DNA of 64,000 nucleotides from Bacteroidaceae bacterium (GTDB lineage: Bacteria > Bacteroidota > Bacteroidia > Bacteroidales > Bacteroidaceae): positions 1 through 64,000 of the forward strand of contig JAILDV010000017.1 of NCBI GenBank assembly GCA_024688885.1, written 5' to 3'. The notes beneath the pieces were generated by a model. It searched no databases and was not told where the DNA came from. It saw nothing but the letters and a program-made list of their open reading frames with translations. The first letter of the stretch is position 1; each line of letters starts with the position of its first letter. The translations under genes and the position numbers were made by a program. Positions 1-64,000 of the stretch are shown here, in pieces.

Positions 1-489
1 CCGAACGGCAAGTTGCCCGAAATCCTGCCACGCGTTGGCTTCACCACTTCGGTGGCGAACGACTTCGACCGCATCACTTGGTATGGCCGTGGTCCTGAAG
101 AGAACTATCCCGACCGCAAGACAGGCTATCAGGTGGGCATCTGGAGCAAGAGTGTGGCTGACATGTACGAGCCTTACCTCTTCCCGCAAGACCATGCGTT
201 GCGTACCGACAACCGCTATGTGCAGCTGCTCAACAAGGAGGGCCAGGGTGTGCAGATTTCCATGAACGAGCCCTTCAACTTCAACGCCTATCAGTTCACG
301 ACGGACAACCTGACGAAGAGCCAGTTCACCTATCAGCTGCAACCACAGGCAGACCGCTACACCTTCAACCTCGACTACTCCACCACGGGTGTGGGCTGCA
401 CCTGCATCTATGTGCTGGACGAGTATCGAGTGAAGCCCGTCGCTTTCGACAGGGACGTGGTGATTAAGCCGGTCAATGCGCTACGATAA
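1..489 (+). CDS. beta-galactosidase (GH2), C-terminal fragment
   Basis: The frame is open from base 1, so the gene begins outside the window; about 162 residues remain. The segment WYGRGPEENYPDRKTG and the following beta-rich sequence (SMNEPFNFNAYQFTT) are typical of the C-terminal Bgal_small domain of LacZ-type GH2 beta-galactosidases, which shapes the active-site pocket. The catalytic domain is not visible, so substrate cannot be judged. In Bacteroidetes such enzymes are usually exported and take part in glycan breakdown. It ends at TAA (487-489) and is followed by a convergent-gene terminator. Confidence 0.85.
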   Translation, partial: PNGKLPEILPRVGFTTSVANDFDRITWYGRGPEENYPDRKTGYQVGIWSKSVADMYEPYLFPQDHALRTDNRYVQLLNKEGQGVQISMNEPFNFNAYQFTTDNLTKSQFTYQLQPQADRYTFNLDYSTTGVGCTCIYVLDEYRVKPVAFDRDVVIKPVNALR

Positions 490-881
490 GTTGACAAATA
501 ACATCAATTTACAATTTAACAATGTACAATGTACAATTTATTTGAAAATTGGATAATTGGATAATTTGAGGAAGTCATAAGAACAAATTCGCAGATTTTT
601 TTAACAACGAATAGAACTAATGAAACGAATCTTTATTTCTTTTCAATGCCGTGGGACGGCAACGAAGGAAAACGAATGATGGACGTTCCACATTCGGAGA
701 AATCAGCAGGATTTCATTCGTCGGGCTTGCCCATAAAAAATGATTCGCCACATTCGGAATATTAGTTGTTGAAATAATAACTTCCAAAACTTAAGTAAAA
801 CGTAAAAGTTACCTTGCAAACCGGAGCCCAACACTCCGAATGGCAAGGTAACTTTTATTTTCAGATTTTAACTTTCAACTT
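490..881. other. intergenic region between convergent genes
   Basis: About 390 bases without a credible gene. It starts with AT-rich short-unit repeats (acaatgtacaatgtacaat, attggataattggataat), then a stretch in which the word cacattcgga occurs twice (around 690 and 750), and ends in a strong hairpin (803-857) plus two copies of the heptamer actttca near 870-885. I see no tRNA or ORF with protein character. Confidence 0.6.
803..857. terminator. bidirectional hairpin terminator
   Basis: Perfect 15-bp stem: taaaagttaccttgc (803-817) pairs with gcaaggtaacttttA (843-857). A second 5-bp stem (cggag 822-826 / ctccg 834-838) lies inside the loop. T-runs on both strands fit termination of the convergent beta-galactosidase and C10 protease genes. 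The word ttaccttgcaaa is shared with the dispersed repeats at 4.1 and 46.5 kb. Confidence 0.75.
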
Positions 882-2990
882 TCAACGTATGACCACTTTT
901 CGTCCTTTGTATAGGTACACACCGGGGTGGACGGGACGAGTGGTGAGACGGCGCCCTTGCAGGTCGTAGTAGGGGGCATCGGAGGTATCGGAGTCGTCTC
1001 CTGAAACGGAGGTGATGGCAACTGGGGCTTCAATCACGATGATGTAGTTGTTAAGAAGATCATTATCTTTAGTTTTCACGCCCAGGCGAACCACGCCGTT
1101 CATTTGGGACTTCACATAGAACTTGACTTCTGCGTCCTGTCCTGCACGGATATAAGCTCCTGCATACTCGCTATTGCCCCATACCTTCACCTTGGATTTG
1201 GCAATGTCGTCAGGATTGATGTCACCATAATAATCGGGTGTGAGAGTGAGGTCACCGGTATAGTCTGTCTTATCCTCGTTGTGGATAGTGAGCGTCAATT
1301 CGATAGTTTCAAAAGGAGCACTTGTTGAGGGGTTCACCTTGACATCAATGACCTTCATGTTCCGCTGCTTCGCTGCCATATTCACATAGCCGCTGTAGTA
1401 ATCTCCGTCAGCGGTGCGACCAGCATGGACAAAGTATGCCTGCGAATCGAACAACTGCCAATCAGATTCGGGATGGTGACGGAATTTCATCATCGGGTAA
1501 AGCTGCAACGACTCACCTGGTTGGATGGCTGCTGTATCTATCACCACCGTCATCATGTTGCCTTTGAAAATGATGCTGTCGTTGGGGTCACCAATGAAAC
1601 GCGGTTTCAATTTACCGTCTGCCTCGATGGTGCCGAGCGCATAATCCTGCGTGGGGGCGGGGTAAGGTATTCCTCCGTGATATTTGAAACTGTAGGTGAC
1701 GATAGAATCTGAATTCAGGCTGATGTCGAATATAGAGACACGTCCGAGAGGAGGCAGGGTTGTTCCTTCTGATGGGGGCTGTATGCCAATGACTGCATCC
1801 TGATTACGGCTGAAGCCCATTTTTTTTGCCCTGCCGAGAGAGGAATCATAATAAGGATTGAGCACACTCAGCGAATAGTAGCCATTATCTTCACCAGACC
1901 ATCCCCAATTGATGTGGAACATACCATTGCCATCGTAACCGTCACAGACGAACGAGTGTCCACCATTATTGCTAATACCATTATATTGCACGGGGCGTTT
2001 GGCTGAAAGTTCACCATAGATGAGGTCTTCCCATTCATCGATGCCGAAAAGTTCACGGGAAACCAACTGAACGGAGGAGGCATAACCCATATAGTAGTAG
2101 GCAGGGGAGCACGCTTTAGAATACGCGTCGGAAACATTTGGCGCAAGTTCCATTTCAAGGGCTTGTGAACAGTAACGCATCAGTGTGGCAACGGCATCTT
2201 GCTGCACCTCGGTACCGACAACCGTTTCCTTTCCTGTCTCTTTATCTTTGATTGTATATTGGTCTATCATGTTTGCCCAATCGAAGGTGACTGGCGGGAG
2301 TTCGTCAATGTGCCACGTTTTCGAGTTACCTTTATCGTATGTTTCCTGATCATAGGCAGGAATGGCTCTTGTTTCCGTTTTAGGCCATTCGTGAAATTTC
2401 ATGATTTGTGCCATGGCTGTAGCGACACAACCAGTAAGGCAATTCTTCCCCTGCCAGTCAGGGTCAGCTCCGTCATATAGAGGAATCTTGTTCCAATAAG
2501 GAGCAAGCTGATTCCATTGAGTGGTAATCAATGGTTCGACAGCAGTGCGTGCAAGACGTGTGGAGAAGGGCTGTTCGCCCTCAGCTGTGAGAAGATTGCC
2601 ATCGGCAAAGTCGGTACTGTTGCCCAGTGTGGCGATGGCTTCATCGTATTCCTTCAACCATGCGCGCATGTTCTCAGGCATGTTTGTCCAATCGATGCTA
2701 CCGCTGTCGGAATAGCCCAGCACGGGCAAGGTTCGGCTATCGCCAGAAGCGATGACATATCCCCCACCCTCCACGTTGAAGGCATATATTTTCTCTGCTT
2801 CCACCTTGGTGGCTTTCAGCATCTTGGATGGATTTCCATGACTCATCACTTTAGCACGCGACGAGGGGTTGCGATGACTTAAAAACTGCAAGGAACGCTC
2901 AGCAGCCTCTTGTTCGGTGATAGGCTGTGCCCATGTTCCTATGATCGTCAATACTGACATCAGCAGCAATATCCATTTCACTTGTTTCAT
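882..2990 (-). CDS. secreted C10-family (streptopain-like) cysteine protease
   Basis: 702 residues. A signal peptide (MKQVKWILLLMSVLTIIGTWAQ) is followed by a Spi-type propeptide (about 22-150) and a peptidase C10 domain (about 150-390). The catalytic Cys lies in GCVATAMAQIMKFH (Cys188) and the catalytic His in NNGGHSFVCDGYDG (His345), with the family NWGWSG motif just after. The C-terminal ~300 residues are beta-rich and end in YDLQGRRL...GVYLYKGRKVVIR, the short C-terminal module common on secreted Prevotella proteins. Family members are SpeB, PrtT and the Bacteroides Bfp proteases, so extracellular proteolysis and self-processing are expected. It stands alone, 90 bases downstream of the PHP gene on the same strand. 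Confidence 0.93.
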   Translation of the reverse strand: MKQVKWILLLMSVLTIIGTWAQPITEQEAAERSLQFLSHRNPSSRAKVMSHGNPSKMLKATKVEAEKIYAFNVEGGGYVIASGDSRTLPVLGYSDSGSIDWTNMPENMRAWLKEYDEAIATLGNSTDFADGNLLTAEGEQPFSTRLARTAVEPLITTQWNQLAPYWNKIPLYDGADPDWQGKNCLTGCVATAMAQIMKFHEWPKTETRAIPAYDQETYDKGNSKTWHIDELPPVTFDWANMIDQYTIKDKETGKETVVGTEVQQDAVATLMRYCSQALEMELAPNVSDAYSKACSPAYYYMGYASSVQLVSRELFGIDEWEDLIYGELSAKRPVQYNGISNNGGHSFVCDGYDGNGMFHINWGWSGEDNGYYSLSVLNPYYDSSLGRAKKMGFSRNQDAVIGIQPPSEGTTLPPLGRVSIFDISLNSDSIVTYSFKYHGGIPYPAPTQDYALGTIEADGKLKPRFIGDPNDSIIFKGNMMTVVIDTAAIQPGESLQLYPMMKFRHHPESDWQLFDSQAYFVHAGRTADGDYYSGYVNMAAKQRNMKVIDVKVNPSTSAPFETIELTLTIHNEDKTDYTGDLTLTPDYYGDINPDDIAKSKVKVWGNSEYAGAYIRAGQDAEVKFYVKSQMNGVVRLGVKTKDNDLLNNYIIVIEAPVAITSVSGDDSDTSDAPYYDLQGRRLTTRPVHPGVYLYKGRKVVIR

Positions 2991-3054
2991 GTGTTTGTAT
3001 AGAGTTAAGAGTTAGTCGGTTGAAAGTTGAAAGTTACACCCCGCATGGCACACA

Positions 3055-3070
3055 CTCCCCCTTGGGGGAG
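3055..3070. repeat. GC palindrome ctccccc-tt-gggggag
   Basis: A 7-bp perfect stem directly 3' of the PHP gene on the minus strand; it may act as that gene's terminator, though no T-run follows. The same palindrome, with aa in place of tt, occurs inside the cbiH-cbiC coding region at 12103-12118, so it belongs to a dispersed family. Confidence 0.55.
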
Positions 3071-3080
3071 GCGGGGGGCT

Positions 3081-3797
3081 TTATTTTTCACTTAAGTATT
3101 CAAAGAACCGCTCTGGCCAGAAATTCATGATGAGTTTATCGGGGAAGTCTGTCTCTTCCAACAGGGGGAGAAGGCGGTCGTAGTCAGCTATTTGGAAAGA
3201 GATGTGCGCGTCGCTACCGAGAATGGTCGGCACTTGGTGTTTCTTGCACAGTCTCAGGAGTTCGAGGTTGTTGTCGTGAGCCATCGGCTTCTTGCGCTGA
3301 GGGGCAAGGGAGTGGTTGTTGATTTCGAGCAACGTGTGGGACTCTTTAGCTGCCAAGACCAATGGCTCGAAGTCCAACTCTGCCGTTCCATCTCCGGGAT
3401 GGCTGATGATGTGGATTTTGGGATGACGGATGACATTCAGCATTCCCTGCGTGTTCTCCTCTTTCGTACCACCCTTCCAGCATTTCTCATGAATGCCTGC
3501 AATGCCGATGTCAAGACGGTCGAGGTATTCTTCATCAAGGTCGAGGGTGCCTTTCGTGTCGAGGATGTTGACCTCGCACCCCATCAGGATTTTCACGCCA
3601 TACAGCTGACGGGGCACGACGAACATGTTTCTGAAATAGACCAACGGGCAAGTGCCGACGATGCTGGGACCATGTTCGGTGATTCCCAACACCTGCAGAC
3701 CCTTGTCTGCTGCCGCTTGTGCCATTTCCTGCAGACTGCTGTAGGCATGTCCTGATGCCACTGTGTGCGTATGCACATCAAGTAAGACTTTTCTCAT
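3081..3797 (-). CDS. PHP-domain phosphatase (YcdX-like)
   Basis: 238 residues, usual for YcdX-type PHP phosphatases. The metal-binding motif LDVHTHTVASGHAYS opens the protein; further ligands lie in GITEHGP, GCEVNI, HIISHPGDG, LLEINNHS and GSDAH, in the order expected for the trinuclear-zinc PHP fold. Likely a cytosolic phosphoesterase; the substrate is unknown for the family. A minus-strand promoter (TATATTTG) lies just upstream at 3806-3813, so the 5' leader is very short. Confidence 0.9.
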   Translation of the reverse strand: MRKVLLDVHTHTVASGHAYSSLQEMAQAAADKGLQVLGITEHGPSIVGTCPLVYFRNMFVVPRQLYGVKILMGCEVNILDTKGTLDLDEEYLDRLDIGIAGIHEKCWKGGTKEENTQGMLNVIRHPKIHIISHPGDGTAELDFEPLVLAAKESHTLLEINNHSLAPQRKKPMAHDNNLELLRLCKKHQVPTILGSDAHISFQIADYDRLLPLLEETDFPDKLIMNFWPERFFEYLSEK

Positions 3798-3805
3798 AAT
3801 GGCGA

Positions 3806-3813
3806 CAAATATA
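3806..3813 (-). promoter_or_regulatory. promoter -7 box (TATATTTG) of the PHP gene
   Basis: On the minus strand TATATTTG lies 8 bases upstream of the ATG at 3797, matching the Bacteroidetes TAnnTTTG element. Confidence 0.55.
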
Positions 3814-3898
3814 CAGAGAATTTCCGAAAAAACGCATTCTATTGCATCTTTTTTTCATTTTTTCATTCTTTCATTTTTTCTGTTCCACATTTTTTCCT

Positions 3899-3906
3899 TA
3901 ACTTTG
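3899..3906 (+). promoter_or_regulatory. promoter -7 box (TAACTTTG) of tRNA-Val
   Basis: TAACTTTG followed by cactcgaa lies 18 bases before the tRNA. T-rich DNA precedes it. Confidence 0.6.
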
Positions 3907-3924
3907 CACTCGAAATCAGATGAT

Positions 3925-4002
3925 AGGGGCGTAGCCCAGCTGGTTTAGAGCGCTGCAGTCACATTGCAGAGGTCATCGGTTCGAACCCGATCGTCCCTAC
4001 CA
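3925..4002 (+). tRNA. tRNA-Val (anticodon CAC)
   Basis: A 78-nt cloverleaf with encoded CCA. The acceptor aggggcg pairs with cgtccct (one G-U), anticodon stem ctgca/tgcag encloses the loop gtcacat (anticodon CAC), T-arm atcgg-ttcgaac-ccgat is perfect and the discriminator is A, as in valine tRNAs. The D-stem (gccc/gagc) has one C-A mismatch. It decodes GUG. It has its own promoter and a strong terminator directly after. Confidence 0.9.
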
Positions 4003-4009
4003 AACAAAA

Positions 4010-4043
4010 AACGAGGGCACATCAGTTTTGATGTGCCCTCGTT
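4010..4043 (+). terminator. intrinsic terminator of tRNA-Val
   Basis: Perfect 15-bp stem (4010-4024 / 4029-4043) with a 4-base loop gttt, followed by a T-rich tract. Confidence 0.85.
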
Positions 4044-4057
4044 ATTCATTCTTTTAT

Positions 4058-4218
4058 TTTATTTAAGTTTCGCAAGTGCTCAACTTCTTTGGGAGTTAAG
4101 GAGTTATCAGTTCGTTCAGGAGTTAAGCCGTTACCTTGCAAATGAGATTCCCACCAGCCTGAGTATCGGCTTAACTACTTAACTACTGACTACTTAACCA
4201 CTTCTGAAACTTGAGTTA
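4058..4218 (-). repeat. dispersed ~160-bp repeat, copy A
   Basis: Read on the minus strand this is almost the same as 46442-46607 on the plus strand. Shared blocks include ggaatctcatttgcaaggta and agttaagtagtcagtagtta. A stem gttaagccg / cggcttaac encloses the middle part. The copy begins inside the last codons of the cbiA C-terminal ORF and so supplies its final residues (about ITQVSEVVK). No ORF or transposase. Confidence 0.85.
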
Positions 4219-4780
4219 TTTTATATATATGTGTGTAGCTTGCCAACACATTCTTATACTTGAACACGGGAGTGGGCACTGGGTTGTCTTTGGCATCATA
4301 AACCTGCACGATGGATGAGGGTGTTTCACCGAGGAACTGGGTGTAGTGGAACTCATGACCACAATATTCCTTTCCGTCAAGGGTGAAACGGCGATAGCCA
4401 AGGGAGAGTTTACGGTCTGCTTTTCGGGCTGTGATTGTGTAGGGCAATACGCCACACATGGGGTACTCACCCTCGTCAGTGACAATACTTTGACAGAGAT
4501 ATATCATGCCACCGCACTCTGCAATGATGCGCCCTCCCCTTTCTGCATAATCACGGATGCATTTCCTCGTCCGCTCTGCCTTCACCAATGCCTCCAAATG
4601 TTTTTCGGGATAGCCACCGGGGAGATAGAGCAGGTCGCAGTGGCTCAAATCGGGCACTTCCTTTTCAGGGTCGAAGAAGGTCAGACTACCCTCCTGCACC
4701 CATCGGTCAAGGTTCTCTTGATAGTAGAAAGAGAACGACTCGGCATTTCGTGCCATTACAACATTAACAGCTTTTCCCAT
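4190..4780 (-). CDS. cbiA: cobyrinate a,c-diamide synthase, C-terminal amidotransferase half
   Basis: 196 residues that correspond to the glutamine amidotransferase domain of CbiA/CobB. It opens with the domain-linking segment VNVVMARNAESFSFYYQENL, then LYLPGGYPE, the catalytic-Cys motif IIAECGGMIYL and the HEFHYTQ region. Intact CbiA is one chain of about 450 residues; here the two halves are in different frames and overlap by 25 bases (4756-4780). A -1 shift at the gggaaaag stretch (4771-4778) would join them with no missing residues. So this is either a recent frameshift, programmed frameshifting, or a genuine two-subunit version with this ATG. The final ~9 residues come from a dispersed repeat. 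Confidence 0.85.
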   Translation of the reverse strand: MGKAVNVVMARNAESFSFYYQENLDRWVQEGSLTFFDPEKEVPDLSHCDLLYLPGGYPEKHLEALVKAERTRKCIRDYAERGGRIIAECGGMIYLCQSIVTDEGEYPMCGVLPYTITARKADRKLSLGYRRFTLDGKEYCGHEFHYTQFLGETPSSIVQVYDAKDNPVPTPVFKYKNVLASYTHIYKITQVSEVVK

Positions 4781-5511
4781 TGCACGTTCTCTTCTAATAG
4801 TTTCACCAAGGTCTCATTCTTCGCCTCTTCTGAAAAGTCAAGTCCCAAATAGCGTGAACCCTGTTCCAACTCCGGATGCTTGGGAAGGAATCCGAAACAC
4901 TCCACTTGCAAGTCGTCGCACACCTGTTGAAGCATCTCCCGATGTCGCTCGGAACCCACTTTGTTGAAAATGACACCAGCGATGTTGAGAGTTGACAGTT
5001 GAGAGTTGACAGTTGACAGTTGAGAGTTGAGAGTTGACAATTGACAGTTGACAGTTGAGGGTTGGGAGTTGGGAGTTGAGGGTTGGGAGAAGGTGGGTGT
5101 GAAATGGAGAAAGCCATGAAGAAGGGCTGCCATTGAATAGGCAGCAGACTTGGCATCGACGACCAGCACCACTGGCACATTGAGCACACTCGCTATCTCT
5201 GCCGAGGAGCCTTTGTCGCGGTCGTAGCCATCAAACAAGCCCATCATACCCTCCACGATGCACACATCGGCATCTGCACCGTAGTGGACGAAGAGTTCCT
5301 TCACATGTTCTCTCGATGCCATGAAGGTGTCGAGATTGATGCTCGGACGTCCACACACCGCTGCATGGAACTTGGTGTCGATGTAATCTGGTCCGCATTT
5401 GAAGGGCTGCACCTTCATTCCCTTTTTCACCAGCAACGCCATCAGCCCTCGGGCAATCGTTGTCTTGCCCGAACCACTTGTAGGTGCTGATATGAGGAAA
5501 GAATGTTTCAT
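4756..5511 (-). CDS. cbiA: cobyrinate a,c-diamide synthase, N-terminal ATPase half
   Basis: 251 residues. The P-loop FLISAPTSGSGKTT, FKCGPDYID and IVEGMMGLFDG are signatures of the CbiA/CobB ATP-dependent synthetase domain, which amidates the a and c carboxylates of (cobalt-)corrinate. Residues 142-176 (PSTPNSQPSTVNCQ...) are not family sequence: they are five heptapeptides encoded by 15 tandem 7-nt units (4984-5088). The frame stops at 4756 where the glutamine amidotransferase half takes over in another frame. The promoter TACCTTTG ends only 7 bases before the ATG, so the mRNA is nearly leaderless. Divergent from the riboswitch-led operon. Confidence 0.88.
   Translation of the reverse strand: MKHSFLISAPTSGSGKTTIARGLMALLVKKGMKVQPFKCGPDYIDTKFHAAVCGRPSINLDTFMASREHVKELFVHYGADADVCIVEGMMGLFDGYDRDKGSSAEIASVLNVPVVLVVDAKSAAYSMAALLHGFLHFTPTFSQPSTPNSQPSTVNCQLSTLNSQLSTVNSQLSTLNIAGVIFNKVGSERHREMLQQVCDDLQVECFGFLPKHPELEQGSRYLGLDFSEEAKNETLVKLLEENVQWEKLLML
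4984..5088 (-). repeat. heptanucleotide array inside cbiA (15 units)
   Basis: Plus-strand units gttgaga/gttgaca/attgaca/gttgagg/gttggga, 15 in a row with no interruption. Read from the coding (minus) strand they give the heptapeptide N-S/C-Q-L-S-T-L/V five times. 105 nt keeps the frame. Confidence 0.95.
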
Positions 5512-5518
5512 TTGAATG

Positions 5519-5526
5519 CAAAGGTA
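5519..5526 (-). promoter_or_regulatory. promoter -7 box (TACCTTTG) of cbiA
   Basis: Minus-strand TACCTTTGcattcaaATG: the box ends 7 bases before the start codon at 5511, implying a leader of only a few bases. Confidence 0.65.
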
Positions 5527-5536
5527 GTATTTCCAA

Positions 5537-5648
5537 ATTGATAATTGACAATTGAGAATTGAGAATTAGCCATTCGGAACGCCTTTTTTACAGAAAACGG
5601 GCTAAACAGCAAAATAAATATCAATTGTCAATTGTCAATTATCAATTA
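5537..5648. repeat. inverted pair of heptanucleotide arrays in the cbiA/riboswitch gap
   Basis: Four units attgata/attgaca/attgaga/attgaga (5537-5564) face four units tcaattg/tcaattg/tcaatta/tcaatta (5621-5648). The two 28-base arms are almost complementary and could pair. The right arm ends only 5 bases before the riboswitch promoter box, so it overlaps the expected -33 region. Confidence 0.8.
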
Positions 5649-5653
5649 ATTAT

Positions 5654-5661
5654 TATCTTTG
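5654..5661 (+). promoter_or_regulatory. promoter -7 box (TATCTTTG) of the riboswitch operon
   Basis: TATCTTTGccaccgaa directly precedes the cobalamin riboswitch; the same 16-base word begins the toxin-antitoxin promoter at 20.14 kb. No clear TTTG at -33, where the heptamer array sits. Confidence 0.65.
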
Positions 5662-5665
5662 CCAC

Positions 5666-5822
5666 CGAATTTGGTAATCGAGCATATCGATGCAAGGGAA
5701 TCAGGTGAGAAACCTGAGCTGTACCTGCAGCTGTAATCCCCTCTTTTGAACATCTGTTCACACCAAGCCACTGAGGAATCGGGAAGGCGGACAGACAGGG
5801 GGAAAGCCAGAAGACCTGCCAA
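5666..5822 (+). ncRNA. cobalamin riboswitch
   Basis: Core elements appear in order: a 5' stem with gaaacctgagctgtacctgcagc, the L5/J-region, then the conserved gccactg...atcgggaaggc and the B12-box agccagaagacctgcc (ending near 5820). It precedes a TonB receptor and the corrinoid operon, so repression by adenosyl- or methylcobalamin is expected. A small hairpin (cacgca 5844-5849 / tgcgtg 5858-5863) between the aptamer and the likely start codon at 5879 may be part of the expression platform. Confidence 0.93.
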
Positions 5823-5878
5823 AGCACTATAAAAAGATGTACGCACGCACAGGGACATGCGTGGTAACACACACATTT

Positions 5879-8017
5879 ATGAGAATATTGATGATGGGAT
5901 TGGCACTCATGTGCCTCACCCAGACATTGTTGGCACAAGACGTTCTGAAGGAAGACTCCCTGCAAGAAGTAGTCGTTACAGGTACTGGCACCCAGCACCT
6001 GCTGAAAGATGCGCCCGTGCAGACAGAGGTCATCAACAAACAAATGTTGCAAAACTATAGCGGTCAGTCTCTGGAGGACATTCTCGGAGGACTTACATCT
6101 TCTTTTTCGTTTAACGAGGGGGACATGGGCAGTCAGATGCAAATGAACGGACTGGGCAACAACTACATCCTCATCCTCATCAATGGCAAACGCATTCACG
6201 GAGACAACGGAGGCGAGAACGACCTCGGACTCATTGACCCACACAACATCGAGAAGATTGAAATTGTGAAGGGAGCCTCTTCTGCACTCTACGGTTCCGA
6301 TGCCATCGCTGGTGTCATCAACATCATCACCAAACGTCACGACACCGATGGGTTTCTGTTGGAGAACACCACACGCGGCGGCTCATACGGTAAACTGCGT
6401 CAACACAATGGCATTGCGTTCAACTTCGGGAAACTGAAAAGCTACACCAACTTTCAGCTGCAGCACTCTGACGGATGGCAGAACACTTCCAGAGAAGACC
6501 CCCATCAGACAGAGTTCCTCATCACCGACTCACGCAACAAGACCGTCAGCAGATACACCAATTGGCAAGTGTCAGAACACCTCACTTATGCCCTCAATGA
6601 GAACATCGAACTCTATGCTGACGGCAGCATCTACCGCAAACGCATCTACCGACCCAGCGGCAAACACCCAGGAGTGGATGTGAAAACCTATGACCTGCGC
6701 TACAACAACGCATCGGCATCGGCAGGGGGCAAGTGGCAGATGAACAACACCGACTTCATCACCCTCGATGTGGATTGGAATCGGCATGCCTATTACTACG
6801 ATTTCACAGCAGTCACCCTCACCGATGGCTACGTGAATGGCGAGCACACCTCCTACTTCCCTTATTACCCTGGACAACATCAGTTGCAGAGCGACCAGCA
6901 GCGCACCATGGCACATCTGAAAGGAGTGTTCACCCTACCCTACGAGAACCGTCTCAGCACGGGCATCGAATGGCGGTACGACTGGTTGAAGGCACCCACC
7001 CGAGTGGAAGGAGGCAAAGCGACTGACAACACAGGCGCTCTTTACGTACAGGACGAATACACCCCTGTGGACTGGTTCAATGTGACAGCAGGACTGCGCC
7101 TCAACCGCAACGAGCAGTTCGGTTGGCACCTCACACCAAAAGTGTCCACGATGATCAAGTGGAATGATTTGCGTTTCCGTGCCACATGGAGCCAAGGTTT
7201 CAAGACCCCTACTCCTAAAGAGCTCCACTACCAGTATGTGCGCAACATGAACGGCACCTATCTTTTCCTTGGCAACACACACCTCAAGCCACAAGCCAGC
7301 AACTACTTCTCCTTGGGCGTTGAGTACAATCACGGAGGCTTCTCCGCCACTGCCACAGGCTACTACAACCAGGTGAACGATATGATTGCCCTCGTCACCA
7401 TCCCCAACAGCGAAGCACCCATCGACCTCTACACCAAGTATCTGCCCATCAAAACGAGGAAATACCAAAACCTCGAGACCGCCAAGACCTACGGTGTGGA
7501 CATCACCCTGCGCTACCGCATCAACAGAGAGTGGACAGCAGGACTTGGCTACAGCTATCTGGACACTGATGCAGAGCTGTACGACACAGAAGACGATGCC
7601 CTGCACAGTGTCATCATCGACGGCATGGCACACCACAAGGGGAATTGTTTTCTGACATGGAACCACACGATGAAAAATGAGAACACATGGGGAGCAGGCA
7701 TCTACGGAAGAGCATCCACCAAACGATACTATCAGTTGAACGGCAACGGAAAAGGCTACCAGCTCTGGCGACTCACAGGCACCCATACCTTCAGCTACAA
7801 GCGGGGCAAGCAGAAGCCCCTCACCTTCCAACTTGAGGCTGGTGTGGACAACATCTTCAATTATACAGACAAAACCGACCACGGCCTGCATTTGGGCACC
7901 ACTACACCCGGCACCACCCTTTATGCAGCCTTCACGGTGCGGTTCAATCACGGCAAAAAACTTATCCACAACTATAAGTCTAACTCTTTAAATCAAAATG
8001 AAAATGAAGACAATTAA
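5879..8017 (+). CDS. TonB-dependent receptor, probable corrinoid importer
   Basis: About 712 residues. I chose the ATG at 5879 because it gives a clean signal peptide (MRILMMGLALMCLTQTLLAQ); an in-frame ATG at 5837 would add 14 residues encoded by the leader hairpin. A TonB box (LQEVVVTGTG) is followed by a plug domain with NGLGNNYILILINGKRI and SSALYGSDAIAGVINIITK, then a 22-strand-type barrel ending with an aromatic/charged C-terminus. Control by the cobalamin riboswitch directly upstream makes corrinoids the likely cargo (BtuB role), although the family also includes haem receptors such as HmuR. The 3' end overlaps cbiK by 20 bases. Confidence 0.88.
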   Translation: MRILMMGLALMCLTQTLLAQDVLKEDSLQEVVVTGTGTQHLLKDAPVQTEVINKQMLQNYSGQSLEDILGGLTSSFSFNEGDMGSQMQMNGLGNNYILILINGKRIHGDNGGENDLGLIDPHNIEKIEIVKGASSALYGSDAIAGVINIITKRHDTDGFLLENTTRGGSYGKLRQHNGIAFNFGKLKSYTNFQLQHSDGWQNTSREDPHQTEFLITDSRNKTVSRYTNWQVSEHLTYALNENIELYADGSIYRKRIYRPSGKHPGVDVKTYDLRYNNASASAGGKWQMNNTDFITLDVDWNRHAYYYDFTAVTLTDGYVNGEHTSYFPYYPGQHQLQSDQQRTMAHLKGVFTLPYENRLSTGIEWRYDWLKAPTRVEGGKATDNTGALYVQDEYTPVDWFNVTAGLRLNRNEQFGWHLTPKVSTMIKWNDLRFRATWSQGFKTPTPKELHYQYVRNMNGTYLFLGNTHLKPQASNYFSLGVEYNHGGFSATATGYYNQVNDMIALVTIPNSEAPIDLYTKYLPIKTRKYQNLETAKTYGVDITLRYRINREWTAGLGYSYLDTDAELYDTEDDALHSVIIDGMAHHKGNCFLTWNHTMKNENTWGAGIYGRASTKRYYQLNGNGKGYQLWRLTGTHTFSYKRGKQKPLTFQLEAGVDNIFNYTDKTDHGLHLGTTTPGTTLYAAFTVRFNHGKKLIHNYKSNSLNQNENEDN

Positions 8018-9164
8018 GTATCTCATGATGGCAGCAGTAGCCCTCATGACAGCTATGAGCTTCACCGCTTGCAGCGATGACGACAATGACGACTCATCAA
8101 ACTATCAGAAGTATCAACAGGAAGTGACCAACATGGTCAACAAGCAAAAGCAGCACGAAAAGGTCATCCTGCTCGTGGCATTCGGTTCCACTTGGCAGCA
8201 GGCTTACGACACTTTCGAGAAGGTGGTGGACGACTACAAAACCAACTTCCCAGAATGGGACGTGTATCTCTCTTTCTCTTCCATCGAGTGCATCAACAAT
8301 GCCCGTGCAGGTGAAAACACCACCCCCAAGAGTTACTATGACCCCGAGCACTGGCTCAATGCCATCGGTCAGGCAGGTTACAAGCAGGTTGTGGTGCAGT
8401 CACTTCAGGTCATCCCAGGTGAGGAATACCGCAACGTGCGTGACTCTTATGTCAAGAACTTCATGAACAACAAGAACGGCAACTTCACTACTGCCTACCT
8501 GAAGAGCCTCGACCGCAATGTGGTGATTGGCACACCTCTTATGGCAGAAGAAGAAGATGCTGAAGCACTCGCCAATGTACTCAACAAGGAGAGCGACATC
8601 AAGGCTGCTGTTGCTGAAGGCATCGTGGCATTCATGGGACATGGTAACCCAGAAGGCTATGACTACTATGGTGGTAACATCCGCTATGTACAGTTGGAAC
8701 AGTATCTGCGTGCCATCAACAAGAACTACTATGTAGGCACAGTTGACATGGATCAGACTTTGGTGGACGACGTGCTGGAGAATATTGCTGGTCGTGACAT
8801 CACTTATCAAGTAGGTGCCATCAGCATAGACGTGACTTACGCAGAAAACACTGCAAAGAAGGCACAGCTCTACCCACTCATGTCTATCGCCGGTGACCAC
8901 GCTCACAACGACATGGCTGACGATGAGGATGAAGAAAGTTGGTACTCAATGTTCAATGCAGCAGGCATTGAGACAGCTGCTTATGAGACCACTTTCAAAG
9001 AGGCTTGTTGGAAGAAGTATAAGGCTGGTGATGATTACATCCCTGCACTTGCCGAGCGCTCTGCTGTGCGCAAGCTCTGGATGAACCACACCAAAGACGC
9101 CATCGAAAAGTTAGGTACAGAAGATGCACTCTCTACACCTACCACTGCTCCTGACGAAGAATAA
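7998..9164 (+). CDS. cbiK: CbiK-family chelatase lipoprotein (IhtB-like)
   Basis: 388 residues. A lipoprotein signal peptide ends at the lipobox FTAC (Cys25) and is followed by SDDDNDD, an acidic tail like the Bacteroidetes surface-export signal. The mature part matches the anaerobic cobaltochelatase CbiK: ILLVAFGSTWQQAYDTFEKV at the start, MGHGNPEGYDYYGG with a metal/acid-base His (H215), and AGDHAHNDMADDEDEESW with the second His (H301). Cytosolic CbiK inserts Co2+ into sirohydrochlorin. Exported relatives include Desulfovibrio CbiK-P and Porphyromonas IhtB, a haem-binding outer-membrane lipoprotein. Its place between two TonB receptors suggests handling of tetrapyrrole or metal at the cell surface rather than biosynthesis. 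Confidence 0.88.
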   Translation: MKMKTIKYLMMAAVALMTAMSFTACSDDDNDDSSNYQKYQQEVTNMVNKQKQHEKVILLVAFGSTWQQAYDTFEKVVDDYKTNFPEWDVYLSFSSIECINNARAGENTTPKSYYDPEHWLNAIGQAGYKQVVVQSLQVIPGEEYRNVRDSYVKNFMNNKNGNFTTAYLKSLDRNVVIGTPLMAEEEDAEALANVLNKESDIKAAVAEGIVAFMGHGNPEGYDYYGGNIRYVQLEQYLRAINKNYYVGTVDMDQTLVDDVLENIAGRDITYQVGAISIDVTYAENTAKKAQLYPLMSIAGDHAHNDMADDEDEESWYSMFNAAGIETAAYETTFKEACWKKYKAGDDYIPALAERSAVRKLWMNHTKDAIEKLGTEDALSTPTTAPDEE

Positions 9165-9185
9165 GCAAATGTGATTAAAATATCA

Positions 9186-11255
9186 ATGTTAAAAAAAGTG
9201 TTATTAGTGGCGGCGCTCTCATGCGGGAGCGCCGCTTTTGCCCAGATACACAAGATGGAGCATCGCGACTCCACTGTGACTGAGCGCAACTACAACCTCA
9301 ACCCTGTCGTCGTGACAGGTTCGGGACATCACCAACGACTCAAATCGACTGCAACTCCCGTGCGTGTACTCTCTGCCCAAGAGATTCACGAGCAGGGCAT
9401 CAGCACCTTCGATGGCGCATTGACACGCATGATGCCACAGGTGTCTATGGCCCCCAACTCGATGGGCACATTCCTCCGTCTGAACGGATTGGGCAACAAG
9501 TACATCCTCATCCTCATCAACGGACAGAAACTGACGGGCGACATTTCCAACAACGTCGATTTGAACCGCATCAATATGGCTCGCGTGAAGCGCATTGAGG
9601 TGCTGGATGGAGCGGCTTCGTCGCTCTACGGAAGTGATGCCATTGCAGGTGTCATCAACATCATCACCGACCAACCCACCCAAAACCTTGTCAGTGTGAC
9701 CAGCGACACACGTTTTTCTGGGAAAGGGCAACTGACAGAAGCTGTCACCCTGGACTTCTTCACCCATGGTTTCGGTTCCTACACCTCCTTCACCCACGAC
9801 CGTGCAGACAGTTACCGCATCAATGGTTTGGAGTATGTGAAAGGCTCCGACTCTGAAACACAGCCCAGCATTGCTCCCCTCTTCACGGGTTACCGCTCCA
9901 GCATCGTAGGACAGAAGTTCACCTATGCGCCCAACAACAAGTTAGCTCTGAATGCTGGTTTTGACTATTCATATAAGATTACCGACCGTCCCAACACCAA
10001 CCCCGACGTGACGGGTGGCACCGATTATGAGATGCAGTACAAGGGGTTCCGCTGGAATGTGGGTGGCATCTACAAATTCACCGCCAAGAATTCCCTGCAA
10101 GCCACTTTCACTGCCGACCGTTTCCGTTACGGCAAAGATTATGATGTGGCAACCAAGAGCAACGAGGTGGGCGACTTCGTGCTGTCGAAGAAGCAGCATG
10201 CCTACGAGACCGACGTGAAGAGCATTTTGGAACTGGTGAAAGGCGGTACCACCATCTTCGGCATGAACTGGCGAAAGGACTGCCTCTTTGCCACATCGGG
10301 CAACATTGACCAGAGTGCCCACACTCTCGCCTTCTACGGTCAGCACGAACAGAAGTTTCTGCAAGACTTCACAGCGACAGTAGGTGCTCGCATCACCCAC
10401 CACGAGAATTTCGGCAACCACTTCACGCCAAAAGCCACGCTGATGTATGCACCCGGAGCATTCCGTTTCCGTGCCACCTACTCCGCAGGTTTCCGTGCAC
10501 CAGGACTGGACGAACTCTACTATCATTACTACTCCGTCAATCGCGGCAAGCCCCAAATCTCGTTTGGCAACAGCAACCTCAAGCCAGAGAAGAGCAACTA
10601 CTTCTCCCTCAACGCCGAGTACCACACGGACAAGCTTTTGGTGAGTGTGACGGGTTACATCAACCGTATCAACGACATGGTAGTGAAGCAGAATGTGGAC
10701 GTGGATGACCACTCGCTCGCCATGCTGCAGGAAGAGTTTCCTGAGATGACAGAGGCAGAAGCTTCCAAACTGGCAAGCTATGCCCTCTATCAAAACAGCG
10801 ACAAAGGTGACGTGAAGGGTGTTCAGGTGAATGTGTCCGCCAATCTGTTCCAAGGTTTCAACCTTTCCGCCAACTGGGCTTATGCGTATGCTCGTACTAA
10901 GAGCGGTGAGGAATGGAGTGTATTGGAGCGCAGCATCCGTAACGCTGCCACCATCGCTGCCAATTACCACCACACATGGGGACCATATGCGCTGAACGTG
11001 AACCTGAATGGTCGTCTGCAATCGACAACCTACTACACAGGCTCGTATGAAGACGCCCCTGGTTTCGGCATCTGGAACCTCCAGACCACACACACATTCG
11101 ACTGTGCCACATGGGCACTCCTTGAACCCAGCATCGGCATCGACAACCTCTTCGACAAGACCGACCACCGTATCGATTCATCAGTGCGCAAGTTTGCCCT
11201 CTTCAATCCGAGACGTATGTTAGTGATTGGGCTGAAGGTCAAGTTTAAGAACTAA
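9186..11255 (+). CDS. second TonB-dependent receptor of the corrinoid operon
   Basis: About 689 residues from the ATG at 9186, which gives the signal peptide MLKKVLLVAALSCGSAAFAQ; a GTG 15 bases upstream is also possible. TonB box NLNPVVVTGSG, plug domain with NGLGNKYILILINGQKLTGD and SSLYGSDAIAGVINIIT, barrel ending RMLVIGLKVKFKN. It is related to the receptor at 5.9-8.0 kb (same plug motifs, same EKSNYFSLNAEY-type barrel segments) but clearly divergent, so the two may take different corrinoids or one may take a porphyrin. It starts about 20 bases after cbiK, so the three genes are probably one riboswitch-controlled unit. Confidence 0.88.
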   Translation: MLKKVLLVAALSCGSAAFAQIHKMEHRDSTVTERNYNLNPVVVTGSGHHQRLKSTATPVRVLSAQEIHEQGISTFDGALTRMMPQVSMAPNSMGTFLRLNGLGNKYILILINGQKLTGDISNNVDLNRINMARVKRIEVLDGAASSLYGSDAIAGVINIITDQPTQNLVSVTSDTRFSGKGQLTEAVTLDFFTHGFGSYTSFTHDRADSYRINGLEYVKGSDSETQPSIAPLFTGYRSSIVGQKFTYAPNNKLALNAGFDYSYKITDRPNTNPDVTGGTDYEMQYKGFRWNVGGIYKFTAKNSLQATFTADRFRYGKDYDVATKSNEVGDFVLSKKQHAYETDVKSILELVKGGTTIFGMNWRKDCLFATSGNIDQSAHTLAFYGQHEQKFLQDFTATVGARITHHENFGNHFTPKATLMYAPGAFRFRATYSAGFRAPGLDELYYHYYSVNRGKPQISFGNSNLKPEKSNYFSLNAEYHTDKLLVSVTGYINRINDMVVKQNVDVDDHSLAMLQEEFPEMTEAEASKLASYALYQNSDKGDVKGVQVNVSANLFQGFNLSANWAYAYARTKSGEEWSVLERSIRNAATIAANYHHTWGPYALNVNLNGRLQSTTYYTGSYEDAPGFGIWNLQTTHTFDCATWALLEPSIGIDNLFDKTDHRIDSSVRKFALFNPRRMLVIGLKVKFKN

Positions 11256-11307
11256 GAAGGGACAAGGTGGAAGCATAAGCCATTCACTTTAAGCGCAGTA
11301 GCAAATT

Positions 11308-11336
11308 TTTCACTTTTCACTCTTCACTTTTCACTT
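11308..11336 (+). repeat. heptanucleotide array (ttcactt units)
   Basis: Four or so consecutive units of ttcactt/ttcactc in the gap before cbiH-cbiC, just upstream of its promoter. Confidence 0.75.
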
Positions 11337-11344
11337 TATTTCCC

Positions 11345-11352
11345 TATCTTTG
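11345..11352 (+). promoter_or_regulatory. promoter -7 box (TATCTTTG) of cbiH-cbiC
   Basis: TATCTTTGcatccgtATG: the box ends 7 bases before the start codon. The biosynthetic genes can therefore start from their own nearly leaderless transcript, independent of the riboswitch 5.6 kb upstream. Confidence 0.65.
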
Positions 11353-11359
11353 CATCCGT

Positions 11360-12805
11360 ATGAAAAAGATTATCGTTGCAGGCATCGGACCAGGAAGTCC
11401 CGACGACATCACGCCAGCAGTCATCAAAGCTGTGGGCGAAGCTGATGCCGTGGTGGGTTACAAATACTACTTCCAGTTCATCACTCCCTATCTGAAGCCC
11501 GGATGCGAGTGCATCGACACGGGTATGAAACATGAACGCGAACGTGCTGAACAAGCCTTTCAATTGGCAGAAGAAGGCAAGACCGTTGTGGTCATCTCTT
11601 CTGGCGATGCTGGCATCTACGGCATGACACCGCTCATTTATGAAATGAAGCGAGAACGGGCGAGCGACATTGAGGTGGCTTCTTTAGCAGGCATCTCCGC
11701 TTTTCAGAAAGCAGCTTCCCTGCTCGGTGCTCCTGTGGGGCATGATTTCTGTGTCATCTCATTATCCGATTTGATGACACCATGGGAGGTCATCGAACGG
11801 CGCATCAAGGCTGCCGCCATGGGCGACTTTGTGACGGCTGTCTATAATCCCAAATCAAACGGACGTTACTGGCAACTCTATCGTCTGCAGGAAATCTTTC
11901 TGCAAGAACGTGCTGGCAACACACCCGTGGGATATGTGCGACAAGCAGGACGGCCAGAACAGGAGGTGACCATCACCACCCTCTCCGACTTCGACCCCGA
12001 AGCTGTCGATATGTTCACCGTGGTGCTCATTGGCAACTCGCAGTCCTATCAGTGGAACGACAAGATGATTACTCCACGAGGCTACTACCAGGCCCCCTCC
12101 AACTCCCCCAAGGGGGAGAGAGACTGTCCGGATGGAATCCTCCCCCCATGGGGGGATAAGAAGGGGGCTCTCATCATGATGGAGTCGTTCCGCACCATTG
12201 AGAGTGAACTGCAACACAAAGATTATCCCCTTGACCACAAATGGGCGCTTCTCCATGCTATCCATACCACTGCCGACTTCGACATGGAGAGCATTCTCCA
12301 CACAGACAAGGAAGCTGTTTCCACATTATATAATAAAGTAAAAGATGGAACACTGACCACCATCATCACAGATGTCACGATGGTAACCAGTGGCATTCGG
12401 AAAGGAGCCTTGCAACGCCTCGGCATCGAAACCAAGTGTTACCTCAGTGACCCACGTGTAGCAACGATGGCTATGGACAAGGGCATTACACGCACACAGG
12501 CAGGCATTCGTCTCGCCGTGGAGGAACACCCCGATGCCCTCTTCGCTTTTGGCAATGCGCCCACCGCCCTCATGGAACTCTGTGACCTCATCCGCAAGGG
12601 GAAGGCACACCCTGCCGGCATCATCGCCGCACCTGTCGGTTTCGTGCATGTGAAGGAGTCGAAGCACATGGTCAAGCCCTTCAAGGACATCCCCAAAATC
12701 ATTGTCGAAGGACGTAAAGGAGGCAGCAACCTCGCCGCCACTTTGTGCAACGCCATTCTCACGTTCGACGATGCAGCGCAATTAAAACCAGGAAGAGACC
12801 TTTAG
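11360..12805 (+). CDS. fusion of precorrin-3B C17-methyltransferase and precorrin-8 methylmutase
   Basis: 481 residues in two domains. Residues 1-245 are CbiH/CobJ (VAGIGPGSPDDIT, SSGDAGIYGM, ...TAVYNPKS), the SAM-dependent ring-contraction methyltransferase. Residues 272-481 are CbiC/CobH, which moves the C11 methyl to C12; the likely catalytic His is in LLHAIHTTADFD (H302). The junction (about 246-271, SNSPKGERDCPDGILPPWGD) is encoded by a GC-rich palindromic repeat (12091-12170) and looks like a foreign linker. First gene of four consecutive bifunctional corrinoid enzymes. Confidence 0.93.
   Translation: MKKIIVAGIGPGSPDDITPAVIKAVGEADAVVGYKYYFQFITPYLKPGCECIDTGMKHERERAEQAFQLAEEGKTVVVISSGDAGIYGMTPLIYEMKRERASDIEVASLAGISAFQKAASLLGAPVGHDFCVISLSDLMTPWEVIERRIKAAAMGDFVTAVYNPKSNGRYWQLYRLQEIFLQERAGNTPVGYVRQAGRPEQEVTITTLSDFDPEAVDMFTVVLIGNSQSYQWNDKMITPRGYYQAPSNSPKGERDCPDGILPPWGDKKGALIMMESFRTIESELQHKDYPLDHKWALLHAIHTTADFDMESILHTDKEAVSTLYNKVKDGTLTTIITDVTMVTSGIRKGALQRLGIETKCYLSDPRVATMAMDKGITRTQAGIRLAVEEHPDALFAFGNAPTALMELCDLIRKGKAHPAGIIAAPVGFVHVKESKHMVKPFKDIPKIIVEGRKGGSNLAATLCNAILTFDDAAQLKPGRDL
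12091..12170. repeat. palindromic element inside cbiH-cbiC
   Basis: Contains two palindromes, ctccccc-aa-gggggag (12103-12118) and tcccccc-at-gggggga (12141-12156), with outer ccccctcc and aaggggg ends. It stays open in the reading frame and falls exactly between the two enzyme domains. The first palindrome also occurs, with a tt loop, at 3055-3070. Confidence 0.85.
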
Positions 12806-12808
12806 AGA

Positions 12809-12857
12809 GTTGACAATTGACAATTGATAGTTGACAATTGACAGTTGATAGTTGACA
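12809..12857. repeat. heptanucleotide array (7 units) between cbiH-cbiC and cbiE-cbiT
   Basis: Seven adjacent units gttgaca/attgaca/attgata/gttgata fill almost the whole 62-base gap between the two genes. Confidence 0.9.
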
Positions 12858-12867
12858 GTTAGAAATT

Positions 12868-14079
12868 ATGATTAGATTCATTGTCATAGGCATCACCGAC
12901 CATCCACAACCTTTCTTTCCTCCGGAAGTATTGGAGGTCATCAAGAACGGGAAGGTATTCTCTGGCGGCAAACGGCATCATGAGATTGTAAAGTCCCTGC
13001 TTCCTAAAGATGCAGAGTGGATTGACATCACCGTACCTCTCGATGCAGTATTTGAACAATACCAACTGTCAACTCTCAACTCTCAACTCTCAACTGTCAT
13101 CGTCTTTGCCAGTGGCGACCCGCTGTTTTTCGGCTTCGCCAATACCATTCAACGAAAGATGCCAGAGGCGAACATTGTGGTATATCCAACCTTCAATTCA
13201 TTGCAGATGCTGGCTCACCGCCTCTTGATGCCCTATCACGATACGCGCATTGTTTCTCTCACTGGCCGTCCTTGGCAGGAATTTGACCGTGCTCTGATTG
13301 AGGGTACAACGAAGATGGGTGTTTTGACAGACAAGGAACACACCCCTGCCGCCATCGCCCAGCGTATGCTTGACTATGGCTACAAGGACTATCTGATGCA
13401 TATCGGCGAGCACCTTGGCAACCCTGAGAAAGAAAGAGTCACATCACTTCCGCTCGAAGCCGTGACAGAACAGGATTTTGCCAATCCCAACTGCCTCATC
13501 CTCATTGGAGAGCATCCAGGCCGATGGGGTATTCCCGATGAAAAATTCGCGCTATTGGACGGTCGCGAGAAGATGATCACCAAGATGCCCATCCGTCTTC
13601 TCACGCTACAAGCCCTTGATTTGCCCCACCGCCATGTGGTGTGGGACATCGGTTTCTGTACCGGAAGCGTGAGCATCGAAGCCCGTCTGCAGTTTCCCCA
13701 CCTCGACATTGAGGCTTTTGAAATCCGTCCTGAATGTGAGGCCATCATCCAAGAAAATGCCCGTCGATTCCATTGCCCTGGCATCAATATCCACATGGGT
13801 GACTTCATGCAGACAGACGTGGCTTCGTTGCCTCGTCCCGATGCAGTCTTCATCGGTGGGCATGGGGGATTGCTCAAGGAAATATTGGCAAAGGTCTTAA
13901 CGGTGTTGACAGACGATGGCATCATTGTATTCAACAGTGTCATTGCCCCCAAAGTCAACATTGACAGTCATCAACTTTGGAACGAGGCATGCGCGGAATT
14001 AGAACTCAAGCAGGATTCGCCTACAAAGATACAACTTAACAACCATCATCCCATCACTATCCTACGATGCAGAAAATAG
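12868..14079 (+). CDS. cobL: precorrin-6B C5,15-methyltransferase/decarboxylase (CbiE-CbiT fusion)
   Basis: 403 residues, the usual CobL length. Residues 1-205 are CbiE (VIGITDH, FASGDPLFFG, TFNSLQMLAHRL), the C5 methylase; residues 210-403 are CbiT (DIGFCTGSVSIEA as the SAM loop), the C15 methylase and C12 acetate decarboxylase. Residues 66-77 (QLSTLNSQLSTV) are encoded by five 7-nt units (13063-13097) placed just before the conserved FASGDPLFFG strand. The CbiT glycine loop reads GFCTGS rather than the usual GAGTGS. Its end overlaps the next gene by 13 bases. Confidence 0.93.
   Translation: MIRFIVIGITDHPQPFFPPEVLEVIKNGKVFSGGKRHHEIVKSLLPKDAEWIDITVPLDAVFEQYQLSTLNSQLSTVIVFASGDPLFFGFANTIQRKMPEANIVVYPTFNSLQMLAHRLLMPYHDTRIVSLTGRPWQEFDRALIEGTTKMGVLTDKEHTPAAIAQRMLDYGYKDYLMHIGEHLGNPEKERVTSLPLEAVTEQDFANPNCLILIGEHPGRWGIPDEKFALLDGREKMITKMPIRLLTLQALDLPHRHVVWDIGFCTGSVSIEARLQFPHLDIEAFEIRPECEAIIQENARRFHCPGINIHMGDFMQTDVASLPRPDAVFIGGHGGLLKEILAKVLTVLTDDGIIVFNSVIAPKVNIDSHQLWNEACAELELKQDSPTKIQLNNHHPITILRCRK
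13063..13097 (+). repeat. heptanucleotide array inside cobL (5 units)
   Basis: Units caactgt, caactct x3, caactgt. It has the same sequence family and the same sense relative to the coding strand as the array inside cbiA. Confidence 0.95.
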
Positions 14080-15842
14080 CCATCATCCCCATCAGCGAGA
14101 CAGGCAGTGACATCGCCTCGATTTTGCAACGCCAACTGAACGCCAAGACCATCCAGCGCACTCAAGTAAGTGCCAAGTGGAATCATTTCGATGCCTTCAT
14201 CTTCATTGGAGCCATGGGCATCTGCGTGAGAACCATTGCCCCCCTTGTGGAGGACAAGCACAAAGACCCTGCGGTGGTGTGTGTGGACAGCCTCGGTCAA
14301 CATGTCATCGCTGTGCTTTCCGGTCACGTGGGAGGGGCAAACGAACTCACTCGTCAGGTAGCCTCCATCCTTGGTACCGATCCTGTCATCACCACCCAAA
14401 GCGACAATGCTGGTCTTTGGGCACTGGACACGTTCGAGCAGCGTTTCGACTGGCCAATAGCGAGTGAGGTGGAGGACATGAACGACTGCATCTTTGCTTT
14501 TGTCAATCGTCAACCCACGGCATTGCTGATGGATGTGAGAGATGAAGGAACCGATTATCTGGAGAAGACGATTCCTGACCATGTGACGATTATTAACGAC
14601 ATCAAGGATGCCACACCCGATCAATACAAACTGCTCATCATCGTGTCACCTATCAGTCATATGTACCCGAACGACATGCTGGTGCTGCACTTCGTTCCGA
14701 TGGTGGGGACAATCGGCTTTGGATTGGCACATCATCCTAAGGACTATGAGTATATCTACGATGAGATAAACGAGGCAATAGCGGATCTTGGCATCTTACC
14801 ATGTGCCCATCGCTACTGCACCATTGACGTGAAGGCTGACGAGCCATTCGTGAAGGATTTGCAGGAATTGTATCAAGAAGAAGTCGTGTTCTTCACCGCT
14901 GATGAACTGGCAAAGGTGGAAGTGCCCCATCCAAGCCCAACGGTGGAGAAACATGTGGGTACGCCCAGTGTCTGCGAAGCGGCAGCCATCTTAGGCTCCC
15001 ATCACGGCAAACTCATCGTTCCTAAAGTCAAGGGGAAGAACTGGACGGCAGCCCTTGCCATTGACGAGAAATATCTAAGAACACAAAAGGGGCACATTGA
15101 GATTGTGGGTGCAGGACCTGGCGACCCCGACTTGGTGAGTGTTCGCGGAAGGAAGATGTTGGAAAGAGCCGACCTCATCCTTTATGCAGGTTCTCTGGTG
15201 CCCAAAGCATTGACGGAATGTCACAAACGGGGAGCGGTGGTGAGAAGCAGCGCAGACATGAACCTTGAGGAGCAGTGTGCCCTGATGAAGGAGCACTACG
15301 ACAAGGGACATTTCATCGTGCGTCTGCACACGGGAGACCCCTGCATCTTTGGTGCCATTCAGGAGCAGATGGCCTTTTTCGACCAGCACCGGATGTCCTA
15401 CCACATCACTCCAGGCATCTCATCTTTCCTCGCTGCTGCCGCAGAACTGAGAAGCCAGTTCACGATTCCCGAACGCACTCAAACCATCATTCTCACCCGT
15501 GGAGAAGGGCGAACCCCCATGCCAGAGAAAGAGCAACTGCACCTTCTCGCCAAGAGCCAGAGCACCATGTGCATCTTCCTCAGTGCCGCCATTGTGGATG
15601 ACGTACAAAGAGAACTCCTGCAAGAATACCCTGCCGACACACCTGTCGCAGCATGCTATCACCTCACATGGCCTGACCAGAAAATCTATCGTGGTCAACT
15701 CCAAGACCTCGCCAAAATCGTTCACGACCATAATCTGACACTGACCACTATGCTCGTCGTGGGCGAAGCCATTGACAACCGTCAAGGTCTCTCCGAACTC
15801 TACAACAAATACTTCACTCACCTCTTCCGTAAAGGAGAATAG
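14067..15842 (+). CDS. CbiG - precorrin-4 C11-methyltransferase (CbiF/CobM) fusion
   Basis: 591 residues. Residues 1-335 are CbiG (FIGAMGICVRTIAPL, VLSGHVGGANELTR, GTDPVITTQSDNAG), which opens the delta-lactone and releases acetaldehyde in the cobalt-early route. From about 343 the chain is CbiF/CobM (IVGAGPGDPDLVSVRG, LHTGDPCIFGAIQEQ), the C11 methylase. CbiG has no counterpart in the aerobic route, so this gene marks the anaerobic pathway. It overlaps cobL by 13 bases and ends 3 bases before the next gene. Confidence 0.93.
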   Translation: MQKIAIIPISETGSDIASILQRQLNAKTIQRTQVSAKWNHFDAFIFIGAMGICVRTIAPLVEDKHKDPAVVCVDSLGQHVIAVLSGHVGGANELTRQVASILGTDPVITTQSDNAGLWALDTFEQRFDWPIASEVEDMNDCIFAFVNRQPTALLMDVRDEGTDYLEKTIPDHVTIINDIKDATPDQYKLLIIVSPISHMYPNDMLVLHFVPMVGTIGFGLAHHPKDYEYIYDEINEAIADLGILPCAHRYCTIDVKADEPFVKDLQELYQEEVVFFTADELAKVEVPHPSPTVEKHVGTPSVCEAAAILGSHHGKLIVPKVKGKNWTAALAIDEKYLRTQKGHIEIVGAGPGDPDLVSVRGRKMLERADLILYAGSLVPKALTECHKRGAVVRSSADMNLEEQCALMKEHYDKGHFIVRLHTGDPCIFGAIQEQMAFFDQHRMSYHITPGISSFLAAAAELRSQFTIPERTQTIILTRGEGRTPMPEKEQLHLLAKSQSTMCIFLSAAIVDDVQRELLQEYPADTPVAACYHLTWPDQKIYRGQLQDLAKIVHDHNLTLTTMLVVGEAIDNRQGLSELYNKYFTHLFRKGE

Positions 15843-15845
15843 CGC

Positions 15846-17720
15846 ATGATTCTTGTTTTTGGCGGCACAACCGAAGGCCGCAAGACCATAGAAGCACTGG
15901 AAGAGGCGGGAAACCCCTTCTATTACAGCACAAGGACGGGCGAACAAAAAGTGACGCTCCATCATGGCATTGCGATTAGTGGCACCATGGACGGTGATGC
16001 CATGATCACCTTCTGCCAAAAGCACGATATCAAGCTGTTGGTAGATGCCGCCCATCCCTTTGCTGAGGTGTTACATCAAACGGTAGCTGAAGTGGCGAAA
16101 AGCATGAACATTCCTGCCATCAGGTTTGAACGTATCTTTCCAGAAAGAGATCCAGACATCGTATGGTTGGATGGATACGAGGATGCGGTAAAGACAATCA
16201 AGGAAAAAACGCTGCTTGCCACTACTGGTGTACAAAGCATCAGTAAATTGAAGCCCTTGGAAGAGCAAGGGGTAAAAGTAATGTATCGTATCTTACCAAG
16301 GGAATCGTCTATCCAATCAGCACTTCAACAGGGGGCAACCCACGACCAGCTCTGCTTCTATGAGCAAAACGCCTGCGAGGATCACCAAGAGTCCCAAAAT
16401 CGACATCGTCGACGTCGGTTTGCCGATGTCGTCGATGTCGGTTCACCGATGTCGACGACATCGATTCAGAGGTTGTGGAAGGAGGGCGAAGGAGATGTTG
16501 AGTACGAGGCAGTCTTGATGAAAGAAAGTGGGGAAACAGGAGGCTTTGTAGAGAAAGTGAAAGACGCAAAAAGGATGGGCATGAAACTCTATGCCATCAA
16601 ACGCCCAGAAACGCCCAAAATCTTTCACCAAGTGAATGGTGAGCACGGCTTGCGACGGATGGTCGAGAAACTCTTGCCCGAGTTCTTTCCCCTGCACAGC
16701 GGACTCACCACAGGAACCTGTGCCACTGCTGCAGCCATCGCCGCAACAAAGCGCATGCTGACAGGGGAAACGCCCGACGAGGTGCCCGTCATCCTTCCAA
16801 ATGGCGAAACCATCATGGTGGCAGTCAGTTATGCCGACGGCTACGCTTACTGCATCAAGGAGGCAGGCGATGACCCCGACGTGACCGATGGTATTGAAGT
16901 GAGGGCAAAGGCTGAGAAAGCGGCTCAATTTGTGATATGTGGCGGTGAAGGAGTGGGCAGATTCACCCTGCCAGGCTTCGACTACCCTATCGGTGAACCA
17001 GCCATCAACAAGGCTCCTCGCCAAATGCTACGCCAAAATCTGGAGAAACTCCTAACTCCTAACTCCAAACTCCTAACTCTAAAAGTCACCATCAGCGTCC
17101 CCAACGGAGCCGATATCGCCCGCAAGACCTTCAACCCCCGTCTCGGAATCGAAGGAGGCATCAGCATCATTGGTGTTTCAGGCATCGTGAAGCCCTTTAG
17201 TGAAGAGGCTTTCATTGAGAGCATCCGCAAGTGCATGGAGGTGGCAAAAGCAAGTGGCGCCGACCGCATCGTTCTCCACAGCGGCATGAAGAGTGAGGGC
17301 TTCCTTCAGCAGCACTACCCCAACCTGCCTCAGCAAGCGTTCGTGGAATACGGCAATGCCATCGGAGCCACCTTGCAAATCGCTAACGAGCTCGACATCC
17401 CTCGCATCGCCCTCGGCATCATGTTGGGTAAGGCAGTGAAGCTGGCAGAAGGACATCTCGACACCCACAGCAAGAAGCAGACGATGAACAAGGCGTTCAT
17501 CGCCGAGATGTTGAAAGAAGCTGGATGCAAAGAGGAAATCGTCAAAGTGAACGGCATCACCTTGGCAAGAGAATTGTGGGGCATCATCCCCTCCGAACAG
17601 ATAGAAACCTTTTGCCGCACAGTCATCCGCCATTGCCTGAAACATTGTGAACCACTCCTGCCGAACGGAGAACTGACTATTCTACTGATTGATGACGTCG
17701 GAACAATCCACTCGCTATGA
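15846..17720 (+). CDS. precorrin-6A reductase (CbiJ/CobK) - CbiD C1-methylase fusion
   Basis: 624 residues. Residues 1-255 are CbiJ/CobK (ILVFGGTTEGR, DAAHPFA), the NADPH-dependent ring reductase; from about 273 the chain is CbiD (SGLTTGTCATAAAIAA, TISVPNGADIARKT, FNPRLGIEGGISIIGVSG), the C1 methylase of the anaerobic route. Two stretches are not family sequence: residues ~183-209, encoded by a ~69-bp near-palindrome (16399-16467), and residues 402-413 (LLTPNSKLLTLK), encoded by five 7-nt units (17049-17083). The last 42 bases are repeated at 20244-20285, next to btuC. Confidence 0.92.
   Translation: MILVFGGTTEGRKTIEALEEAGNPFYYSTRTGEQKVTLHHGIAISGTMDGDAMITFCQKHDIKLLVDAAHPFAEVLHQTVAEVAKSMNIPAIRFERIFPERDPDIVWLDGYEDAVKTIKEKTLLATTGVQSISKLKPLEEQGVKVMYRILPRESSIQSALQQGATHDQLCFYEQNACEDHQESQNRHRRRRFADVVDVGSPMSTTSIQRLWKEGEGDVEYEAVLMKESGETGGFVEKVKDAKRMGMKLYAIKRPETPKIFHQVNGEHGLRRMVEKLLPEFFPLHSGLTTGTCATAAAIAATKRMLTGETPDEVPVILPNGETIMVAVSYADGYAYCIKEAGDDPDVTDGIEVRAKAEKAAQFVICGGEGVGRFTLPGFDYPIGEPAINKAPRQMLRQNLEKLLTPNSKLLTLKVTISVPNGADIARKTFNPRLGIEGGISIIGVSGIVKPFSEEAFIESIRKCMEVAKASGADRIVLHSGMKSEGFLQQHYPNLPQQAFVEYGNAIGATLQIANELDIPRIALGIMLGKAVKLAEGHLDTHSKKQTMNKAFIAEMLKEAGCKEEIVKVNGITLARELWGIIPSEQIETFCRTVIRHCLKHCEPLLPNGELTILLIDDVGTIHSL
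16399..16467. repeat. near-palindromic element inside cbiJ-cbiD
   Basis: About 69 bases made of alternating cgacatcg/cgatgtcg words; the sequence is close to its own reverse complement from end to end. It interrupts the CobK domain between FYEQN and the EYEAVLMKESG motif and adds an Arg-rich segment (RHRRRRFADVV). Confidence 0.85.
17049..17083 (+). repeat. heptanucleotide array inside cbiD (5 units, stop avoided)
   Basis: Units ctcctaa, ctcctaa, ctccaaa, ctcctaa, ctctaaa. A pure ctcctaa array gives a TAA codon once every 21 bases; here the one in-frame TAA would be at 17067-17069, and exactly that codon is AAA. Confidence 0.95.
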
Positions 17721-17778
17721 TGGGAACTCCGACAATAATCAACAACATCAGGGTTACGACACCCATAGCAAGATACTA
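17677..17778 (-). pseudogene. remnant of a FecCD/BtuC-type permease C-terminus
   Basis: On the minus strand the bases antisense to the end of cbiD and just beyond read VGVPIIASGLFRRHQSVE and a stop. The intact btuC at 20242-21267 ends IGAPIIASVLFRRHQSIE. Upstream the frame runs into a stop codon after about 30 codons. It is a truncated second copy of the btuC end, and it marks the left edge of the island. Confidence 0.6.
17679..17730 (+). repeat. direct repeat, left copy (cbiD/btuC junction)
   Basis: About 44 of 52 bases match 20244-20295. On the plus strand both copies encode the CbiD tail ILLIDD-G--HSL plus stop; on the minus strand both encode the BtuC C-terminus. They bracket 2.5 kb of low-GC accessory DNA. 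Confidence 0.8.
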
Positions 17779-18023
17779 CTGAATATCACCAGCGCCCATG
17801 CCCTTAATCGGGGAATGAGCTACCAGCCATCATTGTATCGTGCTAATCTTTTGTCGTAATTTGATGTTATACTGATAAACTGTGGCTCTTTTCCCTAAAA
17901 GATTCGATTGCAAAACACAAGAAAACTTTCAAACGACATTGCTTGTTCCATGAAAATATAGAAATGTAGCTTATTTTTTCATGATTTTAGCTGTTTGATG
18001 CATGGAATGTGAATGAAAAAGAG

Positions 18024-18031
18024 TAAATTTG
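18024..18031 (+). promoter_or_regulatory. promoter -7 box (TAAATTTG) upstream of the structured RNA
   Basis: gagTAAATTTGccctcgg; a start a few bases downstream would put the whole hairpin cluster in the transcript. No well-placed TTTG at -33. Confidence 0.5.
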
Positions 18032-18104
18032 CCCTCGGTTTCCGTTTATTACGGTTGCCAAAGGACACATAAGTTTAGATTTAGCGTTCGCTATCTCATT
18101 CAGC

Positions 18105-18243
18105 CCCTGAGAATGTAGGAAGTTCTAAAGGTGCACGCATCAGAAGATGCCAGTAATTCGTTGAAGAGATTTGTGAATGCTCACGCGATAGGCGTGGGCT
18201 TTCCGTATCTTCGAATTATGGGCACTTCCTACAGCCTTCAGGG
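18105..18243 (+). ncRNA. candidate structured RNA, class unknown
   Basis: A closing stem (ccctga 18105-18110 / tcaggg 18238-18243, internal loop, then gtaggaagt 18115-18123 / acttcctac 18224-18232) encloses a hairpin gcatc-agaa-gatgc (18137-18150), a stem aattcg (18155-18160) / cgaatt (18212-18217), and within that gctcacgc / gcgtgggc (18179-18199). All helices are compatible with each other, which is unlikely by chance in AT-rich DNA. It ends 40 bases before the MORN gene, so it may be a cis-regulator or a free RNA. I cannot match it to a named family. Confidence 0.55.
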
Positions 18244-18283
18244 AAAGATATAGAGGTTCACGCTCTTTTATATCCTAAAATAT

Positions 18284-19108
18284 ATGAAATACAAGATTAT
18301 TAGTCTAAAGAAGATGCCCATTAGACAATATGGGTTTGTCATTGAGGCAAAAGTAAATCCTGTAGAGGATGCTGGATTTGACATGGAACCCTTTTCGAAT
18401 ATGAGGCTGTTTCAAATCCCAATGTCGGAAAGTTCTGAAACAATTTCGTTTATCATTCCTTACACTCAGTCCAATGTAAACGAAATGATTGGTTGGTGTC
18501 AGGCATTTGACCGCAACGAAGAACTTTGGGAAGTAAATGTGGACGACTATTTCGAAGATTATATTCGTCTTCCCTCAACCACAGGAGTTTCCATAGAAAG
18601 AAAATGTATGGTTTCCAAGAAATTGGATAATGGTCCTCTCCGGAAGATTATGAAAAAAGACTATTCAGGCTCACAACGAGGTATAGGGAGGATTCAATAC
18701 TTATTTGGAGGAGAATATCTAGGACTATTACGAAATGGTAAGCGTGACGGCTTCGGTTTAATGCGAGATTATATTACTGGTGTCATGTATGTAGGTTACT
18801 GGGAAAATGATGTGCAAATATACGATTATGAAGACCTTATGACGGATTTGACTAATAAAGTAAACATGGGAATGGGTTCTGCATTCTTCTATGAAAATGA
18901 AGGTGTAGCAATTGGTGACCTTTATCCATATGAGGATTGTCACGATATTGTAATATTCAAGACCAACGAGTTATTCTATGGTCTCTTTCCCGAAGGAACA
19001 ATGATGAAAAGTATGAGGGGAATAAAGATTGATAGTAATAATGTAAAGACTGAAGGATGTTTTAATTTAGACGTTGTTTCGGATATGCAAACTCCATTTG
19101 TAAGATAA
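18284..19108 (+). CDS. hypothetical protein with MORN-type repeats
   Basis: 274 residues, no signal peptide or membrane segment, so cytosolic. The middle (about 130-180) has two MORN-like units, GGEYLGLLRNGKRDGFG and GVMYVGYWENDVQIY. The N-terminal ~115 residues resemble the whole of the next protein: both have a hydrophobic strand, then a W-x4-D-D-[YF]-[FY]-E motif (LWEVNVDDYFED here). MORN units often bind lipids or serve as protein scaffolds; no function can be assigned. Lower GC than the cob genes, and the position in a bounded island suggests acquisition. Confidence 0.75.
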   Translation: MKYKIISLKKMPIRQYGFVIEAKVNPVEDAGFDMEPFSNMRLFQIPMSESSETISFIIPYTQSNVNEMIGWCQAFDRNEELWEVNVDDYFEDYIRLPSTTGVSIERKCMVSKKLDNGPLRKIMKKDYSGSQRGIGRIQYLFGGEYLGLLRNGKRDGFGLMRDYITGVMYVGYWENDVQIYDYEDLMTDLTNKVNMGMGSAFFYENEGVAIGDLYPYEDCHDIVIFKTNELFYGLFPEGTMMKSMRGIKIDSNNVKTEGCFNLDVVSDMQTPFVR

Positions 19109-19132
19109 AAACAATCAAAAATTCAGAAAATT

Positions 19133-19513
19133 ATGAAAACCAATTCAGAAAAATTATACCTGCCACCTATTGATGACTTTGGCATGAGATACAGAAAGAT
19201 TCTTCGTCATGAAGTTTTGCTTTATGGGGCAACTCCTGCAATAGTAACAAACAATTCAGATGGTACATGGACATTAGAAGATGGTAAAATAGAATATTTC
19301 TTATTCCCTGCAGAAGTGGGGAAACAGATCTTAAACGAAGCGATGAAATTGGATTGCCACAAACGCGAATTTTGGACTCCAGACTTGAATGATTTTTATG
19401 AGGGAGAAATGGAGATACATAATGATATTATGGGAACAATGAAATCTGTTATTCATGTTTCAAAAGCCTTACCGAGAGAGGCAATTGAAAATTTACACCT
19501 TTTACAATTATAA
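19133..19513 (+). CDS. hypothetical protein related to the N-terminus of its neighbour
   Basis: 126 residues, cytosolic. It starts 24 bases after the MORN gene, so the two are co-transcribed. The segment CHKREFWTPDLNDFYEGEME lines up with NEELWEVNVDDYFEDY in the upstream protein. The pair therefore probably arose by duplication of one domain, with MORN units added to one. I do not recognise the family. Confidence 0.7.
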   Translation: MKTNSEKLYLPPIDDFGMRYRKILRHEVLLYGATPAIVTNNSDGTWTLEDGKIEYFLFPAEVGKQILNEAMKLDCHKREFWTPDLNDFYEGEMEIHNDIMGTMKSVIHVSKALPREAIENLHLLQL

Positions 19514-19566
19514 CATCGATGTTCCAGAAAAGCATAACAAGGCCGGGAAACGCACCAACAACGCAT

Positions 19567-19596
19567 AAAAATAAGCGGATGCGTCCGCTTATTTTT
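19567..19596. terminator. bidirectional terminator
   Basis: Perfect 13-bp stem aaaaataagcgga (19567-19579) / tccgcttattttt (19584-19596), loop tgcg, with A/T runs on both sides; it serves the hypothetical gene pair and the convergent toxin gene. Confidence 0.85.
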
Positions 19597-19597
19597 A

Positions 19598-19921
19598 TTA
19601 TGCTTCCATTCGTTTCATGATGTCTCTCAGGAAAGCATCACTGACATTCTCGAAATCGGCTTTGTCATAGATGTAGAGGAGTTGCAGTTCGTCGGCCACG
19701 ATGCGGACGCGGATGATGACCCGTGCACCGCCGCTTTTTCCTCGTCCTTTAGAAGTGATGGCAAGACGAACCTTGCGGGCACCACCCTCCAGTTCCACAC
19801 CCTGCATCGGGTTTTGAAGCAATGAAGCGAGAAGACTTTCGAAGTCATATTCCAGCGACTTATGACGCTTCTTCAGTCGCTTGTAGGCGACACGGAAATC
19901 TTCGGAAATTCTGACTCTCAT
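19598..19921 (-). CDS. RelE/ParE-superfamily toxin
   Basis: 107 residues, basic, with the RelE/ParE layout: ISEDFRVAYKRLKKRHKSLEYDF helices, then beta strands ARKVRLAITSKGRGKSGGARVIIRVRI and LLYIYDKADFENVSDAFLRDIMK. The IYDKADF ending is typical of HigB/RelE-like mRNA interferases found in Bacteroidetes. It overlaps the antitoxin by 4 bases (ATGA), antitoxin first. It would stabilise the island or act in phage defence. Confidence 0.8.
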   Translation of the reverse strand: MRVRISEDFRVAYKRLKKRHKSLEYDFESLLASLLQNPMQGVELEGGARKVRLAITSKGRGKSGGARVIIRVRIVADELQLLYIYDKADFENVSDAFLRDIMKRMEA

Positions 19922-20106
19922 AATGCACGGAGTGCCGCTACGGCTTCATCTGGGGTCATGCTCGGCTCCGTCTCCACCTGTTTCATACTGCGCTTGATGA
20001 TGCGAGCCAACTTGTAGGTTTCCTCCAGCTGCAGCATCCTGTTCCACCGCCGTGTGCTCATGCTGACGGTGATTCTCTTTGGGGTTCTCTCTACGATTGT
20101 GGTCAT
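19918..20106 (-). CDS. antitoxin of the RelE-type module
   Basis: 62 residues. The N-terminus VERTPKRITVSMSTRRWNRM has the length and strand pattern of a ribbon-helix-helix-like DNA-binding segment; the C-terminal part (SMKQVETEPSMTPDEAVAALRAL) is the likely toxin-binding tail. It precedes and overlaps the toxin gene. Promoter TATCTTTG at 20139-20146, probably autoregulated. Confidence 0.75.
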   Translation of the reverse strand: MTTIVERTPKRITVSMSTRRWNRMLQLEETYKLARIIKRSMKQVETEPSMTPDEAVAALRAL

Positions 20107-20138
20107 AAGGCAATCCTTTCTTTTATCATTTTCGGTGG

Positions 20139-20146
20139 CAAAGATA
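20139..20146 (-). promoter_or_regulatory. promoter -7 box (TATCTTTG) of the toxin-antitoxin operon
   Basis: Minus-strand TATCTTTGccaccgaaa; the first 16 bases are identical to the promoter of the cobalamin riboswitch at 5654. Confidence 0.6.
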
Positions 20147-20241
20147 CAAATTCTTTTTCACAAACAAGCCATTTCGTCCTAAATTATTATTCGTGGTTTC
20201 TCCACATTTTATATTATCATTGTGCTTTCCATCCGTATTTC

Positions 20242-21267
20242 TTATTCTATTGATTGATGACGACGGAAGAGTACACTCGCTATGATGGGTGCGCCGATAA
20301 GTGCTGTGACGGAATTGACAGGCAAAGCCCCTTCGAAGCCAGGCATGCGTGCCACAAGGTTGCACAACAGCGCCAGTCCTGCCCCCACCAACATCGTGGC
20401 AGGCATCAGGATACGATGGTCGCTGCTTTGGAAGATGGCACGGCACAAATGTGGCACAGCAAGACCAATGAACATAATCGGACCACAATAAGCGGTGACA
20501 ATCGCCACCAGAATGCCAGAACTGCTGATAACCAGCAGACGGGCACGCCTCAGGTTCAAGCCGAGATTGGTGGCATAATAGTCGCCCATAAGCAGGAGAT
20601 TCATGGTCTTGCATAACAATAAACTCAAGGGCAGCAAAACCACCATCAGTGTCACAAACAGCATCATCTGGTCGCCCGACACTCGGGCAAAGGAACCCAG
20701 TCCCCATACCACGTAAGCTTTGACGTCCTCTTCGGCAGAGAAAAACTTCAGCACCCCGATGACGGCGGTGGCAAGGTAGCCTATCATGACGCCGATGATG
20801 AGCAGCGTGACATTACCTTTCACTTTCTGCGACACATAAAGAATGAGAGCCATGACTGCCAACGAGCCGACAATGGCGGCTATGGACATGGCAGCATCAC
20901 CCAAGTAGCCAAGGCGGCTCAATGCCACTCCACCCAACGAGCCCGACAACAGCACAACAAAGGCGACCCCGAGGGAAGCGCCGTTGGAGATGCCCAAGAC
21001 GGATGGACCTGCCAGCGGATTGCGAAATACGGTCTGCATCTGCAAACCACTCACTGCCAGTCCTGCCCCTGCCACGGTGGCTGTCAATGCCTGCGGCACA
21101 CGTGAACTGAGAATGATGTTGTGCCAAATCTCCGGTTGACTCTCGTCGCCAAAGAGTATACACAGGATGGCATCAATGGGAATATGCACCGTCCCCAACA
21201 GAAGGTTAAGCACGAAAAAAAGAAGGGTGCCGAGCAACAGTAATATGTACTTGGAAGCAAGCCTCAT
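20242..21267 (-). CDS. btuC: FecCD-family ABC permease, probable corrinoid transporter BtuC
   Basis: 341 residues with about ten membrane helices, the BtuC/FecCD fold. Family motifs: SSRVPQALTATVAGAGLAVSGLQ..FRNPLAGPSVLGISNGA and CGPIMFIGLAVPHLCR. It moves the ligand through the inner membrane. The ATG at 21267 overlaps the btuF stop (TGATG), so translation is coupled; a GTG one codon earlier is also possible. No BtuD-type ATPase is near, so it must come from elsewhere. Convergent to the cbiD-ended operon but now separated from it by the island. Iron-siderophore or haem use is an alternative. Confidence 0.85.
   Translation of the reverse strand: MRLASKYILLLLGTLLFFVLNLLLGTVHIPIDAILCILFGDESQPEIWHNIILSSRVPQALTATVAGAGLAVSGLQMQTVFRNPLAGPSVLGISNGASLGVAFVVLLSGSLGGVALSRLGYLGDAAMSIAAIVGSLAVMALILYVSQKVKGNVTLLIIGVMIGYLATAVIGVLKFFSAEEDVKAYVVWGLGSFARVSGDQMMLFVTLMVVLLPLSLLLCKTMNLLLMGDYYATNLGLNLRRARLLVISSSGILVAIVTAYCGPIMFIGLAVPHLCRAIFQSSDHRILMPATMLVGAGLALLCNLVARMPGFEGALPVNSVTALIGAPIIASVLFRRHQSIE
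20244..20295 (+). repeat. direct repeat, right copy (CbiD tail / btuC end)
   Basis: Plus-strand bases 20244-20285 read ILLIDDDGRVHSL and stop, a second copy of the CbiD C-terminus (ILLIDDVGTIHSL at 17679-17720), here without a gene in front. The same bases are the 3' end of btuC on the minus strand. Marks the right edge of the island. Confidence 0.8.
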
Positions 21268-22421
21268 CACTTCAGCAGATGATAATAGCGTGGTTGATAT
21301 GTGTTGTCCATCAACTCTGGATGGAAGATAGCCACCAAGTCTTGCAGGAGCACATCTGGTTCGACAGGGGTGGACTCATAATAGGGTGTCTGCTTCATGT
21401 TGCAGTAGATGACGTGTTTCTCCTTGAACGCCTTGAAGAGTTCGTTCCGAGGTTCAGAAGCTTTCAGGGCATCGTAGGAGAAATCACCCTGATAGCTGTT
21501 GAGGATACGCCAATAGTCGGCATTGGCTGCTGTAGCGTACATCTGCTCATACTCAATAGGCACTCCGCCCGTATTGTCATCTTTAAGAATATACTCTGCA
21601 CCCGCATCGCGGAAGAGTTGTGCCAAATGGTTCTTACCGCCAACGGCAAACCAGTTGCCGCCGTGCATCTCGCCACTGAAAACGGTGGGACGTTCGGTGG
21701 TCTGCGAGACTTTCTCCGCCAAGGCGAGATAACGCTTCTTAATGCCCTCAAACAGCACTTCCGCTTCCTTTTCCTTGCCAATGAACAACCCCACATATTT
21801 AATCCATTCCGCCTGTCCCAACGGATGTGATTCCTTGTAACCCAGATGAGGTATCATCGTCACTCCGGTTTCCTTAATGGCATCGTAGCCACCCCGTTTG
21901 AAGGGAGAGATGAAGATGACCTCCGGATTGGCAGCCAATATCAACTCTGCATCGAAATTGCCTTCCATTCCTATTTTCACCATCTTTCCATCGTCCACTC
22001 GTTGACGGATGTCCTTGTTGAAAAGGTTCTTCGTGCCTGTAATGCCTTTCACCTCGTCAAGCGCATCGAGCGCAATGAAGTTAGAAAGTTGAAGCATCGT
22101 CATCACGATTGTCCGCTCCACGGGCACCTCCACCTTGGTGTACCCGACAGGCACCTCCACCTCTGTCCCTTTCTGCACCAAGGCAAAGTGATAACTCACA
22201 GGCATACGGTCTTCATCCGTCTGCGGGTCAGCCACATCAACAAGTTTCACACCATTCGCCAAGGTCTTCACTCGAAAACCCTTGGCATAATCCAACAACA
22301 TGGTTGAAGCAGAGTCAGCATCTGCTGTTCCTTTCTGTCCAGAAGGAACAGGTTTGCAAGCTCCCAGCAAAAACAGACAGACAAGCACTAACGTGAATGA
22401 ATAAAAACACTTCATAAGCAT
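21267..22421 (-). CDS. btuF: ABC transporter substrate-binding lipoprotein, probable BtuF
   Basis: About 384 residues. The open frame extends to 22586 but I place the start at 22421 (or ATG 22415), because a promoter box lies at 22434-22441 and the N-terminus then is a lipoprotein signal ending LLGAC. The mature part has the periplasmic-binding-protein class III layout: RTIVMTMLQLSNFIALDAL, GNFDAELILAANPEVIFIS, then a C-terminal lobe with WFAVGGKNHLAQLFRDAGAEY. It delivers ligand to the overlapping permease gene. Corrinoid is favoured by context; iron chelates or haem remain possible. Confidence 0.85.
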   Translation of the reverse strand: MLMKCFYSFTLVLVCLFLLGACKPVPSGQKGTADADSASTMLLDYAKGFRVKTLANGVKLVDVADPQTDEDRMPVSYHFALVQKGTEVEVPVGYTKVEVPVERTIVMTMLQLSNFIALDALDEVKGITGTKNLFNKDIRQRVDDGKMVKIGMEGNFDAELILAANPEVIFISPFKRGGYDAIKETGVTMIPHLGYKESHPLGQAEWIKYVGLFIGKEKEAEVLFEGIKKRYLALAEKVSQTTERPTVFSGEMHGGNWFAVGGKNHLAQLFRDAGAEYILKDDNTGGVPIEYEQMYATAANADYWRILNSYQGDFSYDALKASEPRNELFKAFKEKHVIYCNMKQTPYYESTPVEPDVLLQDLVAIFHPELMDNTYQPRYYHLLK

Positions 22422-22433
22422 TTGATTGATATG

Positions 22434-22441
22434 CAAAGGTA
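22434..22441 (-). promoter_or_regulatory. promoter -7 box (TACCTTTG) of btuF-btuC
   Basis: Minus-strand TACCTTTGcatatcaatcaaATG. No riboswitch lies between this box and the start, so uptake genes here are not under direct cobalamin riboswitch control. Confidence 0.65.
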
Positions 22442-22542
22442 AGGAAATTAAGTGAAATGGGAAAAAGGAAAAATGACAAAATGTGAGTTTTTGTCCACCA
22501 AGAATAAACTTTTGAAAAAAGAGGTGGTCATAATAAGTGAAA

Positions 22543-22563
22543 GTTGACAATTGACGGTTGACA
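22543..22563. repeat. short heptanucleotide array
   Basis: Three units gttgaca-attgacg-gttgaca in the btuF/DUF4890 gap. Confidence 0.75.
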
Positions 22564-22637
22564 ATTAGATGGAAGACTATTAACAAACAACTATTCTTTT
22601 ATAAACCAAAACACTTAACACTTAAAAAACAAACAGC

Positions 22638-23099
22638 ATGAAGAAATTGATTCTCACCATGATGGTGGCGATGATTTCGCTCACATCATTTGCTCAGTTC
22701 GGTGGTGGCGGACAGCGCCGCGAGTTCAAACCCGAAGATCAGGCTACCCGTCGTGCAGACCAGATCAAGGAGGCTGCCAAGATTTCTGACGAGCAGTACA
22801 AGAAGGTGTATGACCTCTACCTGAAGCAGGCTCAGGAGCAGCAGGCTCGTATGAAGGAAGCTCAGGAGAAGGGCGAGCGTCCACAGTTTAATCGCGAAGA
22901 CATGCAGAAGCAGCAAGAGGCTACGAACGCTGCACTGAAGGAAATTCTGACTGCAGAGCAGTTTGCTGCTTACGAGAAAGCTCAGCAGGAGCGTCGCCAA
23001 CGTATGGGACAAGGTGGCGGCTTCGGCGGTGGCGGCGGCTTCGGTGGCGGTCGTCCACGTGGACAAGGTGGTCAGCGTCCACAAGGTCAGAACCTCTAA
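22638..23099 (+). CDS. secreted DUF4890-type protein with Gly-rich tail (copy 1)
   Basis: 153 residues. Signal peptide MKKLILTMMVAMISLTSFAQ, then an alpha-helical Spy/CpxP-like region (about 35-120: ATRRADQIKEAAKISDEQYK, KKVYDLYLKQAQEQQ, LKEILTAEQFAAYEKAQQER), then a tail of Gly-Phe and Gly-Arg repeats. The helical part is reminiscent of periplasmic chaperone or stress proteins. The next gene is a paralogue; the two probably arose by tandem duplication and keep separate terminators. Confidence 0.82.
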   Translation: MKKLILTMMVAMISLTSFAQFGGGGQRREFKPEDQATRRADQIKEAAKISDEQYKKVYDLYLKQAQEQQARMKEAQEKGERPQFNREDMQKQQEATNAALKEILTAEQFAAYEKAQQERRQRMGQGGGFGGGGGFGGGRPRGQGGQRPQGQNL

Positions 23100-23139
23100 A
23101 TTTATACCACGAATTTATTAACTTAAAAGGGATTACTGA

Positions 23140-23178
23140 AGAGATGCATCATGAAAAATGATGCATCTCTCATTTTTT
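23140..23178 (+). terminator. intrinsic terminator
   Basis: Perfect 13-bp stem agagatgcatcat (23140-23152) / atgatgcatctct (23158-23170), loop gaaaa, followed by a T-run. Confidence 0.88.
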
Positions 23179-23281
23179 TCACTTTTCTTTTAAACCTTTT
23201 ATTTATACATGCGTCATACCCAACGAAAGTACTACCTAATCGTATCTTTTAACTAAACTTTTTAATTAAACTTATTCAATT

Positions 23282-23680
23282 ATGAAGAAAATCATTCTTA
23301 CTCTGATGTTGGCGGTTGTATCGCTTTCATCATTCGCACAGTTCGGTGGCGGACAGTTCCAAATGCCAAAACCTGAGGAAATGGCTACTCGTCGTGCAGA
23401 TCAAGTAAAAGAACAAGTAAAGGACGCAGGTCAGCTTACCGACGAACAGTACAAGAAGGTGTATGACCTTTATCTGAAGCAGTCTAAGGACATGCAGGCT
23501 AAGATGAGTGAAGGTGGTGGCGGTTTCGGCGCTTTCAACATGGAAGACATGCAGAAGCAGCAGGAAGCTACTAACAAGGCACTGAAGGAGATTCTCTCTG
23601 AGGAGCAGTTCAAGGCTTACCAGAAGGCTCAGGAAGAAATGATGAAACGCTTCCAGCAAGGCGGCGGCTTCGGAGGATAA
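23282..23680 (+). CDS. secreted DUF4890-type protein (copy 2)
   Basis: 132 residues, paralogue of the preceding gene: same signal peptide type (MKKIILTLMLAVVSLSSFAQ), same QFGGGQ start of the mature protein, same EEMATRRADQ..LTDEQYKKVYDLYLKQ and EDMQKQQEATNKALKEILSEEQF helices. The Gly-rich tail is reduced to QGGGFGG, and an acidic-Gly patch SEGGGGFGAF sits in the middle. Confidence 0.82.
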   Translation: MKKIILTLMLAVVSLSSFAQFGGGQFQMPKPEEMATRRADQVKEQVKDAGQLTDEQYKKVYDLYLKQSKDMQAKMSEGGGGFGAFNMEDMQKQQEATNKALKEILSEEQFKAYQKAQEEMMKRFQQGGGFGG

Positions 23681-23709
23681 CATTTTCCAAAGTATCATAA
23701 AAACAAATG

Positions 23710-23738
23710 GGGGCTCACATCGTGAAGATGTAAGCCCC
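23710..23738 (+). terminator. intrinsic terminator
   Basis: Stem ggggctcacatc (23710-23721) / gatgtaagcccc (23727-23738) with one mismatch, followed by ttt. Confidence 0.8.
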
Positions 23739-23947
23739 TTTCTTTGTGGCAATAAATGGAACCCGAGAACGAAGTAATCGGATGGGTGCCGTCACTCTTT
23801 CACTACGTCTTTCACCTATCTTACCGACTGCACCAAAGCATCGACCGTACACCCACGGTCAGGCTAGATGCAGGTGTATGAGAAACTCAAGTGACTATCG
23901 GATGTTGACCAACACTCACCATCAGTGGGATTGCCATCTTGAGAAAT

Positions 23948-23993
23948 AAGAAAGAGGCTCACCCCCGCTAAAGCGGAGGCGAGCCTCTTTCTT
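23948..23993. terminator. bidirectional terminator
   Basis: 13-bp perfect stem aagaaagaggctc / gagcctctttctt with an inner cccgct/agcgg-type hairpin; it ends the minus-strand GGGtGRT gene. The 200 bases before it (23745-23945) show no ORF of protein character. Confidence 0.8.
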
Positions 23994-24011
23994 AAAGATA
24001 TAATGTAAAAT

Positions 24012-25022
24012 TTACTTGTTCAGTGCCAATGCCACGTTCACAGCGCATGCCACAGTGCAACCTACCATTGGGTTGTTGCCAATGCCGAGGAAGCCCATCA
24101 TCTCAACGTGAGCAGGAACTGAAGAAGAACCTGCGAACTGAGCGTCTGAGTGCATACGACCCAGAGTGTCAGTCATACCGTAGGATGCAGGACCTGCAGC
24201 CATGTTGTCTGGGTGCAATGTGCGGCCTGTACCACCACCTGATGCTACTGAGAAGTAAGGCTTGCCAGCGAGGACACGCTCCTTCTTGTAAGTACCAGCT
24301 ACAGGGTGCTGGAAACGGGTTGGGTTGGTAGAGTTACCTGTGATGGAAACATCCACGTTCTCCTTCCAAAGGATAGCTACGCCTTCACGAACATCGTCAG
24401 CACCGTAGCAGTTCACCTTGGCACGAGGACCATCAGAGTAAGCCTTGGTCTTCACCACCTTGAGTTCGCCAGTGAAGTAGTCGAACTGAGTCTGCACGTA
24501 TGTGAATCCATTGATACGAGAGATAATCATGGCAGCGTCTTTGCCAAGACCGTTGAGGATGCAACGGAGTGGCTTTTTGCGCACCTTGTTGGCCATCTCA
24601 GCAATCTTGATAGCACCTTCAGCAGCTGCGAATGACTCGTGACCTGCGAGGAATGCGAAGCACTCTGTCTCTTCGCGGAGCAGACGAGCAGCAAGGTTAC
24701 CGTGACCGATACCCACCTTACGGTCGTCAGCCACAGAACCAGGAATGCAGAATGCCTGCAAACCGATACCGATAGCCTCGGCAGCGTCAGCAGCGTTTTT
24801 GCAACCCTTCTTGAGAGCGATGGCAGAGCCTACCACGTATGCCCACTTGGCGTTCTCGAAGCAGATGCGCTGAGTTTCTTCACATGTGATGTATGGATCG
24901 AGACCTGCCTTCTCGCAGATTTCGTTAGCCTCTTCGATAGAGGAAATGCCGTTCTCGTTCAAAGCAGCAAGAATCTGCTTCATACGACGGTCTTGTGACT
25001 CGAATTTAACTTCTCTAATCAT
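24012..25022 (-). CDS. GGGtGRT family protein
   Basis: 336 residues, cytosolic. It contains the signature SGGGTGRTLHPDNMA that names this family, along with Cys-containing motifs IEEANEICEKAGLDPYITCEE and NPMVGCTVACAVNVALAL. Members are found next to NifU-like Fe-S scaffold genes in anaerobes, as here (15 bases downstream of it), so a role in Fe-S cluster assembly or an Fe-S-dependent step is likely. The reaction is not known. Confidence 0.82.
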   Translation of the reverse strand: MIREVKFESQDRRMKQILAALNENGISSIEEANEICEKAGLDPYITCEETQRICFENAKWAYVVGSAIALKKGCKNAADAAEAIGIGLQAFCIPGSVADDRKVGIGHGNLAARLLREETECFAFLAGHESFAAAEGAIKIAEMANKVRKKPLRCILNGLGKDAAMIISRINGFTYVQTQFDYFTGELKVVKTKAYSDGPRAKVNCYGADDVREGVAILWKENVDVSITGNSTNPTRFQHPVAGTYKKERVLAGKPYFSVASGGGTGRTLHPDNMAAGPASYGMTDTLGRMHSDAQFAGSSSVPAHVEMMGFLGIGNNPMVGCTVACAVNVALALNK

Positions 25023-25037
25023 AATGCTTTCCTCCTA

Positions 25038-25739
25038 TTATTCTTTACGTGGGTCAATAGATTTAACAACTCCCTGCTCTGGCTTCGTGCGGCCGTATGT
25101 ACCAGTAACACTCTTGAGTGCCTCGTTGGCATCCATGCCCTTCTTGACAGCCTCCATGAACTTGCCCATGTGAACATACTCGTAACCGCAAACCTCGTTG
25201 TCTGAATCGAGGAACATCTTGGTGATGTAACCCTCAGTGAGCTGGAGGTAGCGAGTGCCCTTCACCTTGGTGCCGTAGAGTGTACCGCACTGAGAAACGA
25301 GACCCTTACCGAGGTCTTCCAAACCAGCACCGATAACGAGACCACCCTCAGAGAAGGCAGACTGTGTACGACCATAGACAATCTGGAGGAAGAGTTCACG
25401 CATAGCAGTGTTGATAGCGTCACAAACGAGGTCGGTGTTGAGTGCCTCAAGAATAGTTTTGCCAGGAAGAATCTCTGATGCCATAGCGGCAGAGTGAGTC
25501 ATACCTGAACAACCGATGGTCTCAACGAGACATTCCTCGATGATACCTTCCTTCACGTTGAGAGACAGTTTGCAGCAACCCTGCTGAGGTGCACACCAAC
25601 CAATGCCGTGTGTCATGCCTGAGATGTCCTTGATTTCTTTTGCCTGAATCCACTTGCCCTCTTCTGGGATTGGAGCTGGACCATGATTAGGACCTTTGGC
25701 TACACAGCACATTTCTTGTACTTCTTTTGAATAAACCAT
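25038..25739 (-). CDS. NifU-like iron-sulfur cluster scaffold protein
   Basis: 233 residues. The Cys residues of the IscU/NifU-N type fold are visible in GIGWCAPQQGCCKLSL, VETIGCSGMTHSAAMASEIL and DLVCDAINTAMRELFL. Longer than IscU (about 130 residues), with a C-terminal extension (from about 165) found in the anaerobe version. Likely builds clusters for oxygen-sensitive enzymes. It heads a two-gene operon with the GGGtGRT gene; promoter TAATTTTG at 25796-25803. Confidence 0.85.
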   Translation of the reverse strand: MVYSKEVQEMCCVAKGPNHGPAPIPEEGKWIQAKEIKDISGMTHGIGWCAPQQGCCKLSLNVKEGIIEECLVETIGCSGMTHSAAMASEILPGKTILEALNTDLVCDAINTAMRELFLQIVYGRTQSAFSEGGLVIGAGLEDLGKGLVSQCGTLYGTKVKGTRYLQLTEGYITKMFLDSDNEVCGYEYVHMGKFMEAVKKGMDANEALKSVTGTYGRTKPEQGVVKSIDPRKE

Positions 25740-25795
25740 AATTGTAAACCAAATTTATTTAATTAATAAATGTGTGTTTTCATCAAAAATGCTTG

Positions 25796-25803
25796 CAAAA
25801 TTA
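25796..25803 (-). promoter_or_regulatory. promoter -7 box (TAATTTTG) of the Fe-S operon
   Basis: Minus-strand TAATTTTGcaagc, 57 bases before the start codon at 25739. Confidence 0.5.
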
Positions 25804-25931
25804 GTAATAAAAAATAAGAAGAGCGCAGAAAAAAAGGAAAAACTTTTCAAATGCCACCTTTTTTTTGCTCAAGAACGGGAAAAGCAGTAACTTTGTCGCT
25901 CCAAACATGCATTTGTTTCATCTATAATATG

Positions 25932-25939
25932 TAACTTTG
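25932..25939 (+). promoter_or_regulatory. promoter -7 box (TAACTTTG) of the DUF6057 operon
   Basis: TAACTTTGcatcaaattc lies 22 bases before the ATG at 25962; another TAACTTTG is at 25888-25895. The start is preceded by a tandem copy of catgagcaaa (25951-25970). Confidence 0.55.
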
Positions 25940-25961
25940 CATCAAATTCACATGAGCAAAC

Positions 25962-27923
25962 ATGAGCAAAAAAAACAATCATAGAAGAGATATAGCAGCG
26001 GAGACAAAAAAGCCCCCTTTAACCCAACAGAAAGTACAACCAAGCAAGAAAGAGAAGAAGCCCCTGAGCCTGACAACCGGAGCATCAGTGTGCATCGCCA
26101 TCATTGTCACGGTGGCGGTAGTGGTTATGGGTCTTTACCATTTGATTGTACGCAACAGCGACATGCTGTACATGGCACAAAGCAAGGATTTCTTTTCCTT
26201 TGACCCCAGTTTCCGTGCAGATTGCATGCACGCACCCGGTGGATTCATCAGTTGGGTGTCTTCTTTCCTAACACAGTTTTTCTTTCACCCATCGCTCGGT
26301 GCCTCCATCATGGTGGCTATTTGGGTGGCAAGCATCTGGTTGAGCAAATTCACGTTCAGAGTAAAGATGGCATGGATGGCTATTCTGGCTATTCCTGCCG
26401 TGTGCCTGTTGGTCAGCACCATCGACACAGGCTACTGGTTATACTACTGCAAGCAGACGGGTTACTGGTTTTACGGAACATTGGGCTATCTGTTCACGAA
26501 TCTGCTGGTGCTCTTCCACTCCTGCTTCAAGAAGACAACCGCACGTGTCATCATGGCTATTCTGATTGCGGCAACCTACCCGTTCTTGGGATGGTACACA
26601 TTGTTGGCGCTGCTGTATGTGGCAGTCCTTTCACTCTGCCGTATGAAAGCCGACGATTCGTTGGCAAGCAAGATTCTGCTGCCACTGATTCCCTTGGTGC
26701 TCATTGGCATCACGCCGTTGGTGTGCTATCAATTCTATTCCGGTGTACGGTTTGAAGATATGTGGATGGCAGGATTCCCCTTCTTCGAGAATGACAACGT
26801 GACCAGCTTCATACCATCCATCCCATTCATCGTGTTAGCGGCAGTTCCCCTACTCTTCCCCTTCTTACCAAAGAAAGTGGAGAACAGCACGGGCATGACA
26901 TGGGGCGTCATACTGGTCACCACGGCTGTGTTGGTGCTGTCATGGTTATGGGTGGAGAAGAGTGACTTCCAAAACTACAATTATCATGCTGAGATGAGAA
27001 TGTATCGTGCAGCCGAGGAACAGGATTGGGACAAGGTGCTAGACGAGATGAGCAACATCCCCGGTGATGCTTCCCGCGAGATGGTGCTATTCAAGAACAT
27101 CGCCTTGATGAATAAAGGCGAGATGGGTACGAAGATGTTCAAGTACAATAATATGGGCGAGCCTCCAACAAACGGGTTTGACACATTGCGCGTACATATG
27201 GTGCAGACTGCGGCACCACTCATCTACTACTATCACGGCAAGACCAACTTTGCTTTGCGCTGGAGCATTGAGAACAGCGTGGAGTTCGGCTACGATTATG
27301 ACCACCTGAAAATATTGGCACGCTGTGCATTGGTGAGCGGCGAGATGGAGATGGCAAAGCGCTACTTGAATATTTTACAGTCTACACTCTACTATCGTGA
27401 TTGGGCTGAACGTCTAATGCCCATCACAGAGAAACCCGAACTCATTAAGAAATTCAAGGAGTTTGACAGTGTGCGTGAATTGCGCGACCACATGGGAACC
27501 GTGCTTGATGGAGACAATGGTTTGTGTGAGATGTACCTGCTCACCTATTTTAGTCAAACAATGAACAAGGATAGTAAACTATTACAAGAGCTAACCTTGA
27601 ACTATGCATTGATACAGAAGGATATACAATTGTTCTGGCCACGTTTCTTCCTCTATGCACAATTGCACCAAGGGGAACCGATGCCGATACATTATCAGGA
27701 AGCCGCCATCTTGTATGGAAACCTGGAACCCCAAAGTGCTGATATCTCCACGATGCCTTTCCAAGATGAAGTGAAGAAGAGTTATGAAGGTTTCCACAAC
27801 ATGACGCAATCATTACTTCAGGCAGGAATGGGCTCAGACGAAATTGGTGAAGCCACGAAGAGCACCTACGGCAACACCTTCTACTGGTTCTATTTCTTCT
27901 GCCGTGATGTGCACTCGTATTAA
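25962..27923 (+). CDS. DUF6057 polytopic membrane protein (copy 1)
   Basis: 653 residues. A basic N-terminal tail (about 40 residues) precedes the first membrane helix (SVCIAIIVTVAVVVMGLYHL), about ten further helices follow to residue ~330, and then a soluble C-terminal region of ~320 residues with a TPR-like look (RMYRAAEEQDWDKVLDEMS, ILARCALVSGEMEMAKRYL). It ends GNTFYWFYFFCRDVHSY. The third gene of the operon is a shorter paralogue. Function unknown; the layout suggests a membrane-anchored platform working with the haem-c propeller lipoprotein between them. Confidence 0.75.
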   Translation: MSKKNNHRRDIAAETKKPPLTQQKVQPSKKEKKPLSLTTGASVCIAIIVTVAVVVMGLYHLIVRNSDMLYMAQSKDFFSFDPSFRADCMHAPGGFISWVSSFLTQFFFHPSLGASIMVAIWVASIWLSKFTFRVKMAWMAILAIPAVCLLVSTIDTGYWLYYCKQTGYWFYGTLGYLFTNLLVLFHSCFKKTTARVIMAILIAATYPFLGWYTLLALLYVAVLSLCRMKADDSLASKILLPLIPLVLIGITPLVCYQFYSGVRFEDMWMAGFPFFENDNVTSFIPSIPFIVLAAVPLLFPFLPKKVENSTGMTWGVILVTTAVLVLSWLWVEKSDFQNYNYHAEMRMYRAAEEQDWDKVLDEMSNIPGDASREMVLFKNIALMNKGEMGTKMFKYNNMGEPPTNGFDTLRVHMVQTAAPLIYYYHGKTNFALRWSIENSVEFGYDYDHLKILARCALVSGEMEMAKRYLNILQSTLYYRDWAERLMPITEKPELIKKFKEFDSVRELRDHMGTVLDGDNGLCEMYLLTYFSQTMNKDSKLLQELTLNYALIQKDIQLFWPRFFLYAQLHQGEPMPIHYQEAAILYGNLEPQSADISTMPFQDEVKKSYEGFHNMTQSLLQAGMGSDEIGEATKSTYGNTFYWFYFFCRDVHSY

Positions 27924-27964
27924 GTTGAGAATTGATAATTGAAAAAACAAAAACAGCATACAAA

Positions 27965-29473
27965 ATGAAACTGAAAAAAATTCTGTCCATAGCAACGATG
28001 GTCATTCTGTTGGCTTCATGTGGACAACACCCTACGGTTCCAAGCAACGTGACAATAGAATCGCGTCTTCCGAAGATTTACCCTGACTATACAGAAGTGA
28101 CCATTCCTGTCAATATCTGCCCTCTGAACTTTGCCGTACAGGAGGGTGAAACTGATGCCATAGCAAGGTTCACTTTCCCTGGAGGAGAATTCATCTATGG
28201 TGAAGGTCAGAAAGTGCTGATAGATGAAGAGCAATGGAAAGAAATGCTGGAATCTGCCAAAGGCAAAGAAATCAAGGTGGAGGTCTTCGCAAAGGTGAAT
28301 GGTGCATGGAAAGGCTATCAGCCCTTCAACATCTACGTGGCAGAAGATTCGATTGACGAGTACATCTCTTACCGCGCCATCCAACCTTCTTACGTGGCAT
28401 ACGAGAGGCTGAGCATCAATCAGCGCAATATCACCAACTTTGACGAACGAGAGATTTACAACAACATGTCTGTCAGTTCTGAGAAAGTTGGTCAGTGCAT
28501 CAACTGCCACTCTTACCAAAATTACAGAACGAACAACATGCTCTTCCACATGCGTCAAGGATATGGAGGCACCATGCTCGTATCGAACGGAGAGCTGAAG
28601 AAGATAGACCTCAAGACGGATGAAACCCTCAGTGCCGGTGTCTATCCATCATGGCATCCCACACACAACCTCATCGCCTTCTCCACCAACAAGACGGGAC
28701 AATCCTTCCACACGAAAGACCTGAACAAGATTGAAGTGCAGGACACGGAGAGTGACTTGATTCTTTATGATGTGGACAAGAATGAGGTGAGCATCATTTC
28801 TGAATTGGATGACGAGCTAGAAGTGTTCCCCACATGGACTCCTGACGGAAAGAAACTCTATTTCTGCTCTGCCCATTTCGAATATTACAACGACAGCATC
28901 GAGAAATCAGCTGAGATGATTCAGCGATTCAAAGAAGTGAAGTACAGCCTTTATTCTGCTGATTTCAATCCTGACACAAAGGAATTTAGTAATGTGGAGA
29001 TGGTGTACAATGCTGCCGACTCGCTGAACCAGAGCGTCACCCTACCCCGTGTCAGTCCTGATGGGAAATACCTCCTTTTCTCACAGGCAGAGTATGGATG
29101 CTTCCACGTATGGCATGCCGACGCTGACATCTACATGATGGATTTGAAGACTCGAGATGTACAGAAATTGGATGCTGTGAACAGTGACCGTTCGGAGAGT
29201 TACCCCACATGGTCAAGCAACGGCAGGTGGATTATGGTGGATTCACGACGTGACGACGGTAACTACACACGCCCTTACTTTGCTTATTTCGACAGGAAGG
29301 GTAAAGCACACAAGGCTTTCATGCTACCTCAGAAAGATCCGAACTTCTACACGTTCTACCTGCGTTCGTTCAACCGTCCAGAGTTCATGGTTGAACCCGT
29401 AAAGATCACACCACAAGAATTTGCAGCCAAGGCTAAAGAAGACGCCATCCCAGCCAAGTACGCAGATAAATGA
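27965..29473 (+). CDS. lipoprotein with PD40 beta-propeller and one c-type haem motif
   Basis: About 502 residues from the ATG at 27965, chosen because it gives the lipoprotein signal MKLKKILSIATMVILLASC; upstream ATG at 27932 would bury it. An N-terminal beta domain is followed by a CXXCH haem motif (CINCH, residues 178-182) and then by WD40-like/TolB propeller blades (TLSAGVYPSWHPTHNLIAFS, LEVFPTWTPDGKKLYFCS, SVTLPRVSPDGKYLLFS, RSESYPTWSSNGRWIMVDS). It would be exported and haem-loaded in the periplasm. The stop overlaps the next start by 4 bases. Confidence 0.85.
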   Translation: MKLKKILSIATMVILLASCGQHPTVPSNVTIESRLPKIYPDYTEVTIPVNICPLNFAVQEGETDAIARFTFPGGEFIYGEGQKVLIDEEQWKEMLESAKGKEIKVEVFAKVNGAWKGYQPFNIYVAEDSIDEYISYRAIQPSYVAYERLSINQRNITNFDEREIYNNMSVSSEKVGQCINCHSYQNYRTNNMLFHMRQGYGGTMLVSNGELKKIDLKTDETLSAGVYPSWHPTHNLIAFSTNKTGQSFHTKDLNKIEVQDTESDLILYDVDKNEVSIISELDDELEVFPTWTPDGKKLYFCSAHFEYYNDSIEKSAEMIQRFKEVKYSLYSADFNPDTKEFSNVEMVYNAADSLNQSVTLPRVSPDGKYLLFSQAEYGCFHVWHADADIYMMDLKTRDVQKLDAVNSDRSESYPTWSSNGRWIMVDSRRDDGNYTRPYFAYFDRKGKAHKAFMLPQKDPNFYTFYLRSFNRPEFMVEPVKITPQEFAAKAKEDAIPAKYADK

Positions 29474-31014
29474 AACAATATCTGAAATATATCTATTTAC
29501 TCGCCTTCATCACCGTTGCATACATCTTGTTGCCGGTGATGAATGCTGATTATCTGTACACTATTCAGGACAACAATGTCTTCATCAGCGGACACACGTT
29601 CATGATGGATACTGTCATGGGTGAAGGCGGGTGGCAAGCATGGGTGGCACGTTACCTCACGCAGTTCTTCTACTACCCTTGGTTGGGCAGCTCCATTCTC
29701 ATCCTTTTCTGGGTGGTCATCTACTGGATGACAATCTGGATGTTTGGCATCAAGGACAAATGGAGTTTCTTGGCACTCATTATACCCGCAGTCTTGCTCT
29801 ACCACTTGCTCGACTATGGGTATTGGATCTATTATGCCAAGATACCAGGACTGCCTTTCCAACCAACCATCATGGTCTTTTTCTGTTTGCTGTACACATG
29901 GGGAACTTTGTATCTGATAAGAAAGCTCAAAATCAGTTGGCAGATGAAGGGACTCATTTGCGTTGCTCTGTTAGGTGCCATCATTTACGTTAGTAATTTG
30001 TTATGGCCATCCTCGACATGGCATTACAACTACAACTTTCGCCATTCCATCAAAACCACGCTCATAGACAAGAACTTCAAACATGAATTGCGTATGTATC
30101 GTGCCTTGGATGAGTTCCGTTTCGAGGATGTGCTCAAAGAGATGCCAACCAACAATGAGCAAGCACCCACGAACTTGATGGTGCTATACAAAAACATTGC
30201 CTTGATGCACACGGGACAGATGGACAGGATGTTTGAGACGGGCAACTGTGGTGTAAAGCCTGACATTGGCGATTCGCTGAAAATACGTACATCACTCTTG
30301 GGTGCGCCCATTATTTACTATATGTTCGGGCAAATGAACTACTCCTACCGCTGGGCAATGGAAAATGCCGTGCAATATGGATTAAGTTTCCGTAATCTTA
30401 AAATGATGATACGCACAGCCATTTTCAACAAAGAATTTGAGGTGGCAGCCAAATACATTGCCATGCTCAAGACCAGCACCTTCCATCGGAAGTGGGCATT
30501 GGAGCATGAGGCATGGATGACGAACAGCACGAACTTCATCCAGAGCCAAGACTATCAGACTCTCTCACCACTGCTGAACGAAGAGACCAATGTACTCGAT
30601 GGTGATGACGGGCTGTGTGAACAATACTTATTGGAGTATTTCTCCGACTTGAACCATGCCAACACTCCTCTCTTGGAAGATGTCACCATGTGCATGTCAT
30701 TGTGGGCAAAAGACTATTATGCCTATTGCATCCACTTCTACGACTATGTGAATAGCCACCCCAACCGTCCGATTCCTGCACTTTATCAAGAAGGTGCCAT
30801 CCTGTTCGGCAATGCAGAGGAATCACCCATCACCCTCGACCAGTTCAGATTTGATGACATCATTGCCAACAAATATAATGGCTTCGTGCAAGACTATCAA
30901 CAACTCCAACAACAGGGAGTTGACGAGAAAGAAATAGGGAACCGGTTGAAGATGCTATATGGCAACACCTATTGGTGGTACTACTATTTCTACAACGATT
31001 TCAATATCTACTAA
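29470..31014 (+). CDS. DUF6057 polytopic membrane protein (copy 2)
   Basis: 514 residues, paralogue of the first gene: shared motifs WVARYLTQFFYYPWLGSS, YGYWIYYAKIPGL, LMVLYKNIALMHTGQMDRMF, LYQEGAILFGNAEESP and the end GNTYWWYYYFYNDFNIY. It has about six membrane helices against ten or so in copy 1, then the same helical repeat region. ATGA overlap with the propeller gene makes coupled translation and a complex likely. Confidence 0.75.
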   Translation: MKQYLKYIYLLAFITVAYILLPVMNADYLYTIQDNNVFISGHTFMMDTVMGEGGWQAWVARYLTQFFYYPWLGSSILILFWVVIYWMTIWMFGIKDKWSFLALIIPAVLLYHLLDYGYWIYYAKIPGLPFQPTIMVFFCLLYTWGTLYLIRKLKISWQMKGLICVALLGAIIYVSNLLWPSSTWHYNYNFRHSIKTTLIDKNFKHELRMYRALDEFRFEDVLKEMPTNNEQAPTNLMVLYKNIALMHTGQMDRMFETGNCGVKPDIGDSLKIRTSLLGAPIIYYMFGQMNYSYRWAMENAVQYGLSFRNLKMMIRTAIFNKEFEVAAKYIAMLKTSTFHRKWALEHEAWMTNSTNFIQSQDYQTLSPLLNEETNVLDGDDGLCEQYLLEYFSDLNHANTPLLEDVTMCMSLWAKDYYAYCIHFYDYVNSHPNRPIPALYQEGAILFGNAEESPITLDQFRFDDIIANKYNGFVQDYQQLQQQGVDEKEIGNRLKMLYGNTYWWYYYFYNDFNIY

Positions 31015-31056
31015 TTAACATTAACTGATTAACTACTTTTTACTTTTCGGCAAAAC

Positions 31057-33201
31057 ATGAAGAAATTGACAGCTTTTGCCTTGCTGGCATTTGCCACATT
31101 GGGCATCTTTGCACAAGGTACTATACAAGATTACAAAAGAGCATTCTCTACAGGCACCAGACACTCCTGGAAAATGGCGAATGGCAGCGTCAACATACAT
31201 CGTTCCTTCAACGGGCCAGAGGAGCAGTTCATCTATTCCACCTACAATGGTGACAGTACCGTATGGTACAAAGTCGATGCAATAACAGGGGCAAAGGAAC
31301 TGACCACCAACCCAGAACTCAATCGTCGCCGCGGTGGCAATTGGAGTGGTGGCGGAGATGGATATCATCATTGGACGGAAGTGCGCGACGAAAAGGACGG
31401 ACGTGCTGAAAGCCCTGTAAATAGAGGCACATTCATCATTCATAAGGACAACAACCTCCATCTCCTGAAAGGCAACGAGACCACCCAACTCACCTTCGAC
31501 GGAGTGGACACCTGCTACTATTCTTCATGGGGACGTTGGTCGAAAGATGGCAAATATTATGCCACCGTACTCATCAAGCCTGCGCCCAAGCATTATGTAA
31601 CGTATACACAATCGTCTCCCGCCAATCAGGTGCAACCCATCTACACCACCTTGGAGTATGCCAAGCCCGGTGATTCGCTGAATTACCGCATTCCCGTGGT
31701 GGTGGATGTTGATAATAAGACAACCATCTATCCCAAGAGCACCGACCTCTTCAAGAGCCAGTATCAAGTGTCTGCACCCGATTGGGATGACAATGGCAAG
31801 ACGTTGACATTCGAGTTCAACGAGCGTGGCCATAAGACCTACCGTGTGCTTGAAATGGACTTGCAAGGCAATGTGAAAACCCTCATCGAAGAGAAGAATG
31901 ACAAATATGTGGCTTATTCACGCAACTACCGCAGGGACCTCGACGAAAACCACATCCTTTGGAAAAGTGACCGCGACGGGCATGCCCACCTCTATCTCTA
32001 CGACCGAAAGAAAGGTAAACTCACCCAGGTAACCAAGGGAGAATACTGGGTGCGTGAGGTGCAGAATGTCGAGATGGATGAGAAAGGCAAGGGATTCATC
32101 ATCTTCTCTGCCAACGGACGCAACTATAGAAACATGGGCAAGGTCACCTCCAGTTTCGATGGAAAAATTTCGGAGGAAGACCCCTACAACATCCACTACT
32201 ACCGCATTGACCTCGATGGTAAGAACCTCATCGACCTGACCCCTGAACGTGGCACACATGAAGCCACGTTCAGCAGATCCTGCAAAACCTCTTTCATCGA
32301 CACTTATTCTTCCATCGACCAGCCACCTGTCACCGTATTGCGCTCCTCCATCGATGGACACGTTATCTCCACCCTCGAAACTGCTAACATCAGCAAGTTG
32401 GAAGCCACTGGTTGGAAGGCTCCAGAGGTGTTCGTGGCACCCGGTCGCGATGGAAAGACCGACATGTGGGGACTTATTCAACGCCCTTCCAACTTTGATC
32501 CCAACAAGAAATATCCTGTCATCGAATATATCTATTCAGGACCTGGAGATCAGTATGTGCCTAAGAAGTTCACCCCATGGCTCTACTACTTACAAGACGT
32601 AGCCGAACTTGGCTTCATCGTCGTGCAACTTGATGCCATGACCACCTCTTTCCGCGACCTTGAATTCGAGCAGGTCTGCTACAAAAATCTGAAGGATGCG
32701 GGATTCCCTGACCGTATCGAGTGGATCAAGGCTGCCGCTGCGAAGTATCCTTACATGGACATCGACCGTATGGGCATCTACGGATGTTCAGCAGGCGGGC
32801 AGGAAGCCCTCGGTGCTCTACTCTTCCATGGCGACTTCTACAAAGCAGCCTATGCAGCCTGTGGGTGTCACGACAACCGCATGGACAAAATCTGGTGGAA
32901 TGAGCAGTGGATGGGCTATCCTGTGGACAGTTCTTATATTGAGTGCTCTAATGTGGAGAACGCTAAGAACCTGAAGGGAAAACTGATGCTCCTTGTCGGT
33001 GAAATGGACGACAATGTTGACCCATCCTCTTCCTATCAAGTGGTCAATGCACTCATCAAGGCCAACAAGGAATTTGAGTTTGTCCTCATCCCTAACGCCC
33101 ACCACACAATGGGCGAAAACTACGGCGAACACAAACGTGCCGACTTCTTCGTGAAGAACCTTTTAGGTGTGGAACCGCCTGCATGGGACAAGTTGAAGTA
33201 A
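31057..33201 (+). CDS. S9-family prolyl oligopeptidase (DPP IV-like)
   Basis: 714 residues. Signal peptide MKKLTAFALLAFATLGIFAQ, an N-terminal propeller (WSKDGKYYATVL, LWKSDRDGHAHLYLYD), and a C-terminal alpha/beta-hydrolase domain with nucleophile in GIYGCSAGGQEALG (Ser578), acid in GEMDDNVDPSSS and His in NAHHTMG (~682-683). Releases dipeptides or cleaves after Pro/Ala in the periplasm. It follows the DUF6057 operon by 42 bases and may be part of it. Confidence 0.88.
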   Translation: MKKLTAFALLAFATLGIFAQGTIQDYKRAFSTGTRHSWKMANGSVNIHRSFNGPEEQFIYSTYNGDSTVWYKVDAITGAKELTTNPELNRRRGGNWSGGGDGYHHWTEVRDEKDGRAESPVNRGTFIIHKDNNLHLLKGNETTQLTFDGVDTCYYSSWGRWSKDGKYYATVLIKPAPKHYVTYTQSSPANQVQPIYTTLEYAKPGDSLNYRIPVVVDVDNKTTIYPKSTDLFKSQYQVSAPDWDDNGKTLTFEFNERGHKTYRVLEMDLQGNVKTLIEEKNDKYVAYSRNYRRDLDENHILWKSDRDGHAHLYLYDRKKGKLTQVTKGEYWVREVQNVEMDEKGKGFIIFSANGRNYRNMGKVTSSFDGKISEEDPYNIHYYRIDLDGKNLIDLTPERGTHEATFSRSCKTSFIDTYSSIDQPPVTVLRSSIDGHVISTLETANISKLEATGWKAPEVFVAPGRDGKTDMWGLIQRPSNFDPNKKYPVIEYIYSGPGDQYVPKKFTPWLYYLQDVAELGFIVVQLDAMTTSFRDLEFEQVCYKNLKDAGFPDRIEWIKAAAAKYPYMDIDRMGIYGCSAGGQEALGALLFHGDFYKAAYAACGCHDNRMDKIWWNEQWMGYPVDSSYIECSNVENAKNLKGKLMLLVGEMDDNVDPSSSYQVVNALIKANKEFEFVLIPNAHHTMGENYGEHKRADFFVKNLLGVEPPAWDKLK

Positions 33202-33250
33202 GAGGTGAAAATGAGATGTAAGAGGGATGAGAGATGAGAGGAAACAGTAA

Positions 33251-34678
33251 ATGAAAACTATGCAACAAGATAACAGAACAAAAGAACTAGGAACGAAACC
33301 GATTGGCGAATTGTTGGTGAAGTATGCAGTACCGGCTGTGGTGGCAATGACAGCCTCATCGCTCTACAACATGGTGGACCGCATCTTTATCGGACACATA
33401 CCCGAGGTGGGCACCCTGTCGCTTGGTGGCTTGGCAGTCACCTTCCCCATCATGAACTTAAGTGCCGCTTTCGGTGCGATGGTGGGTGTGGGCAGCTCAA
33501 CGCTTATTTCCATCAAATTGGGACAGAAAGACTACGACACAGCAGAACGGGTGCTGGGCAACCTTGTGTCGCTCAACATCATCATCGGCATCCTTGTGGG
33601 AGCATTGGGACTAATTTTCATTGATCCGCTCCTACTCTTTTTCGGTGCATCGGAGAACACCCTTCAGTATGCACACGATTACATGTTCATCATCCTGTTG
33701 GGCAACGTGGTGACACATCTCTATTTCGGGCTGAACAGTGCCTTGCGTAGTACCGGACATCCCCATGTGGCAATGTCGGCAACGATTGCCACCGTGATCA
33801 TCAATGCCATCCTCGACCCACTCTTCATTTTCTCGTTGCAATTAGGCATCAAAGGAGCGGCTTATGCCACCGTACTTTCACAAGTGGCAGCACTCATCTA
33901 TGTGGTGGCAGTCCTATCTAACAAAAGAGATTTGATTCATCTCCATTCAGGCATTTACGGACTTCGGAAACGCATCGTGAAGAACATCCTCGCTATTGGC
34001 ATGTCTCCTTTTGCCATGCAATTGTGCGCCTGTCTCGTCGTCATCCTCATCAACAAGGGACTGACCAAGCATGGTGGTGATGTAGCGATTGCCGCCTACG
34101 GCATTGTGAACAGCATTACGTTCCTTTCCATCATGGTGGTTCTGGGCATCTGTCAAGGCATGCAGCCCATAGCAGGATTCAATTTCGGAGCACAGTTGCC
34201 CAAGCGTGTTAACGAGGTACTGAAGAAAGCTATCATCCTCGCCACCATCATCATGACCCTCAATTTCATATTGTGCGTGTTCTTTCCACAATATCTTGTG
34301 GTCATTTTCACTGACGACTCCGTTCTTCTCCCACTTGCGGTCAGGGGCATGCGAATCGTCTGCATACTCTCACCCATCGTAGGTTTCCAGATTGTTACGG
34401 GCAACTTCTTCCAAAGTATCGGCATGGCGAAACGAAGCATTTTCATGTCTGTCAGCCGCCAGTTGGTCTTCCTCGTTCCCTTCCTCCTCATCTTCCCCGA
34501 AATATGGGGAACGGACGGCGTGTGGATGAGCATCACCGCTGCCGATGGAGTGGCATCCCTCACAGCTGGTTTCCTGCTCTGGCATTTCTACAACAGCAAG
34601 GAATCGCTCCATGCGCCGAGCATTCGTATGGGAAGCACCTTGAAACGTGTGTTTTTCCATAACAGAGTCACTCCATAA
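33251..34678 (+). CDS. MATE-family efflux transporter
   Basis: 475 residues with twelve predicted helices in two homologous halves. Motifs at the start, [28 protein letters not shown], and [16 protein letters not shown] and [16 protein letters not shown] in later helices are typical of MATE cation/drug antiporters. The stop overlaps truA by one base (TAATG), so the two are co-translated. Confidence 0.9.
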
Positions 34679-35421
34679 TGCGCTACTTTATCTATTTATC
34701 TTACAATGGCGCACGCTATCACGGTTGGCAGATTCAACCCAACGGCATCAGCGTGCAGGAGGTGCTTGGCAAAGCACTCTCCACCCTACTGCATGAACCC
34801 ATCGAAGTGACAGGAGCAGGACGTACAGATGCTGGGGTGAACGCAAGTTTGATGGTTGCACACTTTGACACAACACAAGAAGTGAACGAGCAATTAGTGT
34901 ATCGACTGAACAAGTTCTTGCCGCAAGACATCGCCATCAGCAGCGTCAGAAAAGTGAAAGACGATGCCCACGCACGGTTCTCAGCCACCTCGCGTACCTA
35001 CCACTACTATGTCATTACGGCGAAGTCTCCTTTTGAACCTTACGCCTACCGATTCCCTCAGCCACTCGATTTCGAAAAGATGAATGAAGCGGCAAATACG
35101 TTGTTTGACTATATCGACTTCACCTCTTTCTCCAAACTTCACACCGATGTGAAAACCAATAACTGCCGCATCATGCATGCCGAATGGACACAGGTGTCGC
35201 CTATCAAATGGCAGTTCACCATTACAGCAGACCGTTTCCTCCGCAATATGGTTCGTGCCATAGTGGGCACACTTCTTGATGTCGGGCGTGGTGTACTGAC
35301 CATCGAGCAGTTCCGTGAAATCATTGAGAAGAAAGACAGATGCTCCGCTGGCACCTCTGTGCCTGGCAATGCCCTCTTCCTTGCCGACATCACCTATCCT
35401 GACAATCTTTTCGACCTATAA
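34678..35421 (+). CDS. truA: tRNA pseudouridine(38-40) synthase TruA
   Basis: 247 residues, standard TruA length. The catalytic Asp51 sits in [12 protein letters not shown]; most relatives have GVHA, so His is replaced by Asn here. Further family motifs are YHYYVI, FTSFSK and [17 protein letters not shown]. Modifies U38-U40 in tRNA anticodon arms. Confidence 0.95.
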
Positions 35422-35463
35422 GACAAATTGTAAAATGTAAATCATCAAATTATAAATGGTCTT

Positions 35464-36384
35464 ATGTGGTTAATCCTTGCTTTTCTTTCCGCCTTCCTCC
35501 TCGGCTTCTACGACGTCTTCAAGAAGAAGTCGCTCAAAGAGAATGCAGTCATTCCGGTGCTGACCCTCAACACCCTCTTTTCCTCGCTGATTTTTCTGCC
35601 GTTTATCATCCTTTCAGCAAAAGGGTACATCTCTGAGGACAGCCTTTTCTACACCCATCAGTATGGATGGGCAGAACACAAGTACATTCTGCTAAAGTCG
35701 CTCATCGTGCTTGCCAGTTGGCTCTTCGCCTACTTCGGATTGAAGCATCTGCCCATCACAATTGTGGGACCCATCAACGCCACCCGACCTGTCATGGTGC
35801 TGATTGGTGCCATGACTTTTTTCTCCGAACGCCTCAACCTCTGGCAATGGGTCGGTGTCATCATCGCCATGATAGGACTTTACATGCTCTCGCGCTCCAG
35901 TAAGAAAGAGGGCATCGACTTCAAGCACAACAAATGGATTATCTTCGTGGTGCTCGCCAATGTGTTGGGTGCCGTGTCAGGACTCTACGACAAGTTTCTG
36001 ATGGTATCGCCAGAGAATGGTGGTGTTGGACTTGACAAACTAGCTGTGCAGTCGTGGTACACCTTTTATCAATTCTTCTTGATGCTAGCTATGCTTGGCT
36101 TCTTGTGGTGGCCCTTGCGCAAGGAGACCACCCCTTTTCGCTGGGACTGGTGCATTATTCTCATCTCAATATTCCTCTCTGCAGCCGACTTTGCTTACTT
36201 CTATGCCCTTGGGCTCGACGGTGCCATGATCTCCATCGTATCCATGGTACGCCGTGGTAGCGTAGTTGTCAGTTTCCTATTCGGGGCAATGGTCTTCCGC
36301 GAGAAGAACCTCAAAGCCAAAGTCCTCGACCTCGCTTTAGTGCTTCTCTCAATGCTTTTCCTCTTCATAGGCAGTCATAACTAA
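35464..36384 (+). CDS. EamA/DMT-family transporter
   Basis: 306 residues with ten membrane helices in two EamA repeats (first ending near residue 145, second from about 158). GPINATRPVMVLIGAMTFFSERL and the second-half counterpart MVRRGSVVVSFLFGAMVFREKN are the paired motifs. Substrate unknown. It ends before a 42-bp perfect palindrome. Confidence 0.87.
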   Translation: MWLILAFLSAFLLGFYDVFKKKSLKENAVIPVLTLNTLFSSLIFLPFIILSAKGYISEDSLFYTHQYGWAEHKYILLKSLIVLASWLFAYFGLKHLPITIVGPINATRPVMVLIGAMTFFSERLNLWQWVGVIIAMIGLYMLSRSSKKEGIDFKHNKWIIFVVLANVLGAVSGLYDKFLMVSPENGGVGLDKLAVQSWYTFYQFFLMLAMLGFLWWPLRKETTPFRWDWCIILISIFLSAADFAYFYALGLDGAMISIVSMVRRGSVVVSFLFGAMVFREKNLKAKVLDLALVLLSMLFLFIGSHN

Positions 36385-36472
36385 AGACATCAATGATGCT
36401 TTTTCACCGCAATTTATTGCCCTCATCATCGACGCTCGTTGCCACTTTGAGCCTAACGCCGTAAAACTCATG

Positions 36473-36514
36473 AACCGACCCCCGTAAGGCTCGCGAGCCT
36501 TACGGGGGTCGGTT
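36473..36514. repeat. 42-bp perfect palindrome between convergent genes
   Basis: aaccgacccccgtaaggctc followed at once by its reverse complement, centre ctcgcgag, no loop, no mismatch. It sits between the ends of the EamA and crp genes and may terminate both, although no T-run follows. Confidence 0.9.
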
Positions 36515-36546
36515 GAGTGAAACATAAGAACCCTTACAACATACCC

Positions 36547-37161
36547 TTACTTGATACCCTCCTCTGTCACCTGTGCCCTCACACGGCTCAATGTTTCGGG
36601 AGTCATCTGGAGGAAGGAGGCAACATTATGAAGGGGGGCACGACGGATGATTTCGGGATTCTCGCGCATGGTGCGGATATAGCGTTCCTTTGCTGTCTCA
36701 AAGCGTAAGACATCTGCTTTCTGCTGGGAAATGATGAGAGCACGCTGATGGAACTTGAATATAAGTTTGCAAAGTTCGAAGGAATGGCTGGCAATAGTTT
36801 CCATAGCTTCGCGAGGTATGGCATAAAGCACACTTGGCTCAATGGTGGATGCCACGATTCTGGAAGGCTCACGCAAGAAATAGCTCTCGATGCAGATGAC
36901 CATATCACCCTCATGACTGATGTGTTCAGTGACGGTGACATTGTTCTTCTTGTAGTGCTGCAGCACCATCCCCCGATCGACATAGAACATGCTGTCGCAC
37001 ACGTCGCCTTCATTGACGAGCTTATGTCCACGAAGCACCTTCATGGGCACAAGAATGTTGGCGAAGGCATGAAGTGCCTCCACACTAAGTGTCACACCAT
37101 AGGTGCGGCATATATCTCTTGCAACATCACGCCGTCTGTCGTTCAGATTGATTGCTGGCAT
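36547..37161 (-). CDS. Crp/Fnr-family transcription regulator
   Basis: 204 residues. A cNMP-binding-like beta-barrel (about 25-120; GHKLVNEGDVCDSMFYVDRGMVLQHY) is followed by the dimer helix and a C-terminal HTH (NVASFLQMTPETLSRVRAQV). No Cys cluster of the FNR type is seen. The target regulon is not evident. It lies 16 bases after yggS and is the last gene of a minus-strand operon. Confidence 0.87.
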   Translation of the reverse strand: MPAINLNDRRRDVARDICRTYGVTLSVEALHAFANILVPMKVLRGHKLVNEGDVCDSMFYVDRGMVLQHYKKNNVTVTEHISHEGDMVICIESYFLREPSRIVASTIEPSVLYAIPREAMETIASHSFELCKLIFKFHQRALIISQQKADVLRFETAKERYIRTMRENPEIIRRAPLHNVASFLQMTPETLSRVRAQVTEEGIK

Positions 37162-37177
37162 AGGCTTTTTTTTCTCT

Positions 37178-37849
37178 TTAATGATAGATACGTTCTCCGA
37201 AAATCTTGTTCCCCACCCTCACTAACGTGCTGCCATGTTCTTGGGCTATCGTGTAGTCACCGCTCATGCCCATGGAGAGTTCGCAGAAAGAGGATTCGCC
37301 CGAGAAGAAGCGTTCTTTCAATATATCGTGAAGTTTCCGAACGGTTTCAAACTCTCCACTAATCTGTGCCTGGTCATCGGTATTCGTTGCCATGGCCATC
37401 AAACCAACGATGCGCACATGTGAGCATGCCCTCCATTCTCCCTCGGCAAGCATCTGCTGCACCTCTTCAGGCGTAAAACCGAACTTGGTTTCTTCCTTTG
37501 CCACATGAATCTGTAGGAGCACATCGATAGTTCTTCCACACTTCTCTGCCTGCTTGTTGATTTCCTTCAGCAATTTCATGGAATCCACTGAATGTATGAG
37601 GCTTATGAAGGAAGCGATATACTTCACCTTGTTGGTCTGCAAGTGTCCAATGAAGTGCCATTCGACATCTTTGGGCATGACGGCTTCTTTCGCCACCAAT
37701 TCCTGCACATGGTTCTCGCCAAAGATGCGCTGCCCTGCTTCATACGCCTCTTGCAAGGCCTCGACAGGATGGTATTTCGATACTGCCACCAGCCGTACTC
37801 CTGGCTTCAAAGTCGTCTTAATCCTCTGTATGTTCTCAGTGATCATCAT
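37178..37849 (-). CDS. yggS: YggS/PROSC-family PLP homeostasis protein
   Basis: 223 residues, normal length. PLP-binding Lys25 in LVAVSKYHPVEAL, then FGENHVQEL, EWHFIGHLQTNK, HSVDS and LSMGMSGDY. It binds pyridoxal phosphate and buffers it. Its ATG overlaps the stop of the DUF4494 gene by 4 bases, which is the common Bacteroidetes arrangement. Confidence 0.95.
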   Translation of the reverse strand: MMITENIQRIKTTLKPGVRLVAVSKYHPVEALQEAYEAGQRIFGENHVQELVAKEAVMPKDVEWHFIGHLQTNKVKYIASFISLIHSVDSMKLLKEINKQAEKCGRTIDVLLQIHVAKEETKFGFTPEEVQQMLAEGEWRACSHVRIVGLMAMATNTDDQAQISGEFETVRKLHDILKERFFSGESSFCELSMGMSGDYTIAQEHGSTLVRVGNKIFGERIYH

Positions 37850-38343
37850 GCTTCTTCTTTCTTGGAACGTGCCACATAGCGGAACACGTCCATAATCTTT
37901 GTTTCCTGCACACTCGCAATACGGTAGTCCATCAGGCTTCCTTTCATGCCCTTGTCAAACTGAGCCACTGCCTCATGGAACGTGCCTGCCTGCACGAGCA
38001 TGTTGTTGGCAATTTCTTTTTCCGTCTGAGTTTTCTCGTCAATGGTGATGAAGAGGCAGCGCACCTTATACCACTTGTCAGCCACATCGCTGTCACTGGT
38101 AAATATCTCACCGAACTTCACACGCTTGATGTTCGCCACGTCAAGGGTGCCACTTGTGTAGGGCTTCACCTCTTCAATGATTCTCGACTCCGCTTCTGTG
38201 AAGTTAAGTGCATCCACCAAATAGGTGAATGTCTCAGGTTTTGTCGTGCCGTCATCTTTCATCACGTCCATCTTCACCTTGCATTCATACCAACTGTTTA
38301 TTTCCATTGTCTTATCATGTTTTTCGTTAATAATCTGAACCAT
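37846..38343 (-). CDS. DUF4494 domain protein
   Basis: 165 residues, cytosolic. The sequence NSWYECKVKMDVMKDDGT and VDALNFTEAESRIIEEV are typical of DUF4494, a Bacteroidetes-only family almost always next to yggS. Function unknown. It heads the operon DUF4494-yggS-crp; promoter TAACTTTG at 38370-38377. Confidence 0.88.
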   Translation of the reverse strand: MVQIINEKHDKTMEINSWYECKVKMDVMKDDGTTKPETFTYLVDALNFTEAESRIIEEVKPYTSGTLDVANIKRVKFGEIFTSDSDVADKWYKVRCLFITIDEKTQTEKEIANNMLVQAGTFHEAVAQFDKGMKGSLMDYRIASVQETKIMDVFRYVARSKKEEA

Positions 38344-38369
38344 TACATTTCCCTATAGGAAAATCGCCA

Positions 38370-38377
38370 CAAAGTTA
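38370..38377 (-). promoter_or_regulatory. promoter -7 box (TAACTTTG) of DUF4494-yggS-crp
   Basis: Minus-strand TAACTTTGtggcg, 26 bases before the start codon. Confidence 0.6.
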
Positions 38378-38445
38378 CACTTTTTCGAATGAACAACCAA
38401 AGCATTCCAAGTTTTTTCAAAGAAAAGAATGGGCAAAGACGAAGA

Positions 38446-38477
38446 AAGTCCCTCCGCACGATGATGCAGAGGGACTT
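38446..38477. terminator. hairpin terminator of the esterase gene
   Basis: Stem aagtccctc (38446-38454) / gagggactt (38469-38477) with an inner gca/tgc extension; lies directly 3' of the minus-strand esterase. Confidence 0.7.
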
Positions 38478-38511
38478 CCTCATTTATTGTTGAGAGAGGG
38501 GAATGTAATCC

Positions 38512-39522
38512 CTATTTCTTCTTGGATGTGCGCACCTTATTCAAAAAGTCCACCATCTTCTGCAAATTAGCTTCAGAATACATACCCATGCCATGACCAC
38601 CTTCTGGCTCACGCACGATGTAGCTCTCCACACCAGCTTTTTGCAGTTGGTCATAGAGGTACTGGCTCACACAAGATGCCACCACAAAATCCTTGTCGCC
38701 ATGGAAGATGTAGCCCGGCACGTCATTCTTGTCAATGTAGCCCGATGCACTCAGCAACAGGAACTTGTTCTCATTACCCTCCTTGGGGGCACCAATGAGC
38801 TGCTCCTCAGGGGTGTTACCCTTGCCACCAAACACCATCGCGTTGCCACATTCCATCTGGAGCAGTTCGGTAGGACCAGACCAATCACAGAATGCGTTAA
38901 CGAGGCTTGACTCCTTCGTGTAAGGACCCACACTTCCTTCAATGTCATACTCAGCAGAACCTTGTTTTGCCACTTTGACACCATTGGAGAGCGCTGTCAC
39001 TGCTGACAGGTGACCACCAGAAGAGAATCCTGATGTGGCAATGAAAGAAGTGTCAAACTTGTATTTCGCAGCATTGGCACGGATGAAACGGATGACAGCC
39101 TTGATATCATTCACTTGAGCTGGCCATTTTCCATCAGCAATGGAACGATGATTCGGAGTCACCACTGCATAACCAGCCTTGAGCAGTGCTGCGCAGATGG
39201 TGTTGATATCAGCAGCCCCCTTAGAACTGTTGCTGCCCCATGCACTTCCATAAATGTGCACCACAACTGGGTACTTGTCTTTCACTTCCTTTGGCAGATA
39301 GATGTCAAGCATGTGATACACCTGTCCGTCATCGCCTGCGTAGTTGATGTCAGTGAATTTCTCTGAGAATTCTGCCTTAGCCTGTGAGCTCTGGTCTCCA
39401 CCAAAACCTCCAAAGCCTCCACCAGGGAATCCTCCACCGAAGCCTCCACCAGGTTGTGCCATCATGGCTGATGCGCTCAAAAGAGAGGCACCAAATGCCA
39501 ATGTCTTCAAATAATTTTTCAT
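38512..39522 (-). CDS. secreted alpha/beta-hydrolase, probable carbohydrate esterase
   Basis: 336 residues. Signal peptide ending MMAQ, then a Gly-Phe-rich stretch (PGGGFGGGFPGGGFGGFGG, 24-42), then an alpha/beta-hydrolase domain: nucleophile Ser167 in ATSGFSSGGHLSA, acid in HGDKDFVVAS, His in PEGGHGMGMY. Resembles BD-FAE/acetyl-xylan esterase-like enzymes. It follows two GH43 genes on the same strand, so deacylation of arabinoxylan or a similar polymer is likely. The Gly-rich part is of the same type as in its neighbours. Confidence 0.8.
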   Translation of the reverse strand: MKNYLKTLAFGASLLSASAMMAQPGGGFGGGFPGGGFGGFGGDQSSQAKAEFSEKFTDINYAGDDGQVYHMLDIYLPKEVKDKYPVVVHIYGSAWGSNSSKGAADINTICAALLKAGYAVVTPNHRSIADGKWPAQVNDIKAVIRFIRANAAKYKFDTSFIATSGFSSGGHLSAVTALSNGVKVAKQGSAEYDIEGSVGPYTKESSLVNAFCDWSGPTELLQMECGNAMVFGGKGNTPEEQLIGAPKEGNENKFLLLSASGYIDKNDVPGYIFHGDKDFVVASCVSQYLYDQLQKAGVESYIVREPEGGHGMGMYSEANLQKMVDFLNKVRTSKKK

Positions 39523-39555
39523 AAGTACATTTTTTTTATTGAATAGATTAGTAAG

Positions 39556-39586
39556 AGATGCACCCCCAATAATCGGAGGTGCATCT
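39556..39586. terminator. hairpin between esterase and GH43 genes
   Basis: 9-bp stem agatgcacc (39556-39564) / ggtgcatct (39578-39586), extended by partial pairing; probably ends the GH43 transcript and leaves the esterase partly independent. Confidence 0.65.
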
Positions 39587-39624
39587 TATGGATTGGTATT
39601 GTTTATTTTTACAGCGACCTCTGA

Positions 39625-41097
39625 TTAGTGCTGACGGAAGTTCCATTTGGAGTTGTCACTCTTAAAGTCATACTCTGCAAGAGTTGGTGTACTGTCACCT
39701 GCTGAGTAGAGCACATACTTGGTGTTGGTGCCTTCCTTGCCTGGAATCTGCTTTGGCATGATACGGAACGTGCCGTCAGTAAGCTGTTCAATGCGCCAGA
39801 GCTGCTCGGGAGCCCCTGTGAAGGCAGGAACAGTTGTCACTTCCACGTCTTCTGTAGCTGCGAGAGCACGGTCAGTGCCCGCAATCGTAATCTTGAAATA
39901 TGGATTGCTCAAGTAGCCACCTGCTTCAGGAACTGCTGTAATGGTCCACTTCTGGTGAGGACGGAACATGTAATCACCGATGCGGGCAGGAATGTTGCCT
40001 GAAGGCCATGTGCTAACCACATCTTCGAGCTTCTGCTCTGCCACTGGCTGTGGAGGAGCAGCATTTGCCTGCTGACCGCCACCGAAACCTCCGAAACCAC
40101 CTGCACGTGCCACGTTCATGCGAACGAAATCAACAGCAAGTTCGAGGGCATAACCACGACGCTCAGACTCAATCTCGTAAGTGCCTTCCTTCAATTGGTC
40201 ACCACCTACAGGCCAGCCATTCTTCCAAAGGAGAGGGCGAACTGCCAATGTAGAGCGACCACCCATGTCGAAGTCTGCCTCCCAGTGGAATGACATCACC
40301 TCAACACCTTCATCGATGATGGTGCGTCCAAAGTGTCCGGCACCAGTCTTGCGGTCACCAGCGGCAATAACCATCTTACCACCACCATGATACATGTCAC
40401 GACCTACGTTGTCGATGTAAGGACCTTCTGGGCTCTTGGAACGACCTACAACAATATTATATGTGGAGTTCACACCATCACAGCAAGTGCCGTGAGTACC
40501 TAATAGGTAATACCAGCCATCGTTGTAGATAAGGTCTGATGCCTCACAGTCAATTGCGATATCTTTTTCTTTATTGCCGCTCTTGCGGAAACCAGTAGCA
40601 GGATCCAGCTCGATGAGACGGATAGTTCCGAAGTAAGTACCATAACTCACCCACAGACGACCTGTAGTCGGGTCGAGAAGTACACCTGGGTCAATGGCAT
40701 CCTGGTCTTCCATACCATCAGAGTAGCATACTTCCACAGCCTCTGACCATTTGAAATCAGGAGATTTTGGATCGAGGGTCTTGTTCCACATCGTAAGGAT
40801 GCGTCCAGCGTGACCACCGCCAAGACCACCACCCGTGGCACCATAAATGCATAGGTAACGGTCACCAATCTTGATCATGTCGGGGGCTGCACCACCACCA
40901 GGACGCTCTGCACCACTATGCCAGTTCCATCCGTCATCAGTGATGATACCACCGCCACCTGTGCCGAATGTGTACCATTTGCCATCACACTCAGCCAGAG
41001 TGGAGGGGTCGTGGATAAATGGTTGTCCTGATTGTGCCGAAGCGGTTGCTGCCACAAGCAATGTGCTGGCAGCCAATATATTGCGAAGTACTTTCAT
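39625..41097 (-). CDS. GH43 glycoside hydrolase (arabinosidase-like) with lectin-like C-terminus
   Basis: 490 residues. Signal peptide ends ASAQ. The GH43 five-blade propeller spans about 25-320: catalytic base Asp30 in QPFIHDPSTL, DQDAIDPGVLLD for the middle Asp, and FHWEADFDMGG near the general acid. Closest in layout to endo-1,5-alpha-arabinanases and arabinosidases. A Gly-rich linker (AGGFGGFGGGQQANAAPPQP, ~334-353) leads to a C-terminal beta domain (~365-490, WTITAVPEAGGYLSNPYFKI) of possible sugar-binding type. The next gene upstream, 4 bases away, is also GH43. Confidence 0.85.
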   Translation of the reverse strand: MKVLRNILAASTLLVAATASAQSGQPFIHDPSTLAECDGKWYTFGTGGGGIITDDGWNWHSGAERPGGGAAPDMIKIGDRYLCIYGATGGGLGGGHAGRILTMWNKTLDPKSPDFKWSEAVEVCYSDGMEDQDAIDPGVLLDPTTGRLWVSYGTYFGTIRLIELDPATGFRKSGNKEKDIAIDCEASDLIYNDGWYYLLGTHGTCCDGVNSTYNIVVGRSKSPEGPYIDNVGRDMYHGGGKMVIAAGDRKTGAGHFGRTIIDEGVEVMSFHWEADFDMGGRSTLAVRPLLWKNGWPVGGDQLKEGTYEIESERRGYALELAVDFVRMNVARAGGFGGFGGGQQANAAPPQPVAEQKLEDVVSTWPSGNIPARIGDYMFRPHQKWTITAVPEAGGYLSNPYFKITIAGTDRALAATEDVEVTTVPAFTGAPEQLWRIEQLTDGTFRIMPKQIPGKEGTNTKYVLYSAGDSTPTLAEYDFKSDNSKWNFRQH

Positions 41098-41101
41098 GCT
41101 C

Positions 41102-43216
41102 TTATTTGTTGTTTATGATTGTATAGTTTGTAACAGGATTACCTTTCTCATCGAGGAAGCGGACACAGAAGTCACTCATGCCAGGACCATTGATAATGGC
41201 ACCACGCAGCACGTTGCGTCCCTTCTTCAGAGTGATGCGCTTTGACATGGCATCGTCTTTCACCATACGGCGGTCGCCAGACAGCAAGAGAGTCTCTTCG
41301 CCATTGAGCCACCACATAGATGCGGAGTTAGAACCGACAGCCAGACGAACGTCCTTAATTTCCTCAGGACAGTCGATGATAGTCACTGCCCAGAAAAGCA
41401 CACCATAAACTTGCTCGCCATACTTCTCAGCGAAACGGAAGAGCTTCACGTTCATGTTCTCGCTGTCAAGAGCATGCCATGTGAGAGTCTGTTTCACAGT
41501 CTTCACCTCTGGCTGAGCGGGTGCTTGCTGCATGCCACGACCAAAACCAGCAGGTGCCTGTTCCTGCTTGAACACAGCCTGAACCTTCTGTCCGTCCTTT
41601 GGAAGAATAGTCTGCTGACCTTTGAAGTATTCTCTGTTGAAGTGGTCACGCAGATAGCTGTCAGTAAAGACAGTGTTACCGCTATTAGGCTTATTGATTG
41701 GATCAAGAAGCATCCAACGATGGATGAAGCCTTCGCTGTCTGGTGAGATAGGAGCAGCGGTAGATGGAGAGAAGTACTTTGGACGGTTCTTGAAGAGCAC
41801 ATAATCCACAGCAATTTCAGCATCGCCGTCATTAGTGACAACAAGGTCTGTCACACCCTTCGGAACGTAGTCAAGAGCTACGGTTTGGGTGAGCCACTGT
41901 CCTCTCATGTCGCGACGGAATCTGCCCATCATGCCACCACCTGCAGGTGCATTAGGTGTTTCAGGAGGAACGATATTGTCAAGAGAAACCTTGGCAATCA
42001 CCTTTCCTGTTGCACTCTTTTCGCGAATGCTGAAAGCAGTGTTTCCACTTGCCTTGACACTGATGATGACATAGCTGTCATTTGTGAGGCTGTTGAAGTC
42101 CACATCATTGTAGCGAAGCCAGCTGCCCTTCTTTGGCAAAGCTGCCTGATAGCTGCGGAAAGTGTTGACAGTGTCGATGAGTTGAGTGGTCACATCGCTG
42201 CTTGCCTCACTGTAACGGTCAATTTCAATCTTCTCAGTTGCATTGTTGATACCAACACCACGCATAGTGGGCTTCACTTCCTTGATGGTACCATCTGCAT
42301 TGAAGTACAACTTCTCGATACATACAGAACGGCGCTTGTCATCACTTGGTGAGAAATCATTGTGATGATAGAAGAGATACCACTGACCCTTATAGTTGAT
42401 GATGCTGTGGTGGTTCGTCCAACAACCATTAGCATGTTCTGCCATGATGAGTCCCTTGTATTCGTATGGACCCATTGGATTCTTACTCATGGCATAGCCA
42501 AGTACTTCAGTGTTCTCTCTCACGTAAGGATACGTCAGATAGTAGTTGCCATTGTACTCAAATGCGAATGGTCCTTCAGCTTGACGGTTTGGAAGACCCT
42601 CGAGGCAGTTGGCACCAATCATTTCCATCTCGCGGTTACCAAACTTCACAGTTGATTTTGGATTGTCGTCAGCAAGCTCCTTCATGTTGTCCTTGAGCTT
42701 GGCGCAACGTCCATTGCCCCAGAAAATGTAGGCGTTTCCATCAGAAGCAAGGAGCACACATGGGTCAATACCGTTGATGCCCTTGATGGGTTCTGGTTCT
42801 GGAATGAATGGACCTTCAGGGCTGTCTGCAATAGCTACGCCGACAGCGAAGCCACCTCCCGCATTAGGAGAAGATGGGAAGTAGAAATAATACTTTCCAT
42901 TCCTGTAAACGCAGTCAGGTGCCCACATTGAATAAGAGTTAGGTCTCACCCATGGAACCTTGTTCTGTGTGACAATCATGCCGTGGTCAGTCCAGTCGGT
43001 CAGATTCTCAGAAGAGAACACATGGTAATCTTCCATGCAGAACCAGTCCTGACGTTGTCCAACAGGAGGCTTGATGTCGTGCGACGGGTAGAGATACACC
43101 TTATTGTTAAATACGCGCGCAGTAGGGTCAGCCGAGAATTGATTACGGATGACAGGGTTTTGTGCCGACAGCGCAAGCGGCACACCCACCAGAAAAATTG
43201 CAATTAGGTGCTTCAT
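41102..43216 (-). CDS. GH43 glycoside hydrolase with CBM6-like module
   Basis: 704 residues. Signal peptide MKHLIAIFLVGVPLALSAQ, then GH43 catalytic propeller (about 25-320; base Asp30 in QFSADPTARVF, GIDPCVLLASDG, acid region RQAEGPFAFEYNG). A CBM6-like beta-sandwich follows (about 330-500), with an unusual insert APAGGGMMGRFRR. The C-terminal domain (~520-704; HALDSENMNVKLFRFAEKYG, LLSGDRRMVKDDAMSKRITL) is probably a further carbohydrate-binding module. First gene of a probable three-gene polysaccharide operon; TATATTTG promoter upstream. Confidence 0.85.
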   Translation of the reverse strand: MKHLIAIFLVGVPLALSAQNPVIRNQFSADPTARVFNNKVYLYPSHDIKPPVGQRQDWFCMEDYHVFSSENLTDWTDHGMIVTQNKVPWVRPNSYSMWAPDCVYRNGKYYFYFPSSPNAGGGFAVGVAIADSPEGPFIPEPEPIKGINGIDPCVLLASDGNAYIFWGNGRCAKLKDNMKELADDNPKSTVKFGNREMEMIGANCLEGLPNRQAEGPFAFEYNGNYYLTYPYVRENTEVLGYAMSKNPMGPYEYKGLIMAEHANGCWTNHHSIINYKGQWYLFYHHNDFSPSDDKRRSVCIEKLYFNADGTIKEVKPTMRGVGINNATEKIEIDRYSEASSDVTTQLIDTVNTFRSYQAALPKKGSWLRYNDVDFNSLTNDSYVIISVKASGNTAFSIREKSATGKVIAKVSLDNIVPPETPNAPAGGGMMGRFRRDMRGQWLTQTVALDYVPKGVTDLVVTNDGDAEIAVDYVLFKNRPKYFSPSTAAPISPDSEGFIHRWMLLDPINKPNSGNTVFTDSYLRDHFNREYFKGQQTILPKDGQKVQAVFKQEQAPAGFGRGMQQAPAQPEVKTVKQTLTWHALDSENMNVKLFRFAEKYGEQVYGVLFWAVTIIDCPEEIKDVRLAVGSNSASMWWLNGEETLLLSGDRRMVKDDAMSKRITLKKGRNVLRGAIINGPGMSDFCVRFLDEKGNPVTNYTIINNK

Positions 43217-43271
43217 TGGCTAGTAATAAAGTAATTGATAAATTTTTGATAAAGTGTTTGTAAAATTTTTG

Positions 43272-43279
43272 CAAATATA
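43272..43279 (-). promoter_or_regulatory. promoter -7 box (TATATTTG) of the GH43-GH43 operon
   Basis: Minus-strand TATATTTGcaaaaa, 56 bases before the start at 43216. Confidence 0.55.
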
Positions 43280-43578
43280 GGGATAAAAATATTTCTGAAC
43301 CAAAAAAAAACACACTATTTCTGAAAAAACTTAAAAAAAGAGTGCTTTCTCATAAAAGAGAGGTGCATTTTATGTAAAATGTAACACAAGAGACACTTTT
43401 TGCAGAAACAAAGAACCGATTATCACTTAAATATCCGTCACTCTCACTTATCGTAATAAATAAGTAAAGGCTATTCTTTCCATCAGAAAAAAAGGAGTGA
43501 TAATTTGACCTTTAGTCGTAAGATGTCGCGACTCAGTATTGCATAAATTGACTTATCTCTGCATTCTCAGCTCCAAAA

Positions 43579-43610
43579 TTTGGTTTTTCTCTCACTAATT
43601 CGTACCTTTG
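43579..43610 (+). promoter_or_regulatory. complete promoter TTTG-N20-TACCTTTG
   Basis: TTTG at 43579-43582 and TACCTTTG at 43603-43610, spacing 20, full Bacteroidetes consensus. The ATG follows 10 bases later, so the leader is only a few bases. Confidence 0.75.
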
Positions 43611-43620
43611 CATCCGCAAA

Positions 43621-44871
43621 ATGGCAACACTCGTAAGACATATCTGTTTTTTGGCTTTTTTTATGCTGGCATGGACATCCTTGTCAGCTGAAGAGAGTGT
43701 GTCAGTTGAGGATTCCGCAACTGCAGATTTTCCGTTGGATTCGATTGATGTCTCCATCTTGACATGCACACCTGGCAAGGACATGTATGCCAAGTTTGGA
43801 CATACGGCATTACGTGTGAGAGATTACACCGCTCATCGGGATATAGTCTTCAATTATGGATGTTTCGACTACAACGCCAACAACTTCGTGTTGAAGTTTC
43901 TCCTTGGGCAAACCGACTACCTTTTGGATGCTGAAGAGTTTGAGTTCCTGAAATACCGTTATGGAAGGTTAGGAAACGGCGTGTCAGAGCAGGTGCTTAA
44001 CTTGAGCAAGGAAGAAGCCAACACACTGCTCATCTTGTTGCTGGAGAACCTACGTCCTGAAAATCAGGAATACCGCTATAATTGGCTTTACGACAACTGC
44101 ACGGAGCGTGCGCGCGACGTCATTGAGAAGGCAGTGGATGGAAAAATTGAGTATGCAGGTGAGGTGGAGGAAAATGTGACGGTGCGTGACATGTTGCATA
44201 AGTGTCTGGAGCAGTCGCCCTGGGTGGCATTCGGTATAGACCTGATTTTGGGTGCAGAGATAGACGGGAAGGCAGACAAACGCATCATGATGTTCTTGCC
44301 CGATGTGTTTAGGACAGAATCTGATGGAGCATACATTGTCAAGAGCAATGGCGAGCGGGTGAAGTACATCGCAGGAAGAAGCGTTGTGTTGGAAGACAAA
44401 AACGGGCCTGACGAAGCGTATATGTTGGGAACTCCCTTGTTCCTGTTCTCGATGTTGTTGCTATGTGCAATAGGCTTGTCTCTGAAAGAATTCAAAAAGA
44501 ATCAGAACACCGTTTGGTTGGATGTGACGATGCACATCTTTCAGGGAATTGCCGGATTGGTGGTTGCATTCCTGTTCTTTTTCTCTATTCATCCGGCAGT
44601 GGACAGCAACTGGTTGGTGATTCTCTTCAACCCTCTCCCACTCTTCTATGCAGGATGGATGCTCTATTGCCACAAGAAAGGGATCAAGAACATGCTCTCT
44701 TATGTCAATTTGGCAGTGATATTAGGATTTTTGGTTGTCATGTGCTTGTGCCCACAGTCTTTCAACATCGCCATGTGGCTGGTGGTATTTAGTTTGTTGG
44801 TGAGAGCAATGGTGCAGGCACATTTTGCCTATCACGGAAGTAAACAAAGCAATCGGATCGTACAACGATGA
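43621..44871 (+). CDS. DUF4105 (Lnb N-terminal-like) membrane protein
   Basis: 416 residues. Signal peptide, then a periplasmic DUF4105 domain (about 45-240) with the conserved pieces MYAKFGHTALRVRD, FNYGCFDY and YNWLYDNCTERARD. Four or five membrane helices fill the C-terminal part (~270-400). The domain resembles the N-terminal region of lacto-N-biosidase-type and NlpC/P60-like proteins; His, Asn and Cys in those motifs suggest a hydrolase, unproven. ATGA overlap with the next gene implies a joint function. Confidence 0.85.
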   Translation: MATLVRHICFLAFFMLAWTSLSAEESVSVEDSATADFPLDSIDVSILTCTPGKDMYAKFGHTALRVRDYTAHRDIVFNYGCFDYNANNFVLKFLLGQTDYLLDAEEFEFLKYRYGRLGNGVSEQVLNLSKEEANTLLILLLENLRPENQEYRYNWLYDNCTERARDVIEKAVDGKIEYAGEVEENVTVRDMLHKCLEQSPWVAFGIDLILGAEIDGKADKRIMMFLPDVFRTESDGAYIVKSNGERVKYIAGRSVVLEDKNGPDEAYMLGTPLFLFSMLLLCAIGLSLKEFKKNQNTVWLDVTMHIFQGIAGLVVAFLFFFSIHPAVDSNWLVILFNPLPLFYAGWMLYCHKKGIKNMLSYVNLAVILGFLVVMCLCPQSFNIAMWLVVFSLLVRAMVQAHFAYHGSKQSNRIVQR

Positions 44872-46430
44872 AGAAACAGATACTTACCACCTTTTTTGCC
44901 TCCATAGCAGTGGCAGGCACGATGGCACAGACAAGCTCTGTGCCTCGATTGGTTGTAGGCATCACCATCGACCAGCTGCGTTCCGACTATCTCACCGCCT
45001 TCATGCCACTCTATGGTGAAGACGGTTTCAAGCTGCTGTTGGAGAAGGGGCAGGTATATTCAAACGTACAGTATCAGCACTCCCCCATTGACCGTGCATC
45101 TGCCATTGCATCCATTGTGACAGGCACCGTTCCCTACAATCATGGAATCATTGCTGAGGAATGGATGAGCCGCACGGAGCTGCACACCAACTTTTGTGTG
45201 GAAGACCGCACTTATCAAGGTGTGGGCACCTCTGAGGGTTCATCCCCCAAAAACCTTTTGGTCAGCACCATCGGTGATGAGCTAAAGGCAGCAACAAAGG
45301 GGAAGGCACTCGTATATAGCGTGGCGCCCTACCGTGAAGCAGCAGTGCTTGCAGCAGGACATGCTGCCGACTGGGCCATGTGGATAGATAACCAGAACGG
45401 CAAGTGGGTAGGAACATCCTATTATGGAGACGCCCCATCGTGGTTCCGCTATCTGGACATGGGTTCCATGGCAGACAAAATATCATCGCTCACTTGGAAA
45501 CCCACCAATGACGCTGTAGGTGCCTACAACTACCACCTGCTGACTGTCCAGAAACCATTCTCCCATCACTTCACAGGCGACAGTCGTTTCAGAGTGTTCA
45601 AGACCTCCGGATTGGTCAACGAAGAGGTGACCAAAGCGGCAAGACAATGCATGGAAAGCGGCAATGTGGGCATGGACGAGGTGACTGACTACCTGTCTGT
45701 ATGCTATTATGCTGGCGACTTCCACAATGACAACCATATAACGACTACAACAGAGTTGCAAGACACCTACATCCGTCTGGATGCAGAATTGGCAACCCTG
45801 CTGAAAAAGATAGACCAGCTGGTGGGGCTGGACAGAGTGTTGGTTTATATCACCTCAACAGGCTATGACGAGGTGGAGAACACGGAAGACCTGTCCGTGT
45901 ACCGTATTCCGACAGGCGAATTCAACATCAATCGTTGTGCCACCCTGCTGAACATGTACCTTTGTGCCATGTACGGCAATGGGCAATACGTGGAGTGTTA
46001 CTTCGGCAATCAGTTCTATCTGAACCACAAGCTTCTGGAACAGAAACAGTTGAAACTGGCTGAAGTGCTGGAACACTGTGAGGATTTCCTTTTCCAGTTC
46101 AGCGGTGTCCGCGACGTGTTCACATCCCACCGCATCACACAAGGTGCTTGGACACCAGGCATCAGCACCATCCGCAATGGGTTCAATCCCAAATGCTCCG
46201 GAGACATTATCATACAAGTGTCACACGGATGGAACCTGGTGAATGAAGATAGAGGAACAAAGAAAATGCAGCGTGACTCCTTCTTCGAGTTCCCCCTGAT
46301 TTTCTTCGGATATACCATCAAGGCAGAAAAGGTGGCAACACCTGTCACCGTGGATTGCATTGCACCGACTGTGGCGCATCACATCCGCATCAGGGCACCG
46401 AATGCCTGCTCCACACCCCCACTCTTTTGA
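44868..46430 (+). CDS. alkaline phosphatase-superfamily protein, probably inactive
   Basis: 520 residues. Signal peptide MKKQILTTFFASIAVAGTMAQ, then the PafA/NPP fold: GITIDQLRSDYLTAFM, VTGTVPYNHGIIAEEW, HAADWAMWIDNQNGKW. The first metal Asp (ITIDQ) is kept, but the nucleophile region reads SPIDRASAIAS where relatives have a Thr followed by GPGHAT, the second-site Asp-His of TADHG is replaced by ITSTGYDE, and the late metal His motif (THGSPY) is missing. So metal binding and catalysis are doubtful. It overlaps the DUF4105 gene by 4 bases. A ~160-bp dispersed repeat starts 10 bases after the stop. Confidence 0.82.
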   Translation: MKKQILTTFFASIAVAGTMAQTSSVPRLVVGITIDQLRSDYLTAFMPLYGEDGFKLLLEKGQVYSNVQYQHSPIDRASAIASIVTGTVPYNHGIIAEEWMSRTELHTNFCVEDRTYQGVGTSEGSSPKNLLVSTIGDELKAATKGKALVYSVAPYREAAVLAAGHAADWAMWIDNQNGKWVGTSYYGDAPSWFRYLDMGSMADKISSLTWKPTNDAVGAYNYHLLTVQKPFSHHFTGDSRFRVFKTSGLVNEEVTKAARQCMESGNVGMDEVTDYLSVCYYAGDFHNDNHITTTTELQDTYIRLDAELATLLKKIDQLVGLDRVLVYITSTGYDEVENTEDLSVYRIPTGEFNINRCATLLNMYLCAMYGNGQYVECYFGNQFYLNHKLLEQKQLKLAEVLEHCEDFLFQFSGVRDVFTSHRITQGAWTPGISTIRNGFNPKCSGDIIIQVSHGWNLVNEDRGTKKMQRDSFFEFPLIFFGYTIKAEKVATPVTVDCIAPTVAHHIRIRAPNACSTPPLF

Positions 46431-46441
46431 GAAAGATTGAA

Positions 46442-46607
46442 TAACTCAACTTTCTGAAGTAGTTAAGTAGTCAGTAGTTAAGTAGTTAAGCCGACACTCA
46501 GGCTAGTGGGAATCTCATTTGCAAGGTAACGGCTTTAACTCCTAAGCGTAGCGATAACTCCTTTAACTCCTTAACTCCAAAGAAGTTGAGCACCCGCGAA
46601 ACTTAAA
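46442..46607 (+). repeat. dispersed ~160-bp repeat, copy B
   Basis: Same element as copy A (4058-4218), in opposite chromosomal orientation but in the same orientation relative to the gene it follows. It fills most of the gap before secA and includes the word gcaaggtaacggct and the gttaagccg stem. A 12-14 base insertion (cctaagcgtagcgata region) distinguishes it from A. Confidence 0.88.
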
Positions 46608-46647
46608 ATAAAAATAAATAGTAAATAGTAAAATCATAAATTAAAAT

Positions 46648-49600
46648 ATGGGATTTTCATTAAACAAGCTTCTTAGCACATTGTTTGGCAACAAGGCATC
46701 TCGCGACATCAAGGAGATTCGCCCGATTGTAGAGCAGGTGCTTGCAGTGGAGCCAACCATTCAGCAACTCAGCAACGACGAACTTCGTGCCAAGGTAGAT
46801 GAGATTAAGGCACAGTTGCAAGACAAGGTAAAGGATAAGCGTGCCGAGATTGCCGAACTGAAAGAGCAGATTCAAAAGACTGAGATTGATAAGCGTCAAC
46901 CCATCTTCGAGGCCATCGACAAGAAAGAGGTGGAAGTGCTCGACCTCTTCGAAGAAGGTTTGACAGAAGTGTTGCCTACGGTATACGCCATCGTGAAGGA
47001 CACCGCACGCCGTTTTGCTGAAGCAGAGAATGGCGATGTCATCGTGACGGCAACCGATTTTGACCGTGACCTCTCCATTGAACACGATTTCGTGGACATT
47101 GATGGCGACAAAGCCATTTGGCACAACCACTGGGTAGCCGGTGGCAACGAGATGACCTGGAACATGATTCACTACAACGTGCAGTTGTTTGGTGGTATCG
47201 TGCTTCATCAGGGTAAGATTGCCGAGATGGCTACGGGTGAAGGTAAAACCCTCGTGGCAACCCTGCCCGTGTTCCTCAACGCCCTCTCACGCAATGGTGT
47301 GCATGTAGTCACTGTCAACGACTACCTCGCCAAGCGTGACTCCGAGTGGATGGGTCCTCTCTACATGTTCCACGGCTTGAGTGTGGACTGCATTGACAAG
47401 CACCAGCCCAACTCAGAAGAGCGTCGCAGGGCATATCAGGCAGACATCACCTTCGGTACCAACAACGAGTTCGGTTTCGACTATCTGCGTGACAACATGG
47501 CAATGGCACCGAAAGACCTCGTGCAGCGCATCCACAACTATGCCATTGTCGATGAGGTGGACTCTGTGCTCATTGACGATGCCCGTACCCCACTCATCAT
47601 CTCAGGTCCTATTCCAAAAGGCGATGTGCAGATGTTTGAAGAGTACTGCCCCATCGTGGAACAGCTTGTCGAGGCACAGCGCCGCTTGGCTCAGAACTAC
47701 CTCACCGAAGCCAAGAAACTCATTGAGTCAGACAACAAGGACGATGTCACTGCTGGTTTCCTCTCTCTCTTCCGTGCCTACAAGAGCTTGCCGAAGAGCA
47801 ACGCCCTCATCAAGTTCCTCTCACAGCCAGGCATCAAGACAGGACTCCTGCAGACAGAGGAAATCTACATGGAGAACAACAATCGCCGTATGCCAGAGGC
47901 AATTGAACCCTTGTTCTTCGTGGTGGACGAGAAGCTGAAATCTGTGGAGATGACCGACAAGGGTAACCAACTCATTGCCAACATCGTGAAGGACGACACA
48001 TTCTTTGTGCTCCCCGACATCACCACACAACTCTCTGCGCTCGAAAACGAGAAGTTCGAGAGCGAAGACGAGCGCCTTGCCAAGAAAGACGCCATCATGC
48101 AGGACTACGCCCTCAAGGCAGAGCGTGTTCACACCATCCAGCAGTTGCTGAAAGCCTACACCATGTTTGTGAAAGACGACGACTATGTCATCATGGATGG
48201 AGAAGTCAAGATTGTCGATGAGCAGACAGGTCGTATCATGGAAGGTCGCCGCTGGAGCGATGGTCTCCATCAGGCAGTCGAAGCCAAGGAGCGTGTGAAG
48301 GTGGAGGCAGCCACACAGACATTTGCCACCATCACCCTTCAGAACTACTTCCGCATGTATCACAAGTTGGCAGGTATGACCGGTACAGCCATCACCGAGG
48401 CAGGCGAATTCTGGGACATCTACAAGCTCGATGTGGTGGAGATTCCCACCAACCGCCCCATTGCCCGCATCGACATGAATGACCGCGTCTATAAGACCAA
48501 CCGCGAGAAATACAACGCCGTGATTGAGGAGATTGTGAAGATGCGCAACCTTGGACGCCCCGTGTTGGTCGGCACCACATCTGTCGAAATCTCTGAGTTG
48601 CTCTCACGCATGCTGAAGATGCGCAAGATTCCACATCAGGTGCTGAACGCGAAACTGCACCAGAAGGAAGCGGACATCGTGGCATTGGCAGGTCAGAGCA
48701 CCCTTGGCGAAGTCATCAACGAGGATGGCACCAAGGAAGAAAAGATGCTGGGAGCCGTGACCATCGCCACCAACATGGCAGGTCGTGGTACCGACATCAA
48801 GCTCTCCGACGAGGTGAAAGCCGCAGGAGGTCTTGCCATCATCGGCACCGAGCGCCATGAGAGCCGTCGTGTGGACAGACAGTTGCGAGGACGTTCCGGA
48901 CGTCAGGGTGACCCCGGTTCTTCCGTGTTCTATGTGTCACTCGAAGACAAGCTCATGCGCCTCTTTGCCAGCGACCGCATCTCGAAAGTCATGGACCGTC
49001 TTGGTTTCGAAGATGGAGAGATGATTGAGCACAAGATGATTAACCAGAGCATCGAGCGTGCCCAGAAGAAAGTGGAAGAAAACAACTTCGGCATCCGTAA
49101 GCGTCTGCTCGAATACGACGACGTGATGAACAAGCAACGTAAGGTCATCTACGAGCGTCGTCGCCATGCCCTCATGGGAGAACGTATCGGCATGGACATC
49201 GCCAACATGATATGGGACCGCGTGGTGCACATTCTCCACAATGGCGACTACGAAAGCTGCGAGGAAGACTTCCTGCGCATCTTCGCCATGGAGATTCCGT
49301 TCGACATGGAGACCTTCGAGAACGAGAGCCGCGAGAAACTCGAAGACCAGGCATTCGACATTGTCATCGACTCCTTCAAGAAGCGCAGCGCCCGCCTTGC
49401 CTCTGTGGCATTCCCTGTCATCAAGCAAGTGTATGAGAACAGTGGACAGAAGTATGAGAACATCCTTGTGCCCATCACCGATGGACGTCGTGTATATCAA
49501 ATCAGCATCCCGCTCAAGGAAGCCTACGAGACAGAAGGCAACTCCATCCTTGTTGCATTCGAGAAAGCCATCCTGCTCCACACTATCGACGATGCATGGA

Positions 49601-50031
49601 AAGAGAACCTCCGTGCCCTCGATGAACTCAAGCAATCTGTACAGAATGCATCCTACGAGCAGAAAGACCCGCTCCTCATCTTCAAGCTGGAGTCTGTCAA
49701 CCTCTTCGACACAATGGTCAACGAAATCAACGATGGCACCATCTCCGTGCTCATGCGCTGCTCCATTCCGATTGCTCAGGAACGCGATGTGCAACAGGCA
49801 CCAGCATCATCCATGGAAGAGCCAAGCCAGCAGCACCTCACCGAGACTCACCAGAACCTCGACGAGATGTCTGAGACTCAGCGTCAGCAGGCACAGGCAG
49901 CACAGACCGACACCCGTGCCCGTCAACCCATTGCGCCCATTGTGAACAATGGTCCCAAGATTGGACGCAATGACCCATGTCCTTGCGGTTCCGGCAAGAA
50001 ATACAAGAACTGTCACGGACGTGGCATGTAA
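46648..50031 (+). CDS. secA: preprotein translocase ATPase SecA
   Basis: 1127 residues, the long Bacteroidetes form. Walker [29 protein letters not shown] as the Walker B region, [29 protein letters not shown] and [16 protein letters not shown] in the helicase motifs. Compared with E. coli (901 residues) it carries Bacteroidetes insertions near 60-130 and 340-460. The C-terminus keeps the SecB/zinc motif [16 protein letters not shown]. Drives export of the many secreted proteins seen here. Terminator follows at 50112. Confidence 0.98.
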
Positions 50032-50111
50032 AATGATTGAGGCATCGCAAATGCTCAACTTGTATTCTCCCAAATAGCCCTCACTCATCGTGGAGGCACT
50101 ACTCTACCAAC

Positions 50112-50151
50112 AAAAAAGAGTGGCAATGATTTTTCATTGTCGCTCTTTTTT
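50112..50151 (+). terminator. secA terminator
   Basis: Stem of about 17 bp (aaaaagagtggcaatga / tcattgtcgctcttttt, two G-U pairs), loop tttt, T-run. Confidence 0.85.
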
Positions 50152-50543
50152 TTAATGTGAGTGCAGCGATAAGCCGTAACCACTCATTAGCTTCAGAGTG
50201 AAATTCACAAAATTCACAATTCACAAAATTCACACACGACTTGGTTGTAAGACATTCTTTTTGATTTATAGAAACTTATAAAAATATCATTCTAATAGGT
50301 GTTGTCACCTCACACTCTCAAAGTTACCTCATTTTCGGAGTATGGTACCTCATTTTTGCCCTCTTGAAGGTCATTTTTGGGGGGTATAATGCCTTATATT
50401 TCCATCCTCAGGGCTTTTTCGACTGAAACAAATGTGAATAAGTACCATAATTTTTTGAGTTGACAGTTAACGACTACAAACAACCTATCACCTTACCACT
50501 ACGAACCTACTACCTTACTACTATCTTACCACTACGAACACAA

Positions 50544-50587
50544 GGAGCACTAAAGGAGGACTAAAGGAGGACTAAAGGAACACCAAA
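50544..50587 (+). repeat. 11-nt tandem repeat, 4 units
   Basis: ggagcactaaa, ggaggactaaa, ggaggactaaa, ggaacaccaaa. Confidence 0.9.
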
Positions 50588-50617
50588 GGAAGACTCTGTG
50601 AGTGAGACCTCGTTGGG

Positions 50618-50686
50618 TGTATGGGTGAGATACAAACACATGTATGGGTGAGACACCGACACCTGTATGGGTGAGATACCTCAACG
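50618..50686 (+). repeat. 23-nt repeat, 3 units: 13 fixed plus 10 variable bases
   Basis: tgtatgggtgaga occurs at 50618, 50641 and 50664, exactly 23 bases apart; the intervening 10 bases differ (tacaaacaca, caccgacacc, tacctcaacg). Confidence 0.9.
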
Positions 50687-50804
50687 ACTGTGAGCGAGCA
50701 AATGGAGAGTGGCAGGATAGGTTTAGTGCTAACCCTAATGGAGCACCATGAGTAATATGAAACAAAATTGGATGAAAATGTGTAATGTTGAGAGTTATTC
50801 CGAA

Positions 50805-50846
50805 TTAGGAGTTAGGAATTAGGAGTTAGGAATTAGGAATTAGGAA
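50805..50846 (+). repeat. heptanucleotide array (6 units ttaggag/ttaggaa)
   Basis: Reverse complement of the ctcctaa array found inside cbiD at 17049. Confidence 0.92.
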
Positions 50847-51421
50847 AGATGCGATTGAGCGAGTGCAGAAGACAAACTTGTTTGAACTATGCCGAGCGTG
50901 AGCATCTTCGGCGAAGCCAACAATGAGAAAATGAAAGAAAAGTTGCGCTACGCTGAAATGAAAAAATGAGAAAATGAAAGAATGAAAAATCCGTCCAATC
51001 CAGTCAATCTGTGTTCACAAAAATAATTTGTGGATAAAATTATGGTAATTATTCACATTTGTTTCTCGCATACCCTCACGCCGCGCAAGGCGTTCTTTCC
51101 GTGAATTTCTGTGGGTTCTGTGTGAAACAACCAAGCCCAGAAGGGGCGCATATTTTCGTGTTTTTCGCGTTTTTCGATGTTTTCGCAATCAAACACGAAA
51201 GCACAATGCTGAAATAAAAAATGACAAAATGACAAAATGACCAAATGACCTTTTGGGGATGCAGGGCATTTTATAGTGAGACTTCCACAAAGACAACTGT
51301 GAGACTTCCGTAAAGAAATGCGTAACACGCTCGTAAAGACAGCAATGCATACGAAAGACACCTGACAGAATGGACGAAAAACGCGACCAGACGCAAGAAA
51401 TGCAGAGGATGTTGCGACAAA

Positions 51422-51453
51422 TTTGGAACTGCACTTTATATGTCGTAACTTTG
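51422..51453 (+). promoter_or_regulatory. complete promoter TTTG-N20-TAACTTTG (thrS)
   Basis: TTTG 51422-51425, TAACTTTG 51446-51453, spacing 20. It implies a thrS leader of about 250 bases. Confidence 0.7.
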
Positions 51454-51568
51454 CAGCGGAATGAGGCAATTTGTGAATGTTCGGGGGTGAAAATGAAGGG
51501 CTTGCAGATGTTTTTTGAGGAAAGTTTGCTGACGAACGGAATTTTAGTGTTAAATTTGTGGCGATTTT

Positions 51569-51651
51569 CTCACACAAGAAACACGGAAATCACAGAAACA
51601 TGCCCACCTGATACATCATCCAGAATGACATTTCTGTGCTTTCTGTGTGAG
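51569..51651 (+). promoter_or_regulatory. hairpin in the thrS leader
   Basis: Two helices: ctcacaca (51569-51576) / tgtgtgag (51644-51651) and cacagaaa (51591-51598) / tttctgtg (51631-51638). It lies 57 bases before the thrS start. Possible leader control, or only a dispersed repeat of the cacggaaatcacagaaa kind. Confidence 0.45.
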
Positions 51652-51708
51652 ATAAGAAAACTCTTTACGTGAGACAAGAACAAGAAGAATCAACAAAAAG
51701 ACAACAAT

Positions 51709-53652
51709 ATGATAAAGATTACATTTCCAGACAATTCCGTGCGCGAGTATGAGGCTGGCGTGACGGGTTTAGAGATTGCCGAGAGCATCAGCCAACGATT
51801 GGCACAGGACGTAATTGCCTGTGGTGTGAACGGCGAGACGACGGAGTTGAACCGCCCCATCAATGAGGATGCAACGATTGCACTGTACAAGTTTGAGGAT
51901 GCTGAGGGTAAGCATGCTTTCTGGCACACTTCGGCTCACCTGATGGCTGAGGCAATTGAGGAGTTGTGGCCAGGCACCCAATTCGGTATCGGTCCTGCCA
52001 TCGAGAATGGCTTCTACTATGACGTGATGCCACCTGAAGGTGTGAAGCTGAGCGACGCTGACTTCCCGAAGATTGAGAAGAAGATGCAGGAACTGCAGCA
52101 GAAGAAGGAGGCGCTGGTGAGAAAGGACATCTCCAAGAAAGATGTGATGGAACTCTTCGCTTCGAAGGGACAGTCATACAAGAACGAGCTGATTGCGGAA
52201 CTAGAGGATGGTAAAATCACCACCTACACGCAGGGTAATTATATCGACCTCTGTAAGGGCCCTCACTTGATGACCACCGCGCCCATCAAGGCGTTCAAGC
52301 TGCTCTCACTCGCTGCTGCCTACTGGCGTGGCGACGAGAAGCGCCCCATGATGACTCGTATCTATGGTATCTCCTTCCCCAAGAAGAAGATGCTGGATGA
52401 GTATCTCGTGGCGCTGGAAGAGGCAAAGAAGCGCGACCACCGCAAGATTGGCAAGGAGATGGAATTGTTCATGTTCTCCGACCGTGTGGGTAAAGGTCTG
52501 CCCATGTGGTTGCCTAAGGGAACTGCCGTTCGTCTGCGCTTGCAGGATTTCTTGCGCAAAATTCAAAAGCGTTATGGTTACCAAGAGGTTATCACTCCAC
52601 ACATTGGTGGCAAGAACCTCTATGTGACTTCCGGTCACTATGCTCACTATGGCAAGGATTCGTTCCAACCCATCCACACGCCTGAGGAGGGTGAAGAGTA
52701 TCTGCTGAAGCCCATGAACTGCCCTCACCACTGTGAGATTTTCGCATGGCAGCCACGCTCCTACAAAGACCTCCCCTTCCGCTGCGCAGAGTTCGGCACG
52801 GTGTACCGCTATGAGCAGTCGGGCGAGCTGCACGGATTGACCCGTGTGCGTTCGTTCACTCAGGACGATGCCCACATCTTCTGCCGCCCCGACCAGGTGA
52901 AGGATGAGTTCCTGCGCGTGATGGACATCATCAACATCATCTTCAAGGCTCTTGACTTCAAGGATTTCGAGGCACAGATTTCACTCCGTGACCCTGATGA
53001 CAAGGAGAAGTACATCGGTTCTGACGAGGTGTGGGAACAGGCACAGAATGCCATCATCGAGGCTTGTGCAGAGAAAGGTCTGCCTACCCGCACAGAGTTG
53101 GGCGAGGCTGCTTTCTACGGTCCAAAGCTCGACTTCATGATCAAGGACGCACTGGGTCGCCGTTGGCAGTTGGGCACCATTCAGGTGGACTATAACCTGC
53201 CAGAGCGTTTCCAACTCGAATATACGGGCGCTGACAACCAGAAGCACCGCCCTGTGATGATTCACCGCGCACCGTTCGGTTCGATGGAACGATTCATCGC
53301 CGTGCTCATCGAGCACACAGCCGGTCACTTCCCTCTCTGGCTCATTCCTGACCAGGTGGTGGTGCTGCCTATCTCCGAGAAGTTCAACGACTATGCCCAG
53401 CAGGTGGCTGCCACACTCAATGCTCAGGACGTGCGCACCATCGTGGACGACCGCAACGAGAAGATTGGCAGAAAGATTCGTGACAACGAACTCAAGCACA
53501 TTCCTTACATGCTCGTCGTGGGCGAGAAGGAAGCAGCTGACGGCACGGTCAATGTCAGAAAACAAGGCACTCAGCAGCAGGAAACGATGAAAATCGAAGA
53601 TTTTGCCAAGAAAATTCAGGAAGAAGTCCGTCAAATGACAGAAAATTTCTAA
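51709..53652 (+). CDS. thrS: threonine-tRNA ligase
   Basis: 647 residues, full length. N-terminal TGS domain (1-62), editing domain ([19 protein letters not shown], zinc-like HxxxH), class II catalytic core with zinc Cys in [15 protein letters not shown], motif 2 [13 protein letters not shown], and motif 3 region [18 protein letters not shown], then the anticodon-binding domain (from ~540). Charges tRNA-Thr and edits Ser. Followed by infC-rpmI-rplT, the widespread thrS-infC neighbourhood, though infC has its own promoter here. Confidence 0.98.
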
Positions 53653-53657
53653 ATAAT

Positions 53658-53688
53658 TTTGTCAAGTCTGTGTTTTGTGCTACCTTTG
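53658..53688 (+). promoter_or_regulatory. complete promoter TTTG-N19-TACCTTTG (infC operon)
   Basis: TTTG 53658-53661, TACCTTTG 53681-53688, then cagccgaaa; leader about 65 bases. Confidence 0.75.
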
Positions 53689-53754
53689 CAGCCGAAATTC
53701 AGCAAAATAACAAAAACTTAACTTAACACATACCGAAGGAACAAGCCAACCCGA

Positions 53755-54432
53755 ATGAAAGGTGACAACAAAAAACAACAGTACAGGGTCAACGAACAGA
53801 TCCGTGTACCAGAAGTGAGAATCGTAGGAGACGGAATCGAATCCTCAGTGATGCCAACCCGTGAAGCCCTGCGTCTCGCAGAAGATAAGGATGTAGATCT
53901 CGTAGAAATCTCTCCTAACGCACAACCTCCGGTATGTCGCCTCATCGACTACTCCAAGTTCCTCTACCAGCAGAAGAAGAAGGCGAAGGAACTGAAGGCA
54001 AAGCAGGTGAAGGTGGAAGTGAAGGAAATCCGCTTCGGACCCCAAACGGGTGAAGCCGACTATGCTTTCAAGCTCAAGCACGCACAGGAATTCCTGAACG
54101 ACGGCAACAAGGTGAAGGCATACGTGTTCTTCAAGGGACGCTCCATCGTCTTCAAGGAACAGGGTGAAGTGCTGCTCCTCCGTTTCGCCAACGATTTGGA
54201 GGAACTGGCAAAGGTGGAGAGCATGCCATCGCTGGAAGGCAAGAAGATGTTCCTCACACTGTCGCCGAAAAAGGCAGGTGCTCCGAAGAAGAGCCAGCAA
54301 CGCCGCGACAACGAGGCAGCTGAAGCCGCAGCAAAGGCACAGCGCAATGCTGAGAAAGAGGCAGAGGGACCTAACCCCAACAGCCCCTTCGCAGGACTGG
54401 CTGAGAAGCTGGCTGCCAAAGAAGAAGAATAG
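53755..54432 (+). CDS. infC: translation initiation factor IF-3
   Basis: 225 residues; core IF-3 is about 180, and the rest is an acidic/Ala-rich C-terminal tail (from ~180, ending [13 protein letters not shown]), common in Bacteroidetes. Motifs [37 protein letters not shown], and the IF3-C segment [20 protein letters not shown]. Starts at ATG (53755). Operon with L35 and L20. Confidence 0.97.
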
Positions 54433-54497
54433 AAGTGCGTAACGCCCTGGTATATGCGTTGCCACACATTATTAATATTAAATAAACAAACAAAAAA

Positions 54498-54695
54498 ATG
54501 CCAAAAATTAAAACTAAGTCCGCTGCAAAGAAGCGTTTCACGCTTACTGGAACAGGCAAGATCAAGCGTCAGCACGCTTATCACAGTCACATTTTGACTA
54601 AGAAGACGAAGAAGCAGAAGAGAAATCTTGACCACAGCACGATTGTCGTGAAGGCAAACCGCAAGCAAGTGCTCGATTGTCTCTCTCTCCGTTAA
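54498..54695 (+). CDS. rpmI: 50S ribosomal protein L35
   Basis: 65 residues, basic, [31 protein letters not shown] is the family N-terminus. Second gene of the infC operon. Confidence 0.97.
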
Positions 54696-54788
54696 AATCC
54701 AGTAAGTAATCAACTAAAAGTTTAATCGAATCGTTAGCCAGAAAAGAACGTAATCGAACGTCGCTAACATTCAAAAACAAAAAAAATT

Positions 54789-55133
54789 ATGCCAAGATCA
54801 GTAAATCATGTTGCATCACGCGCTCGCCGCAAGAAGATTTTGAAGCGCGTAAAAGGTCAGTTCGGCGCTCGCAAGAACGTGTGGACCGTTGCCAAAAACG
54901 CCTATGAGAAGGGCCTCACTTATGCATTTGCAGACCGTCGTCGCAAGAAGCGCGAGTTCCGCTCTCTCTGGATTCAGCGTATCAACGCTGCTGCCCGTGC
55001 AGAGGGTATGTCTTACTCTCAGTTCATCGGCGCTCTCCACAAGGCAGGCATCGACCTCAACCGTAAGACTCTTGCTTTCCTCGCAGTACACAACGCAGAG
55101 GCATTCAAGGCTATCGTTGAGAAGGTTAAGTAA
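54789..55133 (+). CDS. rplT: 50S ribosomal protein L20
   Basis: 114 residues, family length. [35 protein letters not shown] and [19 protein letters not shown] are L20 signatures. Binds 23S rRNA early in assembly; in many bacteria it represses this operon by binding the leader. The 93-base rpmI-rplT gap has no clear pseudoknot that I can draw. Terminator at 55151. Confidence 0.97.
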
Positions 55134-55150
55134 ATCAACATTAGTAAATA

Positions 55151-55182
55151 AAAAGCATCTTTCTCACGGGAAAGGTGCTTTT
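55151..55182 (+). terminator. terminator of the infC operon
   Basis: 13-bp stem aaaagcatctttc (55151-55163) / gaaaggtgctttt (55170-55182) with one G-U pair, followed by attt. Confidence 0.8.
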
Positions 55183-55204
55183 ATTTCTTAAAAAACATAA
55201 CAAT

Positions 55205-56092
55205 ATGAAAGCATTTGTTTTCCCTGGTCAGGGCGCTCAGTTCACAGGAATGGGCAAAGACCTCTACGACACCAATCCAAAGGCAAAGGAGTTGTTTGAC
55301 AAGGCTAACGAGATTCTTGGCTTCGACATCACCAAGATCATGTTCGAAGGCACTGCAGAGGAGCTGAAGCAGACAAAGGTGACTCAGCCAGCTGTGTTCC
55401 TCCACTCTGTGATTTCAGCCATCTGTCTGGGCGACCAGTTCGACGCTGACATGGTGGGTGGTCACTCTCTCGGTGAGTTCTCTGCTCTTGTTGCTGCAGG
55501 TGCCCTCTCTTTCGAGGATGGTCTGAAACTCGTTTCTCAGCGTGCTCAGGCTATGCAGAAGGCTTGTGAGGCTGCTCCTTCTACAATGGCTGCCATCATC
55601 GGTTTGGATGACGCAAAGGTGGAAGAGGTTTGTGCTTCTATCTCCAAGCCCGGCAACATCGTGGTTCCTGCCAACTATAACAACCCTGGTCAGTTGGTCA
55701 TCTCCGGTAACGTGGAAGCTGTGAACGAGGCTTGTGAGGCATTGAAGGCTGCTGGTGCAAAGCGCGCTCTCCCACTCCCTGTTGGCGGTGCGTTCCACTC
55801 TCCTCTCATGCAGCCAGCCAAGGACGAACTGCAGGCTGCCATCGAGGCAACTACATTCTCCACTCCTAAGTGTCCTGTTTATCAGAACGTGGATGCCAAG
55901 GCACACACGAACCCTGAGGAAATCAAGCAGAACCTCATCGCTCAGCTGACTGCTCCCGTGAAGTGGACTTATGAGGTGCAGGCAATGATTGCCGCTGGTG
56001 CAACAGACTTCACAGAGTGTGGTCCCGGCAAGGCGCTGCAGGGCATGATTGCCAAGATCAGCCGCGACGTGACTGCTCACGGAATCGCTTAA
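55205..56092 (+). CDS. fabD: malonyl-CoA:ACP transacylase FabD
   Basis: 295 residues from the ATG at 55205 (the frame extends upstream to 55175 into the terminator region). AFVFPGQGAQFTGMGKDLY, nucleophile Ser in GGHSLGEFSAL (about residue 88), QRAQAMQ with the Arg, and GAFHSPLM with the His. Transfers malonyl to ACP for fatty-acid synthesis. Confidence 0.95.
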   Translation: MKAFVFPGQGAQFTGMGKDLYDTNPKAKELFDKANEILGFDITKIMFEGTAEELKQTKVTQPAVFLHSVISAICLGDQFDADMVGGHSLGEFSALVAAGALSFEDGLKLVSQRAQAMQKACEAAPSTMAAIIGLDDAKVEEVCASISKPGNIVVPANYNNPGQLVISGNVEAVNEACEALKAAGAKRALPLPVGGAFHSPLMQPAKDELQAAIEATTFSTPKCPVYQNVDAKAHTNPEEIKQNLIAQLTAPVKWTYEVQAMIAAGATDFTECGPGKALQGMIAKISRDVTAHGIA

Positions 56093-56100
56093 TCATAGAA

Positions 56101-56170
56101 CGGACACGAATCCCCCGAATCGACACGAATAGACTTGCTTCATTCGTACAGTTCGAGAGATTCGTGTTCG
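56101..56170. terminator. imperfect hairpin between fabD and amylase
   Basis: 12-bp stem cggacacgaatc (56101-56112) / gattcgtgttcg (56159-56170), large loop containing further cacgaat/attcgt words. May end fabD transcription. Confidence 0.5.
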
Positions 56171-56233
56171 CCTTCTATCAAACAAATACAATCGTATAAA
56201 ACACTCATACCTAAACTTTCACACCTAATATCA

Positions 56234-57922
56234 ATGGAAAAGCTAATCATCTATCAAGTTTTCACGCGCCTCTTCGGTGCCAATGCCAACAAGAACGTGA
56301 GCAATGGTACGAAGAAAGAGAATGGTTGTGGCAAAATGGCTGACTTCACAGGAGCTGCTTTGGCTGAAATCAAGAAGTTGGGTGCCACACACATCTGGTA
56401 CACAGGTCTCATCGAACATGCCACGAAGAGTGACTACACGCAGTATGGCATTCAGAAAGACCACCCTGCTGTAGTGAAGGGCATGGCAGGAAGTCCGTAT
56501 GCCATCAAGGACTACTACGACATTGACCCCGACCTTGCCACGAAGGTGCCTGAACGCATGAAGGAGTTTGAAAAGTTGGTCATGCGAACCCATAAGGCTG
56601 ACTTGAAGATGATTATCGACTTTGTGCCTAACCATGTGGCACGTCAGTACCATTCGGATGCCAAACCCGAAGGTGTGCGTGACCTTGGTGAAGATGATGA
56701 CAAGACAGAGGCTTTCCATCCTGACAACAACTTCTACTACATGCCTTGCACGCAGTTCTCGCCCAACTTCTCCCTGCATGACGACGAGATGGGCGACTAC
56801 GTGGAAATGCCTGCCAAGGTGACAGGCAATGACTGCTTCACTCCTTGGGTGAGCCAAAACGACTGGTATGAGACTGTCAAGCTCAACTATGGCGTTGACT
56901 ATCAAGGCACACGACAACTCATCTTCTGTCCTTCCACACCCAACACATGGTTGAAGATGCGCGACATCCTCCTGTTCTGGGCAAGCAAGGGCATTGACGG
57001 TTTCCGTTGCGACATGGTGGAAATGGTGCCTTGTGATTTCTGGGGATGGGTGATTCCGCAAGTGAAGGCAAAACACCCCGACATCATCTTTATTGCCGAG
57101 GTGTATAATCCACACGAATACCGCAACTACATTGAGCGTGGTCATTTCGATTACCTATACGACAAGGTGGGACTTTACGACACCATCCGTTCTGTGATGG
57201 GTGGCAACAGTGCTGCTTGCATCACGGGAGCTTGGCAGAGTGTCGATGACATCCAGAGCCACATGCTCAACTTCCTTGAGAACCACGACGAACAGCGCAT
57301 CGCTTCCAAATTCTTTGCCGGCAATGCGGAGAAGGGAAAGCCTGCCCTACTCGTCAGTGCCTTGATGAACACCAACCCGATGATGATTTATTTTGGTCAG
57401 GAGTTGGGCGAACAGGGCATGTATTCTGAAGGATTCAGTGGACAGGATGGCAAGACGACCATCTTTGACTATTGGACCATTGACCTGATTCGTCGTTGGA
57501 GAAACAACAATAAGTTTGACGGCACCCTGCTGTCGAAGGAAGAGAAGGATTTGCAGAAATACTACACGAAGGTGCTGAACATCTGCAACACGGAGAAAGC
57601 TATCCGTGAAGGACTTTTCTTCGACGTGATGTATGTGAATTACAACCAAGGCATGAATGAGCACCGTCAGTATGCCTTCCTTCGCAAGGCAGGCAAGGAG
57701 CTCCTTGTAGTCATCGTCAACTTTGATGACCAGCCTGCCCGTTCGTGGGTGAAGATTCCTGCCCATGCTTTCGAATGCATGGACATCCCTGTCAGCGAAA
57801 AGGAGCGTGAATGCAAGGACCTCCTCACAGGTAAAAAGGAAAAGAAGGCGCTCATCCCTGATGGCACCCTCTATGTGGAACTTCCTGCCAATGGAGGAAA
57901 AGTGCTGAAGTTCAAACTTTAG
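56234..57922 (+). CDS. GH13 alpha-amylase family enzyme
   Basis: 562 residues from the ATG at 56234, where family sequence begins (MEKLIIYQVFTRLFGA); an upstream TTG frame is unlikely. No signal peptide, so cytosolic. Catalytic residues: nucleophile Asp in GIDGFRCDMVEMVP, acid Glu in IFIAEVYNP, transition-state Asp in FLENHDEQRIAS; MIIDFVPNHVARQYH is conserved region I. Acts on internal glycogen or imported malto-oligosaccharides. Its stop overlaps the convergent DUF3078 stop by 4 bases. Confidence 0.92.
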   Translation: MEKLIIYQVFTRLFGANANKNVSNGTKKENGCGKMADFTGAALAEIKKLGATHIWYTGLIEHATKSDYTQYGIQKDHPAVVKGMAGSPYAIKDYYDIDPDLATKVPERMKEFEKLVMRTHKADLKMIIDFVPNHVARQYHSDAKPEGVRDLGEDDDKTEAFHPDNNFYYMPCTQFSPNFSLHDDEMGDYVEMPAKVTGNDCFTPWVSQNDWYETVKLNYGVDYQGTRQLIFCPSTPNTWLKMRDILLFWASKGIDGFRCDMVEMVPCDFWGWVIPQVKAKHPDIIFIAEVYNPHEYRNYIERGHFDYLYDKVGLYDTIRSVMGGNSAACITGAWQSVDDIQSHMLNFLENHDEQRIASKFFAGNAEKGKPALLVSALMNTNPMMIYFGQELGEQGMYSEGFSGQDGKTTIFDYWTIDLIRRWRNNNKFDGTLLSKEEKDLQKYYTKVLNICNTEKAIREGLFFDVMYVNYNQGMNEHRQYAFLRKAGKELLVVIVNFDDQPARSWVKIPAHAFECMDIPVSEKERECKDLLTGKKEKKALIPDGTLYVELPANGGKVLKFKL

Positions 57923-59280
57923 AAGTTATACGCTAAACCTAATGTGAAGTACTCCTTGAATTGGAAGTAACCGATTGTGTCATCGTAGAACTTCATGTCT
58001 CGGTTATCGTCGAAGCGCCAAAGCGTATAAACCTCACTGGAGATGTACTTGTTGAACTGGAAGGAAAGGGAGTTCTCCATTTCTGCCTCCACATATTCGT
58101 AGGAGGTGAAATAGAAGCAACGGCTCTTCCATGTCAAGCCCTTCACAACAGTAATCTTGGAACTGAACTCTATCTTCGAACCGAAGTCCTGTTGGAAATC
58201 TTTACCAGCCATGTTGTTGGAACGGTGAATGTCTATATCGTCATCATCGATAAGACGCATCTTGTAAGACAAGGGCAAAAGGGCAAGAGAGAAGCTGTTG
58301 CCATTCTTGAACGTGGGTTTCCAGTCCATACCGAGAGAGACATACAAGTCCAAAGGCGCAATAAACTTGGAATAGGTGCGACGGTCATTAGCTTTGTGGC
58401 CAGGAAGGAACTGTGTCTTCGCTTCTGCAGAAACGGTGTAATACCAGTTCTTTGCAGCCTTGATGCCAAGTTTTGAATTGAGCTGAATCTTATCGTTATT
58501 GGACAAATAGCGATGAATGGAGTCAGAGGTGGCAGTGACAAAGCCAAGACGAAGGTCAAGCTTGTTGTCCCACGTGATACGTTTCTGGTCATTGTAGTTG
58601 GCTTCAAGCACCAGATTGGAAAGCATCGTCACATTGTTGTTACCTCCCTTGTACCAATTATCGGAGAAGTAGTTCTGAGTGAACTGTAGAGAGAACCTTC
58701 CACTTGTTTTCCAGAAGTTGGGCTTGACAATTTGAAGATCCACCTCCACACTGTCAAGCACATCTGCCACATCTTTAATCTCGTCCACCTTGTCATATAT
58801 AGAAGCCAAATTCTCCACTTTTGTCTCCACTGAAGAGGTGGGAGAGACAGTTGTCTCAGCGGCTATCTGCGTATCAGAATAATGGAAATGGTCGGGATGT
58901 TCCACATAAGCTCCCATCAACAACCTATCAATGGAGCCATTGATGCGCTGACGTTCATGGAGTGCATCTGTCGTCTGCAATGAGGTGTCTGTTTCGTCTG
59001 GCAAGGAATAGTTCAGTTTCAGTTTACCGTCCAAAACGGAACGGAAGAAAACGCCAGGACCAAACAATTTATAATAATAGGGAGACATGGACAACTCACT
59101 GGAATCAGTAGCTGTTTCTGCCGTATTATTTCGTATCTGCGTCAGTTCTCTTTTGTATTTCGAAACAATGGAAGATGCCTCTCTGGAATAGGTTGCAGCA
59201 CTTCCTAAGCGTTGGGAGAAGGTCTGCAGCGACACCCCGAAAAACATCGTGAACAAAAGAGGAAACAGGTATTTCTTCAT
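57919..59280 (-). CDS. DUF3078 outer-membrane-type protein
   Basis: 453 residues. Signal peptide MKKYLFPLLFTMFFGVSLQTFSQ, a variable N-terminal region to about 205, then the DUF3078 beta-barrel-like part (FWKTSGRFSLQFTQNYFSDNWYKGGNNN, DNKLDLRLGFVTATSD, FIAPLDLYVSLGMDWKP) ending in YFTLGLAYNF with the terminal Phe typical of BAM substrates. Function unknown. Confidence 0.82.
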   Translation of the reverse strand: MKKYLFPLLFTMFFGVSLQTFSQRLGSAATYSREASSIVSKYKRELTQIRNNTAETATDSSELSMSPYYYKLFGPGVFFRSVLDGKLKLNYSLPDETDTSLQTTDALHERQRINGSIDRLLMGAYVEHPDHFHYSDTQIAAETTVSPTSSVETKVENLASIYDKVDEIKDVADVLDSVEVDLQIVKPNFWKTSGRFSLQFTQNYFSDNWYKGGNNNVTMLSNLVLEANYNDQKRITWDNKLDLRLGFVTATSDSIHRYLSNNDKIQLNSKLGIKAAKNWYYTVSAEAKTQFLPGHKANDRRTYSKFIAPLDLYVSLGMDWKPTFKNGNSFSLALLPLSYKMRLIDDDDIDIHRSNNMAGKDFQQDFGSKIEFSSKITVVKGLTWKSRCFYFTSYEYVEAEMENSLSFQFNKYISSEVYTLWRFDDNRDMKFYDDTIGYFQFKEYFTLGLAYNF

Positions 59281-59302
59281 ACACTTTACTTCATATTTCT
59301 TG

Positions 59303-59310
59303 CAAATTTA
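59303..59310 (-). promoter_or_regulatory. promoter -7 box (TAAATTTG) of the DUF3078 gene
   Basis: Minus-strand TAAATTTGcaagaaa, 22 bases before the start at 59280. Confidence 0.55.
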
Positions 59311-59385
59311 AGGCTTTTTACTGACAAATTCATCACAACATCTACATTTTCGACGATAAAATTTCTTACATTCAAGAAAAAGAAC

Positions 59386-59393
59386 TAAATTTG
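59386..59393 (+). promoter_or_regulatory. promoter -7 box (TAAATTTG) of the small ribosome-associated gene
   Basis: TAAATTTGcactccgaatg; the leader to the ATG at 59479 is about 80 bases. Confidence 0.6.
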
Positions 59394-59478
59394 CACTCCG
59401 AATGAGTTTGAGGGATGCTTCAGACTCACCCATAGACAACAACAAACAAGATTATAAACAACTTAATTTTCAACAACT

Positions 59479-59568
59479 ATGCCAAACGGTAAGAAGAAGA
59501 AAAGACACAAGATCTCTACTCACAAGCGTAAGAAGAGACTGAGAAAGAATCGCCACAAGAGCAAGTAA
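59479..59568 (+). CDS. 29-residue basic protein, AURKAIP1/COX24-domain type
   Basis: MPNGKKKKRHKISTHKRKKR and then LRKNRHKSK: 29 residues, of which well over half are Lys, Arg or His. It matches the very short Bacteroidetes proteins related to mitochondrial mS38 (AURKAIP1/COX24), thought to sit on the small ribosomal subunit. It has its own promoter and a hairpin behind it, and lies 140 bases before the RNase G gene. Confidence 0.82.
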   Translation: MPNGKKKKRHKISTHKRKKRLRKNRHKSK

Positions 59569-59607
59569 AGTTGAGAAACTCTACTTCAATCTTGTCAGCG
59601 TCGGAAC

Positions 59608-59669
59608 AAAGAACAGACCCTGAAATGAACCATCCTCGAAAAAGGGGTGCATGACGAGGTTTGTTCTTT
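59608..59669 (+). terminator. hairpin after the small basic protein gene
   Basis: 12-bp stem aaagaacagacc (59608-59619) / ggtttgttcttt (59658-59669), one G-U, followed by ttctgtt; a competing inner stem cctcg/cgagg overlaps it. Confidence 0.65.
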
Positions 59670-59710
59670 TTCTGTTAAAAACACAACCTAATACATAAAC
59701 GGTAGCAAGA

Positions 59711-61285
59711 ATGACCAGCGAACTTATCATCGATGCTCAGCCAAAGGAAGTGACCATTGCCCTGCTCGAAGACCAAAAGCTCGTTGAGTTCCAAAAGGAA
59801 GGTCAGGACAGTAAGTACTCCGTTGGCAACATCTATGCCGGAAAAGTGAAGAAAATCATGCCGGCACTCAATGCATGTTTCGTCGATGTGGGTCATGAAC
59901 GCGAAGCATTTCTGCACTACCAAGATTTAGGCAAACATTTTCTCTCTCTGGAGAAATTCGTCAAGCAGGTGGTAAGCGACCGCCGAAAGCTTGCACCTAT
60001 GGCAAAGGCTGCCAATCAGTCATCGCTGGAGAAAGTGGGAAGCATTCAAGACGTGCTTGAATTGGGACAGGAAGTGATGGTGCAAATTACCAAAGAGCCC
60101 ATCAACACAAAAGGTCCCCGACTGACAGCGGAAATCTCTTTCGCAGGACGTTACATCGTCCTCATTCCCTTTGACGACAAGGTGAATGTCAGTTCAAAAA
60201 TCAAATCTAAAGAAGAACGCGCACGCCTGAAACAGCTCATCCAGAGCATCAAACCCCGAAACTTCGGAGTAATCGTACGCACAGTGGCAGAAGGAAAACG
60301 TGCTGCCGAACTGAACAACGAGATGAGCTTACTCGTTGAGTCGTGGAACGATTGCATCGGGAAGATTCAAAAAGCTACAAGTCTGCCAGTACTTGCACAC
60401 GAGGAAACTGGCCGCACCGTCTCCATGCTGCGTGACCTCTTCAACCCCTCCTACGAGAGCATCCATGTCAACAATGAGGATGTCTTTAAGGAAGTGAAGA
60501 GATACGTCAGCCTGATTGCACCAGAAAGAGAATCGATTGTCAAGCTCTACAAAGGCAATGTCCCCATCTTCGACAATTTCGGAGTAACGAAACAAATCAA
60601 GTCGGGGCTTGGAAGGACAGTCAGTTTCAAGCATGGCGCCTATCTCATCATCGAGCATACCGAGGCACTCCACGTGGTGGATGTCAATTCAGGTAACCGC
60701 AATCGCGGACTCGACAATCAAGAGGAAAACGCCTTTGCAGTGAACATGGAAGCTGCTGAAGAACTGGCTCGCCAACTGAGACTGCGAGACATGGGTGGCA
60801 TCATCGTCGTCGATTTCATCGACATGGACAGTGCCGAGCACAACCAAAAGCTCTACGAACACATGACACAGATCATGAAGAGTGACCGTGCACGCCACAA
60901 CATCCTGCCACTGAGCAAATTCGGTCTCATGCAAATCACAAGACAACGTGTCCGTCCTGCTATGGACATGCATGTGGAGGAAGTCTGCCCCACCTGTTTC
61001 GGTAAGGGCGTCGTCAAGCCCTCCATCTTGTTCACCGACACGCTGGAGCACAAAATCGATTACATTGTCAACAATCTTGGTCAGAAGCGATTCAAGCTCT
61101 ACGTCAATCCATACGTGGAAGCTTACATCACCAAAGGTCTCATCAGCACCTACCTCAAATGGCAGCTGACTTACGGCTTTGGTGTGAAGGTTTATCCGAG
61201 TCAAGACCTCGGTTTCCTGCAATACAAGTTTATCGACACCAATGGTGAAGAGATTGACATGACAGAAGAAATGGAAACCCGTTAA
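59711..61285 (+). CDS. rng: Rne/Rng-family ribonuclease (RNase G)
   Basis: 524 residues. S1 domain at the N-terminus (about 35-125: SVGNIYAGKVKKIMPALNACFVDVG), RNase G/E core with LRDMGGIIVVDFIDMDS carrying the catalytic metal Asp, and the zinc-link CPTCFGKG. Lacks the long RNase E C-terminal scaffold. Endonuclease for 16S rRNA 5' processing and mRNA turnover. The ATG at 59711 gives the family start MTSELIIDAQPKEVTIALLE. Confidence 0.95.
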   Translation: MTSELIIDAQPKEVTIALLEDQKLVEFQKEGQDSKYSVGNIYAGKVKKIMPALNACFVDVGHEREAFLHYQDLGKHFLSLEKFVKQVVSDRRKLAPMAKAANQSSLEKVGSIQDVLELGQEVMVQITKEPINTKGPRLTAEISFAGRYIVLIPFDDKVNVSSKIKSKEERARLKQLIQSIKPRNFGVIVRTVAEGKRAAELNNEMSLLVESWNDCIGKIQKATSLPVLAHEETGRTVSMLRDLFNPSYESIHVNNEDVFKEVKRYVSLIAPERESIVKLYKGNVPIFDNFGVTKQIKSGLGRTVSFKHGAYLIIEHTEALHVVDVNSGNRNRGLDNQEENAFAVNMEAAEELARQLRLRDMGGIIVVDFIDMDSAEHNQKLYEHMTQIMKSDRARHNILPLSKFGLMQITRQRVRPAMDMHVEEVCPTCFGKGVVKPSILFTDTLEHKIDYIVNNLGQKRFKLYVNPYVEAYITKGLISTYLKWQLTYGFGVKVYPSQDLGFLQYKFIDTNGEEIDMTEEMETR

Positions 61286-61332
61286 GAGTACATATGACTC
61301 TCTAACTTCGCAGTTTGAATGACACACAAACT

Positions 61333-61372
61333 AAAAGGAGAAGGACCTCTATCATGAAGTCCTTCTCCTTTT
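61333..61372. terminator. bidirectional terminator
   Basis: 14-bp perfect stem aaaaggagaaggac / gtccttctcctttt between the convergent RNase G and transglycosylase genes. Confidence 0.88.
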
Positions 61373-61392
61373 TTCATTCATCCCCACCAGCA

Positions 61393-62580
61393 TCAGTTCT
61401 TAATCTTACGTTTATATTCATTCCAGCGTGTGCGAATGCTGTTGACATACTCGTAAGTCTCGCTTCCACGGAAATAGCCATACTTCACTTCCTGCTGGTT
61501 ATAGTATTGAGGTTCACTCATTTTAAGGACAAAGACATCCACGTTACCCAACCACACATTAGGATTTTTTCCGTATTTCTTTGCCAAAGTCCGGGCATCA
61601 TCCACATGACCTGAACCTGCATTGTATGCGGCAAGAATAAAGTTGATACGTTCATCTCCATTGGTGATGGAAGCATAATGGGTGTTCAGTTGCGTGATGA
61701 GTTTGGAAGCCCCCTGCACATTGCGCTCTGGCACAAACACATCCGACCGTGACACGCCCACATCACGTGCTGTGCCGGGCATCAACTGCATGAGTCCCAT
61801 CGCACCCATGTAAGAAACAGCCTGAGGGTCAAAGGATGATTCCTGATAAGCTTGTGCCGCCATCAATCGCCAATCCCAACCACACTTAATGGCATACTTC
61901 TTGAAGAGATCATCATATTGTGAAATCTGTCCGCGTGAGGCATTGAGTATGGGTGAAGCGACTTTACGACGTGGAGCATAAGTACGCCCACTGCTTGATT
62001 TGACACGGATGGTCGTGTAGTCAGAGAAGTCTTTCTGATGGGTTGACATCCACTGAGAAAGGGAGGATGACAAGAGAGGAGAATCTTTACGTACAGTCCA
62101 TGCCGCATTGGCTTTCGGACGAAGTGATGTGTCTTTCCTTTGCGAAGAAAGACTGTCAAGGAAGGTGAACAGTTCTTTCTCTCCCACATATTCCAATAAG
62201 GAGGACAGAGAGTCTGCCCTATCCACTTGAAAAGCGATGAAATCCCCCTCCCCTTTCTGCAGTTTTTCAATCAGTTCCCTTTGGTTACGAGATACGTCCA
62301 CACGAATACTGACGCCTATGCTTTTCGCATATTGACGAGCAATCATGAACTGAACGCCAAAATCCTCCCCCCTGAAATCAAAGTAACTTTCAGGGCCATA
62401 CAACGTGAGAACTATCAGTTCACCATTCTGCTGAATGTCTGGCAAATCAAGATGAGGAGAAGTATTGTTGGTATAAGTCTTAAACGGAGACCGCCCAGCG
62501 TCACCTTGCGACTTGTTGGAGTCGCAAGCCATGATGCTGAGCAGTACACATAGAAGAATAGACCAACGTCCTATCATCAT
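61393..62580 (-). CDS. MltF-like lytic transglycosylase lipoprotein
   Basis: 395 residues. Lipoprotein signal ending SIMAC, a solute-binding-protein-like domain (about 45-225; LTLYGPESYFDFRGEDFGVQ), and a C-terminal SLT domain with catalytic Glu in AYQESSFDPQAVSYMGAMGL followed by MQLMPGTARDVG and ILAAYNAGSGHV. This is the MltF layout. Cleaves peptidoglycan to 1,6-anhydro products. Its start overlaps the stop of the small upstream gene. Confidence 0.92.
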   Translation of the reverse strand: MMIGRWSILLCVLLSIMACDSNKSQGDAGRSPFKTYTNNTSPHLDLPDIQQNGELIVLTLYGPESYFDFRGEDFGVQFMIARQYAKSIGVSIRVDVSRNQRELIEKLQKGEGDFIAFQVDRADSLSSLLEYVGEKELFTFLDSLSSQRKDTSLRPKANAAWTVRKDSPLLSSSLSQWMSTHQKDFSDYTTIRVKSSSGRTYAPRRKVASPILNASRGQISQYDDLFKKYAIKCGWDWRLMAAQAYQESSFDPQAVSYMGAMGLMQLMPGTARDVGVSRSDVFVPERNVQGASKLITQLNTHYASITNGDERINFILAAYNAGSGHVDDARTLAKKYGKNPNVWLGNVDVFVLKMSEPQYYNQQEVKYGYFRGSETYEYVNSIRTRWNEYKRKIKN

Positions 62581-62786
62581 CCTTTGCGTTGTGAAGCACG
62601 GTTCTTCACACGCTGACGAATCTCAGCCTTGTGCTTTGCCGCACCCGACTTATGGGAGCCAGTCTGGTAAGCTTTCTTGCGAGCCTTGGTCTTGACCTTG
62701 TTGGAATCTTCCTTCTTCTCGCTCTTTGCTTTACCGAAGTTGATGCCATTCATGATGGCATACTGAATTTCGTTATCTGAAGCCAT
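62577..62786 (-). CDS. small Lys-rich hypothetical protein
   Basis: 69 residues, strongly basic C-terminal two thirds (SEKKEDSNKVKTKARKKAYQ), so a nucleic-acid or ribosome contact is possible. I do not recognise the family. It is 3 bases after the purH-type gene and overlaps the transglycosylase start (TGATG), which supports real translation within an operon. Confidence 0.65.
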   Translation of the reverse strand: MASDNEIQYAIMNGINFGKAKSEKKEDSNKVKTKARKKAYQTGSHKSGAAKHKAEIRQRVKNRASQRKG

Positions 62787-62789
62787 AGA

Positions 62790-63971
62790 TTAATGGTGGA
62801 AAAGGCGAATGCCTGTGAACGCCATAGCAATTCCATACTTGTTGCAGGTCTCAATGACATTGTCATCACGAACAGAGCCACCTGCCTGTGCAATATACTG
62901 CACACCACTCTTGTGGGCACGCTCGATGTTGTCACCGAAGGGGAAGAACGCATCAGAGCCAAGACACACGTTGGTGTTCTGAGCAAGCCAAGCTTTCTTC
63001 TCTTCTACAGTGAGTGGCTCTGGCTTTTCAGTGAAGAAGTTCTGCCAAGTACCTTCGCGAAGCACGTCTTCATATTCATCACCAATATACACATCAATCG
63101 TGTTATCGCGGTCGGCACGACGAATATCACTCTTGAAAGGTAATGCCAAGACCTTTGGGCATTGGCGCAACCACCAGATGTCAGCCTTGTTACCTGCCAA
63201 ACGTGTACAGTGAATACGACTCTGCTGACCAGCACCTATACCGATTGCCTGTCCGTCCTTGACATAACATACGGAATTTGACTGCGTATATTTCAAGGTG
63301 ATGAGCGCAATCTTGAGGTCACGCTTTGCATCTGCTGGAATGTTCTTGTTATCTGTTGGAATGTTCTCAAAAAGATTGTCACCAGAGAGGTCAATCTCGT
63401 TGCGTCCCTGTTCAAACGTAATACCAAACACTTGCTTACGCTCGATGGGGGCTGGCGTATAATTAGGGTCCATCTTAATGACACAGTATGTACCATTGCG
63501 CTTTGCCTTCAGAATAGCCAAAGCCTCTGGTGTATAATCGGGAGCAATGATGCCATCGCTTACCTCGCGCTTGATGAGTGTGGCTGTAGCCTCATCGCAA
63601 GTGTCGGACAATGCGATGAAATCACCAAAAGAAGACATACGGTCAGCACCACGTGCTCGTGCATACGCTGTTGCAATCGGGGTGAGTGGAATCTTCACAT
63701 CGTCCACAAAGTAGATTTTTTTCAATGTGTCGCTGAGAGGTGCGCCCACAGCAGCACCTGCAGGACTGACATGTTTGAACGAAGCAGCTGATGGCATGCC
63801 TGTGGCAGCTTTGAGTTCCTTGACCAACTGCCAGCTATTAAAAGCATCCAACAGGTTGATATAGCCAGGACGACCATTAAGTACTTCGATGGGGAGTTCT
63901 CCCTCTTCCATATAGACACGTGATGGCTTCTGATTAGGATTACAGCCATACTTTAAAGCAAGTTCTTGCAT
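62790..63971 (-). CDS. stand-alone AICAR formyltransferase (PurH-type)
   Basis: 393 residues, corresponding to the transformylase domain without the usual N-terminal IMP cyclohydrolase domain. Motifs LKYGCNPNQKPSRVY, AASFKHVSPAGAAVG (Lys-His pair) and GAGQQSRIHCTRLAG, plus the C-terminal SDAFFPFGDNIERAHKSGVQ. Converts AICAR to FAICAR. The cyclohydrolase would be encoded elsewhere. First gene of a three-gene minus-strand operon. Confidence 0.9.
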   Translation of the reverse strand: MQELALKYGCNPNQKPSRVYMEEGELPIEVLNGRPGYINLLDAFNSWQLVKELKAATGMPSAASFKHVSPAGAAVGAPLSDTLKKIYFVDDVKIPLTPIATAYARARGADRMSSFGDFIALSDTCDEATATLIKREVSDGIIAPDYTPEALAILKAKRNGTYCVIKMDPNYTPAPIERKQVFGITFEQGRNEIDLSGDNLFENIPTDNKNIPADAKRDLKIALITLKYTQSNSVCYVKDGQAIGIGAGQQSRIHCTRLAGNKADIWWLRQCPKVLALPFKSDIRRADRDNTIDVYIGDEYEDVLREGTWQNFFTEKPEPLTVEEKKAWLAQNTNVCLGSDAFFPFGDNIERAHKSGVQYIAQAGGSVRDDNVIETCNKYGIAMAFTGIRLFHH

Positions 63972-64000
63972 GTTGATTCTCTATTTTATATTATTTTTAA

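Follow-up and report, generated by a model that had tools for sequence, protein, structure and literature searches.

The window, by which we mean the whole 64,000-nucleotide stretch of contig JAILDV010000017.1 that was analysed, carries a cobalamin (B12) gene cluster with a riboswitch, intergenic repeats and repeats within its genes. Its genome belongs to Prevotellaceae, near rumen bins. A preliminary description of this DNA had placed in-frame segments of repeat DNA in five cobalamin proteins, and all five were found at the positions claimed: 7-nt arrays, located with Tandem Repeats Finder (TRF), in CbiA, CobL and CbiD, and palindromes, located with BLAST, in CobK and at the CbiH-CbiC junction. 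By our own gene calls, an interior 7-nt array occurs in the window only in cbiA, cobL and the cbiD part. The features are as follows.

4190..4780, minus strand: glutamine-amidotransferase part of cbiA, a separate overlapping ORF (Pfam GATase_3, 6e-32)
4756..5511, minus strand: cbiA, nucleotide-binding part of cobyrinate a,c-diamide synthase, 251 aa (ORF; Pfam CbiA, 4.6e-19)
4984..5089, minus strand: 7-nt array in cbiA (coding strand CAACTCT/CAACTGT), residues ~142-176 (TRF)
5536..5647, unstranded: intergenic inverted pair of 7-nt arrays, a potential long hairpin (DNA fold z -7.2)
5655..5837, plus strand: cobalamin riboswitch preceding the genes of the plus strand (Rfam RF00174, 80 bits)
7998..9164, plus strand: cbiK, cobalt chelatase, 388 aa, without insert (Pfam CbiK, 4.6e-40)
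11307..11337, plus strand: intergenic 7-nt array (TTTTCAC) ahead of cbiH-cbiC (TRF)
11360..12805, plus strand: cbiH-cbiC fusion, 481 aa (Pfam TP_methylase, 4e-41; CbiC, 8e-67)
12092..12169, plus strand: GC-rich palindrome of family R2 at the CbiH-CbiC junction, residues ~245-270 (BLAST)
12808..12860, plus strand: intergenic 7-nt array directly ahead of cobL (TRF)
12868..14079, plus strand: cobL (CbiE-CbiT), 403 aa (Pfam TP_methylase; precorrin-6Y methyltransferase structures match residues 220-399)
13063..13099, plus strand: 7-nt array in the CbiE part of cobL, residues 66-78 (TRF)
14067..15842, plus strand: cbiG-cbiF fusion, 591 aa, without insert (Pfam)
15846..17720, plus strand: cobK-cbiD fusion, 624 aa (Pfam CbiJ, 2e-43; CbiD, 5e-85)
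16396..16482, plus strand: palindrome of family R1 in cobK, residues ~184-213 (BLAST)
17047..17083, plus strand: 7-nt array (AACTCCT) in cbiD, residues 401-413, at a predicted helix-strand boundary (TRF; model)

Short intergenic repeats of this group of rumen bacteria also lie inside enzymes, most often B12-making ones, and the protein is kept readable. Comparison with orthologs (at most 48 alignment rows listed per block; compared rows 47–97% identical) bore out the proposal that the non-family residues come with the repeat DNA: orthologs without the repeat DNA also lacked the residues, and none of the rows listed had the same residues without it. For CobK, residues ~177-217 are missing from the orthologs listed, except for the window and related loci L039, L010, L011, L012, L013, L025 and L040. 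For CbiA, L040 reads HFREDIPIAGV where the window reads HFTPTFSQPS...LNIAGV. This alignment, at the one empty site compared, suggests that about five native residues were replaced, rather than a clean insertion. The CbiD site is covered by an alignment to the archaeal CbiD structure 1SR8, whose loop is only two residues shorter than the window's; the short Prevotella form (4 residues) therefore need not be ancestral, which partly argues against plain insertion at this site. Solved-structure alignments of CobL start at residue 220 and are therefore uninformative on its insert site (site 1). Of the 23 readable CobL sites in other genera of the family, 18 are 4–6 residues long and five are longer, one of them with 7-nt (lag-7) periodicity, and most of those genomes have few or no copies of the CAACT repeat. 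In the predicted structure of CobK-CbiD, the single good model, segment 174-217 (the CobK insert) is the only stretch with pLDDT below 50, so that one insert is modelled in disorder and the other between a helix and a strand. The CobL model (pLDDT 73.5) is too weak for placing the CobL insert.

The heptamer pattern has 439 + 298 matches (up to 2 mismatches) in the 3.03-Mb window genome. Its backwards version has 476 + 354, which is no control because it is the same repeat in another register. As 7 nt amount to two codons plus one nucleotide, heptamer units in one orientation are stop-free in every frame (8/8 units tested), and three units (21 nt) always encode the same seven residues. We compared the best 80 of the 276 loci found, dropping rows without anchors (4/80 at CobL site 1, 41/80 at CobL site 2, 12/62 at CbiD and 27/62 at the third CobK site). 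CobL site 1 carries a lag-7 insert in 35 of 76 anchored orthologs and another strong lag in none of the 76, and of 1520 shuffles of CobL-site DNA, 5 passed the periodicity threshold, none at lag 7. Among the 72 orthologs scored at this site, 11 are short and 27 non-periodic. The CbiD site shows lag 7 in 16/50 orthologs. In other species the same sites are filled by different repeat families, as are sites in PrmC and RsmF. On the CbiG-CbiF tree, which recombination may have misled, presence is unclumped at CobL site 1 (26 changes vs a shuffled mean of 24.0) and follows 15 changes at the CbiD site (shuffled mean 15.2); the identity of L040 to the window is uneven (CobL 94%, CobK-CbiD 67%). Across the 39 loci with both kinds of array, the insert unit equals an intergenic unit of the same locus in 35/106 cases (permuted mean 18.2, maximum 31, 300 permutations), "intergenic" being anything outside the conserved ORFs kept. 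Single 7-nt arrays are direct repeats, not palindromes, and inversion occurs only between pairs (15/22 close pairs inverted).

Both palindrome families are dispersed as well. R2 has 48 matches in its own genome, itself and partial ones included, and of 12 places sampled, 11 lie in genes, counting the CbiH-CbiC one. In that sample nine other Pfam-domain genes carry it: a Mur ligase-alanine racemase fusion, alanyl-tRNA synthetase, RNase HII, M20, DPP IV, GH95, ROK, a topoisomerase and DUF3316. The genes for alanyl-tRNA synthetase and Mur ligase-alanine racemase are usually essential. Inspection by eye suggests a recurring peptide pattern, SP-GG..PDG..SP-G, at the 11 places within genes, several of these matches being partial, and 5 or 6 of the 6 frames are open in all nine R2 copies tested. 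When the conserved ORFs of the loci were searched, as an exploratory step, for R2-like peptide patterns, 8 matches came up. R1 has 37 matches on both strands, or 19 places by our own count, in its genome, and also lies in a GSCFA protein and a glycerate kinase. It is less coding-friendly, with 2 of 6 frames open in 3/7 copies. Palindromic character is clear for R1 (DNA fold z -3.9) and weaker for R2 (z -1.3; 22/200 shuffles as good). A universal palindromic core, CCATCCGGATGG, was considered and rejected. An 864-kb sample has 19 sites of it, against a mean of 1.7 and a maximum of 10 for 41 control palindromes. The 80 named loci have only 5 (control mean 2.5, control maximum 18) and five other genomes 1 (control mean 1.1, control maximum 5), so it is at most lineage-specific.

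The preliminary description had the inserts concentrated in one pathway. This stood as an excess of heptamer arrays: heptamer inserts lie in 7/13 cobalamin genes vs 20/575 others (P 3e-7), and at a second locus, outside the stretch first described, 4/6 cobalamin genes carry them (P 3e-5). The gene calls behind these counts are our own codon-score calls, not curated; 18/600 genes under 100 aa were left out, an array-bearing HPPK gene among them, and the interior margin was 60 nt, or 45 nt for locus L270, whose gene ends were set by hand. Pfam scans covered 11 of the 20 non-cobalamin array genes, and the comparison is conservative because several of the nine arrays outside the scan (period 14 or 21) look doubtful. 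Exclusive targeting of the pathway did not hold, since arrays occur in unrelated genes (PrmC, RsmF, a racemase that we take to be MurI, RNase H, HPPK (FolK), Mfd (TRCF), a PLP decarboxylase and others) and R2 in non-cobalamin ones; the pathway excess is established for the arrays, not for the palindromes. By ortholog family, under array criteria slightly different from those of the gene-call counts and only roughly comparable with them, 46/80 CobL ORFs have an array. No 7/8/14/21-nt array occurs in the 77 CbiG-CbiF ORFs, and no array in 58 FecCD permease or 24 CobS ORFs (the latter two families named from one member each).

An excess in two separate loci, together with identical loops refilled across many species, would be expected if the inserts had a selected function in cobalamin enzymes, be it protein-level tuning, flexible tethers in a multi-enzyme assembly or an operon RNA/DNA signal. 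However, insert sequence, family and length vary by species, many orthologs have none, the CbiG-CbiF, FecCD permease and CobS families are insert-free and unrelated enzymes carry inserts too, and we regard such a function as unlikely. The pathway excess would also fit relaxed selection, in which cobalamin genes decaying in a B12-rich rumen gather insertions on the way to pseudogenes, as would the split of CbiA into two ORFs, the amidotransferase half of which has a dN/dS of 0.31. Against this, dN/dS is 0.07–0.18 for the five remaining cobalamin ORFs, insert-bearing or not (CbiHC, CobL, CbiGF, CobK-CbiD, CbiA), and 0.10 for CbiK, and the CobL frame is open in 80/81 sequences examined. Most host genes are under purifying selection, on small numbers, and decay of this kind is quite improbable. 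The many shadow-frame matches in the BLAST of L270 against L246 were ignored in the dN/dS work. The dN/dS of CbiG-CbiF is similar to that of its neighbours, yet it has no array.

Since seven is not divisible by three, slippage in 7-nt copy number could shift the frame and toggle cobalamin enzymes (phase variation), and some arrays do differ by whole units between close relatives: the CbiA array, which L040 lacks altogether, is 21 nt longer in L039, and the intergenic array ahead of cobL is 28 nt longer in L039. However, in a small, non-independent sample of 18 comparisons with close relatives, 7/7 genic length changes were multiples of three, two of them exactly 21 nt, as against 1/4 elsewhere. 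There are only about five units in each of the arrays of CobL and CbiD, and palindromes are incapable of such switching, which leaves phase variation with very little probability. Most loci are metagenome-assembled, but an artefact of binned assemblies is extremely improbable, as Prevotella ruminicola KHT3 and Prevotella sp. tf2-5 and ne3005 (strain records) have inserts at the same site, the isolate-type records L050, L054 and L068 carry inserts, and CobL insert length is equal in the window, L039 and L040.

The account we favour, and consider probable, is that coding-compatible dispersed intergenic repeats entered genes in frame and that the survivors are stop-free, in loops and in weakly expressed enzymes. 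Heptamer arrays and the two palindrome families would enter coding genes widely and would mostly be removed; to persist, an insert would have to lack stop codons, span a multiple of three nucleotides and sit in a loop that tolerates it, in an enzyme with weak expression. We propose that cobalamin enzymes would retain the most inserts because they are needed in tiny amounts and offer several permissive loops. Once in place, inserts would grow or shrink, and point mutations would wear them down until they look like ordinary loops. Support for low expression is weak, as the difference in codon adaptation is small (median 0.485 in 23 insert-bearing genes vs 0.520 in 523 genes, P 0.005); within the window, scores are 0.447–0.484 for the four cobalamin ORFs that carry an insert and 0.509, 0.519 and 0.742 for the three that do not. 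We counted against this account R2 in usually essential genes, the array-free CbiG-CbiF, the less coding-friendly R1, the dN/dS of 0.31, the 1SR8 CbiD loop, the replacement in CbiA, the small codon-adaptation gap and possible recombination. A RAYT as mover of the repeats is unsupported: in the draft genome no Y1_Tnp-family protein exceeded the curated cut-off (23 bits), two weak matches lying just below it (22.5 and 21.3), and no transposase was identified.

Likeness to Rickettsia palindromic elements (RPEs), also part of the preliminary description, serves as a working analogy for how the inserts may behave. RPEs are described as scattered palindromes that sit in frame in metabolic genes unrelated to one another and encode a conserved peptide; in R. 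conorii close to half of them are reported to be genic (PMC10969869; further background in PMC2635572). R1 and R2 are likewise dispersed, in frame inside unrelated genes and palindromic, R2 less clearly so, whereas the 7-nt arrays are not palindromic alone. The systems further differ in that the present hosts are free-living and of a different phylum, the elements here are under ~100 nt, and heptamer arrays occur besides palindromes, with an array excess in one pathway. TAACTGA heptamers are described as 7-nt direct repeats in many copies in Beggiatoaceae, cyanobacteria and, as here, some Bacteroidetes; in one genome most of them directly precede start codons (PMC4679880). That text stresses intergenic sites, whereas arrays here also lie within conserved enzymes, read as a 7-residue peptide. 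Porphyromonas gingivalis MITEs/BrickBuilt, also Bacteroidota repeats, are a minisatellite within an inverted-repeat element (PMC4596501, PMC10969869); BrickBuilt is reported to be strictly intergenic (PMC10969869), unlike the genic inserts here. Prevotella PINSR, again dispersed, differs in being an intergenic 188-bp repeat without inverted ends (PMC4755523). Among the papers listed in searches of the open-licence PMC literature, we saw no account of in-frame heptamer or palindrome inserts in Prevotella.

More tentatively, perhaps somewhat short of an even chance, the heptamers may be protein-compatible by construction and the cobalamin enzymes their main sink, with fixed loops refilled, grown in 21-nt steps and decayed, so that repeats would be a source of protein innovation and the pathway excess would mean that B12 enzymes in particular tolerate or need the inserts. 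On this reading, because heptamers in one orientation are stop-free whatever the frame, Prevotella intergenic DNA would be a standing supply for protein loops. Rickettsia is the best-known case of selfish DNA lying in frame within genes, and its occurrence there is often linked to genome reduction. Here, in-frame repeats occur in free-living gut bacteria and in the same loops across dozens of species, so that birth, growth and decay of repeat-derived protein segments can be traced by comparison. Such segments are to be expected by gene finders and in structure models of Prevotella, and the reason for B12 enzymes keeping so many inserts becomes a testable question.

The window spans bases 1-64000 of contig 11 of a draft genome (3.03 Mb, 68 contigs, 98% complete); among named records found, the top match of its CobL is uncultured Prevotellaceae RUG204 (L039, 96%). 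Its relevant features are:

4190-5511, cbiA, as two overlapping ORFs
cobalamin region, cobalamin riboswitch
cobalamin region, cbiH-cbiC, cobL, cbiG-cbiF and cobK-cbiD
between two TonB-dependent receptors, cbiK
11307-11337 and 5621-5647, examples of intergenic 7-nt arrays

A tRNA gene (3925-3999) adjoins the cobalamin genes. In several relatives (L045, L062, L063 and others), the cbiA ORF is longer than in the window and carries a 22-nt or 11-nt repeat at about residue 225-255, judging by position the inter-domain linker. The locus of another relative, L040, encodes a CobL 94% identical to the window's and a CobK-CbiD only 67% identical, and these identities suggest a mosaic operon.

All five in-frame inserts that the preliminary description placed in corrinoid enzymes (7-nt arrays in CbiA, CobL and CbiD; palindromes R1 in CobK and R2 at the CbiH-CbiC junction) are present, and their residues are missing from orthologs without the repeat DNA among the alignment rows listed. 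Other species have inserts at these sites too. CobL site 1, after VFEQY, could be anchored in 76/80 orthologs (from the best 80 of 276 loci); using a threshold of at least 12 of 14 matches at the best lag, the strongest period is exactly 7 nt in 35 of these 76, and no ortholog passes the threshold at any other lag; 5/1520 shuffles passed it, 0 at lag 7. Lag-7 periodicity recurs at the CbiD site in 16/50 anchored orthologs, at a second CobL site in 8/39 (lag 9 in another 2) and at a third CobK site in 11/35 (lag 8 in another 2). The repeat varies with species (CAACTCT, CTCTCAC, TCTTCAC, AATGTTC, CAATGGT, CAATTAT, ATTCCTC and others), and in 35/106 cases the insert unit matches an array outside the conserved ORFs of its own locus, more often than under permutation (mean 18.2, maximum 31). 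Presence is unclumped on a quick CbiG-CbiF tree (26 changes vs 24.0 shuffled), which points to rapid turnover or recombination. Three records with strain titles (L050, L054, L068) bear such inserts. Some orthologs have equally long non-periodic sequence at CobL site 1, such as 11-residue loops, and long loops of this kind at insert sites look like decayed inserts.

The inserts were also described as concentrated in one pathway, and for the heptamers an excess was found. Considering gene calls of at least 100 aa in an 864-kb genome sample (40 stretches plus the window), interior 7/14/21-nt arrays occur in 20/575 non-cobalamin genes and in 3/7 of the window's cobalamin genes. A second cobalamin locus, found on contig 39 by family search and outside the view of the preliminary description, has arrays in 4/6 genes (CobQ, CbiB, CobU, CobT; P 3e-5 alone), giving 7/13 for both loci vs 20/575 (P 3e-7). 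Five relatives (400 kb) showed 12 interior arrays in 111,755 aa, two of which lie in CobU and CobT of one genome, G029. Within the pathway the excess is uneven.

Arrays per conserved residues (best 80 of 276 loci plus the window)
CobL: 59 / 33,669 aa
CobK-CbiD: 36 / 37,379 aa
CbiH-CbiC: 15 / 38,444 aa
CbiA: 3 / 13,245 aa
CbiG-CbiF: 0 / 46,816 aa

However, confinement to the pathway did not hold, as other genes have arrays: by Pfam, PrmC-like and RsmF methyltransferases, Asp/Glu racemase, RNase H, HPPK, TRCF (Mfd), PLP decarboxylase, sulfatase, metallophosphatase and DUF4954. As in the cobalamin enzymes, fixed loops of PrmC and RsmF are refilled by repeats that differ within the genus (31 rows for each protein).

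In the sample, R1 lies in genes at 2 places and between genes at 5. R2 lies in genes at 11 places, among them the window's own, and between genes at 1, a small count in which several matches are partial (30-45 nt); since 85% of the sample falls within gene calls (734,076 of 864,000 nt), R2 shows no avoidance of genes. Its hosts include alanyl-tRNA synthetase, RNase HII, topoisomerase, M20 peptidase, DPP IV, GH95, a ROK protein and, twice, a Mur ligase-alanine racemase fusion. The 12-bp palindrome CCATCCGGATGG, with one mismatch allowed, has 19 sites in the sample (e.g. 9583 of stretch L145, 7786 of L130 and 6944 of L157), by eye 7 in R2, 4 each in AAAAGTG-armed and ACGAATT-armed elements, and the other 4 outside these; no enrichment was seen in other species.

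Each of the 8 heptamer units tested is stop-free over three units in one orientation and has one or two stops in the other, and the sample's genic arrays favour the pyrimidine strand (19 vs 8). Because 7 mod 3 is 1, an array gives the same peptide whatever the entry frame, and only its total length must fit. Length comparisons, which are not independent of one another, fit this: 11 of 18 genic arrays were unchanged and all 7 changes were multiples of three (two exactly 21 nt); 6 of 7 intergenic arrays were unchanged and one changed by 28; of 5 at gene edges, 2 were unchanged and 3 changed, 2 of them not by multiples of three. Against L039, dN/dS is 0.07-0.18 in five cobalamin ORFs, 0.10 in cbiK and 0.31 in the amidotransferase half of CbiA. 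The CobL structure model is poor; in that of CobK-CbiD (mean pLDDT 84), the palindrome insert (174-217) is the only segment under 50, and the CbiD insert (401-413, block pLDDT 67) sits between helix 389-400 and strand 411-417. The corresponding loop of the archaeal CbiD structure 1SR8 is only two residues shorter, which counts against a simple gain there.

Between genes, TAnnTTTG, a Bacteroidetes -7-like motif, follows within 45 nt of 35/206 array ends vs 250/4000 random intergenic positions in the sample; 24 of the 35 lie 5-11 nt from the end, with the pyrimidine strand at 28 vs 7. Judging from this motif, intergenic arrays may lie at promoters. Close pairs of arrays are inverted in 15/22 cases (random 9%), making hairpin elements (e.g. 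in stretches L122, L130, L158 and L143, and at 5536-5647 in the window), and some such pairs lie within Mfd (L143) and RNase H (L125), whose frames stay open.

Elsewhere in the family, in other genera, the CobL site is 4-6 residues long in 18/23 readable cases and longer in 5, one of them lag-7. The CAACT repeat was found in 35/121 genomes from the family search, exceeding 100 matches only in the window's genome (G000) and three others (G029, G030, G043); read backwards, the pattern is this repeat again, so the backwards search is no control for these counts. Among the papers listed by searches of an open-licence library, we saw no report of in-frame heptamer or palindrome inserts in Prevotella. 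The proposed resemblance to Rickettsia palindromic elements stands for the way of working, which appears alike as those elements are described in a review (PMC10969869), but the heptamer arrays alone are not palindromes; we use the likeness as a working analogy and claim no membership.

The inserts in cobalamin enzymes may have a selected role, but this is the less likely explanation. More probably, repeats spread through the genome and some land in coding genes, to be filtered there by frame, stops and loop position, and probably by expression level; periodic inserts would then decay into long non-periodic loops. Codon adaptation is slightly lower in insert-bearing genes (0.485 vs 0.520 in others, P 0.005). 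Of the window's cobalamin ORFs, the four with inserts have 0.447-0.484, and the three without 0.509 (CbiG-CbiF), 0.519 (amidotransferase) and 0.742 (CbiK), which on these seven genes fits an expression filter. If repeats spread and are filtered in this way, the excess in cobalamin enzymes probably reflects tolerance, not targeting.
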